Of a DNA stretch of 44,305 bases, positions 1 through 44,305 are shown one piece after another. The notes beneath the pieces were generated by a model. The model searched no databases. It was not told where the DNA came from and was given only the letters and a program-made list of their open reading frames with translations. Position numbers and translations under genes: made by a program. Position 1 is the first letter of the stretch, and each line of letters starts with the position of its first letter. The DNA comes from a candidate division Zixibacteria bacterium RBG_16_53_22. Lineage in GTDB: Bacteria; Zixibacteria; MSB-5A5; UBA10806. Location of the stretch: positions 948 to 45,252 of the forward strand of contig MEWP01000047.1 in assembly GCA_001775395.1 (NCBI GenBank), given 5' to 3'.

Positions 1-3000
1 CTATCAGGTATTACTACACGCCTCCGCCGCGTGACCTCGCCGTAACGGGAGTCCTGTCTCCCACCGGCACGGTCATTAACGGATGCAACTATGTGCCCAA
101 GACTCGCGTCTCGAATCTCGGCAGCATTTCCGAGTCGTTCGACCTTACATTCAGGATCTACGACGCGACCCCGGCCGAGATCTATAACCAGACCGTAACG
201 GGCCTGGTCGTCGCCTCCGGAGTAGTTGATACTGTTGAATTCCCGTCGACAAGCTTCGAGACTGACGGTTCGTACAGTTGCTCCACTTTCGTGGTCTGGA
301 CCGGCACTCCCGATCCGACCCCGGCCAACGACTGGCTGCGTACGACATTCTCGGTTGCCACGCACTACACCGAGGGCGGCCCGGACGCCGGTATGTACAA
401 GTGGATCGATAACTTCACTTGCCCGGGAACGCTTCTCGAAGATCCGCCGGTTTTCGGTTGGATCGACATGTCTGCGGGCTCGTACGTCACATTTGCCACC
501 AACGACGATTCACGCACCCGTATCGCGATGGGCGCACCCTTCTACTTCTATGGTATCGCGTACGATTCGCTTACCATTACGACCAACGGAATGGCCTCGT
601 TCAACTACCTGACGAGCAACCCGTACGATGCGGCAATTCCAACGGCTGCTACCCCGAACAACCTGCTGGCATTCCTCTGGGACGACCTGCTCCTCTCCAG
701 CGCGACTACGGGCTGCCGAGTCTGGAACGACGTGACCGATAACCGCTTCATCTTGGAGTACGAGAACGCCCAGTTCTATTCCAGCTCGCCGTCAACTGAT
801 ACTTTCGACGTGCAGGTCATCCTCGACAGGGACGACAGCACTATCGTGTATCAGTATCGCCAGCTCGGCACCGCGCTGCAGACCGATTATGCGACCGGTA
901 TCGAGAACAGCACCGGCACGATCGGCTTGCAGTATTTCCGCGGCAACGTGCCGCCATTGAATTTCTTCACCGATGGCCTGGCGATCAAGTTCTACCCGTG
1001 GACGCCGACTCTCGATGTGGCGATGGTTTCGTATGACAGCCCGTTGGGCGGCATACTGGGCGGTACTTTCTATCCGTCGGTTACGGTTAGGAATACCGGC
1101 ACCAGCGCCACCACCGCGGATGTTACGGTGACCATAGTCGGACCGGCTCCGGCCACCGACACCGTCTTCAATTTCACGGAGACGACACCCAGCATCCCGA
1201 GCTTGACGACGACATCGTTCACATTCGCGCTCAATAGCTGGACTCCTGTTGCGGTTGGCGGTTATACCGTGTACGCCTCCGCGACAACGTTGGGAGACGA
1301 ACTGCCGGGCAACAACAACACGACGAGTTCGGCGGTTATATTCAATACTGCTGTCACAATTCCATTTGCCTATGACTTTGAGGCCGACAACGGCGGATTC
1401 GTTGGCTTGACCGAGTGGGAATGGGGCATCCCGACCTACTCACTGGGCCCAGCCGCTTATAGCGGCGTCAATGTCTGGGGAACGGATCTTGACAGCACTT
1501 ACAATATTCAAACGCTGAATTCGCTTTATTCGAGACCGATCGACTTGACCGGCACCACCAATCCTCGATTCACATTCTATATGTGGCACAACCTCGAGGT
1601 AGATTGGGACGGCGCCAATGTCAGCGTTTCCACTGACAACGGCGCGACCTGGACGGTAGTGACGACATCGGTTCCATACGACGACATCGGCGAATCGGTT
1701 GACCCCGGTATCGCTGGTGAGCCGGTATGGGAAGGCGCTCGTCCATGGACTCTGGTTACGATAAACCTGAATGCCTACATCGGCCAGACTATCATCATCA
1801 GATTCGATCAGTCGAGCGATACTTCAATCGAATTAGCCGGCTTCTATATCGATGACGTCGCCGGGATTAACCTGTTGAATCCCGACGTGGCGCTCGATAA
1901 TATTCCCGGCCAGATCGGTGTGGCGGGCAACCAGACCCTCTGCGCCGATTTCTCGAATAGCGGCGGTATCAACAGCAATACCAGCGTCCACTTTGCCGTG
2001 TATGATGGTGTCGATACTGTCTTCACGACGGACGGCTCCGGATCGGTTCCGTATGGCGGCACGCTTACGATTTGCGGCGCTGCTCAGTGGCCTGCGGTTG
2101 TCGGCAGCTACACCATCTATGTATTCTCAACCACGGTTGATGACGCCAGCGCTGGCAATGATGCCGGCTTCGTGCCATTTACGGTCGTCAGCGGCTCCGC
2201 CGCTTACCCGTATTATGAGTATTTCGAAACCGTAGCGACTGTATTCCCGCCTCCGGGCTGGACCATACTGCACTATGGCGACGATAATACTCCGGCTGGC
2301 ACGTGGCAGGAGTCTACAGTCAGATTCCGCAGCCCAACTCACTCGGCATTCCAGGATGATGATCCGTCCACCGCTTACAAGGATGAGTGGCTGGTCATGC
2401 GGCCGATAGACTTCACTACTGCCTATCTGCCATACTGGAATTACTACGAGGCGGGCGCTTTCTGGAGCTACGGCATAGCCCATGAGTTCTATGTTGGTAC
2501 GGGCCCGATATTCGATGTCAACACGGCCACGATGATCGACCAGCATACGCCGCTCACCCACACGATGGGTACATTCACCGGCGCTCCTGCCGATACGTTT
2601 GACCTCAATGCTTACGTTGGCCAGACAAATGTCTGGTTGGCCTTCCGGTACCTCGGTTTCTGGTCCGACGAGTGGAATATCGATGACATTTCGGTCCGCG
2701 GCCCAATTCAGTACGACGCGGATGTATTGACTATCGATGAACCGACTGCCTTTACGGCCTCACCGGATCCTGCGCCGATTATAGTGACCGTAACCAACCA
2801 TGGTTACTCTCCCTTCACGTTTGACGTCAACGTTGCCATTACCGGCTCGGTCACTGGCCCGGTTTACAACCAGACCATGACCGCCAGCAACGTCAACCAG
2901 GACGTGCCGACACAATTGACATTCCCGGACTTCACGCCTGCCTGTCTCGAGCAGTATTCAATAGCTGTTACCTGCACCGGCGCCGGCGATGAAGACGCGA

Positions 3001-4793
3001 CCAACGACGCACTCAGCAGCTTCTTCGATGTCCACGGTTTTGGCTGGAGAACCTATCATGACGGCACATCCTATTGGATCCTGCCGAACGGTGGCTCATA
3101 CTTAGCCTGGGCCGCAAGGATGAGAGTACCCAGTGGTCATACCGCCACGCTGAATACGATGATGGTCTACTTCTATGCGTTCGATAACACCGAATTCGGC
3201 AATGTCACGCCGACGATCTGGGCGTCCTTGCCCAATGGCAATTTCGACTATGCCACGATTCTGTGGTCGGGAGCGCCGGTAGCGGTAGGACCATCTCCGG
3301 ATCCGACTGGCGGGTACTTGCCCATCTTAGTCGACCTTTCGACGGCAGGCATTACTCCCACGACTGATTTCTGGATCGGCTATTCATGCACCGATGCCAA
3401 TACTCCTGGTATTGTTGGTGAAAGCCAGGCCTCGACTATGACCTATCCCAGAAATGAGATACTCCAGTACGGTATCACCACTTACTATCTGGTGCCCGGC
3501 TCGCCATTTGGCGCCGCTACCAAGGATATCTTTATCGCCTGCAATTACGACATTGTGACATCCTATGTCGATGCGACGCCGATATCAATTGATTCGCCCG
3601 GCGGCACGATGATAGGGCTTGGCCCATTTGACGTGATTGCCACGGTCGAGAACGCCGGCCTTACCGACATCACCAACGCCAGCGCCACGGCCACGATTAC
3701 CGGCCCCGGCGGTGTTGATTTCACCAACACTGCCACCGGCATCAATATCCTGGCCGGCGCATCGGCTCCAGTCGATTTCGGTGATTGGACTCCGACCGCC
3801 GGATTCGAGACGTACGATGTCGATGTCACGGTTACCGCGACCGGTGAGCAGAACTCGTGCAATGACGCCCTTGCAGGCACCTCATACATTCTCCTCGGAA
3901 CTGTTGAATCGACGACAGATTTCGAGGCTACCGATGGCGGATTTACCGAAGTCGTCAGTCAGGGCCCGCCCATCTGGCAATGGGGCACTGATGCCGGCAC
4001 CGGTGCTGTCAGCGGTACCAATGTCTGGGGCACAATCCTCAATGGCAACTATCCGGTTCAGGCTTGCGCTTCGTTGAGAAGCCCGGCCTTTACGGTTCCC
4101 GCCACTGGTGGCGCGATTGCCTTCTGGGCCTGGTACGAGGTTGAAGTCGGTTGGGATTACTGCAACGTGAAGATCTCCACCGATGGTGGTACGACCTTCA
4201 ACTTGCTGACCCCTATCAGCGGTTATGATTCCCAGGAAGCCAACGGTCCGGGCAATGTCTGCACGTTGCTCGAGGGTCAATGGGGATTCAGCAGTGAGGA
4301 TCCGATTGATCAAACATGGCAACTCAAAGCCTTCGACCTGACCGGTTATGAAGGCGCCAGTGCCATCGTTTCGATTGATTTCGCTTCCGATCTGTATTAT
4401 TCCGTCTACGGCTTCTACCTGGATGACTTCATGGTCATCTCCTTCCCGTCGGCCGGTTGCGATTATGTGCCCGGTGACATCAACGGCTTCGGCGGACCCA
4501 ACGGTCTTGACGTCACTTATGGTGTCGTCTACCTCAGGGGCGGCGCAACGCCTCCTGACAGTTGCGACTGCTCGCCCGAGGTGCCGACCGTTCCGTTCTA
4601 TGCCGCAATGGATGTTAACGGCACCTGTTCCACCAATGGAATTGATATCACCTATTATGTGGCCTACCTCAGACAGGTCAATCCCGCGCTCTTATGGTGC
4701 GTGGACTGCCCTCCTGCCAACCCGCCTCTTCCGGCGGTTGAGGGTCCCGGCCTCAAAGTCAAGGATATCAAGACCACCGGCGGATCGCAGTAG
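1..4793 (+). CDS. Large secreted multidomain protein with dockerin-like tail (5' truncated)
   Basis: The reading frame is open from base 3, so the gene begins upstream of the window; the GTG at 93 is only the first internal start-like codon. At least 1,596 residues are visible. Beta-rich modules follow one another. CARDB-like repeats (such as the stretch encoded near 1010-1350, DVAMVSYDSPLGG...) alternate with jelly-roll modules resembling choice-of-anchor J or MAM domains (near 1365-1860, 2200-2700 and 3900-4440, each ending in a phrase like GFYIDDV, WNIDDIS or GFYLDDF). The C-terminus (from about 4459) has two Ca-binding loops, GDINGFGGPNGLD and DVNGTCSTNGID, separated by a Cys-rich linker. 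No catalytic motif is visible, so the part seen is probably binding or adhesive. An enzymatic domain may lie upstream. Export is inferred from composition because the signal peptide is outside the window. A strong terminator follows at 4858. Confidence 0.85.
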   Translation, partial: IRYYYTPPPRDLAVTGVLSPTGTVINGCNYVPKTRVSNLGSISESFDLTFRIYDATPAEIYNQTVTGLVVASGVVDTVEFPSTSFETDGSYSCSTFVVWTGTPDPTPANDWLRTTFSVATHYTEGGPDAGMYKWIDNFTCPGTLLEDPPVFGWIDMSAGSYVTFATNDDSRTRIAMGAPFYFYGIAYDSLTITTNGMASFNYLTSNPYDAAIPTAATPNNLLAFLWDDLLLSSATTGCRVWNDVTDNRFILEYENAQFYSSSPSTDTFDVQVILDRDDSTIVYQYRQLGTALQTDYATGIENSTGTIGLQYFRGNVPPLNFFTDGLAIKFYPWTPTLDVAMVSYDSPLGGILGGTFYPSVTVRNTGTSATTADVTVTIVGPAPATDTVFNFTETTPSIPSLTTTSFTFALNSWTPVAVGGYTVYASATTLGDELPGNNNTTSSAVIFNTAVTIPFAYDFEADNGGFVGLTEWEWGIPTYSLGPAAYSGVNVWGTDLDSTYNIQTLNSLYSRPIDLTGTTNPRFTFYMWHNLEVDWDGANVSVSTDNGATWTVVTTSVPYDDIGESVDPGIAGEPVWEGARPWTLVTINLNAYIGQTIIIRFDQSSDTSIELAGFYIDDVAGINLLNPDVALDNIPGQIGVAGNQTLCADFSNSGGINSNTSVHFAVYDGVDTVFTTDGSGSVPYGGTLTICGAAQWPAVVGSYTIYVFSTTVDDASAGNDAGFVPFTVVSGSAAYPYYEYFETVATVFPPPGWTILHYGDDNTPAGTWQESTVRFRSPTHSAFQDDDPSTAYKDEWLVMRPIDFTTAYLPYWNYYEAGAFWSYGIAHEFYVGTGPIFDVNTATMIDQHTPLTHTMGTFTGAPADTFDLNAYVGQTNVWLAFRYLGFWSDEWNIDDISVRGPIQYDADVLTIDEPTAFTASPDPAPIIVTVTNHGYSPFTFDVNVAITGSVTGPVYNQTMTASNVNQDVPTQLTFPDFTPACLEQYSIAVTCTGAGDEDATNDALSSFFDVHGFGWRTYHDGTSYWILPNGGSYLAWAARMRVPSGHTATLNTMMVYFYAFDNTEFGNVTPTIWASLPNGNFDYATILWSGAPVAVGPSPDPTGGYLPILVDLSTAGITPTTDFWIGYSCTDANTPGIVGESQASTMTYPRNEILQYGITTYYLVPGSPFGAATKDIFIACNYDIVTSYVDATPISIDSPGGTMIGLGPFDVIATVENAGLTDITNASATATITGPGGVDFTNTATGINILAGASAPVDFGDWTPTAGFETYDVDVTVTATGEQNSCNDALAGTSYILLGTVESTTDFEATDGGFTEVVSQGPPIWQWGTDAGTGAVSGTNVWGTILNGNYPVQACASLRSPAFTVPATGGAIAFWAWYEVEVGWDYCNVKISTDGGTTFNLLTPISGYDSQEANGPGNVCTLLEGQWGFSSEDPIDQTWQLKAFDLTGYEGASAIVSIDFASDLYYSVYGFYLDDFMVISFPSAGCDYVPGDINGFGGPNGLDVTYGVVYLRGGATPPDSCDCSPEVPTVPFYAAMDVNGTCSTNGIDITYYVAYLRQVNPALLWCVDCPPANPPLPAVEGPGLKVKDIKTTGGSQ

Positions 4794-4857
4794 GCTTTAG
4801 TCAACAGGCCTCTGGGGTTTAAGAACCCTCGAGGCCTTCGATAAGGCCAAATTGAAT

Positions 4858-4889
4858 CGGGCCTCCGGAAACGGAGGCCCGGTTTTTTT
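4858..4889 (+). terminator. Rho-independent terminator
   Basis: A perfect 10-bp stem (cgggcctccg / cggaggcccg) closed by a GAAA tetraloop is followed by seven T. It ends the transcript of the upstream exported protein. Confidence 0.93.
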
Positions 4890-5009
4890 ATGCCGCCGGG
4901 GTGATCGGCTAACCGCTGGCGTTTGCGGAATTATTATGTAATCGGAAAATGCATTTTTAATTATCTCTGGACTCCATTATTAATTATAAAAATCATTTTC
5001 AAAAATAAC

Positions 5010-5038
5010 TTGACAATGGCCGGCTTACGTATTAATAT
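5010..5038 (+). promoter_or_regulatory. Sigma70-type promoter for the tandem C39-like protein
   Basis: TTGACA (5010-5015), a 17-base spacer and TAATAT (5033-5038) lie in an AT-rich stretch. The predicted leader is about 70 bases and ends in AAGGAG (5102-5107), seven bases before the ATG at 5115. The rest of the 4794-5114 gap holds only the terminator and AT-rich DNA. Confidence 0.75.
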
Positions 5039-5114
5039 GGGTCCGCATAAGACATCATTGGACTTGCATCACAGGTATCCCTCAATTTCATAAACTCCAA
5101 CAAGGAGAAGCCTT

Positions 5115-8100
5115 ATGGCGAGGCGTAAGAGTTTGGGTTTGGAAATGGGCTCCTTATTCGCTTTAATTATCTCTGCAGGGCCCATGAGTATTTGTCTGGC
5201 CGCGCATATCCCGCTTGTGCCGGACGTTCAACAGCCGATAACCGGCTCGCTTGGTAATCCGACGACCAACTCATGTGCCCCGGTATCCGTTGTCAACGTG
5301 ACGGAGTACTGGGACAATGTAGTCAACGACCCCGGGGCCAATATGGTCAATGCCGGATTGGTGCCCAATACGGCAGCCGATTATATCTCGTATTTTGTAG
5401 ACCATGGCAACTGGGGTAGCCCGGTTCGCAGGAACGGCACCATGTATCCGATTTCGACCGGCACTTATAGCGCCGATATCGAACCGGGATTCGATGAATT
5501 TGTCAGGTGGGATGCCGCTCATCTGTTCACCACCCCGCCGCCTGCAATTCCGCCCGGCAAAATCGGATATGATTGGAATCATTCAGCCGATTATGTCAAT
5601 GGTTTTGGAATGCACGTCGCCGCGATCGATTCCGGGCATCCCGATGTCATCTGTTTCAGGTATTGGAATCCGATCTTTTCCGGCTTCATAATGCTTGATC
5701 CGAGCGGTGAAACGATAGAATTTCATACCTGGGGTCCGCAGATTTCCGGTTCCGGGCCGCCCAATCCTCCTGAACAATGGAATTTGAACTACGGGCAGGA
5801 ATGCGTCGGCCATGCGGTTACCGGCGTAGGGTATTTTATAGGCGATCCGGACGGCCCCGGGCCGCTACCTAATACTCAATGGTTCATTTGCCATGATAAC
5901 TGGCCGACCACCGGAATCAATATTGCTTTGCCGTGGGCTAATTGGGCGGCCACTATATTCGGCTATCCCAGCCCCCAGGAACCGCCGGAAATATCATATT
6001 GGAAACCTGACACCACCTACGCGCAGACCGGCATGCCCGATTTCCCCAGCCAGTATCCCTGCCACAGTGGGGCCACTGCTGTCACAAACTGCCTTTGGTG
6101 GTACGGCGCCATGGATTATTTTCAATTCATAAATCCCCGTCAGTTGAAAGATGAACTCCTGATTTATTTCGCCGCCGATACGATTTTCGACCCCTGGGGC
6201 GGCACCGATGTTCACCAGATGGAGCTCGGGCTTGACGCCTTCTTCAACGACGTTGATCCGCCCTGGCCATTCTATGAAACGACCTATCCCATGCCGGATT
6301 TCCACGTCATGGCGGAATCACTCATGAAATGCCAGGATGTGATTCTCCTTATCGGCAATTGGTGGCAGGATGCCACGGGAGCATGGTGGCGCGACGGCGG
6401 CCGCTATGTAACCATGGCCGGTGTCGATACGGCCACGCTGGCAATCGCTCTGTCGGATCCGGAAACCGACAATGCCGAGGCCGGGGGATTTGGGCGAGTC
6501 AGGCCGCCGCATGCCGTTCATAGCCCGACCGACAACACGCACTGGTTCCCATTTACTGCTGGCGGTTTTGATTACCAAGTCTCGCACGATGCTTACCCGG
6601 TGATGTTGAATTCGCCATCGCCCGGCGGCGCCTGGTGGATTCCGGGATTCCCGAGAGGCTTCTCGCCTCCTTACGCTAACTGCCCCGCCGAGTTCATGTC
6701 AATGACGCAGGGCAACCCCGACCCTCAGCTATACCCATATCATGCCGAGGTCGAATATGCGGTTATGATATGCCCCAGCCGACTGCCTGAGCCAGTCGAT
6801 ACCTGCAATTATTACAAGGCGCCTTACATAGATTATGCCCAGAACGGCGTTCCCGATTTCGACCAGAAGCAGAATGGCTGGTGGAATCAGCAGAGCGGCA
6901 ACTTCAGTTGGTGCGGGCCGGCGGCGCTGGCCAACTGCATCTGGTGGTTCGATTCGAAATTCGAGCCCCAGCCGATCGACCCGCGGCCATTTCAACCCGA
7001 TCCGACCAGCCCACCTCCCAATGACCATTACCCGTTGCTTGGGTCGATGGGCCCCTGGGATGACCATGACATGAACAATGTCATTCCATTTATTTCGGCC
7101 CTCGGCCCGATGTGCGGCGTTGATGGCCCGTCGCCGGGGACACCGCTGCCCCAACTTCAGGCCGGTTTTCACAACTGGCTGAACTCGGTTGGTCTGCCGA
7201 ACGAATACACCAGCTTCATAGTCATGGGGCCAGGTTACCCGCAGATCAGGGACTCGATAATGGCGTCTCAGGATGTTATCCTGCTGCTCGGTTTCTATGA
7301 ACTCCTGCCGACCCAGGATTGCCAATGGCTTGGTGGCCACTATGTGACATGTGCCGGTGTTTGCACTCAGGAGCCGGCCTTATGTATTTCCGATCCATTC
7401 TTTGACAGCAACGAGGGCGAACCGCCGCCCGGAACCGCTCATGGTTCCGCCGTACATAACGATGCATTCTTCGTCTCGGGACCACATGGATCGATAAATC
7501 ATGACAGGTTCAATATGGCTCCACAGTTACAGCCGTGTCCGGCCAGCCCGGCCACGTGGTCGTTGACAGACTACCCCAACGGGTGGACACAGGATGGCTT
7601 ATTCACATTTGCCAACGAGAATCCGCTGATGCCCGGCGCACCCCCGGCCCAGTATCGGGGCGGGCCGATTATAGTCCTGGTCGATGCGGCTTTGATTATA
7701 TGTCCGGCCCCGCCGGCGATCCCCGATATCGATGTCCGGCCCGAATCTCTATACTATCAGCAAAACTCGTACACATATGTGACATATCCGGATCAGATTA
7801 TCATCTGCAACACGGGTAGCGGCTCCCTGAACATCAATTCCATAACATCCGACCTTGCATGGGTTACTCCCGGTCCGTTCCTGGCAACTCTGGCGGCCGG
7901 TCAGTGTGATACTGTCGATGTCATCGTCAATACCGCCGGTATTGCCCCTAATATTTACACCGGCTGGTTCCACGTCAATTCCAATGATCCGGATGAGGCC
8001 ACGGTCAACAAGCCATGGTTTGCGGTGCGCGTGATAGAACCCGATATCCAGGTAACACCGGATTCCGTTTTCCATTCACAATTGATAAATACCGTGAATA

Positions 8101-9875
8101 CCTACTGGACCGACTTCCAGATATATAACCTCGGCTCCGCTGTTCTCACCTACTCGGTTTCCAATACCATCGGGTGGATTACCCTGGGCGGCATGACAGG
8201 CTTCGTATTCCCGGGGGGTAACGACAACATCGATGTCACAGTCAATACCAATGGAGTAACGCCCGGTGTCTATGTCGATTCCGTCACGATCATATCCAAC
8301 GATCCTGATGAGCCGATCGTTTACAGGCCGAAAATTGTCATTCAGGTGACCCAACCGCCTCCGGATAGCCTCTATTGGAAAGATTTCAATGGCCCGATGG
8401 TCGATGGTGGCTTTATGCCCGACTTTGATCAGCGCCAGATGGGGTGGTTTGCCTATTGTGGTCCGGCTTCTATCGCCAACTCGCTGTGGTGGTTCCAGGG
8501 CAAATTCCCTCAACGGATGATCGTGCCGCCGCAGTTTTATCCGCAGGATCCAGCCGGGTTTGTAATGTTCCTGGCGAGTTTGATGAATACCAATATCGGT
8601 CAGGCGCCCGGTACACATGTCGATAGTATGCAGGTCGGTATCGAGAGATATCTACAGATGATGGGCCTGGTCGATCTGCTCTATGAGCATACCGCTTATC
8701 AACCCCCATTCGATATGGTGGAATATGAAATCGAACGCTGTCAGGATGTGACTCTGCTAATCGGCTTCTGGCAGGTCATGCAGGTGATTCCGTCGGGTCC
8801 GGGACAGTGGATCGTCTACTGGCAGCGCCAGGGGGGACATTACGTTACAGCGGCCGGCGTCAACTCAGGCCAACTGTTGATCGGCCTGTCCGATCCCGCC
8901 TACGATAATTTCGAGGCCGGCGTTACCAGCGGCGTGTTGCGCGGAATTAATCATAACCACCCTATAGGCCACAACGATGGCGTCAGCGCATCCCACGACA
9001 TCTATTCTGTCAACAACGTCATGGTTTGCAGCCCCGGCGGCCTATGGGAAATCGAACATCCCTTCTGGCACAACCCCGGCCTGGCTTATGAATTCTACCG
9101 GCAAAACGGCGACACGGCCAATATCGAGTTGCCCTGGCCATGCCCATACCCGCCGCAGCAGGGTATGATATTCACCGAGATCGAGGCCGCTGTAATTGTC
9201 TCGCCACTCGAGGCCGTTCCAGATATCGATGTCGTGCCTGACTCGGTCTTCCATTCGCTTGTCACGAACACCGTCGTGAATTACCTCGACGATTTCAGCA
9301 TTTACAACCTCGGTACCGGGCCGCTTAATTGGAGCGCCGTCAATTCGCTGTCGTGGCTTACGCTGGGGACAACCTCCGGCACGGTCCTTCCCGGCGACGA
9401 TATCGCTATCGATGTCACGGTCAACGCCACCTCCATCCCTGTCGGAACTTACTGCGACACGGTCAGAATCTCCTCCGACGACCCGGATGAGCCGCTCGTT
9501 TCACAGCCGCGATATGTTATCGAGGTTACGGCGGGCGGGATCGAATGCGATTATGTAATTGGGGATATCAACGGCAGTGGCGGCGCTAATGGAATTGACG
9601 TTACATATGGCGTCGTTTACTTGAAAGGCGGGAGTGCTCCCAAAGATTCCTGCGACTGCCCTCCGCTGGCATTTCCCTTCTACGCGGCAATGGATGTCAA
9701 TGGCACCTGCTCCACCAACGGGATAGATATCACCTATTTCGTGAGTTACTTAAAGGGGCAACACCCGTCGCTGCTCTATTGCGAGGATTGCCCGCCCGCA
9801 GACAGGGGATTACCGGCAGTCGCGCCGATCGAGCCGCCGGAAAAAGTTGGAGGAAAAACAGATACGGGAAGATAG
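5115..9875 (+). CDS. Secreted protein with four tandem C39/papain-like domains, ASH/BACON-like repeats and dockerin-like tail
   Basis: This 1,586-residue protein starts with a plausible signal peptide (MARRKSLGLEMGSLFALIIS...). Four papain-fold, C39-like domains are recognised by a Cys-loop (consensus CGPAALANCIWWF) and a His-loop (GGHYVTxAGV). Domain 1 has Cys54, His233 and a HDN motif at Asp261-Asn262. Domain 3 has Cys600 and His742. Domain 4 has Cys1115 and His1242. Domain 2 aligns with Ser318 at the Cys position and Arg430 at the His position, so it is probably inactive. Beta-sandwich repeats resembling ASH/BACON domains (SNDPDEP motifs) start near residues 867, 974 and 1367; the first two lie between domains 3 and 4 and the third follows domain 4. 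A dockerin-like pair of Ca loops starts near 1475. Known C39-like enzymes are cysteine peptidases or peptide processors, but no substrate can be named here. A clear ribosome site precedes the ATG. Confidence 0.85.
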   Translation: MARRKSLGLEMGSLFALIISAGPMSICLAAHIPLVPDVQQPITGSLGNPTTNSCAPVSVVNVTEYWDNVVNDPGANMVNAGLVPNTAADYISYFVDHGNWGSPVRRNGTMYPISTGTYSADIEPGFDEFVRWDAAHLFTTPPPAIPPGKIGYDWNHSADYVNGFGMHVAAIDSGHPDVICFRYWNPIFSGFIMLDPSGETIEFHTWGPQISGSGPPNPPEQWNLNYGQECVGHAVTGVGYFIGDPDGPGPLPNTQWFICHDNWPTTGINIALPWANWAATIFGYPSPQEPPEISYWKPDTTYAQTGMPDFPSQYPCHSGATAVTNCLWWYGAMDYFQFINPRQLKDELLIYFAADTIFDPWGGTDVHQMELGLDAFFNDVDPPWPFYETTYPMPDFHVMAESLMKCQDVILLIGNWWQDATGAWWRDGGRYVTMAGVDTATLAIALSDPETDNAEAGGFGRVRPPHAVHSPTDNTHWFPFTAGGFDYQVSHDAYPVMLNSPSPGGAWWIPGFPRGFSPPYANCPAEFMSMTQGNPDPQLYPYHAEVEYAVMICPSRLPEPVDTCNYYKAPYIDYAQNGVPDFDQKQNGWWNQQSGNFSWCGPAALANCIWWFDSKFEPQPIDPRPFQPDPTSPPPNDHYPLLGSMGPWDDHDMNNVIPFISALGPMCGVDGPSPGTPLPQLQAGFHNWLNSVGLPNEYTSFIVMGPGYPQIRDSIMASQDVILLLGFYELLPTQDCQWLGGHYVTCAGVCTQEPALCISDPFFDSNEGEPPPGTAHGSAVHNDAFFVSGPHGSINHDRFNMAPQLQPCPASPATWSLTDYPNGWTQDGLFTFANENPLMPGAPPAQYRGGPIIVLVDAALIICPAPPAIPDIDVRPESLYYQQNSYTYVTYPDQIIICNTGSGSLNINSITSDLAWVTPGPFLATLAAGQCDTVDVIVNTAGIAPNIYTGWFHVNSNDPDEATVNKPWFAVRVIEPDIQVTPDSVFHSQLINTVNTYWTDFQIYNLGSAVLTYSVSNTIGWITLGGMTGFVFPGGNDNIDVTVNTNGVTPGVYVDSVTIISNDPDEPIVYRPKIVIQVTQPPPDSLYWKDFNGPMVDGGFMPDFDQRQMGWFAYCGPASIANSLWWFQGKFPQRMIVPPQFYPQDPAGFVMFLASLMNTNIGQAPGTHVDSMQVGIERYLQMMGLVDLLYEHTAYQPPFDMVEYEIERCQDVTLLIGFWQVMQVIPSGPGQWIVYWQRQGGHYVTAAGVNSGQLLIGLSDPAYDNFEAGVTSGVLRGINHNHPIGHNDGVSASHDIYSVNNVMVCSPGGLWEIEHPFWHNPGLAYEFYRQNGDTANIELPWPCPYPPQQGMIFTEIEAAVIVSPLEAVPDIDVVPDSVFHSLVTNTVVNYLDDFSIYNLGTGPLNWSAVNSLSWLTLGTTSGTVLPGDDIAIDVTVNATSIPVGTYCDTVRISSDDPDEPLVSQPRYVIEVTAGGIECDYVIGDINGSGGANGIDVTYGVVYLKGGSAPKDSCDCPPLAFPFYAAMDVNGTCSTNGIDITYFVSYLKGQHPSLLYCEDCPPADRGLPAVAPIEPPEKVGGKTDTGR

Positions 9876-9892
9876 CAAACTTCCAAACGATA

Positions 9893-9916
9893 GGGCCGCT
9901 CAGAGATGGGCGGCCC
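9893..9916 (+). terminator. Hairpin in the gap after the tandem C39-like gene
   Basis: A 7-bp GC stem (gggccgc / gcggccc) with a 10-base loop starts 18 bases after the stop. Only two T follow, so it may be a weak terminator or a message-stabilising hairpin. Confidence 0.4.
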
Positions 9917-9978
9917 TTCGAATATTACTCTTGGGCGAAAGCGTGAAACAGGGATACTTTCGAAATACGAGGCGTACG

Positions 9979-11751
9979 ATGAAGCAATTTACTGTGGTGC
10001 TATGGGGAATAATGGTTATCATGGTCGGCGTCGTTATCACGCCATCTGACGCGGTGGGGCAGCAGCCTTCGGTCATAGAGGTTTGGCCAATCGATTCCAC
10101 TACCCTCGAGGTCTTGTTTGATCGGGTGATGGATCCTTGGACGACAGAAAGTCCCGGTAACTACTCGACTGTTCATGGCCTGGGTATTTACGCCGCCTCT
10201 CTCGACACCAGCGGCCGCACCGTCTACCTGATAACCGCGGCGCAACCGGGTAATTGCGTCGATACTTTGGTGACTATCGGCCCGTGTGATACTTCTTTCA
10301 ATTGCATGGTCCTTCCTGATAGCGATGGATTCAATTGCGGCGTCGGGAGGTTGGAGTTCTATCAATTGGATCTCGTCTACATACGGGACAGTGTGTTCCA
10401 AGACAGTGTGATCAATTCTGATTGGGGACAGGTTCTTTTGACTTACCTTGGTGCAGATTCCATATTGTATTTTAACCTGACGGTGGACACAGTCTGGGTC
10501 ATCCAAAATATTCCTGTTTTAGGTCAGGAGAGCGTCGGCGTGTCACAAACTATGACTTACAGTTTTCCTATTGCCTCTGTGTCTGGCTTGGAGATTACCG
10601 AGATAGGCTACGCTTATCAGCTCTCTGACACGGTGCTGACACAAGGACCACAGGACTTAGCGCTCAGGTGGACGGCTGTTCGTGATGGTTTGGTCAGGCT
10701 AGGCCGAGGCTTTGGAGATGCAATTGATCCGATATTCGGGCCAGCTCAGCGATTGATTGGCGGTCAAGTTATTGGCTCCCAGCATTCTAATCGAAGCTCC
10801 AAGCATTCTTATGAAGACCTTCCAAACCAGGAGTGCGGCATAAGTGAATGTTGTCCAACGGCAGTCTCTAATTGTCTAAATTCATTGAATTCGCAACACC
10901 ATCTTGGCATACCGCCAGAAGAGCTGACGATAGGCAGGATGAAGCTAGCCACTAACTGGGGTCCGAAGTACGTATATGACCCTGTCCACCAAGAGTCCGT
11001 CTGGGTTGAGGGATGTTGGATATTCCACGACGATGATAGGCCGCCTGGAGAAAATCGTGCCTGGTATGAGGATAAGATGATGTGGCTTGTGAATCATCAA
11101 TTCCCCATATCCACCAGAGTGATAAGCAATATTGGAATTGGTGAAATACAAGCGGAAATCGACCGTGGGCAGGTTGTAGAATTGCAGACAGGATCGCATA
11201 CCGCTGCTGTCAAGAATATATCTGATCTGGGGAATGGTCTGTATGCGATGAATGTGGCTCATGACATCATACAAGGAGAAGACGGGGGTTGCGCAACGAC
11301 AACAGTTGTATATGACCGCAATATTGACAGTTTTATAGGAGGTGGCTTCGGTTTTAGTTGGTCACCGCTGCGCTACTTTGTAGTCGAGTGTCCGTATCCT
11401 CCCGGTCCTGATCAATGCTCCTACACCCCTGGCGACATCAACGGCAGTGGCACACCCAACGGTATCGATGTTACCTACGGGGTGGCCTACTTCAAGGGCA
11501 TCGTCCCCCCGCCGCCGGTCGACTGCAATCCGCCGTGCACCGCGGTGCCAGACCCCTTCTACGCGGCAATGGATGTCAATGGCACCTGTTCCACCAACGG
11601 AATCGATATCACCTATTACGTGAGTTACTTGAAGGGGCAACAGCCATCACTGCTCTATTGCGAGGATTGCCCGCCCGCAGACGGAATTTTGCCTGTTAGA
11701 TCACCCGATATCGGAATTCGGGAGATCAATGAAAGGGGAGATAAAAAGTAG
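9979..11751 (+). CDS. Exported C39-like domain protein with dockerin-like tail
   Basis: I place the start at the ATG at 9979 rather than the GTG-type codon at 9847, which would overlap the previous gene. The chosen start has GAGG (9969-9972) upstream and begins a signal peptide (MKQFTVVLWGIMVIMVGVVI...). The product is about 590 residues. An Ig-like domain (about residues 28-120, PSVIEVWPIDSTTLEVLFD...) is followed by an unassigned beta-rich stretch. A papain/C39-like region has a Cys-loop ECCPTAVSNCL with Cys291 at the catalytic position and a possible His-loop GSHTAAV with His407. A dockerin-like pair begins near residue 479 and is almost identical in DNA to that of the preceding gene. The central part uses codons less like its neighbours and looks less GC-rich, suggesting a different origin. 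Probably a secreted peptidase-like protein; substrate unknown. Confidence 0.8.
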   Translation: MKQFTVVLWGIMVIMVGVVITPSDAVGQQPSVIEVWPIDSTTLEVLFDRVMDPWTTESPGNYSTVHGLGIYAASLDTSGRTVYLITAAQPGNCVDTLVTIGPCDTSFNCMVLPDSDGFNCGVGRLEFYQLDLVYIRDSVFQDSVINSDWGQVLLTYLGADSILYFNLTVDTVWVIQNIPVLGQESVGVSQTMTYSFPIASVSGLEITEIGYAYQLSDTVLTQGPQDLALRWTAVRDGLVRLGRGFGDAIDPIFGPAQRLIGGQVIGSQHSNRSSKHSYEDLPNQECGISECCPTAVSNCLNSLNSQHHLGIPPEELTIGRMKLATNWGPKYVYDPVHQESVWVEGCWIFHDDDRPPGENRAWYEDKMMWLVNHQFPISTRVISNIGIGEIQAEIDRGQVVELQTGSHTAAVKNISDLGNGLYAMNVAHDIIQGEDGGCATTTVVYDRNIDSFIGGGFGFSWSPLRYFVVECPYPPGPDQCSYTPGDINGSGTPNGIDVTYGVAYFKGIVPPPPVDCNPPCTAVPDPFYAAMDVNGTCSTNGIDITYYVSYLKGQQPSLLYCEDCPPADGILPVRSPDIGIREINERGDKK

Positions 11752-11809
11752 TCCTCCCGAAGGGAGGACACGCTGAGCGCGCCCCGACGGTTGTGGCATA
11801 CCGCAGATA

Positions 11810-11844
11810 TCGGATCCCCGTGTATTCGGGGGTCCGATTTTTTT
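11810..11844 (+). terminator. Rho-independent terminator
   Basis: An 11-bp stem with one wobble pair (tcggatccccg / cgggggtccga), a loop of six bases and a run of seven T. A shorter hairpin (gtcctccc / gggaggac) lies just after the stop at 11751 without a T tract. Confidence 0.9.
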
Positions 11845-11928
11845 ATGACGCGCCGATTCCTCAAAAGTGGGAATTTTTTGATGGGCTTATTTGTATAAGA
11901 TGATGGCGCCTGGTCATAAGAGGTCCAA

Positions 11929-12687
11929 TTGAAAGCCCTGATGATTATCTTTGTCGCTCTCCAAAGCGCAATAGCCGGAGCATCGAACGATCTCATCCTG
12001 GAATATGCCACCGGAATCGCCTCGGAGCATCTGCCATTCACATCAAAATGGGGCGGTCCGGTGATGCACCCTGGCTCCTTTTACAAGGAGCACGCCGTCC
12101 GAGTAAGCTGCGATATCAACCGACATTTCGCCGTTACGATCATGTCGGGTTGGATCACCAAGTGGAATTTTCGCGACCGCACTATCATCTGTGTGCCGCC
12201 TCCCGAAGGATATCCTCCTTCGCTATTCAGGAGAGATCAGAAGGCCGTATACGTCGTGCCCGGCATTCGCCTGGCAGGGTACATTTTCCAGGTCAATCTG
12301 GGAGGCATATTATATCATTCCAACACCGTGGATAGAGCGTTTTTAAAGTACCCATTTAATGGGAGCCATCGGTTCAAGCCGTCGTTCATGATCGCTCTGG
12401 GTGAGGAGGACATTTACCTCTATGCCGGCTTCCTCAATTCGCTGCCGCTTTATTCCGGCGGCGGAGCGGAGATTGGAATATTCGGAAGGGTTGGGGGGTA
12501 TTACGAGCAGAAGGCCTATTTCGGGGGGAACGAATATGGTCCGGGAATCGGCTATCGGGGGGAGTTCGAGGCGACCCGGAATATCGCGTTCGCACTCGGT
12601 TTCTCGCTGGGATACAGCGACCACGCAAGAGATAACATCTATACCGTCGTGGCCGGATTGAAAGTGAGGGCGCCTTCTAAGGATTGA
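11929..12687 (+). CDS. Exported protein of unknown function, possible small outer-membrane barrel
   Basis: A 252-residue product begins with a TTG at 11929, preceded by AAGAGGT (11918-11924). Residues 1-18 (MKALMIIFVALQSAIAGA) look like a signal peptide. The rest alternates short beta-prone segments rich in Gly and aromatics, such as VVPGIRLAGYIFQVNLGG and NIAFALGFSLGYSD, which suggests a small outer-membrane beta-barrel of about 8-10 strands. The C-terminus (VRAPSKD) lacks the usual terminal aromatic residue. I do not recognise the family. It stands alone between a terminator and the promoter of the peptidase operon. Confidence 0.7.
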   Translation: MKALMIIFVALQSAIAGASNDLILEYATGIASEHLPFTSKWGGPVMHPGSFYKEHAVRVSCDINRHFAVTIMSGWITKWNFRDRTIICVPPPEGYPPSLFRRDQKAVYVVPGIRLAGYIFQVNLGGILYHSNTVDRAFLKYPFNGSHRFKPSFMIALGEEDIYLYAGFLNSLPLYSGGGAEIGIFGRVGGYYEQKAYFGGNEYGPGIGYRGEFEATRNIAFALGFSLGYSDHARDNIYTVVAGLKVRAPSKD

Positions 12688-12809
12688 TTGCGTCCCGAGT
12701 CTTTCTCCACTTCTTCATAAACTTGCAAGGTCTTAAAGCCCCATATTTTTGTCGAATGCGATCATTCCCTTAATAGGAATATCGATGAAATCTGACAGGC
12801 AATTCGACC

Positions 12810-12838
12810 TTGAACATGAAATTGCGATTCATTATAAT
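12810..12838 (+). promoter_or_regulatory. Promoter of the M16-nudix-ruvX-mltG operon
   Basis: TTGAAC (12810-12815), a 17-base spacer and a perfect TATAAT (12833-12838). The predicted start is near 12845, giving a leader of about 58 bases. The rest of the 12688-12902 gap shows no gene. Confidence 0.8.
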
Positions 12839-12902
12839 GAGCCGCCGCAATGTATGAACATTATTGGAAATTCCATCCCGATGGATGGATTGGAGACGCC
12901 TT

Positions 12903-14453
12903 ATGAAAAAGATGATTCTTGTGCTCGTTTGCCTGGCCCTGCCGATGTTTGCCCGGGCCCGGGAAAATGAGATTCATATCGATGCCAGGACCCACAAATT
13001 CCCCAACGGGCTGGAATTGGTGGTCGTGGAACGGCACTGGTCGCCCACTGCCTCGTTCATCGTACGCTTCAAGGTTGGCTCGGCTGACGAACGGCCCGGC
13101 ATAACGGGTAGCGCCCACCTGCTCGAGCATATGCTTTTCAAGGGCACCAAAATTCTCGGCACAACCAACTACGATGCCGAAGCTCCGTTGATGGCCGGGA
13201 TCGACGTCCTGGCTCATGAATTGACACAAGCCATCGACCGGACACGCAACCCGCTTTATCGCGGCGACAGGCGGGAGGTCGATTCCCTCAAGGCCGCTAT
13301 CGCCAAACTCCAGGAGCGGCAAAAGCAATACGTTGTCAAAGATGAATTTTGGGAGACTCTGTTGCGCCACGGCGGCACCTCGCTCAATGCCTCCACCGGC
13401 AACGACGGCACGCAGTATTTTGTCTCGCTGCCGTCGAATAAGGCCGAGCTCTGGGCATATATGGAATCCGACCGCATGCGCGATCCAATCCTGCGGGAGT
13501 TCTACTCCGAGCGCGATGTCGTCTACGAGGAGCGCCGCCTGCGAACCGATAATGACCCGTTTGGTAAACTCTGGGAGCAGCTCTACGCCGCCGCCTACAC
13601 CGCCCATCCCTACGGCTGGCCTGTCGTCGGCTGGGCCTCCGACCTGGAAACCGTCCTGCGTGAGCAGGTCGAGGATTTCTTCCATCAATATTATTCACCG
13701 AACAACGTGGTCATAGCCATTGTCGGCGATGTCAAATTCGCGGACATGGTAAAACTCGTCGATAAATATTTCAGCTCGATACCACCTTCAGCGGTTCCGC
13801 CGCCGGCCGTGCAGACCGTCGAGCCTGAGCAGAAAGGCGAACGCCGCATCCGGGTCGAATACGACGCCGAGCCGCAACTGGCGATCGGCTGGAAGAGCCC
13901 CGCCGGCGGAGGTGTAGATAAGGAGGTATTCGATGTAATAGCCAGTCTCCTCTCTCGTGGGCGAACCAGCAGACTCTATAGGAGCCTGGTCGAGGAGCGT
14001 CAAATTGCCGCCAGCATATCGGCCTCCAGCGATTTCACGCGCTTCCCCGACCTGTTCACAATCTCCGCCACGCCCAAGGCACCCCACACGCTCGAGGAAC
14101 TCGAGGCCGCCATTTACGAGGAAATGGGCCAACTGGCCTGGGAGGGTCCCACCGCTTGGGAGTTGGAGCGGGTCAGGAATCAAATCGAGGCCGACTTCAT
14201 TAGAGGACTGCGATCCAATTTTGGTATGATGTTTCGCGTCTCCGACATGCAAGCCCTTGTCGGCGATTGGAGCTACATCGAGAAAGTCAATGAACGCCGC
14301 AAGGCTGTTAAATCCGCCGATATAAAACGGGTCATGGCCGAACACCTTACAATGGAGAAGAGAACAGTGGCCTATCTCGCCAAACCCGATGAAGAATCCA
14401 ATGCTCCCGAGGCCTCCCGTATAGATGAGATTAGGCTGTGGAGGGACAAATGA
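12903..14453 (+). CDS. M16 family zinc metallopeptidase, catalytic subunit
   Basis: The start is set at the ATG at 12903 (GGAG at 12892-12895), giving a signal peptide MKKMILVLVCLALPMFARA and a 516-residue product. The inverse zinc motif HLLEH spans residues 72-76, and the distal metal-ligand region VVYEERRL carries Glu209-Glu210. The distance between them is larger than usual, with a Lys/Arg/Glu-rich helical insertion (about residues 100-155, LKAAIAKLQERQKQ). Members of this family (pitrilysin, processing-peptidase type) degrade or process peptides, and bacterial exported pairs act in the periplasm. The stop overlaps the start of the next M16 gene (ATGA), so the two subunits are translationally coupled and probably form a heterodimer. 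Confidence 0.93.
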   Translation: MKKMILVLVCLALPMFARARENEIHIDARTHKFPNGLELVVVERHWSPTASFIVRFKVGSADERPGITGSAHLLEHMLFKGTKILGTTNYDAEAPLMAGIDVLAHELTQAIDRTRNPLYRGDRREVDSLKAAIAKLQERQKQYVVKDEFWETLLRHGGTSLNASTGNDGTQYFVSLPSNKAELWAYMESDRMRDPILREFYSERDVVYEERRLRTDNDPFGKLWEQLYAAAYTAHPYGWPVVGWASDLETVLREQVEDFFHQYYSPNNVVIAIVGDVKFADMVKLVDKYFSSIPPSAVPPPAVQTVEPEQKGERRIRVEYDAEPQLAIGWKSPAGGGVDKEVFDVIASLLSRGRTSRLYRSLVEERQIAASISASSDFTRFPDLFTISATPKAPHTLEELEAAIYEEMGQLAWEGPTAWELERVRNQIEADFIRGLRSNFGMMFRVSDMQALVGDWSYIEKVNERRKAVKSADIKRVMAEHLTMEKRTVAYLAKPDEESNAPEASRIDEIRLWRDK

Positions 14454-15904
14454 AAAAGGCTCTTATCGGCGTCATGGCGCCCGTGCTGATTCTAACTTTC
14501 GCATTTTCATTCGCGTCCGACCCTCTGTCGCCGGGCGCGAAAGTCATCGAGAATATGAAATTCCCCGAGCTTAACTGGCAGGTACCGGAAGTCGGCAATC
14601 AGGTGACTCGCACCGAGCTTCCCAACGGCCTGATCCTCTATATCATGGAGGACCACGAGCTGCCACTCATCAACGCCAGCGCCATGATAAGGGCCGGATC
14701 GATCTACGACTCAAAGGAGAAAGTGGCGGTCGCCGGTATTACCGGGGCAGTCATGCGAACCGGCGGCACCAAATCATTTTCACCCGACTCGCTCAACACG
14801 CTTCTGGAGTTCATCTCCGGCTCGGTGGAAAGCGGTATCGGTATCGAGTCCGGGTCGGCCTCGATGTCGGTGCTGGCCAAGGACCTCGATATCGGCCTCA
14901 AAATCCTTTACGAGGTTCTGCGCTACCCGGCATTCGACACTTCCAAGATTGCCCTCGAGACGTCTCAAATTAGGGAAAGCATCCGCCGCCGAAACGACCG
15001 TCCCGGGGGAATAATCGGGCGCGAATTTTCGCACTTGATTTACGGCGATCATCCCTATGGACGCATTCTGGAATGGGCCGATGTTAAGGACATTTCTCGG
15101 GACGAGCTTGTCGCTTATCACGGGAAATATTACCATCCCTACAATATCTTGATCGCCTTCTCCGGCGATTTCGAGACCGGAGCCCTACTCAAGAAAGTTA
15201 AGAAGATATTCAGTGACTGGCCTGAATCGGGCATTGAGTTGCCGCCAATGCCCGAGGTAGCATATGCGCCCAATCCCGGCGTTTTCGTCATCAATAAGAA
15301 CCTGACCCAGGCCAACATCACCGTTGGACATCTGGGGATCAAACGCGACAATCCCGACCGCTACGCGATAGCACTCATGAATTTCACGCTGGGTGGCGGC
15401 AGCTTCACCTCCAGACTGACCGGCCGGGTCCGCTCCGACGAGGGCCTGGCCTACTCTGTGGGCTCCAGTTTCGGAATCAACAGCCGCGACTTTGGCACTT
15501 TCCAGGCCCACGCCCAAACCAAAACCAATTCAACCTACCGGGTCCTCCAGATTTTCAAGGAGGAATTCGAAAAGATCAGACTCGAACCGGCCACCGAACA
15601 CGAATTCGAGACGGCCCGCGACGCCTACATCAATAATTTCGTCTTCCAGTTCGATTCGCCCGAGGAGGTCGTCAATCGCCTGATGTCGCTCGAGTATGAC
15701 CACTTTCCACCGGACTATTATCGCACATATCTCGATGATATCCGGGCCGTGACAATCGAGGATATGAGGCGGGTGGCCGAGAAATATCTCAAACCCGAGG
15801 AGATGACAATAGTTGTCCTGGCCGATACGACCCGGATATCCGGCGATCTGCGCGAGTTCGGGCAGATAAAATATATTACACTCGAAGAGCCGAAAGTAGA
15901 TTGA
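14450..15904 (+). CDS. M16 family peptidase-like protein, non-catalytic subunit
   Basis: The ATG at 14450 overlaps the preceding stop and has GGAGGG (14440-14445) in front. The 484-residue product has a signal peptide (MKKALIGVMAPVLILTFAFS...). It shows the M16 fold signatures (TELPNGLILYIMEDHELPL, AYHGKYYHPYNILIAFSGD, RVRSDEGLAYSVGSSFG). In place of the zinc motif it has AGITGA (residues 95-100), so both metal His residues and the catalytic Glu are missing. In known bacterial M16B pairs one subunit carries HxxEH and the other supplies the Arg/Tyr substrate-binding loop; the RSDEGLAYSVG segment fits that role. It is therefore the partner of the upstream gene. Confidence 0.93.
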   Translation: MKKALIGVMAPVLILTFAFSFASDPLSPGAKVIENMKFPELNWQVPEVGNQVTRTELPNGLILYIMEDHELPLINASAMIRAGSIYDSKEKVAVAGITGAVMRTGGTKSFSPDSLNTLLEFISGSVESGIGIESGSASMSVLAKDLDIGLKILYEVLRYPAFDTSKIALETSQIRESIRRRNDRPGGIIGREFSHLIYGDHPYGRILEWADVKDISRDELVAYHGKYYHPYNILIAFSGDFETGALLKKVKKIFSDWPESGIELPPMPEVAYAPNPGVFVINKNLTQANITVGHLGIKRDNPDRYAIALMNFTLGGGSFTSRLTGRVRSDEGLAYSVGSSFGINSRDFGTFQAHAQTKTNSTYRVLQIFKEEFEKIRLEPATEHEFETARDAYINNFVFQFDSPEEVVNRLMSLEYDHFPPDYYRTYLDDIRAVTIEDMRRVAEKYLKPEEMTIVVLADTTRISGDLREFGQIKYITLEEPKVD

Positions 15905-16458
15905 GACCGGACGATGAGCATAAATTGATCGAGGCTCGCCATTACACCTTTTGCCCGTGGTGCGCCTCGAGTCTCGTCTTGAAAGTGGCCGACTCCAGGG
16001 AGCGGCTGCGCTGCCCAAACTGCGATTTTATCTGGTACCGGAATCCTATCCCCGCCGCCGGAGCTATCCTCAACCGCGATGGCAGAGTACTGCTCGTAAA
16101 GAGAAGATATCCTCCCCGAGTAGGTGACTGGTGTTTCCCGGCCGGTTTCATGGAATACGACGAGTCGCCGATTGAATGCTGCGTGAGGGAGATCAAGGAG
16201 GAAACCGGACTGATCATTTCGATTTCTCGCCTGTTCTGGGTCTACTCCGGCCATGATGATCCCCGCTCTAATGCCGTTCTCATTTTATATCTCGCGGACA
16301 TAATTGGCGGCGAATTGGCCCCAGGCGATGATGCCGTCGAGGTTGATTTTGTCAGTATCGACGATATTCCCTCGAATATCGCGTTCCAGGCCCACAGGGA
16401 AGCTATCGCTGACTACAAGCGTTATCTTAAAACGGGCCGATTGCCGGGGGAGAAGTGA
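15901..16458 (+). CDS. Nudix hydrolase with zinc ribbon (NudC-like architecture)
   Basis: The product has 185 residues from a TTG at 15901 that overlaps the previous stop; a second in-frame TTG at 15925 is possible, so the start is uncertain. An N-terminal zinc ribbon has Cys18, Cys21, Cys38 and Cys41 (FCPWC and RCPNC). It is followed by a Nudix domain with a complete Nudix box at residues 82-104 (G-x5-E-x7-REIKEETGL). This arrangement is known from NADH pyrophosphatase NudC and related nucleotide-diphosphate hydrolases. The SQPWPFPxS motif typical of true NudC is not seen, so the substrate is left open. It sits inside the M16-ruvX-mltG operon. Confidence 0.93.
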   Translation: MRPDDEHKLIEARHYTFCPWCASSLVLKVADSRERLRCPNCDFIWYRNPIPAAGAILNRDGRVLLVKRRYPPRVGDWCFPAGFMEYDESPIECCVREIKEETGLIISISRLFWVYSGHDDPRSNAVLILYLADIIGGELAPGDDAVEVDFVSIDDIPSNIAFQAHREAIADYKRYLKTGRLPGEK

Positions 16459-16895
16459 CCGCGGAAATCCGATATGTTCTCGCTATCGACTTGGGTACGA
16501 AGCGGGTCGGCCTGGCAATCGCCGATCCGGTCCATCGAATAGCAACGGGTCTTGGGGTTGTGGAGTATAAGGGTCTGCAGAAATTCATTGAGGATTTGAA
16601 AAAGATTGTCGATGATGAAAATGTGAGACTGGCGGTTGTCGGGTTGCCTCTGAACATGGATGGCAGCGAGGGAGTGAAAGCTCGGCAGGCCAGGAAAATC
16701 GCCGGAATCATAGAAGAGAAGCTGGAGATCGACGTGGAATTGATAGATGAACGGTTGACTACGGAGGAGGCCGTCAGGCGTCTCCATGCCGCCGAGGGCA
16801 AGGTCGGAAAAAGCCGCGCCAAACTAAATATGATGGCCGCCATTATCATCCTCCAGGATTATCTAGATTCTCTTCCACCGCGGAGTCTTTCATGA
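16455..16895 (+). CDS. ruvX: RuvX/YqgF family pre-16S rRNA nuclease or Holliday-junction resolvase-like protein
   Basis: The 146-residue product has an RNase H-like fold. The GTG start at 16455 overlaps the nudix stop and has GGGGGAGA (16445-16452) upstream. Family marks are AIDLGTKRVGLAIAD (Asp12), VVGLPLNMDGSEG, IDERLTTEEA and a terminal KLNMMAAIIILQDYL helix with Asp. In E. coli this family (YqgF) is essential and acts in 16S rRNA 5'-end maturation. The gene is commonly next to mltG, as here. Confidence 0.96.
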   Translation: MTAEIRYVLAIDLGTKRVGLAIADPVHRIATGLGVVEYKGLQKFIEDLKKIVDDENVRLAVVGLPLNMDGSEGVKARQARKIAGIIEEKLEIDVELIDERLTTEEAVRRLHAAEGKVGKSRAKLNMMAAIIILQDYLDSLPPRSLS

Positions 16896-17917
16896 AAATT
16901 AATACCGGACCCATTCCACAAGCGATATTATTCTCCCTGATCGCTCTGGCCGTATTTGGAGCGGCCTTTCTTGGTTTTCAATATTATTTTCCGCACCCCG
17001 GCGCCAATTTCGGCAATGAAACACGCTACCTCCTGGTGCGCGGAGGCGACAATATCGAAAAAATCGCCAATAACCTGTACCGTATGGGAGCCGTTTCATC
17101 CGAATCAGGTTTCCTTTTCTTTTCGCGGCTCCTGAAAAAAGATCGTCTCATGAAGGTCGGACGGTATGCTATTAAACCGCATAGCTCGCTCGCCTATATT
17201 ATAGGAATTATCACGCGCGGCGAATCTACGCCTTTCGATATCACCGTTCCCGAGGGGTACACTATCTCTCAAATTGCCAATTGCTTCGAATCCGGGGTCG
17301 AAATCGACATGGCCGGATTTCGCGAAGCCGTGACCGACCGGAAATTGATAGATTCTCTTGGTATCCAGGCTCCCAGCCTTGAGGGTTATCTGGCGCCCAG
17401 CACCTATAATGTCTATTTCTGCGAGAATCCTCGCAGAATTGTCAACCGCATGGCGGCGCATTTTTTCAATTCATTGCCGGATTCGTTTGAGGTTAAGGCG
17501 AAGCGGCTGGGATTGACGTTTCACCAGGCAGTGACACTGGCCTCGCTTATCGAGAAAGAAGCCATGCTCGATAGCGAGCGGCCGATTATCTCAGCGGTCT
17601 ATTTGAATCGCTTGCGCCGCGGGATGAAACTGGATTGCGACCCCACGGTCATTTATGCCATGGGCGGCCTCGACAGGCCTCTTCTGCGCGGCGACCTCGA
17701 TTATGACTCGCCATATAACACATACCTGTATGCCGGCCTTCCGCCGGGACCGATTGCGAATCCCGGAGTCAAATCGCTCGAGGCCGCGGTCGAGCCCGCG
17801 CCGGTCGGATACCTCTATTTCGTGGCGCGCGGGAATGGCAGCCATGTTTTTTCTCTCACGCTTGACGATCACATCAATGCTATCCAGAGAATCAAGCGCC
17901 TGAACGGGCAAGGGTAA
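16892..17917 (+). CDS. mltG: Endolytic murein transglycosylase MltG
   Basis: A 341-residue inner-membrane protein. One N-terminal membrane helix (about residues 8-31) is followed by a LysM-like region and the YceG/MltG domain. Marks are VPEGYT, LEGYLAPSTY (near residue 163) and ASLIEKEAM with the catalytic Glu221, then DCDPTVIYA and SPYNTYLYAGLPPGPIANPG. The enzyme cleaves nascent glycan strands and influences glycan chain length. Its ATG overlaps the ruvX stop; CGGAG precedes it by seven bases. It is the last gene of the operon that starts at 12903. Confidence 0.97.
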   Translation: MKINTGPIPQAILFSLIALAVFGAAFLGFQYYFPHPGANFGNETRYLLVRGGDNIEKIANNLYRMGAVSSESGFLFFSRLLKKDRLMKVGRYAIKPHSSLAYIIGIITRGESTPFDITVPEGYTISQIANCFESGVEIDMAGFREAVTDRKLIDSLGIQAPSLEGYLAPSTYNVYFCENPRRIVNRMAAHFFNSLPDSFEVKAKRLGLTFHQAVTLASLIEKEAMLDSERPIISAVYLNRLRRGMKLDCDPTVIYAMGGLDRPLLRGDLDYDSPYNTYLYAGLPPGPIANPGVKSLEAAVEPAPVGYLYFVARGNGSHVFSLTLDDHINAIQRIKRLNGQG

Positions 17918-17966
17918 GACGCCGGCGCAATTTGCGACCAACCTAACTTGTGTCGATTATTCGGCC

Positions 17967-18296
17967 TTATTTTTCAATGGCATGAGGCTGCCATTGGAAC
18001 CGTGCAAGGTCGATACAATCGGCTTTGTCAAATAACACACCCTCACCTAAAAGCAGCGCTTTCTGCTCCTCGTAACCGCCGCCCGGCGGAAGCGAAATCC
18101 TGCCGGAGCTATTGATAATGCGGTGCCAGGGAAGGTTTTCTTTGCGCGACGACGAATGCAGAATTCTAACCACCTGCCGGGCCCCGAGCGGGCTTCCGGC
18201 CAGCGCCGCGATCTGGCCGTAAGTTGCCACCTTGCCCTTGGGTACGCGCTTGATGAGCCTCTTGGCCTTTGTAGTGAACGATTCCAATTCCGTCAT
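17967..18296 (-). CDS. Alkyltransferase-like protein (ATL), DNA repair
   Basis: I start at the ATG at 18296 because it has GGTGAT upstream and removes a non-homologous N-terminal extension. The 109-residue product matches the C-terminal DNA-binding domain of O6-methylguanine methyltransferases: GKVATYGQIAALAG and GARQVVRIL form the helix-turn-helix. The active-site PCHR motif is PWHR, with Trp57 replacing the acceptor Cys. Proteins of this kind bind O6-alkylguanine, flip it out and channel it to nucleotide excision repair; they do not transfer alkyl groups. It stands alone on the minus strand, convergent with mltG. Confidence 0.93.
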   Translation of the reverse strand: MTELESFTTKAKRLIKRVPKGKVATYGQIAALAGSPLGARQVVRILHSSSRKENLPWHRIINSSGRISLPPGGGYEEQKALLLGEGVLFDKADCIDLARFQWQPHAIEK

Positions 18297-18361
18297 GATA
18301 TCACCGCTGGAACAGGTTCTGATCCCGAATAAATATATGGCATGATTGGCTATCATGATAT

Positions 18362-18388
18362 AAAAAAAAGGCCGGAATATTCCGGCCT
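18362..18388 (-). terminator. Rho-independent terminator of the lipoprotein gene
   Basis: A perfect 20-bp palindrome, AGGCCGGAATATTCCGGCCT (18369-18388), is followed on the minus strand by eight T. It lies 23 bases after the lipoprotein stop and insulates the ATL gene. Confidence 0.92.
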
Positions 18389-18410
18389 GTTTCATACATT
18401 CATCTCGCCC

Positions 18411-18878
18411 TTAGAATTGATTTGTCTCTTCGACTTCTGGTGTACGCGGGGAAGCCAGGACGTATAGTTCCTCAACTTCAATTGAGCTCGGCAGCATGCA
18501 ATATGCGCCGGGATGTTGAAGATATGTCCCTTTGACCAGTATCAGGCTGCCGGAGGAGATATTCAGAGGTGAACCGAGGGGAAATGTCAGCTCGATAAAG
18601 CCCTCGGGGTCAATCTCCATATCGTTCTTGACATTAATTGTCTGACATCCACGGGCGGTCATGTGGTAAATACCGACTTTTGAAACGAGCGGACCACCTG
18701 TCGGCTGGGGACCGCTGAATGTCAGTTCGGCGCTGAAACGGCTGACCGCATCGTCATTGGGCAAGCTCAATGTGTTGTCCACGCTGGCCGGGGCGGTTAT
18801 AGGCCTGTCATTTGAGCATCCGACCGCAAAGGCCAGGGCCATGATTGTGCCGGTTATGAGTAAGAGTCTCGACTTCAT
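18411..18878 (-). CDS. Lipoprotein of unknown function
   Basis: The start is the ATG at 18878, because AAAGGAGG lies just upstream and a lipoprotein signal follows (MKSRLLLITGTIMALAFAVGC, lipid-attachment Cys21). The mature part of about 135 residues is mostly beta-prone, including a stretch PEGFIELTFPLGSPLNISSG and a C-terminal VEELYVLASP. Two Cys (in RGCQTIN and GAYCMLP) might form a disulphide. I recognise no family. The next gene upstream on this strand is a 71-residue protein; the two may share a transcript ending at the terminator at 18362. Confidence 0.8.
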   Translation of the reverse strand: MKSRLLLITGTIMALAFAVGCSNDRPITAPASVDNTLSLPNDDAVSRFSAELTFSGPQPTGGPLVSKVGIYHMTARGCQTINVKNDMEIDPEGFIELTFPLGSPLNISSGSLILVKGTYLQHPGAYCMLPSSIEVEELYVLASPRTPEVEETNQF

Positions 18879-18949
18879 CGAATTCCTCCTTTGGTTGGTT
18901 GCATTCTTCTGTTCCATGCATATCATTACACACGCAATATTCACTGCTA

Positions 18950-19165
18950 TCATTCGGCGACCGGTTCTATTGTCAGGCTTGATTCGCCTACTCGGTGAAG
19001 CCCGATCATGCGATCGGTCAAAAAGGTCTGCGAGGAGATCCACTGATGGGACATTTCCAGCACCTTATCTTGCGACACATCCTCGATCCAATCCATAGTC
19101 ATGGCATCAATCATCTTCCCGTTGATATCGAGGTTCTCCATGTTTAGCGTGAATCTCATTTTCAT
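18950..19165 (-). CDS. Small hypothetical protein (71 aa)
   Basis: The chosen start at 19165 has AAGGGGG six bases upstream. The product has no signal peptide or membrane segment and is acidic with amphipathic segments (WIEDVSQDKVLEMSHQWISSQ). I do not recognise it. It ends 71 bases before the lipoprotein start on the same strand. The good ribosome site supports translation, but coding status is less certain than for the neighbours. Confidence 0.5.
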   Translation of the reverse strand: MKMRFTLNMENLDINGKMIDAMTMDWIEDVSQDKVLEMSHQWISSQTFLTDRMIGLHRVGESSLTIEPVAE

Positions 19166-19480
19166 CAATCCCCCTTGCTGTTTAGTCGCCACGGGAGTTT
19201 TAATCAAAGGGTATGCCGTTTGAGGAAAGGTCTTGGAAGGTGTTTCATTCGTTCACATAAGTGCAATGCTGTAAACGAATTACATGATGAAACAGGGATG
19301 CGTAATGACGTCTGCAAATACTCGTTAATTTGGGCGCTGATATGGGGAGAAGACCCCATCTTATAGGTATCTCCCCGCAACCGGCAGGATTGGAACCCTA
19401 TTGCGGAAATCCGCATCCAGTTAGGCAACTTTACCGGCAACTCCGAGGTTTATTAGACCGGCCTTGCAGGGGAAAATGTC
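19166..19480 (+). other. Non-coding stretch between divergent genes
   Basis: No convincing gene is seen. It holds a short inverted repeat, atggggagaagaccccat (near 19341-19358), and two unconvincing overlapping reading frames without ribosome sites. A promoter for the plus-strand gene follows at 19481. Confidence 0.5.
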
Positions 19481-19508
19481 TTGAAAAGCGGTTGATTTAT
19501 CGTATATT
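19481..19508 (+). promoter_or_regulatory. Promoter of the ComEC-like hydrolase gene
   Basis: TTGAAA (19481-19486), a 16-base spacer and TATATT (19503-19508). The leader would be about 60 bases. Confidence 0.7.
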
Positions 19509-19574
19509 CGCCTCGGGTCGCTTATTCTATAGGATTTACCGGATCTTCAAAACATCCGACACCAATTATCAGGA

Positions 19575-21671
19575 ATGAAAAAAGAGACGATTGTAAAATC
19601 CGCTGTTGCCATGCTTATCTGCCTGCTGCTTTCAGGGGCCCAGGCATTTGACCCATCCGGGCTGCTGGAAATTCATTATATCAATGTTGGCTGGGGCACA
19701 TCGGTGCTGGTAATCGGCCCGGACGGTACCCGGATATTGATGGATGGCGGGCGGGACAACATGGGAAATAACCAGGTCAGACCCTACATGCAATCCATTG
19801 GGCTTATGCCTGCCGACAGCCTGCATTATATACTTGCCAGCCATATGCACTCGGATCATCTTGCCGGCTTGACTGAAGTCATGAATTCAGGCTATGACGT
19901 TTCTCAGGCTGTCCTTCATAATGGAAGCGATTATCAAACGACCTATGTGACCGCATTTCTTAACGCCGCTGCCCAGACTACTGCCGGGCCGGCTCGCCAG
20001 GTCGGATTGGGTGAGGTCATTCAGCTCGGAGATGGAGCTACGGCCACCTGTGTTTGCCGTGATGGTTACGTTGTCGGCCGGGGCTATATATCAGGCTCGC
20101 ACGACAACGAAAATGATCGGTCTATCGGAATCTTGATAAAATACGGCAATTTCGAATATGTTTTCGCCGGTGATCTGGGCGGGGGCGATCTCGATAATAA
20201 CTGTACCGACCGAAGCACGAATCAAATAGATGTGGAGGGGCCTATGGCTCAGGCGATCATGCCTGGCGGGCAGTATCCGCTCCTAACCACCGATGGTGTC
20301 GAGGTCGTTCATGTCAACCATCACGGCAGCGAAAGCTCGACAAACTCGACATATATGAATCTCCTTACGCCGGCGATCGCCTGCATATCGACCGGCGCGG
20401 GGCAGTCTCCGGATTATATGTTCCCCAGGCAAGATGTTGTCGATAACGTTTTGCTCTCGGGAGTCTACTGCGTAACGGCCGAGCCCGCGATTGTGTTGCA
20501 GAACGAGGAAGGACAGCCGAGCGGTTCTGAGACGAGTTTCTCGGGTTTTTGCGTCGGCGACATAAAAATCACTACTTCAGGAGAGGCCAATTTCACTGTC
20601 AGCGCCAACGGGCAGGTGACCGAGGGGCCCGATGAAAGATCCGTTGCCGGTCTGCCGATGACCATCCCGTTCGATGGGGCGCCGCCCGATATCACGCCGC
20701 CGATAGTGACGGTCATTTCGCCTGATGGCGGTGAAATCTGGTATGCAGGCAGTTACCATGATATCGCCTGGTCAGCATCCGACAGCATCGGGGTGGCATC
20801 TTATTCGATTGAGTATTCGACTAATTCCGGTTCCAATTGGCTCACTCTCGTGAGTCGCACCGATGGCAACCCCGGTATCTACTCCTGGAATCTGCCTCAA
20901 GCTAATTCCGCCAATTGCCTGGTGAAAATTACGGCATGGGATGGCGCCAACAATTTTGGCAATGATGTTTCTAATGGCGCATTTTCGATAATCCCATCGC
21001 CCGATAGTACCATACCCACAATCACTGTCGTTTCGCCAAACGGGGGAGAAGTCTGGTTCTGGGGTGATGTCGACACAATCAGATGGGTAGCCACCGACGA
21101 TATCGAGGTAACTTCCTATTCAATCAGCTATTCCACCAACGGCGGCGGAAGTTGGAGCAGTATCCAGGCCCGGGTCGATGGTAATCCGCAAGCCTACCCC
21201 TGGCTGGTGCCGAACGTCTCCACGGCGAACTGCAAAATCCGCGTCATTGTCTGGGACGCTGCTCAACATCTGGCAACAGACAATTCTGATGCCCCGTTTA
21301 CTCTTCGGGCGCCGGATTTTGAGGGCCCTGTGGTCAATATCATCGTGCCGGATGGCGGCGAGCTTTGGGGTGTTGGCTCGAGCAGATATATTTTATGGGA
21401 AGCGTCGGATGTCAGTGGTGTTGATTCCGTATCGCTTCAATACTCCGGCGACAACGGGCAAAATTGGCAAACCATTATGCCCTTTGCTCATGATAATGAC
21501 GGGAATTTCCTCTGGAATATCCAGGCTGTGCCATCGAGGCTGGCGCTGGTACGCATATTGGCCAAAGATATATTTGGAAATCAGAGCATGGCCGTCTCAG
21601 AGGCGCCGTTTGTGATTCGAATATCGCCCTCATATCAGAAGTTCGTGCGCGCGACCCCACTTGCCAGGTGA
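19575..21671 (+). CDS. Secreted ComEC-type metallo-beta-lactamase hydrolase with three Ig-like repeats
   Basis: A 698-residue protein with a signal peptide (MKKETIVKSAVAMLICLLLSGAQA). Residues 30-330 are a metallo-beta-lactamase fold of the ComEC/Rec2 C-terminal type: LEIHYINVGWG, ILMDGG, the metal motif SHMHSDH (His90, His92, Asp94, His95), FAGDLGGGD and NHHGSESSTN. Three repeats beginning near residues 376, 479 and 583 (ISPDGGEIW, VSPNGGEVW, IVPDGGELW) resemble Kre9/KNH-like Ig modules used for surface or polymer binding. Stand-alone members of this hydrolase group are suspected nucleases or phosphodiesterases; activity here is not established. Only AGGA directly abuts the ATG, so initiation may be weak. 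The reading frame stops five bases before a palindromic element, and its last ten residues (KFVRATPLAR) look non-native. Confidence 0.87.
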   Translation: MKKETIVKSAVAMLICLLLSGAQAFDPSGLLEIHYINVGWGTSVLVIGPDGTRILMDGGRDNMGNNQVRPYMQSIGLMPADSLHYILASHMHSDHLAGLTEVMNSGYDVSQAVLHNGSDYQTTYVTAFLNAAAQTTAGPARQVGLGEVIQLGDGATATCVCRDGYVVGRGYISGSHDNENDRSIGILIKYGNFEYVFAGDLGGGDLDNNCTDRSTNQIDVEGPMAQAIMPGGQYPLLTTDGVEVVHVNHHGSESSTNSTYMNLLTPAIACISTGAGQSPDYMFPRQDVVDNVLLSGVYCVTAEPAIVLQNEEGQPSGSETSFSGFCVGDIKITTSGEANFTVSANGQVTEGPDERSVAGLPMTIPFDGAPPDITPPIVTVISPDGGEIWYAGSYHDIAWSASDSIGVASYSIEYSTNSGSNWLTLVSRTDGNPGIYSWNLPQANSANCLVKITAWDGANNFGNDVSNGAFSIIPSPDSTIPTITVVSPNGGEVWFWGDVDTIRWVATDDIEVTSYSISYSTNGGGSWSSIQARVDGNPQAYPWLVPNVSTANCKIRVIVWDAAQHLATDNSDAPFTLRAPDFEGPVVNIIVPDGGELWGVGSSRYILWEASDVSGVDSVSLQYSGDNGQNWQTIMPFAHDNDGNFLWNIQAVPSRLALVRILAKDIFGNQSMAVSEAPFVIRISPSYQKFVRATPLAR

Positions 21672-21675
21672 CATG

Positions 21676-21829
21676 GCGGCAGGCCCCGCCGGCCCGTTAC
21701 GGGCCGGGTGAAACCCGACAACCCATGAATATGTCTATCGCCTTTGGCGGCGCCGGGGCCTGGCAGTTACGGGCGTTCGAGCGCGGTCGGGTTTCATGGC
21801 CCCCTTTGGGGGGCCGCGGGGCCTGCCGC
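21676..21829. repeat. Palindromic element, copy A (four-stem, 154 bp)
   Basis: Outer arms gcggcaggccccgc (21676-21689) and gcggggcctgccgc (21816-21829) pair perfectly over 14 bp. Inside each arm lies a side hairpin: cggccc/gggccg (21690-21706), and ggccccc/gggggcc with a TTT loop and one bulged G (21798-21815). The inner stem tgaaacccgac / gtcgggtttca (21709-21719 / 21786-21796) is perfect over 11 bp. An apical region of about 66 bases (21720-21785) starts near acccatgaatatgtctat. The architecture and parts of the sequence recur at 35515-35672. No protein gene is credible inside it. Confidence 0.85.
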
Positions 21830-21878
21830 GGCGGTGCGGTGCTGGGGGCGCGGTGAGTAGAAACTCGCGTATTTAATC

Positions 21879-21906
21879 TTGACATCCAATTTCAGAATGA
21901 TATGAT
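21879..21906 (+). promoter_or_regulatory. Promoter of the Crp/Fnr regulator gene
   Basis: TTGACA (21879-21884), a 16-base spacer and TATGAT (21901-21906). It starts 50 bases after palindromic element A. Confidence 0.8.
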
Positions 21907-21983
21907 TTGTTCAAATCAGGGGGAATCATACGAAAGACGGAAGTCGAAAGTCAGAAAAGGGCAGAATTCCGGGGCCTGATACT

Positions 21984-22760
21984 ATGAATGCATCCGGGCA
22001 TCCTCAGGATATTCCGAGAACGACTGTTGCCGGTCGCGCTATCCACGGCCCGAGGGGGCGGGTTAGACCTTTGCCCACCAAAACCGAGGCTATTTCGAAG
22101 GTGCCGTTTTTTGTGAATTTCACCCCCGACGATATTGCCAACATCGAGCCGTTTTTTCAGGAATATCAATTCAGCAAGAATCAATACCTGTTTTGGGAGG
22201 GCGATGCCGCTACCAGGATGTTCGTAATTAAATCCGGCCGCGTCAAACTCTTGAAGACGTCGGCATCGGGCAAAGACATGGTTCTGGAGGTTATGGTGCC
22301 CGGCCAGATTTGCGGTGGCGGGGCGTTATTCGCGGAGTATCATCGCAACGGCGCCCAGGCGGTAGAGCCGACCGTCGCCTACGGCCTATCAAGAGAGAGT
22401 TATGATCGGCTGTTGACGAAATACCCCGAAATCGCCAGGGGTATAATAAATTACCTCGGCGCCAAGCTTATGGATGCTCACGATGTCATAATTTCCCTGG
22501 TATCGTCGAAAGTGGAAAGCCGGATAGCATCGGTCATCGTGCGGCTGTGCGAGAACCATGGCACCAGAACCAAGGATGGTATCTTGATCAATATCCGCCT
22601 TACCCGGCGGGACATTGCGGATATCGTCGGCTCGACAGTAGAAACCACGATCCGCACTATAAGCAGATTTCAGAAGCAGGGGCTATTGAACACTGTTGCT
22701 GGACGACTCCATATTAAGAATCTCGATGCCTTCAAGGAGATGATGAGGGCTGCCCGATGA
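21984..22760 (+). CDS. Crp/Fnr family transcriptional regulator
   Basis: A 258-residue protein. Residues about 38-160 form a cyclic-nucleotide-binding-type beta-roll (FFVNFTPDDIANIEPFF, RMFVIKSGRVKLLK). A long dimer helix follows, then a winged helix with RLTRRDIADIVGSTVETTIRTI (about residues 205-226). The N-terminal Cys cluster that holds the Fe-S centre in Fnr is absent, so it is not a typical oxygen sensor. The GDLFGE-type loop is reduced to VPGQICGGGALF, so the ligand cannot be predicted. The first 35 residues lie ahead of the conserved domain and the ribosome site is weak, so the true start might be later. It lies 175 bases upstream of a membrane Fe-S oxidoreductase, a possible target. 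Confidence 0.92.
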   Translation: MNASGHPQDIPRTTVAGRAIHGPRGRVRPLPTKTEAISKVPFFVNFTPDDIANIEPFFQEYQFSKNQYLFWEGDAATRMFVIKSGRVKLLKTSASGKDMVLEVMVPGQICGGGALFAEYHRNGAQAVEPTVAYGLSRESYDRLLTKYPEIARGIINYLGAKLMDAHDVIISLVSSKVESRIASVIVRLCENHGTRTKDGILINIRLTRRDIADIVGSTVETTIRTISRFQKQGLLNTVAGRLHIKNLDAFKEMMRAAR

Positions 22761-22818
22761 CGGTCTATCTGCGTCATTAATAATCACATTGTACCAGGAC
22801 ACATTTCCGCAAGACTAT

Positions 22819-22847
22819 TTGACAATTACTTATGCCTCGGCTATATA
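22819..22847 (+). promoter_or_regulatory. Promoter of the Fe-S oxidoreductase gene
   Basis: TTGACA (22819-22824), a 17-base spacer and TATATA (22842-22847). A hairpin (ccgcga / tcgcgg, 22858-22876) would lie near the 5' end of the message. Confidence 0.7.
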
Positions 22848-22935
22848 TTTGAAAAGCCCGCGAACATGGCTCGCGGACGATTGATCGAGAATATTGCATG
22901 GAGAATTGGCCCCTTCGCTCAGAAAGGCATAATTG

Positions 22936-24927
22936 ATGACTGGACCCGTTGACATAACGCTGCATGGCCTGGAAAAGTTGGCCTTCGTGATATTTTTGGC
23001 GATCGCCCTGGTAATTTTCGCCAATGAGGTTTACTTCTATGTCCGCCTATTATTGGCATTCAAACCGGAAAACCGGGCCGATAACATAGGCAAGCGAATC
23101 AAATTTCTTTTTAAATATGTCTTCGGCCAGCGACGCCTCCTTGATCAAATGGTTATGGGGACTGCCCATTTCCTCATATTCTGGGGTTTCGTAATCATCT
23201 CATTCGGGACATTGAATTTCATCGGCAAGGGATTCAGCGCCGGCTTTTCGCTGCCATTCCTGAGCTCGTCTCTTCGCGAGCCGTTCCTTTTCCTGCTCGA
23301 CCTGTTCAGCATCCTTGTTCTAATCGGAATTGCGGTGGCTGTGGTCCGACGGTTTTTGCCGGGAAGCCAGCGCATGCCGCGGGGATGGGAGGCCTCGATA
23401 ATTCTCATTCTCATCGGCGGGCTGATGTTGTTTGATTTGCTCTCCGATGGATTCAATTCTGCCCTGCAAATACGATTTGAGAACGCCTCTTTTGTCGGGT
23501 CGGCGCTCGGCCATTTCATCTATAGCCTCGAATTTAGCCCTGAAACGCTGAATACCCTGGCGCATCTGATTTGGTGGTGTCATCTCCTCTTCTTCCTGGC
23601 TATACTGAATTACGTGCCGATCTCAAAGCACATGCACGTTTTCACCTCCGCCCCCAACGTCTTTTTTGCTCATGCAACTCCCAATGGTAAGCTCTCCACT
23701 CCGAAACTCGAGGATGTCGAGGAATTCGGCGTCACCAGGGTCGAGCAGTATTCCTGGAAAACCCTGCTCGATTCCTATTCCTGCACCGAGTGCGGCCGGT
23801 GTTCCGACCAGTGCCCGGCTACCAACACCGACAAAATGCTCTCGCCGCGTAAGATTGTCATGCAAGTGCGCGCTCACGCCGAGAAGAAGGCGCCGCAGCT
23901 ATTCAAGAAAACATCCGCTCATTTCAACGAACGGCTTATCGAGGATATCATCACCGAACAGGTCATCTGGGACTGCACCACCTGCTATGCCTGCATGAGA
24001 GCTTGCCCGCTTCTTATCGAACATATACCGATCCTGGTCGATCTACGTCGGGCGCTTGTGCTCAACGAGGGGCGCATATCATCCGAGGGCGCGCTCGCCT
24101 TGAAAAACATCGAGAAGTCAGGCGATCCCTGGGGGCTGGGGCAGAAAGCGCGCTCGGAATGGTATCAGGGGCTTGACATCAAGCACATCTCGGAAAAGCC
24201 GGATGCCGAATATTTGTTCTGGGTCGGTTGTGCCGGGGCGCTCGATGCCCGCAACATCAAGGTTACTCAGGCGACCGCGCGCCTCATGAATAAGGCCGGT
24301 GTTTCATTTGCTATCTTGGGCGAAGACGAGGTCTGTACCGGCGACCCCGCCCGGCGCCTCGGCGAGGAGTATCTCTACCAGACCCAGGCCCAGGCGGTCG
24401 CCGAGATGCTCAACGGGGCCGGGGTCAAAAAAATATTCACCAACTGCCCGCATTGCTTCAATACTCTGAAAAATGAATACCCCGATTTTGGGGGGCATTA
24501 CGAGGTCTATCATTCGCATCAGCTCTTGGCCAAATTCATCGCGGATGGGCGCCTCAAGGTCAATGGAGATCCGCTTGGCGAGGTTACCTTCCACGACTCC
24601 TGCTACATGGGACGGCATAACCAGGTCTATGAGCCCGCCCGGCAGATTATCGATTCCCTGCCCGGAGCCAAACGGATCGAGATGAAGCGCTCGCGCGAGT
24701 GGTCGTTCTGCTGCGGGGCCGGCGGCGGCCGCATGTTCCTCGAGGAACATGGCGAGCATATCAATGTCAACCGTTCTAAGGAGGCGGTGGCCACCGGCGC
24801 CAAAACGATCGGCCTGGCCTGCCCGTTCTGCATGACAATGATTACGGATGGTGTCAAGGCGCTCGATAAGATCGATGAGATCAAAGTCAAAGAGGTAACC
24901 GAGCTATTAGACGAGCGCACTGTCTGA
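22936..24927 (+). CDS. Membrane Fe-S oxidoreductase of the FadF/HdrD type
   Basis: A 663-residue protein from the ATG at 22936 (AAAGG eight bases upstream); a TTG directly before it is less likely. Residues 1-230 carry several membrane helices of the nitrate-reductase-gamma/HdrE type. Two [4Fe-4S] motifs follow: CTECGRCSDQC (Cys283, 286, 289, 293) and CTTCYACMRAC (Cys347, 350, 353, 357). Two CCG-type domains come next, with NCPHCFNTL and DSCYMGRH...CCGAGGG. This order is that of FadF and of EtfAB:menaquinone oxidoreductases in Bacillus, Geobacter and others, which pass electrons from electron-transfer flavoprotein to quinone. No etf genes are present in the window, so the electron donor is inferred. 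Confidence 0.9.
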   Translation: MTGPVDITLHGLEKLAFVIFLAIALVIFANEVYFYVRLLLAFKPENRADNIGKRIKFLFKYVFGQRRLLDQMVMGTAHFLIFWGFVIISFGTLNFIGKGFSAGFSLPFLSSSLREPFLFLLDLFSILVLIGIAVAVVRRFLPGSQRMPRGWEASIILILIGGLMLFDLLSDGFNSALQIRFENASFVGSALGHFIYSLEFSPETLNTLAHLIWWCHLLFFLAILNYVPISKHMHVFTSAPNVFFAHATPNGKLSTPKLEDVEEFGVTRVEQYSWKTLLDSYSCTECGRCSDQCPATNTDKMLSPRKIVMQVRAHAEKKAPQLFKKTSAHFNERLIEDIITEQVIWDCTTCYACMRACPLLIEHIPILVDLRRALVLNEGRISSEGALALKNIEKSGDPWGLGQKARSEWYQGLDIKHISEKPDAEYLFWVGCAGALDARNIKVTQATARLMNKAGVSFAILGEDEVCTGDPARRLGEEYLYQTQAQAVAEMLNGAGVKKIFTNCPHCFNTLKNEYPDFGGHYEVYHSHQLLAKFIADGRLKVNGDPLGEVTFHDSCYMGRHNQVYEPARQIIDSLPGAKRIEMKRSREWSFCCGAGGGRMFLEEHGEHINVNRSKEAVATGAKTIGLACPFCMTMITDGVKALDKIDEIKVKEVTELLDERTV

Positions 24928-24939
24928 CATGAATCTATG

Positions 24940-24980
24940 TTCCGTCAGGTCGTATGCCAAAAGGCCGTGACCTGACGGAA
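24940..24980. terminator. Long hairpin between convergent genes
   Basis: A perfect 12-bp stem (ttccgtcaggtc / gacctgacggaa) with a 17-base loop that can form a small inner gcc-aaaa-ggc hairpin. It lies between the stops of the oxidoreductase and methyltransferase genes. There is no clear T tract on either strand, so it may act as a bidirectional 3'-end stabiliser. Confidence 0.55.
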
Positions 24981-24999
24981 TAGGCCTGATTGTCAAATT

Positions 25000-25776
25000 T
25001 CACCGCCGCCTGGCCCAGACCAGGTCGTATTTGAATTCCTCGGTTATAATGCCATCGGGGAAAAACTGCTCGATACCACGCTCCACCTCGCACAGGAAAT
25101 CCTCGAGAATATCCGGCTCCATGGCATCGCCGATAAACGATTTCGATCTTTGCCATTTGATATAGGTCGGCAGATTGTACGATTGGACGCCATAAAATCG
25201 CCTCTGGCCGAAATCATGGAAACGACCATCGGCGATCAGCATTCCCATATAATCGGCATCCATGAATTTGGGGTCATAGTTGGGATTATACTTATATGTC
25301 AATTCTTCTAAGAACGCCTGATGCGGTTCATGCAGGTCCTTCCTGCGATACCAGAGAAGCGCGATGCCGCCGCCGGGTCTCAAAACTCGTGCCATCTCCG
25401 AAAGCGATCTTTGGCGATGCATCCAATGAAATCCCTGCGCGACCGTGACCAGATCGCAAATCCCGCTTTTTAGCGGGATGACCTCGCCGCATCCGCAGAC
25501 CGGCTCGAAACAATAATCGCCGTAGAACCTGACACCGGCCCTAAGCAGCGCATTTGAGCGATCGACTCCGGCCACCAGATTTGGCTTGCGCTTGTCCGCA
25601 GGATCCCGGGGACAGGCCAATAACTGCGTGAAGATACCCGAGCCACAGGCGATATCGGCAATCACTGAATTTGTGTCTATGGAAAAATGCTCGAAAAGAA
25701 AGTTCTTTATTTCGGTTGGATACCCCGGTCGGGAACAGGCATAATCATCGGCATATTTCTCGAACATCGCCTTCAA
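25000..25776 (-). CDS. Class I SAM-dependent methyltransferase
   Basis: A 258-residue protein of the UbiE/Methyltransf_11 type. Motif I is VIADIACGSGIF (about residues 38-49), an acidic end of strand 2 is in LVAGVDRSNALL, and motif III-like ARVLRPGGGIALLWY follows. The sequence starts MKAMFEKYADDYACSRPGYP, a form common in methyltransferases with Tyr/Pro-rich N-termini. The start is either the TTG at 25776 or the ATG at 25767 with GAAGG close by. No substrate can be named. It is a single gene with its own promoter. Confidence 0.88.
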   Translation of the reverse strand: MKAMFEKYADDYACSRPGYPTEIKNFLFEHFSIDTNSVIADIACGSGIFTQLLACPRDPADKRKPNLVAGVDRSNALLRAGVRFYGDYCFEPVCGCGEVIPLKSGICDLVTVAQGFHWMHRQRSLSEMARVLRPGGGIALLWYRRKDLHEPHQAFLEELTYKYNPNYDPKFMDADYMGMLIADGRFHDFGQRRFYGVQSYNLPTYIKWQRSKSFIGDAMEPDILEDFLCEVERGIEQFFPDGIITEEFKYDLVWARRR

Positions 25777-25829
25777 ATTGCACCATCCTCAGGCTAAAGC
25801 TCAAAACCTGCCACGGTATCCCGACCGCC

Positions 25830-25857
25830 AATATAGCGATTCGAGGCGACCTGTAAA
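25830..25857 (-). promoter_or_regulatory. Promoter of the methyltransferase gene
   Basis: On the minus strand, TTTACA (25857-25852), a 16-base spacer and TATATT (25835-25830). The leader is about 47 bases. Confidence 0.7.
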
Positions 25858-25974
25858 GCGGAAAATGGCGACCATCGCGGGAACCTCTTCTGCCATCGAG
25901 GCAATTTTCGGTTTAGTTGGCGGTCGCAAATTTGTATAGAACCCGCTATCCCTATTTCTTGTTCATATTATCGA

Positions 25975-26036
25975 TTGCCATCATTCGGGCGGTTCATATT
26001 ATATTGGCTTTATGCGGCGCCTGGGACGTATATAAT
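25975..26036 (+). promoter_or_regulatory. Candidate promoters for holA
   Basis: Two options: TTGCCA (25975-25980), 16 bases, TATTAT (25997-26002); or a perfect TATAAT at 26031-26036 with a weak -35 (TTTATG, 26009-26014). The remaining DNA of the 25777-26107 gap holds the divergent promoter and nothing else recognisable. Confidence 0.5.
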
Positions 26037-26107
26037 GTCAATTGGGTGTCACGGCTTGTCCGCAGAACCATGGTGGCTGTGAACCTTTAGTAATTAGGAA
26101 ATAATAA

Positions 26108-27199
26108 ATGCCGGCCAAAGAAGAAATTATCAAACAAATCAAAAGGTATTACCTGTTCTACGGGCCGAACGACTACAAGCTTGCCGAGCGGGTAGCTTCG
26201 CTGGTCAATGCCATCATCGAACCGGGAAGCGAGGCTTTCGATCTCGATCGATTCGACGGCAATACGCACCAGGCCCCCGACATCGTCAACGCCGTCTCAA
26301 CCCCACCTGTCATCAGCCCGCTTCGGGTAGTGATTCTCTCCGATGCCGATGAACTGGCTCCCGCCGGTCAGGCCTTTCTCGAATCTATCCTCGATAAAAT
26401 CCCATCCTATTCCGTTCTGGCCATGACCGTTCATGCTCCAAAAATAGACAAGCGCTCAAAGCTTTTTAAAAGGCTGGCCTCGGAGGAAAAAGGGCCCAAG
26501 GTCCCCGGCGAAAAAGCCCACGCCTATTATTATTCAATTTATGAGCCGGCCGAGGCTCTCGGGCTGGTAACGAAATTCGCCTCCGATAGAAACAAGACGA
26601 TCTCACCTGATACCACCAGCGCAATAGTCGAGATGTTCGGCGCCGACCCTTACCGCCTCCAAAACGAGGTTGAGAAACTGTCACTGTATGTGGGGGAGAA
26701 GCCCAATATCGAAAAGAAGGACCTGGCCTTCGCCAGCGGCTTCGATCGCGTAGAAACCCCCGATGAACTGCCCGGCATGATCCTCGACGGTAAGCTCGAA
26801 CGCGCCCTCGAGTTCGCCCGCCAGGCGATCGCCTCGGGTATCAGCGAATTCCAAATTCTGTTTATCTTGCGCAATTATTTAACCGCCCTGAACTTGGCCC
26901 TGGGAGCCAGGAGCCAGTCACAACTCGCTGGGCTGGTTGCGAAGCGCCCTGTGCTGGTCCGTCCCAAAGCCGATGAGGAGTACATGGAGGCAGTCAGGCG
27001 ACGGACACAGGAATTCCATACCCGTTCCAGAAACATTAGCGAAGCTTCTGTGGCTAAAGGACTTACATATCTTTTTCAGGCGGAATATTCTCTCAAATCG
27101 GCTCGTTTTTCGCCCGATGGGGTTATCGAGTTGCTGATAGTGGCCCTTTATCTCGTATTTCGAGGGAATATCGAGAATCCTAAATTGTATTTAGAATAA
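26108..27199 (+). CDS. holA: DNA polymerase III subunit delta
   Basis: A 363-residue protein of usual length for the family. It begins KRYYLFYGPNDYKLAERV in place of the Walker-like loop of delta subunits. It continues with LRVVILSDADELAPAGQAFLESIL, a mid-domain GADPYRLQNEVEKLSLYVG (the classic delta signature) and a helical C-terminal collar domain starting near LPGMILDGKLERALEFA. Delta opens the beta clamp in the clamp-loader complex. AGGA lies upstream of the ATG. The ECF sigma gene starts 32 bases later and might be read from the same transcript. Confidence 0.93.
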   Translation: MPAKEEIIKQIKRYYLFYGPNDYKLAERVASLVNAIIEPGSEAFDLDRFDGNTHQAPDIVNAVSTPPVISPLRVVILSDADELAPAGQAFLESILDKIPSYSVLAMTVHAPKIDKRSKLFKRLASEEKGPKVPGEKAHAYYYSIYEPAEALGLVTKFASDRNKTISPDTTSAIVEMFGADPYRLQNEVEKLSLYVGEKPNIEKKDLAFASGFDRVETPDELPGMILDGKLERALEFARQAIASGISEFQILFILRNYLTALNLALGARSQSQLAGLVAKRPVLVRPKADEEYMEAVRRRTQEFHTRSRNISEASVAKGLTYLFQAEYSLKSARFSPDGVIELLIVALYLVFRGNIENPKLYLE

Positions 27200-27231
27200 G
27201 ATGATGGCACAATAACAACGCGCAGACTAAG

Positions 27232-27798
27232 ATGGACCAGGAACTGGTTAATAAGGCTCAAAACGGCGACAGCCGGGCTTTCGAGAAGCTGGTTGAAAAA
27301 TATATGAAACGGATCTATTACCTCGCCTATCGCATGACCAGAAACCACGATAGCGCCGACGAATTGGCGCAGGAAAGTTTTGTGAAGGCTTATCAGGCCC
27401 TCGGAAGTTTCAAGCCGGGATACAATTTTTACACCTGGATATATCGCATCTGCGTTAATCTCTCGATCAATTTCCTCAAGAAGGAGCGCCATACCGTCTC
27501 AGCCGACCAGTTGCGCGAAATTGATCTCCTGCCCGAAACGACTGCCGGGCTTGACCAATTGGAACGGATGATAGCGTCGGAGCAGGCCAGCATAGTGCGC
27601 AAAGCCCTCGATACCCTGCCGCCCGACCAGCGATCCGCGTTCATATTGAAAACGTATGATAATATGTCATATGACCAGATTGCCGAGGTTATGGAATGTT
27701 CAATGGGGACAGTCATGTCGCGTATTTTCAGAGCGCGGCAGAAATTAAAAAACGCCCTCAAGGCGGCCGAGGCGGAAAGAGATAAAAGCGATGGCTGA
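27232..27798 (+). CDS. ECF-type RNA polymerase sigma factor (RpoE-like)
   Basis: A 188-residue sigma factor with only regions 2 and 4. Region 2 has FEKLVEKYMKRIYYLAYRM and DSADELAQESFVKAYQAL, followed by FYTWIYRICVNLSINFLKK. Region 4 has LPPDQRSAFILKTYDNMSYDQIAEVMECSMGTVMSRIFRARQKL, where the helix-turn-helix reads -35 elements. The next gene overlaps by eight bases and encodes a membrane zinc-finger protein, the usual cognate anti-sigma factor. The pair sits just ahead of the poly-gamma-glutamate-like operon. Confidence 0.96.
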   Translation: MDQELVNKAQNGDSRAFEKLVEKYMKRIYYLAYRMTRNHDSADELAQESFVKAYQALGSFKPGYNFYTWIYRICVNLSINFLKKERHTVSADQLREIDLLPETTAGLDQLERMIASEQASIVRKALDTLPPDQRSAFILKTYDNMSYDQIAEVMECSMGTVMSRIFRARQKLKNALKAAEAERDKSDG

Positions 27799-28774
27799 TT
27801 GCAGATACAAAAAGATACTCCAATTTTACCTTGACAGCTCCGGGGCCGGCCCCCATTTCAAGGATCTCGAGGAGCATCTCAAAACCTGCCCTGAATGCCA
27901 GCTCCAGTTGGCCGAGCTCGAGGAACTCAATTCCGCCGCCCTGGATATCATCGATGAGGCTCCCGAGAAAGAATATTGGGATTCCTTCCCGGTGAGGGTG
28001 CGAAATCGCATCACCGCCCGCAGTATCGAGCCTGCTGAAATAGTTCGCAAGCGCCGAGCGCCGTGGTACTCGGCGTTCAGGATGGCATCGGTGCTGGTGG
28101 CCCTGATGTTCATTGCTGCCTACTCCATTCTGGTTCTCCGGCGCGGAACATCGACCCTCGACAATCCCGCTTCGATAGCCGATCGGCCATCGATAATCAG
28201 CGAGCAGCCGGTGTCATCGGGCTCGCCCCTGATTCCTGCCGTTGCGGCGGCGCAGCCTGATGCCCGGGCCGTAAACGGTCCCTCCTCGTCGGTCGATGGT
28301 CCGGTCATACGCCCCGTCGCGGGCGTCGGCACCGATGAATCGCGCGGGCGGCACAGACGGGCGGAGCGCCCGGAGGCTGTTCCGATGAATATCATGATAA
28401 AAGATCTGGCCGGCCAACTCCGTGGAGTCAGGGGTGCTGAAATAAACGGTCCACGGCTTGAGACCGAGATAAGGTCGTACGCTCCTGTTTTCACGTCTTA
28501 TCTGGCCGACATCGATCCATCTTTTCACATGAAGGAATCGTTTATCAGCCAGAGGCTCTTGTCCGGCCTTAACAACAGGCCGCGCAATGGATTCCACGGC
28601 TTATATCAGGGATCTTACTACGGATACGGCTCGTTGTCATTGGATGGGAGCAGGGTCCTGCCCACCAATGAAACGCAATCGACATGGGGCTATACAAGCA
28701 TCTCCACCGATACATCCAAATCGGCCGAGATAAGGCAATACTTCCTTGAGCTTGAGCTGATGGAGTCGAAATAG
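27791..28774 (+). CDS. Membrane anti-sigma factor with zinc-finger domain
   Basis: A 327-residue protein. The cytoplasmic N-terminus has the ZAS motif EEHLKTCPEC (His29, Cys33, Cys36). One membrane helix lies at about residues 98-116. The periplasmic part starts with a low-complexity Ser/Pro/Ala stretch (about 120-190) and ends in a region of unknown fold with Tyr/Gly-rich segments (GLYQGSYYGYGSLSLDG). It overlaps the sigma gene by eight bases. By family, it holds the sigma factor inactive until an envelope signal releases it. What the periplasmic domain senses is unknown. Confidence 0.88.
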   Translation: MADCRYKKILQFYLDSSGAGPHFKDLEEHLKTCPECQLQLAELEELNSAALDIIDEAPEKEYWDSFPVRVRNRITARSIEPAEIVRKRRAPWYSAFRMASVLVALMFIAAYSILVLRRGTSTLDNPASIADRPSIISEQPVSSGSPLIPAVAAAQPDARAVNGPSSSVDGPVIRPVAGVGTDESRGRHRRAERPEAVPMNIMIKDLAGQLRGVRGAEINGPRLETEIRSYAPVFTSYLADIDPSFHMKESFISQRLLSGLNNRPRNGFHGLYQGSYYGYGSLSLDGSRVLPTNETQSTWGYTSISTDTSKSAEIRQYFLELELMESK

Positions 28775-28964
28775 CTTTCGGTTCAAATATGTTGGAACGA
28801 ATTGACCGATCCTCATGTTTCCCGCTTTGATGGATCATTACAGCTAAAATTACCTGGCAATTCAACAAGATCGACGGTTGCAGGGAGCGGATCTGCGAAT
28901 GATCCGGGAAATCCTCGTCATTTTCCGAAATTAGATTGTTGTCTCGCAGTCTTGGTTTTTTGGC
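28775..28964 (+). other. Intergenic stretch without recognisable gene
   Basis: The gap between the anti-sigma gene and the pgsB promoter. It shows one small inverted repeat (ggatc...gatcc near 28891-28907) and no open frame with a ribosome site or clear terminator. Confidence 0.5.
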
Positions 28965-28993
28965 TTGATAATCAATTCCCGCGCCGATATATT
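28965..28993 (+). promoter_or_regulatory. Promoter of the poly-gamma-glutamate-like operon
   Basis: TTGATA (28965-28970), a 17-base spacer and TATATT (28988-28993), each 5/6 to consensus. The predicted leader is only about 25 bases. An inverted repeat, gcgcc...ggcgc with inner atatat/tatata (28981-29016), overlaps the -10 region and the purine-rich GGGGG ahead of the ATG. Confidence 0.75.
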
Positions 28994-29025
28994 ACCCTCG
29001 TATATAGCGGGGGCGCTTTTTTTAT

Positions 29026-30198
29026 ATGTGGGTAATTTTAATTCTCGTCTTAGCAATCGTCCTCTACGGCTTTTGGGAATTCCGCAGTCATCAGTTTCAT
29101 TTAAAACTGCTCAAGACCAGGGTGCATGTCAACGGGACAAGAGGGAAATCATCTGTAACCCGCCTCATCACCGGCGGGCTTCGCGGCGGCGGCTACCAGG
29201 TCTTCGGCAAAACTACTGGAACTAAACCGCGAATGCTATTTGTTGACGGAAGTGAGGTTCCGGTGCTGCGGCTCGGCAAGCCCAACATCATAGAGCAGAA
29301 GAAGATAGTGGCCGAGGCGGCCCGCCAAAAAGCCGAAATTTTCGTCACCGAATGCATGGGAGTACAACCCCGTTTGCAGGAGATTCTCGAGGATCAATTC
29401 ATACGTTCCCAAATCGGCGTCATCACCAATGTCCGGGGCGACCATCTCGATGAAATGGGGCCGACTATGGAACACGTGGCTGCCTCCCTGGCCAACACCA
29501 TCCCTTATGAAGGCCATCTGTTCACCGCCGAGAAAACGCATTTTGATATCCTCGAGGCTCGAGCCAGGATGAGGCATACCACCATTCATCAGGTCGATGG
29601 TTCCTGCATTCGCGATGGCGACATGAGAGGCTTCGCTTATCTCGAACACAAAGATAACGTCGCCGTAGCCCTGGCGGTCTGCCAGCACCTCGGGGTGAGC
29701 CGCGAGGATGCTTTCAGGGGCATGCTGCAGGCCAATCCCGATCCGGGAGTTTTACGCAGGTTCAAAATCGAGACCCAATCCAAGACGATTGAATTCGTCA
29801 ACGCCTTCGCGGCCAACGACCCCGACAGCTATAAGCTGATTTGGGAGATGCTTAAAATTCATCACGAGCCCGGGAAATCTCTGATCGTTCTGGTCAACTC
29901 CCGCAAAGATCGGATTCAGAGGGCCGAACAACTCGGGGAGTTCATAGCCTCGGATCTCGACGCCGACTACTTCATCGTGAGCGGCGAATATACTCATGCC
30001 CTGGTTGCCAGGGCGATCGCCTGCGGCCTGCCCCACAATAAGATATCCGATTTGGGGGGGCGGCCGCTCGAGGCCATCTTCAACAGCATACTCAACCTGA
30101 CATTGGAGAAATCGCTGGTATTGGGCATTGGGAATATCGTGGGATTCGGCGAGCAAATCGTGAGTTATTTCAAGGAGAGAGGGACCGAGATTGTTTGA
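29026..30198 (+). CDS. pgsB: Poly-gamma-glutamate synthase PgsB/CapB
   Basis: A 390-residue Mur-ligase-like ATP-dependent amide ligase, about the usual length. An N-terminal membrane helix (residues 2-18) precedes the P-loop VNGTRGKSS (residues 35-43), then TECMGVQP, GVITNVRGDHLDEMG and FVNAFAANDPDSY. In Bacillus the PgsB-PgsC complex polymerises glutamate at the cytoplasmic face. The ATG at 29026 has only GGGGG at a distance as a ribosome site. Four further genes follow with overlaps or single-base gaps, so this is the first gene of an operon. Confidence 0.95.
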   Translation: MWVILILVLAIVLYGFWEFRSHQFHLKLLKTRVHVNGTRGKSSVTRLITGGLRGGGYQVFGKTTGTKPRMLFVDGSEVPVLRLGKPNIIEQKKIVAEAARQKAEIFVTECMGVQPRLQEILEDQFIRSQIGVITNVRGDHLDEMGPTMEHVAASLANTIPYEGHLFTAEKTHFDILEARARMRHTTIHQVDGSCIRDGDMRGFAYLEHKDNVAVALAVCQHLGVSREDAFRGMLQANPDPGVLRRFKIETQSKTIEFVNAFAANDPDSYKLIWEMLKIHHEPGKSLIVLVNSRKDRIQRAEQLGEFIASDLDADYFIVSGEYTHALVARAIACGLPHNKISDLGGRPLEAIFNSILNLTLEKSLVLGIGNIVGFGEQIVSYFKERGTEIV

Positions 30199-30655
30199 GT
30201 TATTCATGATGCAGGCCATCGGTCTGGGGTTGGTAGTCAGCATAATTTTCTCCGAGACTCTGGGGCTGGCCGCGGGCGGCATGGTGGTACCGGGCTATAT
30301 GGCTATGATGTTTCACGAACCGTCGCGAATTGCGGGAACGATTTTAGTCAGCATCTTCACTTTCCTGCTTATCAAATTACTTTCGAATTACATGTTTATC
30401 TATGGTCGTCGCCGGACTGTTCTGGTCATCCTCATCGGCTTTCTGGTTGGCTGGTTGTCGCGCGAATTCTTTATATTCAATATATCGGAGGGCCAATCCC
30501 TCGAATTCCAGGCCGTCGGCTTTATCATTCCGGGCTTGATTGCCAACTGGATGGAAAGGCAGGGGGTTGTTCAAACCCTCAGCACGATGATAGTGGCGGC
30601 GGTTCTGGTGCGCCTGCTTCTCATGATTTTCACCGGCGGGAGAGTGATTGAGTGA
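30191..30655 (+). CDS. pgsC: Poly-gamma-glutamate biosynthesis membrane protein PgsC/CapC
   Basis: A 154-residue integral membrane protein with about four to five helices and the family signature SETLGLAAGGMVVPGYMA. The TTG start at 30191 overlaps the pgsB stop by eight bases, with a GGAGAGAGGG purine run upstream, so translation is coupled. The size agrees with Bacillus PgsC. It partners PgsB in polymer synthesis and transfer. Confidence 0.95.
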   Translation: MFELFMMQAIGLGLVVSIIFSETLGLAAGGMVVPGYMAMMFHEPSRIAGTILVSIFTFLLIKLLSNYMFIYGRRRTVLVILIGFLVGWLSREFFIFNISEGQSLEFQAVGFIIPGLIANWMERQGVVQTLSTMIVAAVLVRLLLMIFTGGRVIE

Positions 30656-31821
30656 GGCCCCGTGCCGTAAACCCATCGACAAGGCTTCTGGTGGCGCTGG
30701 CCATCATATCAATCCTGATATTCTTCCTGGCCGAGGGCACCCGCACTCAAAAGCAGGCTCCCTATTGGGATTCGAAGGTCCGCGCCGCGACTCTGGCGCA
30801 ACGGTGCCAGGACGCCATCAGGCAGGAGATGAAGCGCCGCGGAATCGCCATAGATTTCGAAAATGATCCCAACGGCTCGGGGCTGATTGGCGAGCAAAAT
30901 ACTCTCATTACCACCGACCTGGGCGAACTGCGAAGCAAGCTTATCGCCACCAATCCTAATTTCGCGGCGGTCCTGATTCAGATGTTCAACGAATGCGGTC
31001 TGAGAAACGGCGACAGGATCGCTGTTGGCCTGACCGGATCGTTGCCGGGAGCCAACGTGGCGCTATATGGCGCCTGCGAGATCATGGGCATCACGCCGAT
31101 CGTGATTTCCTCCGAGGGATCCTCGACATGGGGCGCCAATCACCCCGAATTCACCTGGCTCGACATGGAAAAAACCCTGTTCGATTCCAAGCTAATCAGG
31201 CACCGTTCGGTGGCCGCCTCTCTGGGCGGCGGCTCCGATAATGGCAGAGGTTTGTCGCTGACCGGCCGCCAGTTGCTCCTGGATGCCGTCAAGCGTAATG
31301 GCGTGGAGTTGATTTTCACCGGCAACCTCGAAAACATCATTGAGGCCGGCGGCTCCCTGCACGAAAATATCGAGCGCCGCATGGAGATTTACGACAGGCA
31401 CAGCAAGGGACAATCTTATAAAGCCTACGTCAATATCGGAGGCGGTTTGGCCTCGCTGGGATCGTCTCAGAACGGCAAGCTGATCCCCTCCGGAGTCAAT
31501 TTCTACCTGCACAATATGAATTTCCCCGCCAGAGGGGTCATAAATATCATGGCCGATCGCAGGATACCGGTCATCCACATTCTCAGGCTGACCGATATCG
31601 CCCAGGAATACGGCCTGCCGCTGGAAATCACACCGTCGCCGGTCGTGGGCGAGGACCCGGTGTTTTACAGGGACGAGTATTCGATATCCTCGACCATAAT
31701 TTACACCCTTCTTCTGGTGATCATCGTGGTGGCGTTTATCAGAATCGATATAAAATACTATATTAAAAGACAAACCAAAATCCTATTTCCTCCGAGAAGG
31801 GAAGACGACTGGGAGCTATAA
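30652..31821 (+). CDS. pgsW: Poly-gamma-glutamate system protein, PgsW-like
   Basis: A 389-residue protein from a GTG that overlaps the pgsC stop (GTGA). One membrane helix near residues 11-27 and another near 342-362 frame a large soluble domain. That domain holds motifs such as GDRIAVGLTGSLPGANVALYGA, ISSEGSSTWGANHPEFTWLDME and VNIGGGLASLGSS. I match it to the PgsW-type protein known from some Gram-negative poly-gamma-glutamate loci; its biochemical role is not established. The large domain probably lies in the periplasm, but topology is inferred. Confidence 0.85.
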   Translation: MRPRAVNPSTRLLVALAIISILIFFLAEGTRTQKQAPYWDSKVRAATLAQRCQDAIRQEMKRRGIAIDFENDPNGSGLIGEQNTLITTDLGELRSKLIATNPNFAAVLIQMFNECGLRNGDRIAVGLTGSLPGANVALYGACEIMGITPIVISSEGSSTWGANHPEFTWLDMEKTLFDSKLIRHRSVAASLGGGSDNGRGLSLTGRQLLLDAVKRNGVELIFTGNLENIIEAGGSLHENIERRMEIYDRHSKGQSYKAYVNIGGGLASLGSSQNGKLIPSGVNFYLHNMNFPARGVINIMADRRIPVIHILRLTDIAQEYGLPLEITPSPVVGEDPVFYRDEYSISSTIIYTLLLVIIVVAFIRIDIKYYIKRQTKILFPPRREDDWEL

Positions 31822-31822
31822 A

Positions 31823-32725
31823 ATGAAAAGAGCAGGATTGTTCCTATTGGCTTTTTCTGTGCTGTTGTCCGGAATTGCATTTGGCGCCAAGGCTAAATAT
31901 CGGGTCTTCAGGCCATCCGGGGCGGCCGAAAGCGTATTTCTAAAATCGGGCGAACAGCAGTTTAAATACTTCGCTGTCAAGAAGGGCTCTTCTTTCGGAT
32001 TCGAGGCTGTCGGGCCGACCAAAATTAAAATCCGCACCCGGGCCGAGCTTTTGCCCGGGGTTAAGGAAGGCGATTATGAAATACAGGTTTGGGAGGGCGA
32101 TAAGCTTGTGACGGGGAGGAAGGCCAAGACCCGAGCCTCGGCCCTGTCGCTCAATTCGCAGATAGAGAAAATTGGAATTGCCCGGACCGTAATCATCAAA
32201 GTTCCCAAAGGCAAGCACAGCTACCGGCTCTGGATAACGTCCGACAAGTACAACACCTTCTATGCCCGCTTCTACCAGGAAAAAAGGAAGATCAAAAAGG
32301 CGGAGTATAGCACTTACACCCCCAGCGACTATAAAAAACAGGTCACGCTGGCGACCGGCAAACACGACATTTCCTATTACCTGGTAGATAACAACGGCGG
32401 GGTGACACTTACGGTCGTTGGTCCCACCAAGCTCCGCATCTACTGCCGGGCCAATTTCAGCCAGGATATAAAAGGGAACGCCAAATTTTCGCTGGGGCTG
32501 TTCGAAAAAAATGTCGAGGCCGCCAAGTTCGCGGGCGTGGCAAAGCTGGCCCAGGATCTGAACTTTAAGGAAATTGGCGATATTGTGCCCTCCAGGCTTC
32601 ATACGTTCATTTTCGATGTTCCCGAGGGAAGGCATCAATACGAGGTGCGGAAAATCAACTCGGCCTCGCCAAACCTCGCCGTGAGATTCAAGATAAGAAA
32701 AGTCGGGCTGGGAATGGTTCAATGA
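31823..32725 (+). CDS. Periplasmic two-repeat protein of the poly-gamma-glutamate-like operon
   Basis: A 300-residue protein with a signal peptide (MKRAGLFLLAFSVLLSGIAFG). It contains two similar halves. VFLKSGEQQFKYF...VGPTKIKIRTRAELLPGVKEG (about residues 38-85) matches VTLATGKHDISYY...VGPTKLRIYCRANFSQDIKG (about 173-220). Each half is beta-rich and basic, which would suit binding of an anionic polymer; that is inference. It starts one base after the pgsW stop and its own stop overlaps the following start. I know no characterised homologue. Confidence 0.85.
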   Translation: MKRAGLFLLAFSVLLSGIAFGAKAKYRVFRPSGAAESVFLKSGEQQFKYFAVKKGSSFGFEAVGPTKIKIRTRAELLPGVKEGDYEIQVWEGDKLVTGRKAKTRASALSLNSQIEKIGIARTVIIKVPKGKHSYRLWITSDKYNTFYARFYQEKRKIKKAEYSTYTPSDYKKQVTLATGKHDISYYLVDNNGGVTLTVVGPTKLRIYCRANFSQDIKGNAKFSLGLFEKNVEAAKFAGVAKLAQDLNFKEIGDIVPSRLHTFIFDVPEGRHQYEVRKINSASPNLAVRFKIRKVGLGMVQ

Positions 32726-33855
32726 TGGCGACCCCTCACAGGCATACATTCAAAATAGCAGTGGCGGCATTCGTCTCGATAGCCGTGCTGTTTGCTGCGG
32801 CGGTCGATGCCAAACCCAGGAAGAAAAAAACGCAGCAAAATCCTGCTGCCGAGCGCTCCGTCGTTCTTGATGTTGGCCTGAGCATTACTTATGATGACAA
32901 CATCATCAATTACTCCGATGCCGATCTCGACCTGTTCGATAGCAGCGGGGCCCAGGGCAAGTTTTCCATCAAGTCGAAGGACGATTGGATCATCGTTCCC
33001 CGCATCAACCCCAGGTTTACTGGCAAGTTTCTCGCCGGCCGGCCGGGATGGTTAGATCTCGGATTCGGCTATTTCGCCTACGCCTCAAACGACGTTCGCC
33101 GCTATAGCCGAATATCCTTAAGCGCCAGGCAATATTTCACCTCCCGGCTTTACGGCGAGGCCTCCTATGCCTTTATCCCGAGCTACTATTATCGCAATTA
33201 TCAGGTCGGAACCGATGATCTCGGGGCCGCTATCTATGCCGAGGCCAAGTTTGCCAAGCACATGATCTCGGCCGAGACCGGCTACGAATTAACCAGGACA
33301 TTGACTGCAACGGCAGCCTACAAATTCCAACATAAGTCATATAATTCGGAGTTTGAATTTCGCGATCTGGATGGGCATGGGTTCGAGCTTGGGGGTACGT
33401 GGCGCCCGGCCAAGCCGATCGGATTCTGGGCTGCATACGGATTCGAGAGAGCGTCCGCCAAAGGCGCCGATATGGCCGACAGCGTCCTGGATGTGTCTTA
33501 TGATTCCTGGGATATGTTGTCGGGGGCCAGGCATTATATGAGCATCCTCGACGCGATACGCCCGGAGTTGTCCGCATCCTTCGAGATTCGGAATATCAAA
33601 TATCAGAATGATCGGTTGCCCCAGATATATTACTTCGGCCGCGAGGATTTCAATTACTATGCCAAAGCCGGATTATCCGGCAGACTTCCTTATCGGGTAA
33701 GGGGCACAGTCGAATACGCCTTCGTTCAGAAAAAGGCCGAATTGCCCGATATTTATCCCGATCCCGGCCGGGTTTCGCAGACAACCGCTGAATTAGAGAG
33801 GAAGATAAACTACAAGTCCAATTCCATTACCATCAGGTTCACCAGGCGATTTTAG
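32722..33855 (+). CDS. Outer-membrane beta-barrel protein of the poly-gamma-glutamate-like operon
   Basis: A 377-residue protein with a signal peptide ending near AVDA and a Lys-rich stretch (PRKKKTQQ) after it. The remainder consists of amphipathic strands rich in Tyr and Phe (SLSARQYFTSRLYGEASYAF, ELGGTWRPAKPIGFWAAYGF). The last strand ends SNSITIRFTRRF with a terminal Phe, the usual outer-membrane insertion signal. About 14-18 strands seem likely. Its ATG overlaps the preceding stop (ATGA). Position and type make it a candidate outer-membrane conduit for the polymer; this is inference. Confidence 0.87.
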   Translation: MMATPHRHTFKIAVAAFVSIAVLFAAAVDAKPRKKKTQQNPAAERSVVLDVGLSITYDDNIINYSDADLDLFDSSGAQGKFSIKSKDDWIIVPRINPRFTGKFLAGRPGWLDLGFGYFAYASNDVRRYSRISLSARQYFTSRLYGEASYAFIPSYYYRNYQVGTDDLGAAIYAEAKFAKHMISAETGYELTRTLTATAAYKFQHKSYNSEFEFRDLDGHGFELGGTWRPAKPIGFWAAYGFERASAKGADMADSVLDVSYDSWDMLSGARHYMSILDAIRPELSASFEIRNIKYQNDRLPQIYYFGREDFNYYAKAGLSGRLPYRVRGTVEYAFVQKKAELPDIYPDPGRVSQTTAELERKINYKSNSITIRFTRRF

Positions 33856-34044
33856 ACAAGCCCTGCAAGTCTTTGAGGGCGGGACTGTTGTGATTTTCCC
33901 GGCATTCATAGAAAACCCCTCATATTTAATATTCCCCGAGCCGAAACGAGGTTGTTAATTTTGGCCATATCCTGCCGATTTAAATTATAGGCGACCATGT
34001 ATCGGAGTCTGCGCGCTCTTCGTGTCTCGAAATAGGGGAATTGC

Positions 34045-35481
34045 TTGGGAAATATGGATAAAAAATCGGTGTTAGTGGTCGATGATGACCCACAAATAAT
34101 CACGGCGCTTGGCGAATGCCTGGGCAATTTCGACTATAGCATGCAGGTGGCCACCAACGGGGCTGAGGCTCTTATCAAAGCAGCCGATCCCGATTTATCG
34201 CTGGTCATGCTCGATGTCAACCTGCCGGATTATTCCGGGCTCGAATTGCTCAACAAGATAAAGGAAAAGAACGCCAACCTGCCTGTCATAATCATGACCG
34301 GTTTTGTTTCCACCGAGGCCGCCATCGAGGCTATGAAACTTGGCGCCTACGAATTTGTCACCAAACCCTTCAATCTCGACAAGATCTCCACGCTCGTAAA
34401 CCGCGTCATGAAGAAGTCGAGCCACCTGCGCGGCCTGGAGACATTCTCCCGCGAGCCCGGCATCATTCCCGGCGATATCATCGGCCGCTCATCCGAGGTG
34501 GTCGAGATCGCCAAGATCATAGGTCAGGTGGCCGCCACCGATGCCGCTGTACTCATCTCGGGCGAATCAGGCACCGGCAAGGAGTTGGTGGCTCGTTCGA
34601 TATATAAAAATTCGCTTCGCAAGGATAAGCCGTTTCTGTCGGTCAATTGCGCCGCCCTGCCGGAGACCCTGCTCGAATCCGAGTTGTTCGGGCATGAGAA
34701 AGGCTCATTCACCGGTGCCTATACCCGGAAACTGGGTAAATTCGAGGTTTGCAGCGGGGGCACCATTCTCCTCGATGAAATCGCCGATATGTCGCCCCTT
34801 ACCCAGTCGAAAGTCCTGCGCGTACTTCAAGAACAAGAGTTCGAGCGGGTCGGCGGCACTGAGACAATTAAGGTCGATGTTCGCATGATCGCCGCCACCA
34901 ACAAGTCGCTCGTGAATCTCATCAAAGAGGGAAAATTCCGGGTTGATCTCTACTATAGGCTTAAAGTCGTATCCATCTATCTTCCCCCTTTAAGAGAGAG
35001 ACGCTCGGATATTCCTCTTCTCATCGACCACTTTATTCAGGTCTATTCGAAGGAAACCGGAAAGATAATCACCAATATCTCCAAGGCCGCTCTCGATGGG
35101 CTGCTCAAATACTCCTGGCCGGGTAATGTCAGGGAGCTCGAGAACAATATCCATACAGCGGTTGTGATGGCCAAAGGCGATATCCTTCTGCCCGAGGAAT
35201 TCCCCGTTCTCTCGGAACATCGCGAGACAGTCAGAATCGACCTGGAGCAGATCGAGGCCGATTATGCCAGGATGTTTTCCGAGGTCCTGACCCCGAATTT
35301 CGAGAAAATTATGAGCATATCCGGAAGTCATATTTATCACCACCTTCAATCCGGTTTCGAGAAGGCCTTGATTTCTGCGGTCCTGCGCTTCACAAGTTCC
35401 AATCAGGTCAAGGCGTCGGAACTCTTAGGTATCTCACGAAACACGCTTCGCGACCGTATCAGCAAGTACGGCCTTTATTAA
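34045..35481 (+). CDS. NtrC-family sigma54-dependent response regulator
   Basis: A 475-478-residue protein. The start is either the TTG at 34045 (AGGGGA upstream) or the ATG at 34054, which would place the phosphoacceptor in MLDVNLPDYSGL at Asp54. A receiver domain (VLVVDDD, KPF) is followed by an AAA+ domain with Walker A GESGTGKE, the sigma54 contact loop GSFTGA (Ser in place of the common Ala), GGTILLDEIADM and SWPGNVRELEN. A Fis-type helix-turn-helix closes it (KASELLGISRNTLRDRISKYGL). No sensor kinase is adjacent, so the signal is unknown. A weak promoter (TTGGCC, 18 bases, TTATAG at 33961-33990) may lie upstream. Confidence 0.95.
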   Translation: MGNMDKKSVLVVDDDPQIITALGECLGNFDYSMQVATNGAEALIKAADPDLSLVMLDVNLPDYSGLELLNKIKEKNANLPVIIMTGFVSTEAAIEAMKLGAYEFVTKPFNLDKISTLVNRVMKKSSHLRGLETFSREPGIIPGDIIGRSSEVVEIAKIIGQVAATDAAVLISGESGTGKELVARSIYKNSLRKDKPFLSVNCAALPETLLESELFGHEKGSFTGAYTRKLGKFEVCSGGTILLDEIADMSPLTQSKVLRVLQEQEFERVGGTETIKVDVRMIAATNKSLVNLIKEGKFRVDLYYRLKVVSIYLPPLRERRSDIPLLIDHFIQVYSKETGKIITNISKAALDGLLKYSWPGNVRELENNIHTAVVMAKGDILLPEEFPVLSEHRETVRIDLEQIEADYARMFSEVLTPNFEKIMSISGSHIYHHLQSGFEKALISAVLRFTSSNQVKASELLGISRNTLRDRISKYGLY

Positions 35482-35514
35482 CTGCCGGGGGGTCCCGTAT
35501 GCTCCGCATCAGCG

Positions 35515-35672
35515 GCCGGCCCCGCCATTGCGGCTCCCCCCTGAAAGGGGGGAGGGCAATCGCCGTTTCGAATCGGCAATGGTTACCCATCATGCCTATA
35601 TTACTTGTCGGGCATTGTGCCATTTGCAGCCTGGCGATTGCTGCCCATATGGGCCGCAATGGCGGGGCCGGC
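35515..35672. repeat. Palindromic element, copy B (four-stem, 158 bp)
   Basis: Outer arms gccggccccgccattgcggc (35515-35534) and its perfect complement (35653-35672) form a 20-bp stem. Side hairpins are ctcccccc/ggggggag with a TGAAA loop (35534-35554) and gcccatatgggc (35643-35654). The inner stem gcaatcgcc-type pairing (35556-35564 with 35633-35641) is 9 bp. The apical region is 68 bases and contains acccatcatgcctat, similar to copy A. The left end shares GCGGC(A/C)GGCCCCGCC with copy A. Confidence 0.85.
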
Positions 35673-35683
35673 GCTCTTAGGTG

Positions 35684-35712
35684 TTGACTGCATGGAACCT
35701 TCCTTTTATAAT
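35684..35712 (+). promoter_or_regulatory. Strong sigma70-type promoter, probably leaderless start
   Basis: TTGACT (35684-35689), a 17-base spacer and a perfect TATAAT (35707-35712). Transcription should begin around 35718-35720, at the ATG (35719) of the solenoid protein. The promoter starts 12 bases after palindromic element B. Confidence 0.8.
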
Positions 35713-35718
35713 GGCCGC

Positions 35719-37560
35719 ATGAAATACTTGATAACGGCACTTATGTTCCTGATTCTGGCCCCTATCGGCAACAGCCAGACGGTGGCGCCGGCTCCATTCC
35801 AGGCCCTCGATTCCCTTCAACGTGCCATCGACATGAGCTTATCGTCGCTCAAGATGCATCGCGGCGATCTGACTTTCAGGGGCGATTACCTCGAGGAAGA
35901 CCCCTACCGTTTGCCGATTGTCGACACCTACATGAAGGAACCCCTCAAGATCATCGATTTTGCAGATTCCGTCCTGACTTTCGAAAGACTGACTGAGTTC
36001 AAAATCAGAAGCCTCCTGGGCAATAAGAGCTCCGAGGTCAAGCGTGCCCCGAATTCCAAATCAGCCGAAAGAGACAGTCGGCTGTTCGAGCGGGCGGATA
36101 CTCTTCTCGGCCGGGATGTCTCCTCTCTTCTGAAGGGTCTGCTTTATCTGGCCCGGGGCGTGGACCCCGACAACTGGCCGGGCTTCTCCGGTTATTCCAG
36201 GTTCCAGAGGGATTCTCTGGTCGAGGGTTTTACGCTGCTGCTTGAGGAAAATGTTGAGGACGAATTCAAGACTATCTATCAGCTCGATAGTATCGCGCAA
36301 TACGAGGACCGCTGGGCTGAGCGGCTTGTTAAATTGACTGAGAACAGCCGCGGCCGCGGGAAAATAGTCGATGAATTTATCAGCCTGCTCGATTCCTCTC
36401 TTGCCAGGCCGCCGATGGTTCCCGCCAAGGCCCGCAATTATTCCCTGATTACCGATTATGGCGATATTGTCATCGGCGATACCTCCGCCAATACATACCA
36501 GGGTGACTTCTTTATCATTATCGATCCCGGCGGTGACGATACTTATAACCTCAAATTCACGGGGGTCGGTCACCAGATATATATAATCGATTTGTCCGGC
36601 CATGACTCATACTCGTTTCCCAAAGGCCGGATCAGCCCCCTATTTTTCGGCGGCAGCATGATAGTCGATTTCAAGGGTGATGATTGCTATACCGGCGGCT
36701 CATACTCTTTGGGAGCCGGGCTGTTCGGGGTCAGCGTGCTCTGGGATAAGGCCGGTAACGACCGTTATTACGGGGATGCATTCACCCAGGGCGCCGGTTG
36801 TTTTGGTGTCGGCATATTGCGGGACGACTCCGGCAACGATTCCTACCAGGCGGCGCTGTTCGCACAAGGTTTCGGCTTTGTCGACGGGGTCGGAATCCTG
36901 TGGGACTTTGCCGGCAATGATACTTATATCGCCGGTGGCCGATATAAAGATATCCTTCGCTACAAGGATCACTATTTATCGCTGTCGCAGGGTTTTGCGT
37001 ACGGCATTAGGCCCAAAATGTCGGGAGGAATTGGCCTGCTCGTCGACAAAGCCGGTAATGACGCTTACATTTCGGATATTTTCGGCCAGGGATCATCATA
37101 TTGGTACGGCCTGGGAGTCCTGTCCGACAGCGCCGGCAACGACCAATATGTCTCATTCCAATACGCGCAGGGCGCCGCCACACACATGACCGTAGGCATC
37201 TTATTCGAAGCCGCTGGAGATGATGTCTACTCGGCCAAAGGCGTTTCTCAGGGATGCGGCCATGACCGCGCCGCCGGATTGCTCGTCGATCTGGACGGCA
37301 ACGATTCTTACAACGCATATGACTTATCCCAGGCAGCCGGGTCGGCCAACGGCCTCGGATTCCTGGCCGATATCAGGGGCGTTGACGCCTATGTCGTCCG
37401 GTCCGATCAAAACACTCGAGGGTTCGGCCAGCCGAGACGTGACTATGGCTCCATTGGCATTTTCATCGATTTGAGCGGTCGCGATGGCTACGCCGGTGGT
37501 GTTGGGCATGATTCAACCTGGTGGAGCGATTCAAAGTGGGGAGTAGGGATAGATCAATGA
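35719..37560 (+). CDS. Exported GND-Y repeat solenoid protein of unknown function
   Basis: I start at the ATG at 35719, which begins a signal peptide (MKYLITALMFLILAPIGNSQ); an upstream ATG at 35692 lies inside the promoter. The product has 613 residues. Residues about 25-240 are helical and charged. From about 262 to 595 a repeat of roughly 30 residues recurs 12 times, with the core G-[ND]-D-x-Y (GGDDTY, SGHDSY, KGDDCY, AGNDRY, SGNDSY, AGNDTY, AGNDAY, AGNDQY, AGDDVY, DGNDSY, RGVDAY, SGRDGY), most preceded by GVGIL-type strands and followed by (A/S)QG. This suggests a right-handed beta-solenoid, perhaps with Ca bound by the Asp residues. It is not the RTX nonapeptide. The next gene overlaps by four bases. 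Confidence 0.88.
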   Translation: MKYLITALMFLILAPIGNSQTVAPAPFQALDSLQRAIDMSLSSLKMHRGDLTFRGDYLEEDPYRLPIVDTYMKEPLKIIDFADSVLTFERLTEFKIRSLLGNKSSEVKRAPNSKSAERDSRLFERADTLLGRDVSSLLKGLLYLARGVDPDNWPGFSGYSRFQRDSLVEGFTLLLEENVEDEFKTIYQLDSIAQYEDRWAERLVKLTENSRGRGKIVDEFISLLDSSLARPPMVPAKARNYSLITDYGDIVIGDTSANTYQGDFFIIIDPGGDDTYNLKFTGVGHQIYIIDLSGHDSYSFPKGRISPLFFGGSMIVDFKGDDCYTGGSYSLGAGLFGVSVLWDKAGNDRYYGDAFTQGAGCFGVGILRDDSGNDSYQAALFAQGFGFVDGVGILWDFAGNDTYIAGGRYKDILRYKDHYLSLSQGFAYGIRPKMSGGIGLLVDKAGNDAYISDIFGQGSSYWYGLGVLSDSAGNDQYVSFQYAQGAATHMTVGILFEAAGDDVYSAKGVSQGCGHDRAAGLLVDLDGNDSYNAYDLSQAAGSANGLGFLADIRGVDAYVVRSDQNTRGFGQPRRDYGSIGIFIDLSGRDGYAGGVGHDSTWWSDSKWGVGIDQ

Positions 37561-38468
37561 TACACTTTGCCGCATTATTTTCCATCCTGCTGATTTCCAC
37601 GGCCGCCGCGCAAACCGGAGCCGATTCCATCAATGTCGCAGTCGATTCCCTTTTCGTGCGAGCTTCGAGCATCAACGTCTATTACTTCGAACTCGTGCAG
37701 CCCTCCAAAGAAGCTCTCGGCAAGATGGGCGCCGGCGCCGTTCCACGCCTCGTCGAAAAGATGAGAACACAGGACGCCCGTGAAATGCAGGCCCTGGAGG
37801 ATGTTTTCAAGCTTATTGGTCCGCCGGCCGTGCCGCAGTTGGTCGATGTTTTAGGTTCCGAAAATGTATACCGGCGGCGGCTTGCGGCGCGGATACTCGG
37901 CGAGCTCAAAGACTCAAGCTCGGTCGAGGGCCTTCTCAAATATACCAATGACGACGACTTCCGAATGAGGGGCGGAGTCATTTCCGCTCTGGGCAAGGTC
38001 GGCCACAAACGCGCCATTCCCAAAATGCGCGAGGCCTTGCGCGACCAGGACTATCTCGTCCGCACCTCGGCCGCGGTGGCTCTCTCTAATTTCAAAGACT
38101 CCAGCAACGTCATACCTCTGATCAAGGCCCTTTCCGACAAATACTATGGAGTCCGCTATTCGGCCGCCCTGGCGCTCTCCAATATCGGAAAACCGGCTGT
38201 CAGGCCCATCGTCGATGCCCTCAAGGTGCCGGGAGACACGCTATCTTATTACCAACTTATCGAAATCGCCGGGAATCTCGCCGATCCCAGGTTTCTGGAA
38301 CCGCTCGTCAAAATTGTCAATTCCGGCGACCCTTTCGCCCGGGCGTTCGCCGCCGAGGCCCTCGGGAAACTCGGGTCCGAGGCTGCCATGAAGGCCCTTC
38401 AGGATCGCTATGAGATCGAAACGCATCCGCTGGTCATATCCAAAATTGAGGCCGTGGTGTTGAATTAA
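37557..38468 (+). CDS. Exported HEAT-repeat protein
   Basis: A 303-residue protein from the ATG overlapping the preceding stop (ATGA), with AGGGA seven bases upstream. It has a signal peptide (MIHFAALFSILLISTAAAQT). From about residue 50 to the end it consists of HEAT/PBS-lyase-like helical repeats, for example VYRRRLAARILGELKDSSSV, MRGGVISALGKVGHKRAIP, VRTSAAVALSNFKDSSNVIP and YSAALALSNIGKPAVRP. Such repeats bind other proteins. Coupling to the solenoid gene suggests a periplasmic or surface partner for it. Confidence 0.93.
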   Translation: MIHFAALFSILLISTAAAQTGADSINVAVDSLFVRASSINVYYFELVQPSKEALGKMGAGAVPRLVEKMRTQDAREMQALEDVFKLIGPPAVPQLVDVLGSENVYRRRLAARILGELKDSSSVEGLLKYTNDDDFRMRGGVISALGKVGHKRAIPKMREALRDQDYLVRTSAAVALSNFKDSSNVIPLIKALSDKYYGVRYSAALALSNIGKPAVRPIVDALKVPGDTLSYYQLIEIAGNLADPRFLEPLVKIVNSGDPFARAFAAEALGKLGSEAAMKALQDRYEIETHPLVISKIEAVVLN

Positions 38469-38469
38469 T

Positions 38470-39690
38470 ATGGATCTCGAGCGTCGTCTGTATGAAGCTT
38501 TGAGGCGGCATCTCGAAAACCCCCTTTCACCTAAACCCGACCTTTTCAAGATTCCACCCACCGGCTCTATCAAGGAAACCCCCCACGGCCAAATCTGGAT
38601 GGTGGAAACATCCTATGACCTCGGTTATCTTCACGGACGAGTCGAGCTTTTACAGAGTATCTATTCTGATTCGCTTGAGATACTGGATCCCTGCTGTTTC
38701 AGAGACAGGTTCGATTTCCACAGCGCGGCCGTTGTCGACACGGAAACCACCGGACTGGCCGGCGGCACCGGAACATATCCATTCATTATCGGTATCGGCA
38801 AATGGATAGGCGAGCAATTCGTCGTCCGCCAGTACATACTTCGGGATTTCTTTGAGGAGCCGGCGCAACTGGCCGCTTTCGCATCGGACCTTGATGGTAC
38901 CGGTTCGATTCTTACCTATAACGGCAAGACATTCGATTTGCCGCTTCTGCGAACGCGCTTCCGTATCAACCGCATGGAGATGCCTTTTGCCAATCATGTC
39001 CATCTCGATTTCATGCATTCCTGCCGCAAACTTTACAAGCGGCATTTCCCCAACCTCAACCTGACTTTCCTCGAGGAAAAACTCCTTGGGTTTGAGCGCT
39101 CCGAGGATGTGCCTCGTCACCTGATTCCGCGCATTTATTTCGACTATCTCCAGCATCGGGATGATGACGTCCTTTTGCCGATCTTAAACCACAACCGCGA
39201 CGATATCGTCGGGCTCTACCTCCTGGCCCAGGAGACGCTTCATAGAGTCGATTTGGCCCTGGCCAACGCCTGCCAGGATGACCTCTTGCTCCTGGCCCTG
39301 GGACATATCTATTATCGCTCCGGCAACACGCAAAGGACACTCGACTTGCTTTCCAACGTGAAGCCCCAATTCGCAAGCGATGAGGCTATCAATGAATTTT
39401 ATCTGCTTCGGTGTCGCGCGGCCAAGAAACTCAGGGATTGGGAGATCGCGACCTCGATCTGGGAACAGATGCTTAAAATCGGACGGTTCGGTCATTACCC
39501 CCACGTTGAACTGGCCAAACATTATGAACATCGCCTGAAGGATTTAAAAACGGCGCTCAAACTCACTAACCTGGCGCTGCGCACCATGGAATTCGAACGC
39601 CAATTCATCTCCGACGCCAGATACCGAAGCTTAACTGAATCTCTCCGGCGCCGTCAATCACGATTGCTAAGGAAATGCGGGATATCTTAA
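38470..39690 (+). CDS. YprB-like DEDD exonuclease with C-terminal helical repeats
   Basis: A 406-residue cytoplasmic protein. Its RNase H-like 3'-5' exonuclease domain (about residues 80-260) has VVDTETTGL (Asp90, Glu92), NGKTFDLPLL (Asp156) and HNRDDIVGLY (Asp244), the acidic set of the DEDD family. The N-terminal 70 residues resemble the leader of YprB-type proteins. The C-terminal 140 residues are TPR-like helices. YprB-family members are predicted nucleases of unknown substrate. The ATG follows the HEAT gene stop by one base, so it is in the same operon although it is not exported. Confidence 0.92.
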   Translation: MDLERRLYEALRRHLENPLSPKPDLFKIPPTGSIKETPHGQIWMVETSYDLGYLHGRVELLQSIYSDSLEILDPCCFRDRFDFHSAAVVDTETTGLAGGTGTYPFIIGIGKWIGEQFVVRQYILRDFFEEPAQLAAFASDLDGTGSILTYNGKTFDLPLLRTRFRINRMEMPFANHVHLDFMHSCRKLYKRHFPNLNLTFLEEKLLGFERSEDVPRHLIPRIYFDYLQHRDDDVLLPILNHNRDDIVGLYLLAQETLHRVDLALANACQDDLLLLALGHIYYRSGNTQRTLDLLSNVKPQFASDEAINEFYLLRCRAAKKLRDWEIATSIWEQMLKIGRFGHYPHVELAKHYEHRLKDLKTALKLTNLALRTMEFERQFISDARYRSLTESLRRRQSRLLRKCGIS

Positions 39691-39705
39691 AGGCTTAGTT
39701 ACCAT

Positions 39706-39752
39706 TTGGGCGGCAGACGTCTGGCTTTGGAGCAGTATGGCCTCGTCTGCCC
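39706..39752. repeat. Short structured repeat, copy 1
   Basis: Begins TTGGGCGGCAGAC and ends CCTCGTCTGC. The segment ggcagac (39712-39718) pairs with gtctgcc (39745-39751) over 7 bp. A shortened copy with the same ends lies at 42937-42964, in the same orientation. Confidence 0.65.
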
Positions 39753-39771
39753 TTACCTAATCTCCTGAGTG

Positions 39772-39800
39772 GTGTCAGGTCTGAAGGCCTGGCACTCTTC
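39772..39800 (+). terminator. Probable terminator of the exonuclease operon
   Basis: An 8-bp stem with one wobble (gtgtcagg / cctggcac) and an 8-base loop, followed by the T-rich run tcttcttcattcctt. Confidence 0.6.
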
Positions 39801-39808
39801 TTCATTCC

Positions 39809-41005
39809 TTATCTCCCCGGTGAATAATCCGGGCAATGCAGAATTTCGGGCCCGCCTTTGAAATAATTCACCATATAAAGCACGTCGATCCCGTTGACAC
39901 TGCAGTCGCCGTTGGCATCGGCCGCTACGTAGAATCGGCCTTGCCCGATATCGCATGAATCGGGCGGTGGTGAGCCTATCCCCTTGAGATAGGCCACGAA
40001 GAAGGTAACATCGATACCGTTCACCCATCCGTTGCCGTTGACATCGCCGGGAATATAATCGCACGGCGGCGCGAACAGCTCACTCATCACCCGCCCCGCC
40101 GAAAGCGGCGCGGAGAATCCCAGAAGTTCTCCGGCCGTCCTGGCGATATCTCGTATTGATGCTCTTGGCGCGCCCAGCCTCACGCCTCGCTTGAAATCCG
40201 GACCGATCGCGAACATCATGACATGCCGGCATCCCAAGCAGCTATCGCCATGTCCTTGGAATCCTCCGTGCGCGTCGTCGTGACGGCCATGGTCATTGGT
40301 GACAAGCATTGTCGTCTTGTCAGCCATGACTGTATCGTTTTGGATAATATTCCATAGCTCATTGGTTAGCGAATCGGCCTGCCTGATTTCGGCGATATAA
40401 TCGGCCCAGATTCCACTGTGTCCAGCATGGTCGGTGTCAGGTAAATAGATGTAGCTTACGACTGGATGATCCCGTTCTAAAACCACCCGTGCCGAATCGA
40501 AATCGACTTGATTGTTATCGTCGGAAATGGCTGGCTGCACGAACCGTGGCCAGTAGGCCGGGCCGTAGCCCGGATAAAACGAGGGCAGCCAGGTGCCGGA
40601 CCCATAGTCGGGCGTAATGTAGATTGCCTTGTTCTGTGGCAGGGCGAGGTCGTGCCGGGCATATTCCCAGAATGTCGGCCAGCGGCTGAATTCGACATTG
40701 TTACCCTGATAGACCGTATCCTGAAGCACATGAAAACGCCCCATCCACGTTCCCGGGATACCATACCGCGTTGTGGTTATGCTGTCATTGAACGCCGAAT
40801 CATGCACCACCGCATATTCGGCCAGCGCGGTCAGACGCGGGCAATAGATGCCAGTGGTGTCGCCCAGCGATTCCGTGTATCGCACCCCATCGATCAGTAC
40901 CACAACCACATGCTCGGTGCGGTAGGCGGAGGCATAAGCCGCCATTTGGCACACTAAAATGGCAACGAACAGCGGAATGAATATTAATTTTCTAACTTGT
41001 CCCAT
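39809..41005 (-). CDS. Secreted alkaline-phosphatase-superfamily protein with dockerin-like tail
   Basis: I start at the ATG at 41005, which gives a signal peptide (MGQVRKLIFIPLFVAILVCQMAAYASA); the TTG at 41044 would extend it by 13 residues. The product has 398 residues. It shows the metal-binding pattern of the nucleotide pyrophosphatase/phosphodiesterase branch: VVVLIDGVRYTES with Asp and Thr, YLPDTDHAGHSG, and TNDHGRHDDAHGGFQGHGD. The likely reaction is phosphate- or sulphate-ester hydrolysis outside the cell. The tail carries two dockerin-like loops, GDVNGNGWVNGID and ADANGDCSVNGID. The next gene upstream on this strand lies 63 bases away and may share its transcript. Confidence 0.9.
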   Translation of the reverse strand: MGQVRKLIFIPLFVAILVCQMAAYASAYRTEHVVVVLIDGVRYTESLGDTTGIYCPRLTALAEYAVVHDSAFNDSITTTRYGIPGTWMGRFHVLQDTVYQGNNVEFSRWPTFWEYARHDLALPQNKAIYITPDYGSGTWLPSFYPGYGPAYWPRFVQPAISDDNNQVDFDSARVVLERDHPVVSYIYLPDTDHAGHSGIWADYIAEIRQADSLTNELWNIIQNDTVMADKTTMLVTNDHGRHDDAHGGFQGHGDSCLGCRHVMMFAIGPDFKRGVRLGAPRASIRDIARTAGELLGFSAPLSAGRVMSELFAPPCDYIPGDVNGNGWVNGIDVTFFVAYLKGIGSPPPDSCDIGQGRFYVAADANGDCSVNGIDVLYMVNYFKGGPEILHCPDYSPGR

Positions 41006-41068
41006 ACCCGCTATGAAAATAAGCCCGTATTCCTGATTAAACAAGCGAGTAATTTTTAGGAAAACAGA

Positions 41069-42721
41069 TTACCTACCGGCCTGACAAGGCGATAACGTGA
41101 TTTCGATCCCCTCGATCACTTGGCCCGGGCCCACGATGATGATATCGCCCTGGTCCCGCATCCCGTTTCCATTGGCGTCGTAGAATCCCCAGCCCTCGCC
41201 GCTATCCGGAATCCAGGAGTCGTCGGCGTCGAGATCGTCGTGCGCGTGGATGCCGATGGCCCGGGGTCCTTGCACGTTCGATATCAACAATTCGAATTTG
41301 CTGTTCGAAAAATGGCCGAGATTCCGGGAGAAGGGGATGAAATCCGTCAGATTATCCAGCGAGTCGGCATAAACATACATACGATCTGACAGGGCGTGGC
41401 CGGGCCACGAAATTGTCCCCTTGATGAGGGCGTACGGTGGCGTCGCGCCCGACGGGCAGCGAGCCTGCGGCAGAAATCCCGGCCCGCCCTTGAAATAGCC
41501 CACCATGTAGGTGATGTCGACCCCGCTGAACGATTGTGAAGCGTTTACGTCGCCGGCGATATAATACCATTCGGAGGTGTCGCAGTAGCATGGGTAGGCC
41601 GGCGGGCCGCCCAAGCCTTTCAAAAAGGCCACGCCCTTAACGATGTCAATGCCATTAACCTGAATATTCCCGTTTAGATCGCCGGCGATATAATGGCAGC
41701 GTCCGGCCCCAGCGTCGTCGTCGATAAAAATCGAATAAAACGCATAAGGTGCCTCGCTCGGAAAGTAATAGAATATCCCGAGGCTGTCGATCGCCATAAT
41801 GTAAAAATCTATACGTGCGTTGTCAGGGAATGGCCCGATTACGCGGAAATACTCATCGGGGGGAGAAAGTTGCATCGGGGTTTCAACTAAGCTATCTCCG
41901 GCCAAATAACGGAGGCGAACGGATTCGACGTCTCCTGTGATGCGAACCCTGATATCGATGCTATCTTGGGAGGTGGGATAGGGCGGATTCACGCGGACCT
42001 CCCCAAACGCCAACGAGCCCTGCAGGCGAATGTCCCTCAAATATCGCGGCAAAAGAAGGAAATGCCCCGAGGACTGGGCGACGATTCCCTGAATAAAATC
42101 GAATGTCGTACCCGAGGCGGGAACGAATGAGTTGGGTATCGAATCGGACGTTTCCTTGATGATGCAATGCCCGGTGTTATCGTGGCAGAACCAGAAACTG
42201 GTGACCGCATATCGCACGGTGGAATCGACCGTGAGGTTGTTGATTCGCGCGAAAACGCTTTCGTACCGCTCGGCCAGCGAGTCGCTGCCGCCGGCCGAAT
42301 CGATATCGGCCGCGGTGATCGTCAACGGTTCGAGGGCGGAAACCGACGATCTCACCTCAATCGCATCCGGCCAGGTCGCGATGCTGGTCATGCCGTTGTC
42401 CATTATCGTGCCCTGACAAATCACGGAATCACCCGGGACTAGATACGGAAAACCGACACCGTCAGCGCTATAAACGTTGATTCCCGAAAATATCCCCCCG
42501 CCGGGATCTTCCATGTAGAACGTGACCCCCGCGCCAGTATAATATACCCCAATGCCGGCTGTGACCACCCCGCCCGTGACGACCGCCTGGCCGTCGTATG
42601 GCGAGATGTCGCCCCCCGGCGGGACCTCCTGAATTTGGCGTATGGTCAGCGTATCTTGAGCGGATGCCAATTTGGCAAAGGTGAAAAGGATGAGCAACAA
42701 CAACCACCCGAGCCGTCTCAT
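41069..42721 (-). CDS. Exported protein with OB-fold-like domain and internal dockerin-like module
   Basis: A 550-residue protein with a signal peptide (MRRLGWLLLLILFTFAKLASA) and a strong ribosome site (GGAGGAG) before the ATG. The N-terminal region (TIRQIQEVPPGGDISPYDGQ...VTGGVVTA) resembles the OB-fold/nucleic-acid-binding domains at the N-terminus of secreted nucleases such as YhcR or of DUF5689 proteins, but no nuclease domain follows. A beta-sandwich (about residues 235-335) precedes two dockerin-like loops (GDLNGNIQVNGID; GDVNASQSFSGVD, which is degenerate). The module is not C-terminal: about 120 more residues follow (KGTISWPGHALSD...), like the Ig-type tails of FCB proteins, and include a Ca-loop-like DANGNGMRDQGD. 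Confidence 0.87.
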   Translation of the reverse strand: MRRLGWLLLLILFTFAKLASAQDTLTIRQIQEVPPGGDISPYDGQAVVTGGVVTAGIGVYYTGAGVTFYMEDPGGGIFSGINVYSADGVGFPYLVPGDSVICQGTIMDNGMTSIATWPDAIEVRSSVSALEPLTITAADIDSAGGSDSLAERYESVFARINNLTVDSTVRYAVTSFWFCHDNTGHCIIKETSDSIPNSFVPASGTTFDFIQGIVAQSSGHFLLLPRYLRDIRLQGSLAFGEVRVNPPYPTSQDSIDIRVRITGDVESVRLRYLAGDSLVETPMQLSPPDEYFRVIGPFPDNARIDFYIMAIDSLGIFYYFPSEAPYAFYSIFIDDDAGAGRCHYIAGDLNGNIQVNGIDIVKGVAFLKGLGGPPAYPCYCDTSEWYYIAGDVNASQSFSGVDITYMVGYFKGGPGFLPQARCPSGATPPYALIKGTISWPGHALSDRMYVYADSLDNLTDFIPFSRNLGHFSNSKFELLISNVQGPRAIGIHAHDDLDADDSWIPDSGEGWGFYDANGNGMRDQGDIIIVGPGQVIEGIEITLSPCQAGR

Positions 42722-42776
42722 AAGCTCCTCCGGCCGTTAGCGGTCCGTTCTAAAGTCTAATTTCTATATCGATAAT

Positions 42777-42805
42777 AGATTATTGCATCCTTCTAATAAA
42801 GTCAA
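42777..42805 (-). promoter_or_regulatory. Promoter of the minus-strand dockerin gene pair
   Basis: On the minus strand, TTGACT (42805-42800), a 17-base spacer and TAATCT (42782-42777). The leader is about 50 bases. Confidence 0.7.
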
Positions 42806-42874
42806 CACGTAAATAGCCCGACCATTCGCCAGCCGAATGGCCGTGGCGCATGTGCTGGATTGCCCAATTTGCTG

Positions 42875-42902
42875 TTGACAATGCAGGCCCCATTTGTAAA
42901 TT
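42875..42902 (+). promoter_or_regulatory. Promoter of the GlmL-like gene
   Basis: TTGACA (42875-42880), a 16-base spacer and TAAATT (42897-42902). The short structured repeat copy 2 falls in the predicted leader. Confidence 0.6.
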
Positions 42903-42936
42903 ATTGTTCTCTAATGAAATATAGTGCACCGGAAAA

Positions 42937-42964
42937 TTGGGCGGCAGACTTCCTCGTCTGCGCC
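42937..42964. repeat. Short structured repeat, copy 2
   Basis: TTGGGCGGCAGAC and CTCGTCTGC as in copy 1, but the interior is reduced to a 6-base loop. The segment gcagac (42944-42949) pairs with gtctgc (42956-42961), and ggc/gcc extends the stem across one bulged G. It looks like an internal-deletion form of the copy at 39706. Confidence 0.65.
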
Positions 42965-42993
42965 TTGGATGCCACAGATGATGAGGACGGAAG

Positions 42994-44305
42994 ATGAAGG
43001 ACCTTAAGCCTGAAGATATCAAAGTAATTCTGGCCACCGATTGCGGCTCGACCACGACCAAAGCCATCCTGATTGAATACCATGACGGCGAATACCGCCT
43101 GATCGTCCGCGGCGAGGCCCCCACCACGGTCGAGGCTCCCTTCGAGGACGTCACCATGGGCGTCCTCAACGCCATCGCCGAGGTGGAGGAACTTTCCGGA
43201 CGCAAGATACTCGATGAGCATGACAAGATCATTAACCCTCGTCGCGATGAAAACGGCAAGAAGATCGGCACCGATATATATGTCTCAACATCGTCAGCCG
43301 GCGGCGGCCTGCAGATGATGGTGGCCGGCGTGGTTCGCTCCATGACCGCCGAATCGGCCGAACGCGCCGCCCTGGGAGCCGGCGCCATCGTCATGGACGT
43401 TATCGCCTCGAACGACAAGCGCCTGCCGCACCAGCAGATCGAGCGCATCCGGCACCTCCGCCCCGACATGATTCTCCTTTCCGGCGGTATCGATGGCGGT
43501 ACTACCACGCACGTGGTGGAGCTGGCCGAACTTATCGCGGCCGCCGATCCCCGGCCGCGTCTCGGCTCGGGTTACAAGCTTCCGATTATCTATGCCGGCA
43601 ATAAGGAGGCTCGTGGCGCGATCAAAGAGTCGCTTGAAAAGAAGGTCGATCTCGACATTGTCGATAATCTTCGCCCCGTGCTCGAACGCGAGAACCTGCT
43701 CCCCGCTCGCGAAAAGATCCACGACCTCTTCATGGAACATGTCATGGCCCAGGCGCCGGGCTACCGCCACCTGATGGAATGGACCGATGCCCCCATCATG
43801 CCGACCCCGGGCGCAGTTGGCCTCATCATCAAGCGCGTGGCCGATGAGATGAAGATCGAGGCCGTCGGTGTCGATATCGGCGGCGCCACCACCGACGTTT
43901 TCTCGGTGTTCCGCCCCGAGGGCAAACCGGAGGGCGTCTTCAACCGCACCGTCTCGGCCAACCTCGGCATGAGCTATTCGGTTTCCAACGTCTTTGCCGA
44001 GGCCACCCTGCCCAACGTCATGCGCTGGGTACCGTTCGACATGGACGAGCGTGACCTGCGTAACCGCGTCAAGAATAAAATGATCCGTCCCACAACTATC
44101 CCGCAGATGCTCGAGGAGCTTATTTTTGAGCAGGCCATCGCCAAGGAGGCCCTGCGGCTGGCTTTCATCCAGCATAAATCGTTCGCCACCGAGCTTAAGG
44201 GTGTCCAGCAGCAGCGTACTATCGCCGATGCTTTTGACCAGGGCGCTTCCGGCGGTACGATTGTCAACATGATGACGCTCGATATCCTGATCGGCTCGGG
44301 CGGCG
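42994..44305 (+). CDS. GlmL/MutL-family actin-like ATPase (methylaspartate-mutase accessory type), 3' truncated
   Basis: 437 codons are open to the window end. GAGGA (42983-42987) precedes the ATG. The start MKDLKPEDIKVILATDCGSTTTKAILIE carries the phosphate-1 loop of the actin/Hsp70/BadF fold. A long second half shows LRPDMILLSGGIDGGTTTHVVEL, PIIYAGNKEAR, and a second phosphate loop EAVGVDIGGATTDVFSV. This pattern is that of the GlmL/MutL family, whose genes usually lie beside coenzyme-B12-dependent glutamate mutase subunits and are thought to help reactivate the enzyme. No mutase gene is visible upstream; it might be downstream. Long minus-strand frames in this region are mirror images of this gene. 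Confidence 0.9.
   Translation, partial: MKDLKPEDIKVILATDCGSTTTKAILIEYHDGEYRLIVRGEAPTTVEAPFEDVTMGVLNAIAEVEELSGRKILDEHDKIINPRRDENGKKIGTDIYVSTSSAGGGLQMMVAGVVRSMTAESAERAALGAGAIVMDVIASNDKRLPHQQIERIRHLRPDMILLSGGIDGGTTTHVVELAELIAAADPRPRLGSGYKLPIIYAGNKEARGAIKESLEKKVDLDIVDNLRPVLERENLLPAREKIHDLFMEHVMAQAPGYRHLMEWTDAPIMPTPGAVGLIIKRVADEMKIEAVGVDIGGATTDVFSVFRPEGKPEGVFNRTVSANLGMSYSVSNVFAEATLPNVMRWVPFDMDERDLRNRVKNKMIRPTTIPQMLEELIFEQAIAKEALRLAFIQHKSFATELKGVQQQRTIADAFDQGASGGTIVNMMTLDILIGSGG

Follow-up and report, generated by a model that had tools for sequence, protein, structure and literature searches.

Four-stem palindromic elements between genes of a Zixibacteria bacterium, probable descendants of REPINs

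The two elements of the window and their neighbours

The window (the whole stretch of DNA analysed, 44,305 nucleotides) carries two palindromic elements, copy 1 and copy 2, each located between two genes of the forward strand. Both have one architecture: an outer stem, a side hairpin, an inner stem bearing a loop of about 66 nt, and a second side hairpin. The genome of the window (G000) was compared with its congener G001, with G002-G004 from the same family, G005 and G007 from the same order, and G026, G033 and G037 from the same class. The features are as follows.

19575..21671, forward strand: gene (MBL) for a metallo-beta-lactamase fold protein with an Ig domain; its 3' end has an element in G001 too
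21676..21829: copy 1, whole four-stem element; folding z-score -7.5; matched with E 5e-7 by R1, a covariance model made from another copy
21676..21689: copy 1, outer stem left arm, GCGGCAGGCCCCGC, 14/14 complementary to 21816-21829
21690..21706: copy 1, first side hairpin, CGGCCCGTTACGGGCCG, 17 nt
21708..21719: copy 1, inner stem left arm, GTGAAACCCGAC, including the family motif GAAACCC; inner stem of 11-12 bp
21720..21785: copy 1, apical spacer, 66 nt, unlike the spacers of other copies
21786..21797: copy 1, inner stem right arm
21798..21815: copy 1, second side hairpin, GGCCCCCTTTGGGGGGCC, 18 nt
21816..21829: copy 1, outer stem right arm
21984..22760, forward strand: gene (CRP) for a CRP/FNR-type regulator; the upstream element is also in G001
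34045..35481, forward strand: gene (RR) for a sigma-54-dependent response regulator; it precedes the gap where copy 2 lies
35515..35672: copy 2, whole four-stem element; folding z-score -7.3; R1 match with E 1.6e-5
35515..35534: copy 2, outer stem left arm, 20/20 with 35653-35672; the innermost pairs compete with the side hairpins
35534..35554: copy 2, first side hairpin, CTCCCCCCTGAAAGGGGGGAG, 21 nt
35555..35565: copy 2, inner stem left arm, GGCAATCGCCG, without GAAACCC; inner stem of 9-11 bp
35566..35631: copy 2, apical spacer, 66 nt (loop of 66-68 nt)
35632..35642: copy 2, inner stem right arm
35643..35654: copy 2, second side hairpin, GCCCATATGGGC, 12 nt
35655..35672: copy 2, outer stem right arm
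35719..37560, forward strand: gene (G5) for a product of 613 aa without a Pfam match; G002-G004 have an orthologous neighbour

The minimum free energy calculated for the RNA was -108.7 kcal/mol for copy 1 and -106.4 kcal/mol for copy 2, and for each of them none of 200 dinucleotide shuffles was as stable. Together with the fully complementary outer arms, these values bore out the four-stem architecture that the original prediction had assigned to both copies. Copy 1 starts 5 nt and copy 2 starts 34 nt after the stop codon of the preceding gene. Promoter-like sites begin at 21879 and 35684, in agreement with the distances of 50 and 12 bases given beforehand. No U-run follows either copy, and the Rfam 15 covariance models, applied at gathering score, gave no match within the window.

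Copy number, anatomy and paired changes

A BLAST-type search with either copy returned short fragments only and no other copies. A structural scan of 326 kb of G000 found five further elements of the same layout, and the covariance model R1, derived from one of these five with the loop masked, recovered both window copies. A second model (R2), built from the R1 matches, the window copies among them, located the element in at least 27 places in G000 (E up to 0.02), a lower bound because 150 of 888 candidates were scored. The two-copy family of the original prediction was not upheld, and the covariance-model check proposed with it yielded further homologues in G000 and in relatives, with paired stems that vary together. 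Covariance models recover copies missed by sequence searches.

Other palindromes were observed as well. Two adjoining large ones of other sequence lie in G000 at L066:8909-9026 and 9034-9219, and another dispersed palindromic repeat, of the GGGTGGCATGC type, is found at L033:6200-6288, L040:3957-4099 and L045:11880-11995. Runs of N occur in or beside elements (L062:579-598, L045 just past 5058, and L332 near 920), so that assembly gaps coincide with the elements.

The outer arms of different copies were 48% identical among the 24 copies parsed, and each arm fitted its own partner better than those of other copies: 12.7 of 14 positions paired within an element vs 6.2 between elements for the outer arms, and 10.9 vs 6.7 for the inner arms. 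Both side hairpins likewise matched their own partner better. The compensatory stem change proposed from the two window copies was supported in this way; what the paired changes preserve is the fold and not the sequence. The fold may be retained through selection, acting on RNA or on DNA shape, or through templated correction. Most inner arms contain GAAACCC, and most G000 copies combine a GGGGCC outer arm with a GAAACCC inner arm; copy 2, where this motif is absent, is among the most deviant.

The apical spacer, defined as the core less 13 nt per side, measured 56-68 nt in 22 of the 24 copies and 31-35 nt in the other two. Likeness among the 24 spacers went no further than 8-9 nt, none of them resembled the G000 DNA searched, and the possibility that the apical parts are captured sequences or spacers was rejected on these grounds. 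The apical ACCCAT...CTAT earlier taken to be shared by the window copies is accordingly most likely a chance likeness. A fifth stem in the apex was also rejected (mean z -0.24 against mononucleotide shuffles).

Copies sit between predicted genes, many of them within about 20 nt of a stop codon, and the crude ORF call used enters several elements. The neighbouring genes were in tandem in 15 cases, convergent in 5, divergent in 3 and not assigned in 3. Target-site duplications, which had been suggested as a further check, were not seen around the copies; such duplications are not expected of HUH enzymes such as RAYT.

The age of the elements can be judged from shared gene boundaries. Three boundaries have elements in both G000 and G001: the 3' end of MBL, the 5' end of CRP and the 5' end of a gene X. 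Five had been counted as conserved before gene mapping; the boundaries at L318 (RR2) and L201 were dropped because another gene intervenes. The order is MBL-element-CRP in G000, and MBL-element-185-aa gene and X-element-CRP in G001. The elements thus sit at rearrangement joints, and recombination between elements could be the cause. No element was found upstream of the CRP gene in G002-G004. When copy 1 was compared with the element at the MBL end in G001, differences were seen in 3 of the 11 outer pairs closest to the junction, each on both sides.

The RR-G5 gap encloses a four-stem element in G000, G002, G003 and G004, with differing stem sequence. Relative to G003, the two-sided changes and broken pairs in this gap numbered 2:2 in G004, 8:11 in G002 and 11:19 in G000, as counted on an alignment too loose to make a strong case for covariation. 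To judge by their sequence, copy 2 and its counterparts in G002-G004, which are without GAAACCC, may be another doublet family. An operator-like inverted repeat (ATCTGCACATTTTTGCAGAT and variants) was observed upstream of the following gene in G002, G004 and G003 (L320, L322 and L321), between the counterpart of copy 2 and the promoter; it was not seen in the window.

GTAG-tagged relatives and RAYT genes

A GTAG-tagged REP (GTAGGTCGGGTT..hairpin..AAACCCGAC) was detected in 62 of the 133 genomes of the class, and the reversed-pattern control in none of them. These REPs often occur as inverted pairs, and such doublets fold into the same four stems as the window copies. Outside G000, R2 matched places in the congener G001, in the order relatives G007 and G005 and in the class relatives G026, G033 and G037; those of G033 were GTAG doublets, and those of G007 and G005 were related elements. 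In several relatives, the matched arms read GTAGGTCGGGTTCCG..hairpin..GAGAAACCCGACA, which is a GTAG-tagged REP. The forms can be set out as a chain, from the tagged end (outer GGTCGGGTTCCG, inner GAGAAACCCGAC) through G001 (outer CGGGTTCCGC, inner GAAATCC) to a G000 copy, L099 (outer GGGTTCCGC, inner AGAAACCC), and on to the GGGGCC and GAAACCC of most G000 copies. To judge by motif similarity, the arms of the untagged copies are probably REP-derived.

Furthermore, RAYT genes were found between such repeats. In G033 the gene lies between two GTAG doublets, and in G007 between two GTAG-type REPs. In G000, the RAYT gene of contig C29 (L062:4317-4790; NF047646, 113.6 bits, cut-off 80) has a GTAG REP on one side (L062:4254) and a GTAG doublet on the other (about 4815-4940). 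These three REP-bracketed RAYTs are 50-52% identical, and among the 15 compared, that of C29 is closest to those of G033 and G007 (51-52%). An element without the tag lies at 555-741 on contig C29 as well. In G000, 10 RAYT genes above the Pfam cut-off were examined with 1.5 kb flanks, and an untagged element stood beside none of them.

Additionally, at least 10 Y1/RAYT-type genes over the Pfam cut-off were observed in G000 at L242, L243, L244 and L266-L270, most of them bracketed by differing inverted repeats, like the 'TIRtrons' of PMC3733652. The window itself holds a palindrome at 24938-24986 (TTCCGTCAGGTC..GACCTGACGGAATA) with many matching places in G003 and G004 (about 88-93% identity). 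It is similar to the CGTCAGG-type inverted repeats next to further RAYT genes (L263, L269) and represents a second repeat family.

None of the 24 copies had GTAG or its complement at its ends. Pairing at the level of the single REP was 4.6 in the untagged copies vs 3.8 expected by chance (sd 1.1 per arm pair); six tagged or near-tagged doublets gave 6.7. At the level of the doublet, pairing of the untagged copies was 11.8 of 14, and all parsed copies show the doublet fold of two inverted arms and a spacer in one long hairpin. Since TnpA_REP needs both GTAG and the REP hairpin in vitro (PMC8266576), and both have been lost, the untagged copies are probably inert and no longer RAYT substrates. 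As the tag and the REP hairpin are two defining features, the elements are not counted as REPIN members.

Origin and persistence of the untagged elements

Given the GTAG doublets with the same fold and the REP-bracketed RAYT genes, descent from RAYT-mobilised REP doublets (REPINs) is the best reading of the elements. Of the three readings offered by the original prediction, a non-autonomous mobile element with its transposase elsewhere fits this origin best. Its remark that it knew of no described family for them was not supported, as inverted REP doublets, or REPINs, are already known (PMC3116915, PMC3733652).

Like the REPINs of Bertels and Rainey (2011; PMC3116915), the elements have inverted arms, a long hairpin and a spacer in which length counts for more than sequence; they too show compensatory changes, are extragenic and present in many copies, and share the genome with a RAYT. 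They differ in that GTAG is absent, REP-level pairing is lost, spacers are unrelated between copies, each arm has a long side hairpin and the copies are far more diverged. The description of GTAG REPs and of REPtrons (Di Nocera et al., 2013, PMC3733652; Nunvar et al., 2010, PMC2817692) is fitted by the tagged relatives (GTAGGTCGGGTT..AAACCCGAC) that bracket RAYT genes, and placement after coding regions is likewise a common feature, whereas the window copies are without the tag; the motif GTAGGTCGGGTT..AAACCCGAC itself was not found in the sections of PMC3733652 consulted. The BIMEs of enterobacteria (PMC8266576) also join a REP and an inverse REP via a linker; the window elements differ from them in sequence and are not in tandem clusters.

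We consider it probable that the elements descend from REPINs which lost the tag and the REP stem and kept the doublet cruciform by paired changes, a reading built on the observed architecture, copy number, paired changes, same-fold GTAG doublets, bracketed RAYTs, tag and stem loss, and conserved boundaries. The ancestor would have been two inverted REPs, each with its own hairpin, and a spacer between them, moved as folded single-stranded DNA by RAYT, an HUH tyrosine transposase that recognises GTAG and the REP hairpin. The tagged form (GTAGGTCGGGTTCCG..hairpin..GAGAAACCCGAC, spacer, inverse) occurs widely in the class and continues to bracket RAYT genes, one of them in G000. In the genus, old copies would have remained at gene boundaries and lost GTAG and the REP-level stem, and with them mobility; the doublet-level cruciform, with its outer and inner stems, its two side hairpins and a loop of about 62-66 nt, would have been kept through paired changes. 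That the fold is kept for a role at the gene end is the least certain part. The unrelated spacers count against REPIN descent, because recently moved copies should share spacers, and so do the lack of untagged elements beside the RAYT genes examined in G000, the dependence of the link between tagged and untagged forms on short motifs and architecture, and the missing GAAACCC of copy 2 and its counterparts.

An action as RNA, compatible with a REPIN origin, is possible, if on the unlikely side: as long 3'-end structures, the elements would terminate or shield the upstream transcript and set it apart from the downstream promoter, with selection on the RNA fold. The intergenic positions close to stop codons, the distribution of gene orientations, the good promoter just downstream of both window copies and the compensated stem changes agree with such a role. 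However, the sense strand is not clearly favoured (more stable in 9 of 13 cases, mean difference -0.6 kcal/mol), some copies are apparently between divergent genes, and both the U-run and an Rfam match are missing at the window copies. That both strands fold about equally well would rather suit an account without function, in which hairpin-templated correction at replication keeps the palindromes perfect and the arms change together without selection. Template switching is known to correct imperfect palindromes, and the arms are near-perfect despite sequence turnover; nevertheless, this account seems rather unlikely, as it leaves unexplained the spacer length of 56-68 nt in 22 of 24 copies with unconstrained sequence, the two separate side hairpins and the persistence of an element in the gap of copy 2 in three genera.

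The inverted repeats, the many copies and the lack of coding sequence would also be expected of an independent MITE of a DDE transposase or of an integron attC-like set, unrelated to REPs. Such an origin is very improbable: the outer ends differ among copies and no target-site duplication was seen, against the former; copies are scattered singly and form no array, against the latter; and both are at odds with the REP-like motifs and with the tagged forms next to RAYT genes. Two chance GC-rich palindromes might be suspected from the bare fold descriptor, which is not fully specific and gave 6 matches in 644 kb of unrelated bacterial DNA. The cores of those matches are scattered from 65 to 117 nt, however, whereas the six matches of the same scan in G000 all have cores of 87-91 nt, and 20 shuffled windows gave none. 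With both window copies found by R1 and 27 places found by the sequence-structure models, chance was refuted and has practically no probability left.

Descent from REPINs also leaves room for a use by the host. It is conceivable, though quite unlikely, that the untagged elements were domesticated and kept well beyond the loss of mobility, a host protein or transcript needing, at chosen gene ends, a cruciform with a single-stranded loop of about 62-66 nt and arbitrary sequence. A single-strand-binding protein wraps 65 nt, and a relation of the loop size to this length is pure speculation. To our knowledge, it is unsettled whether REP doublets persist because the transposase remakes them or because the host uses their shape. 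The set described here has lost the features that the transposase requires, yet keeps the doublet fold, the spacer length and several boundary positions, partly across genera. A set without tag that keeps its fold makes this question of persistence, through transposase or host, directly testable.
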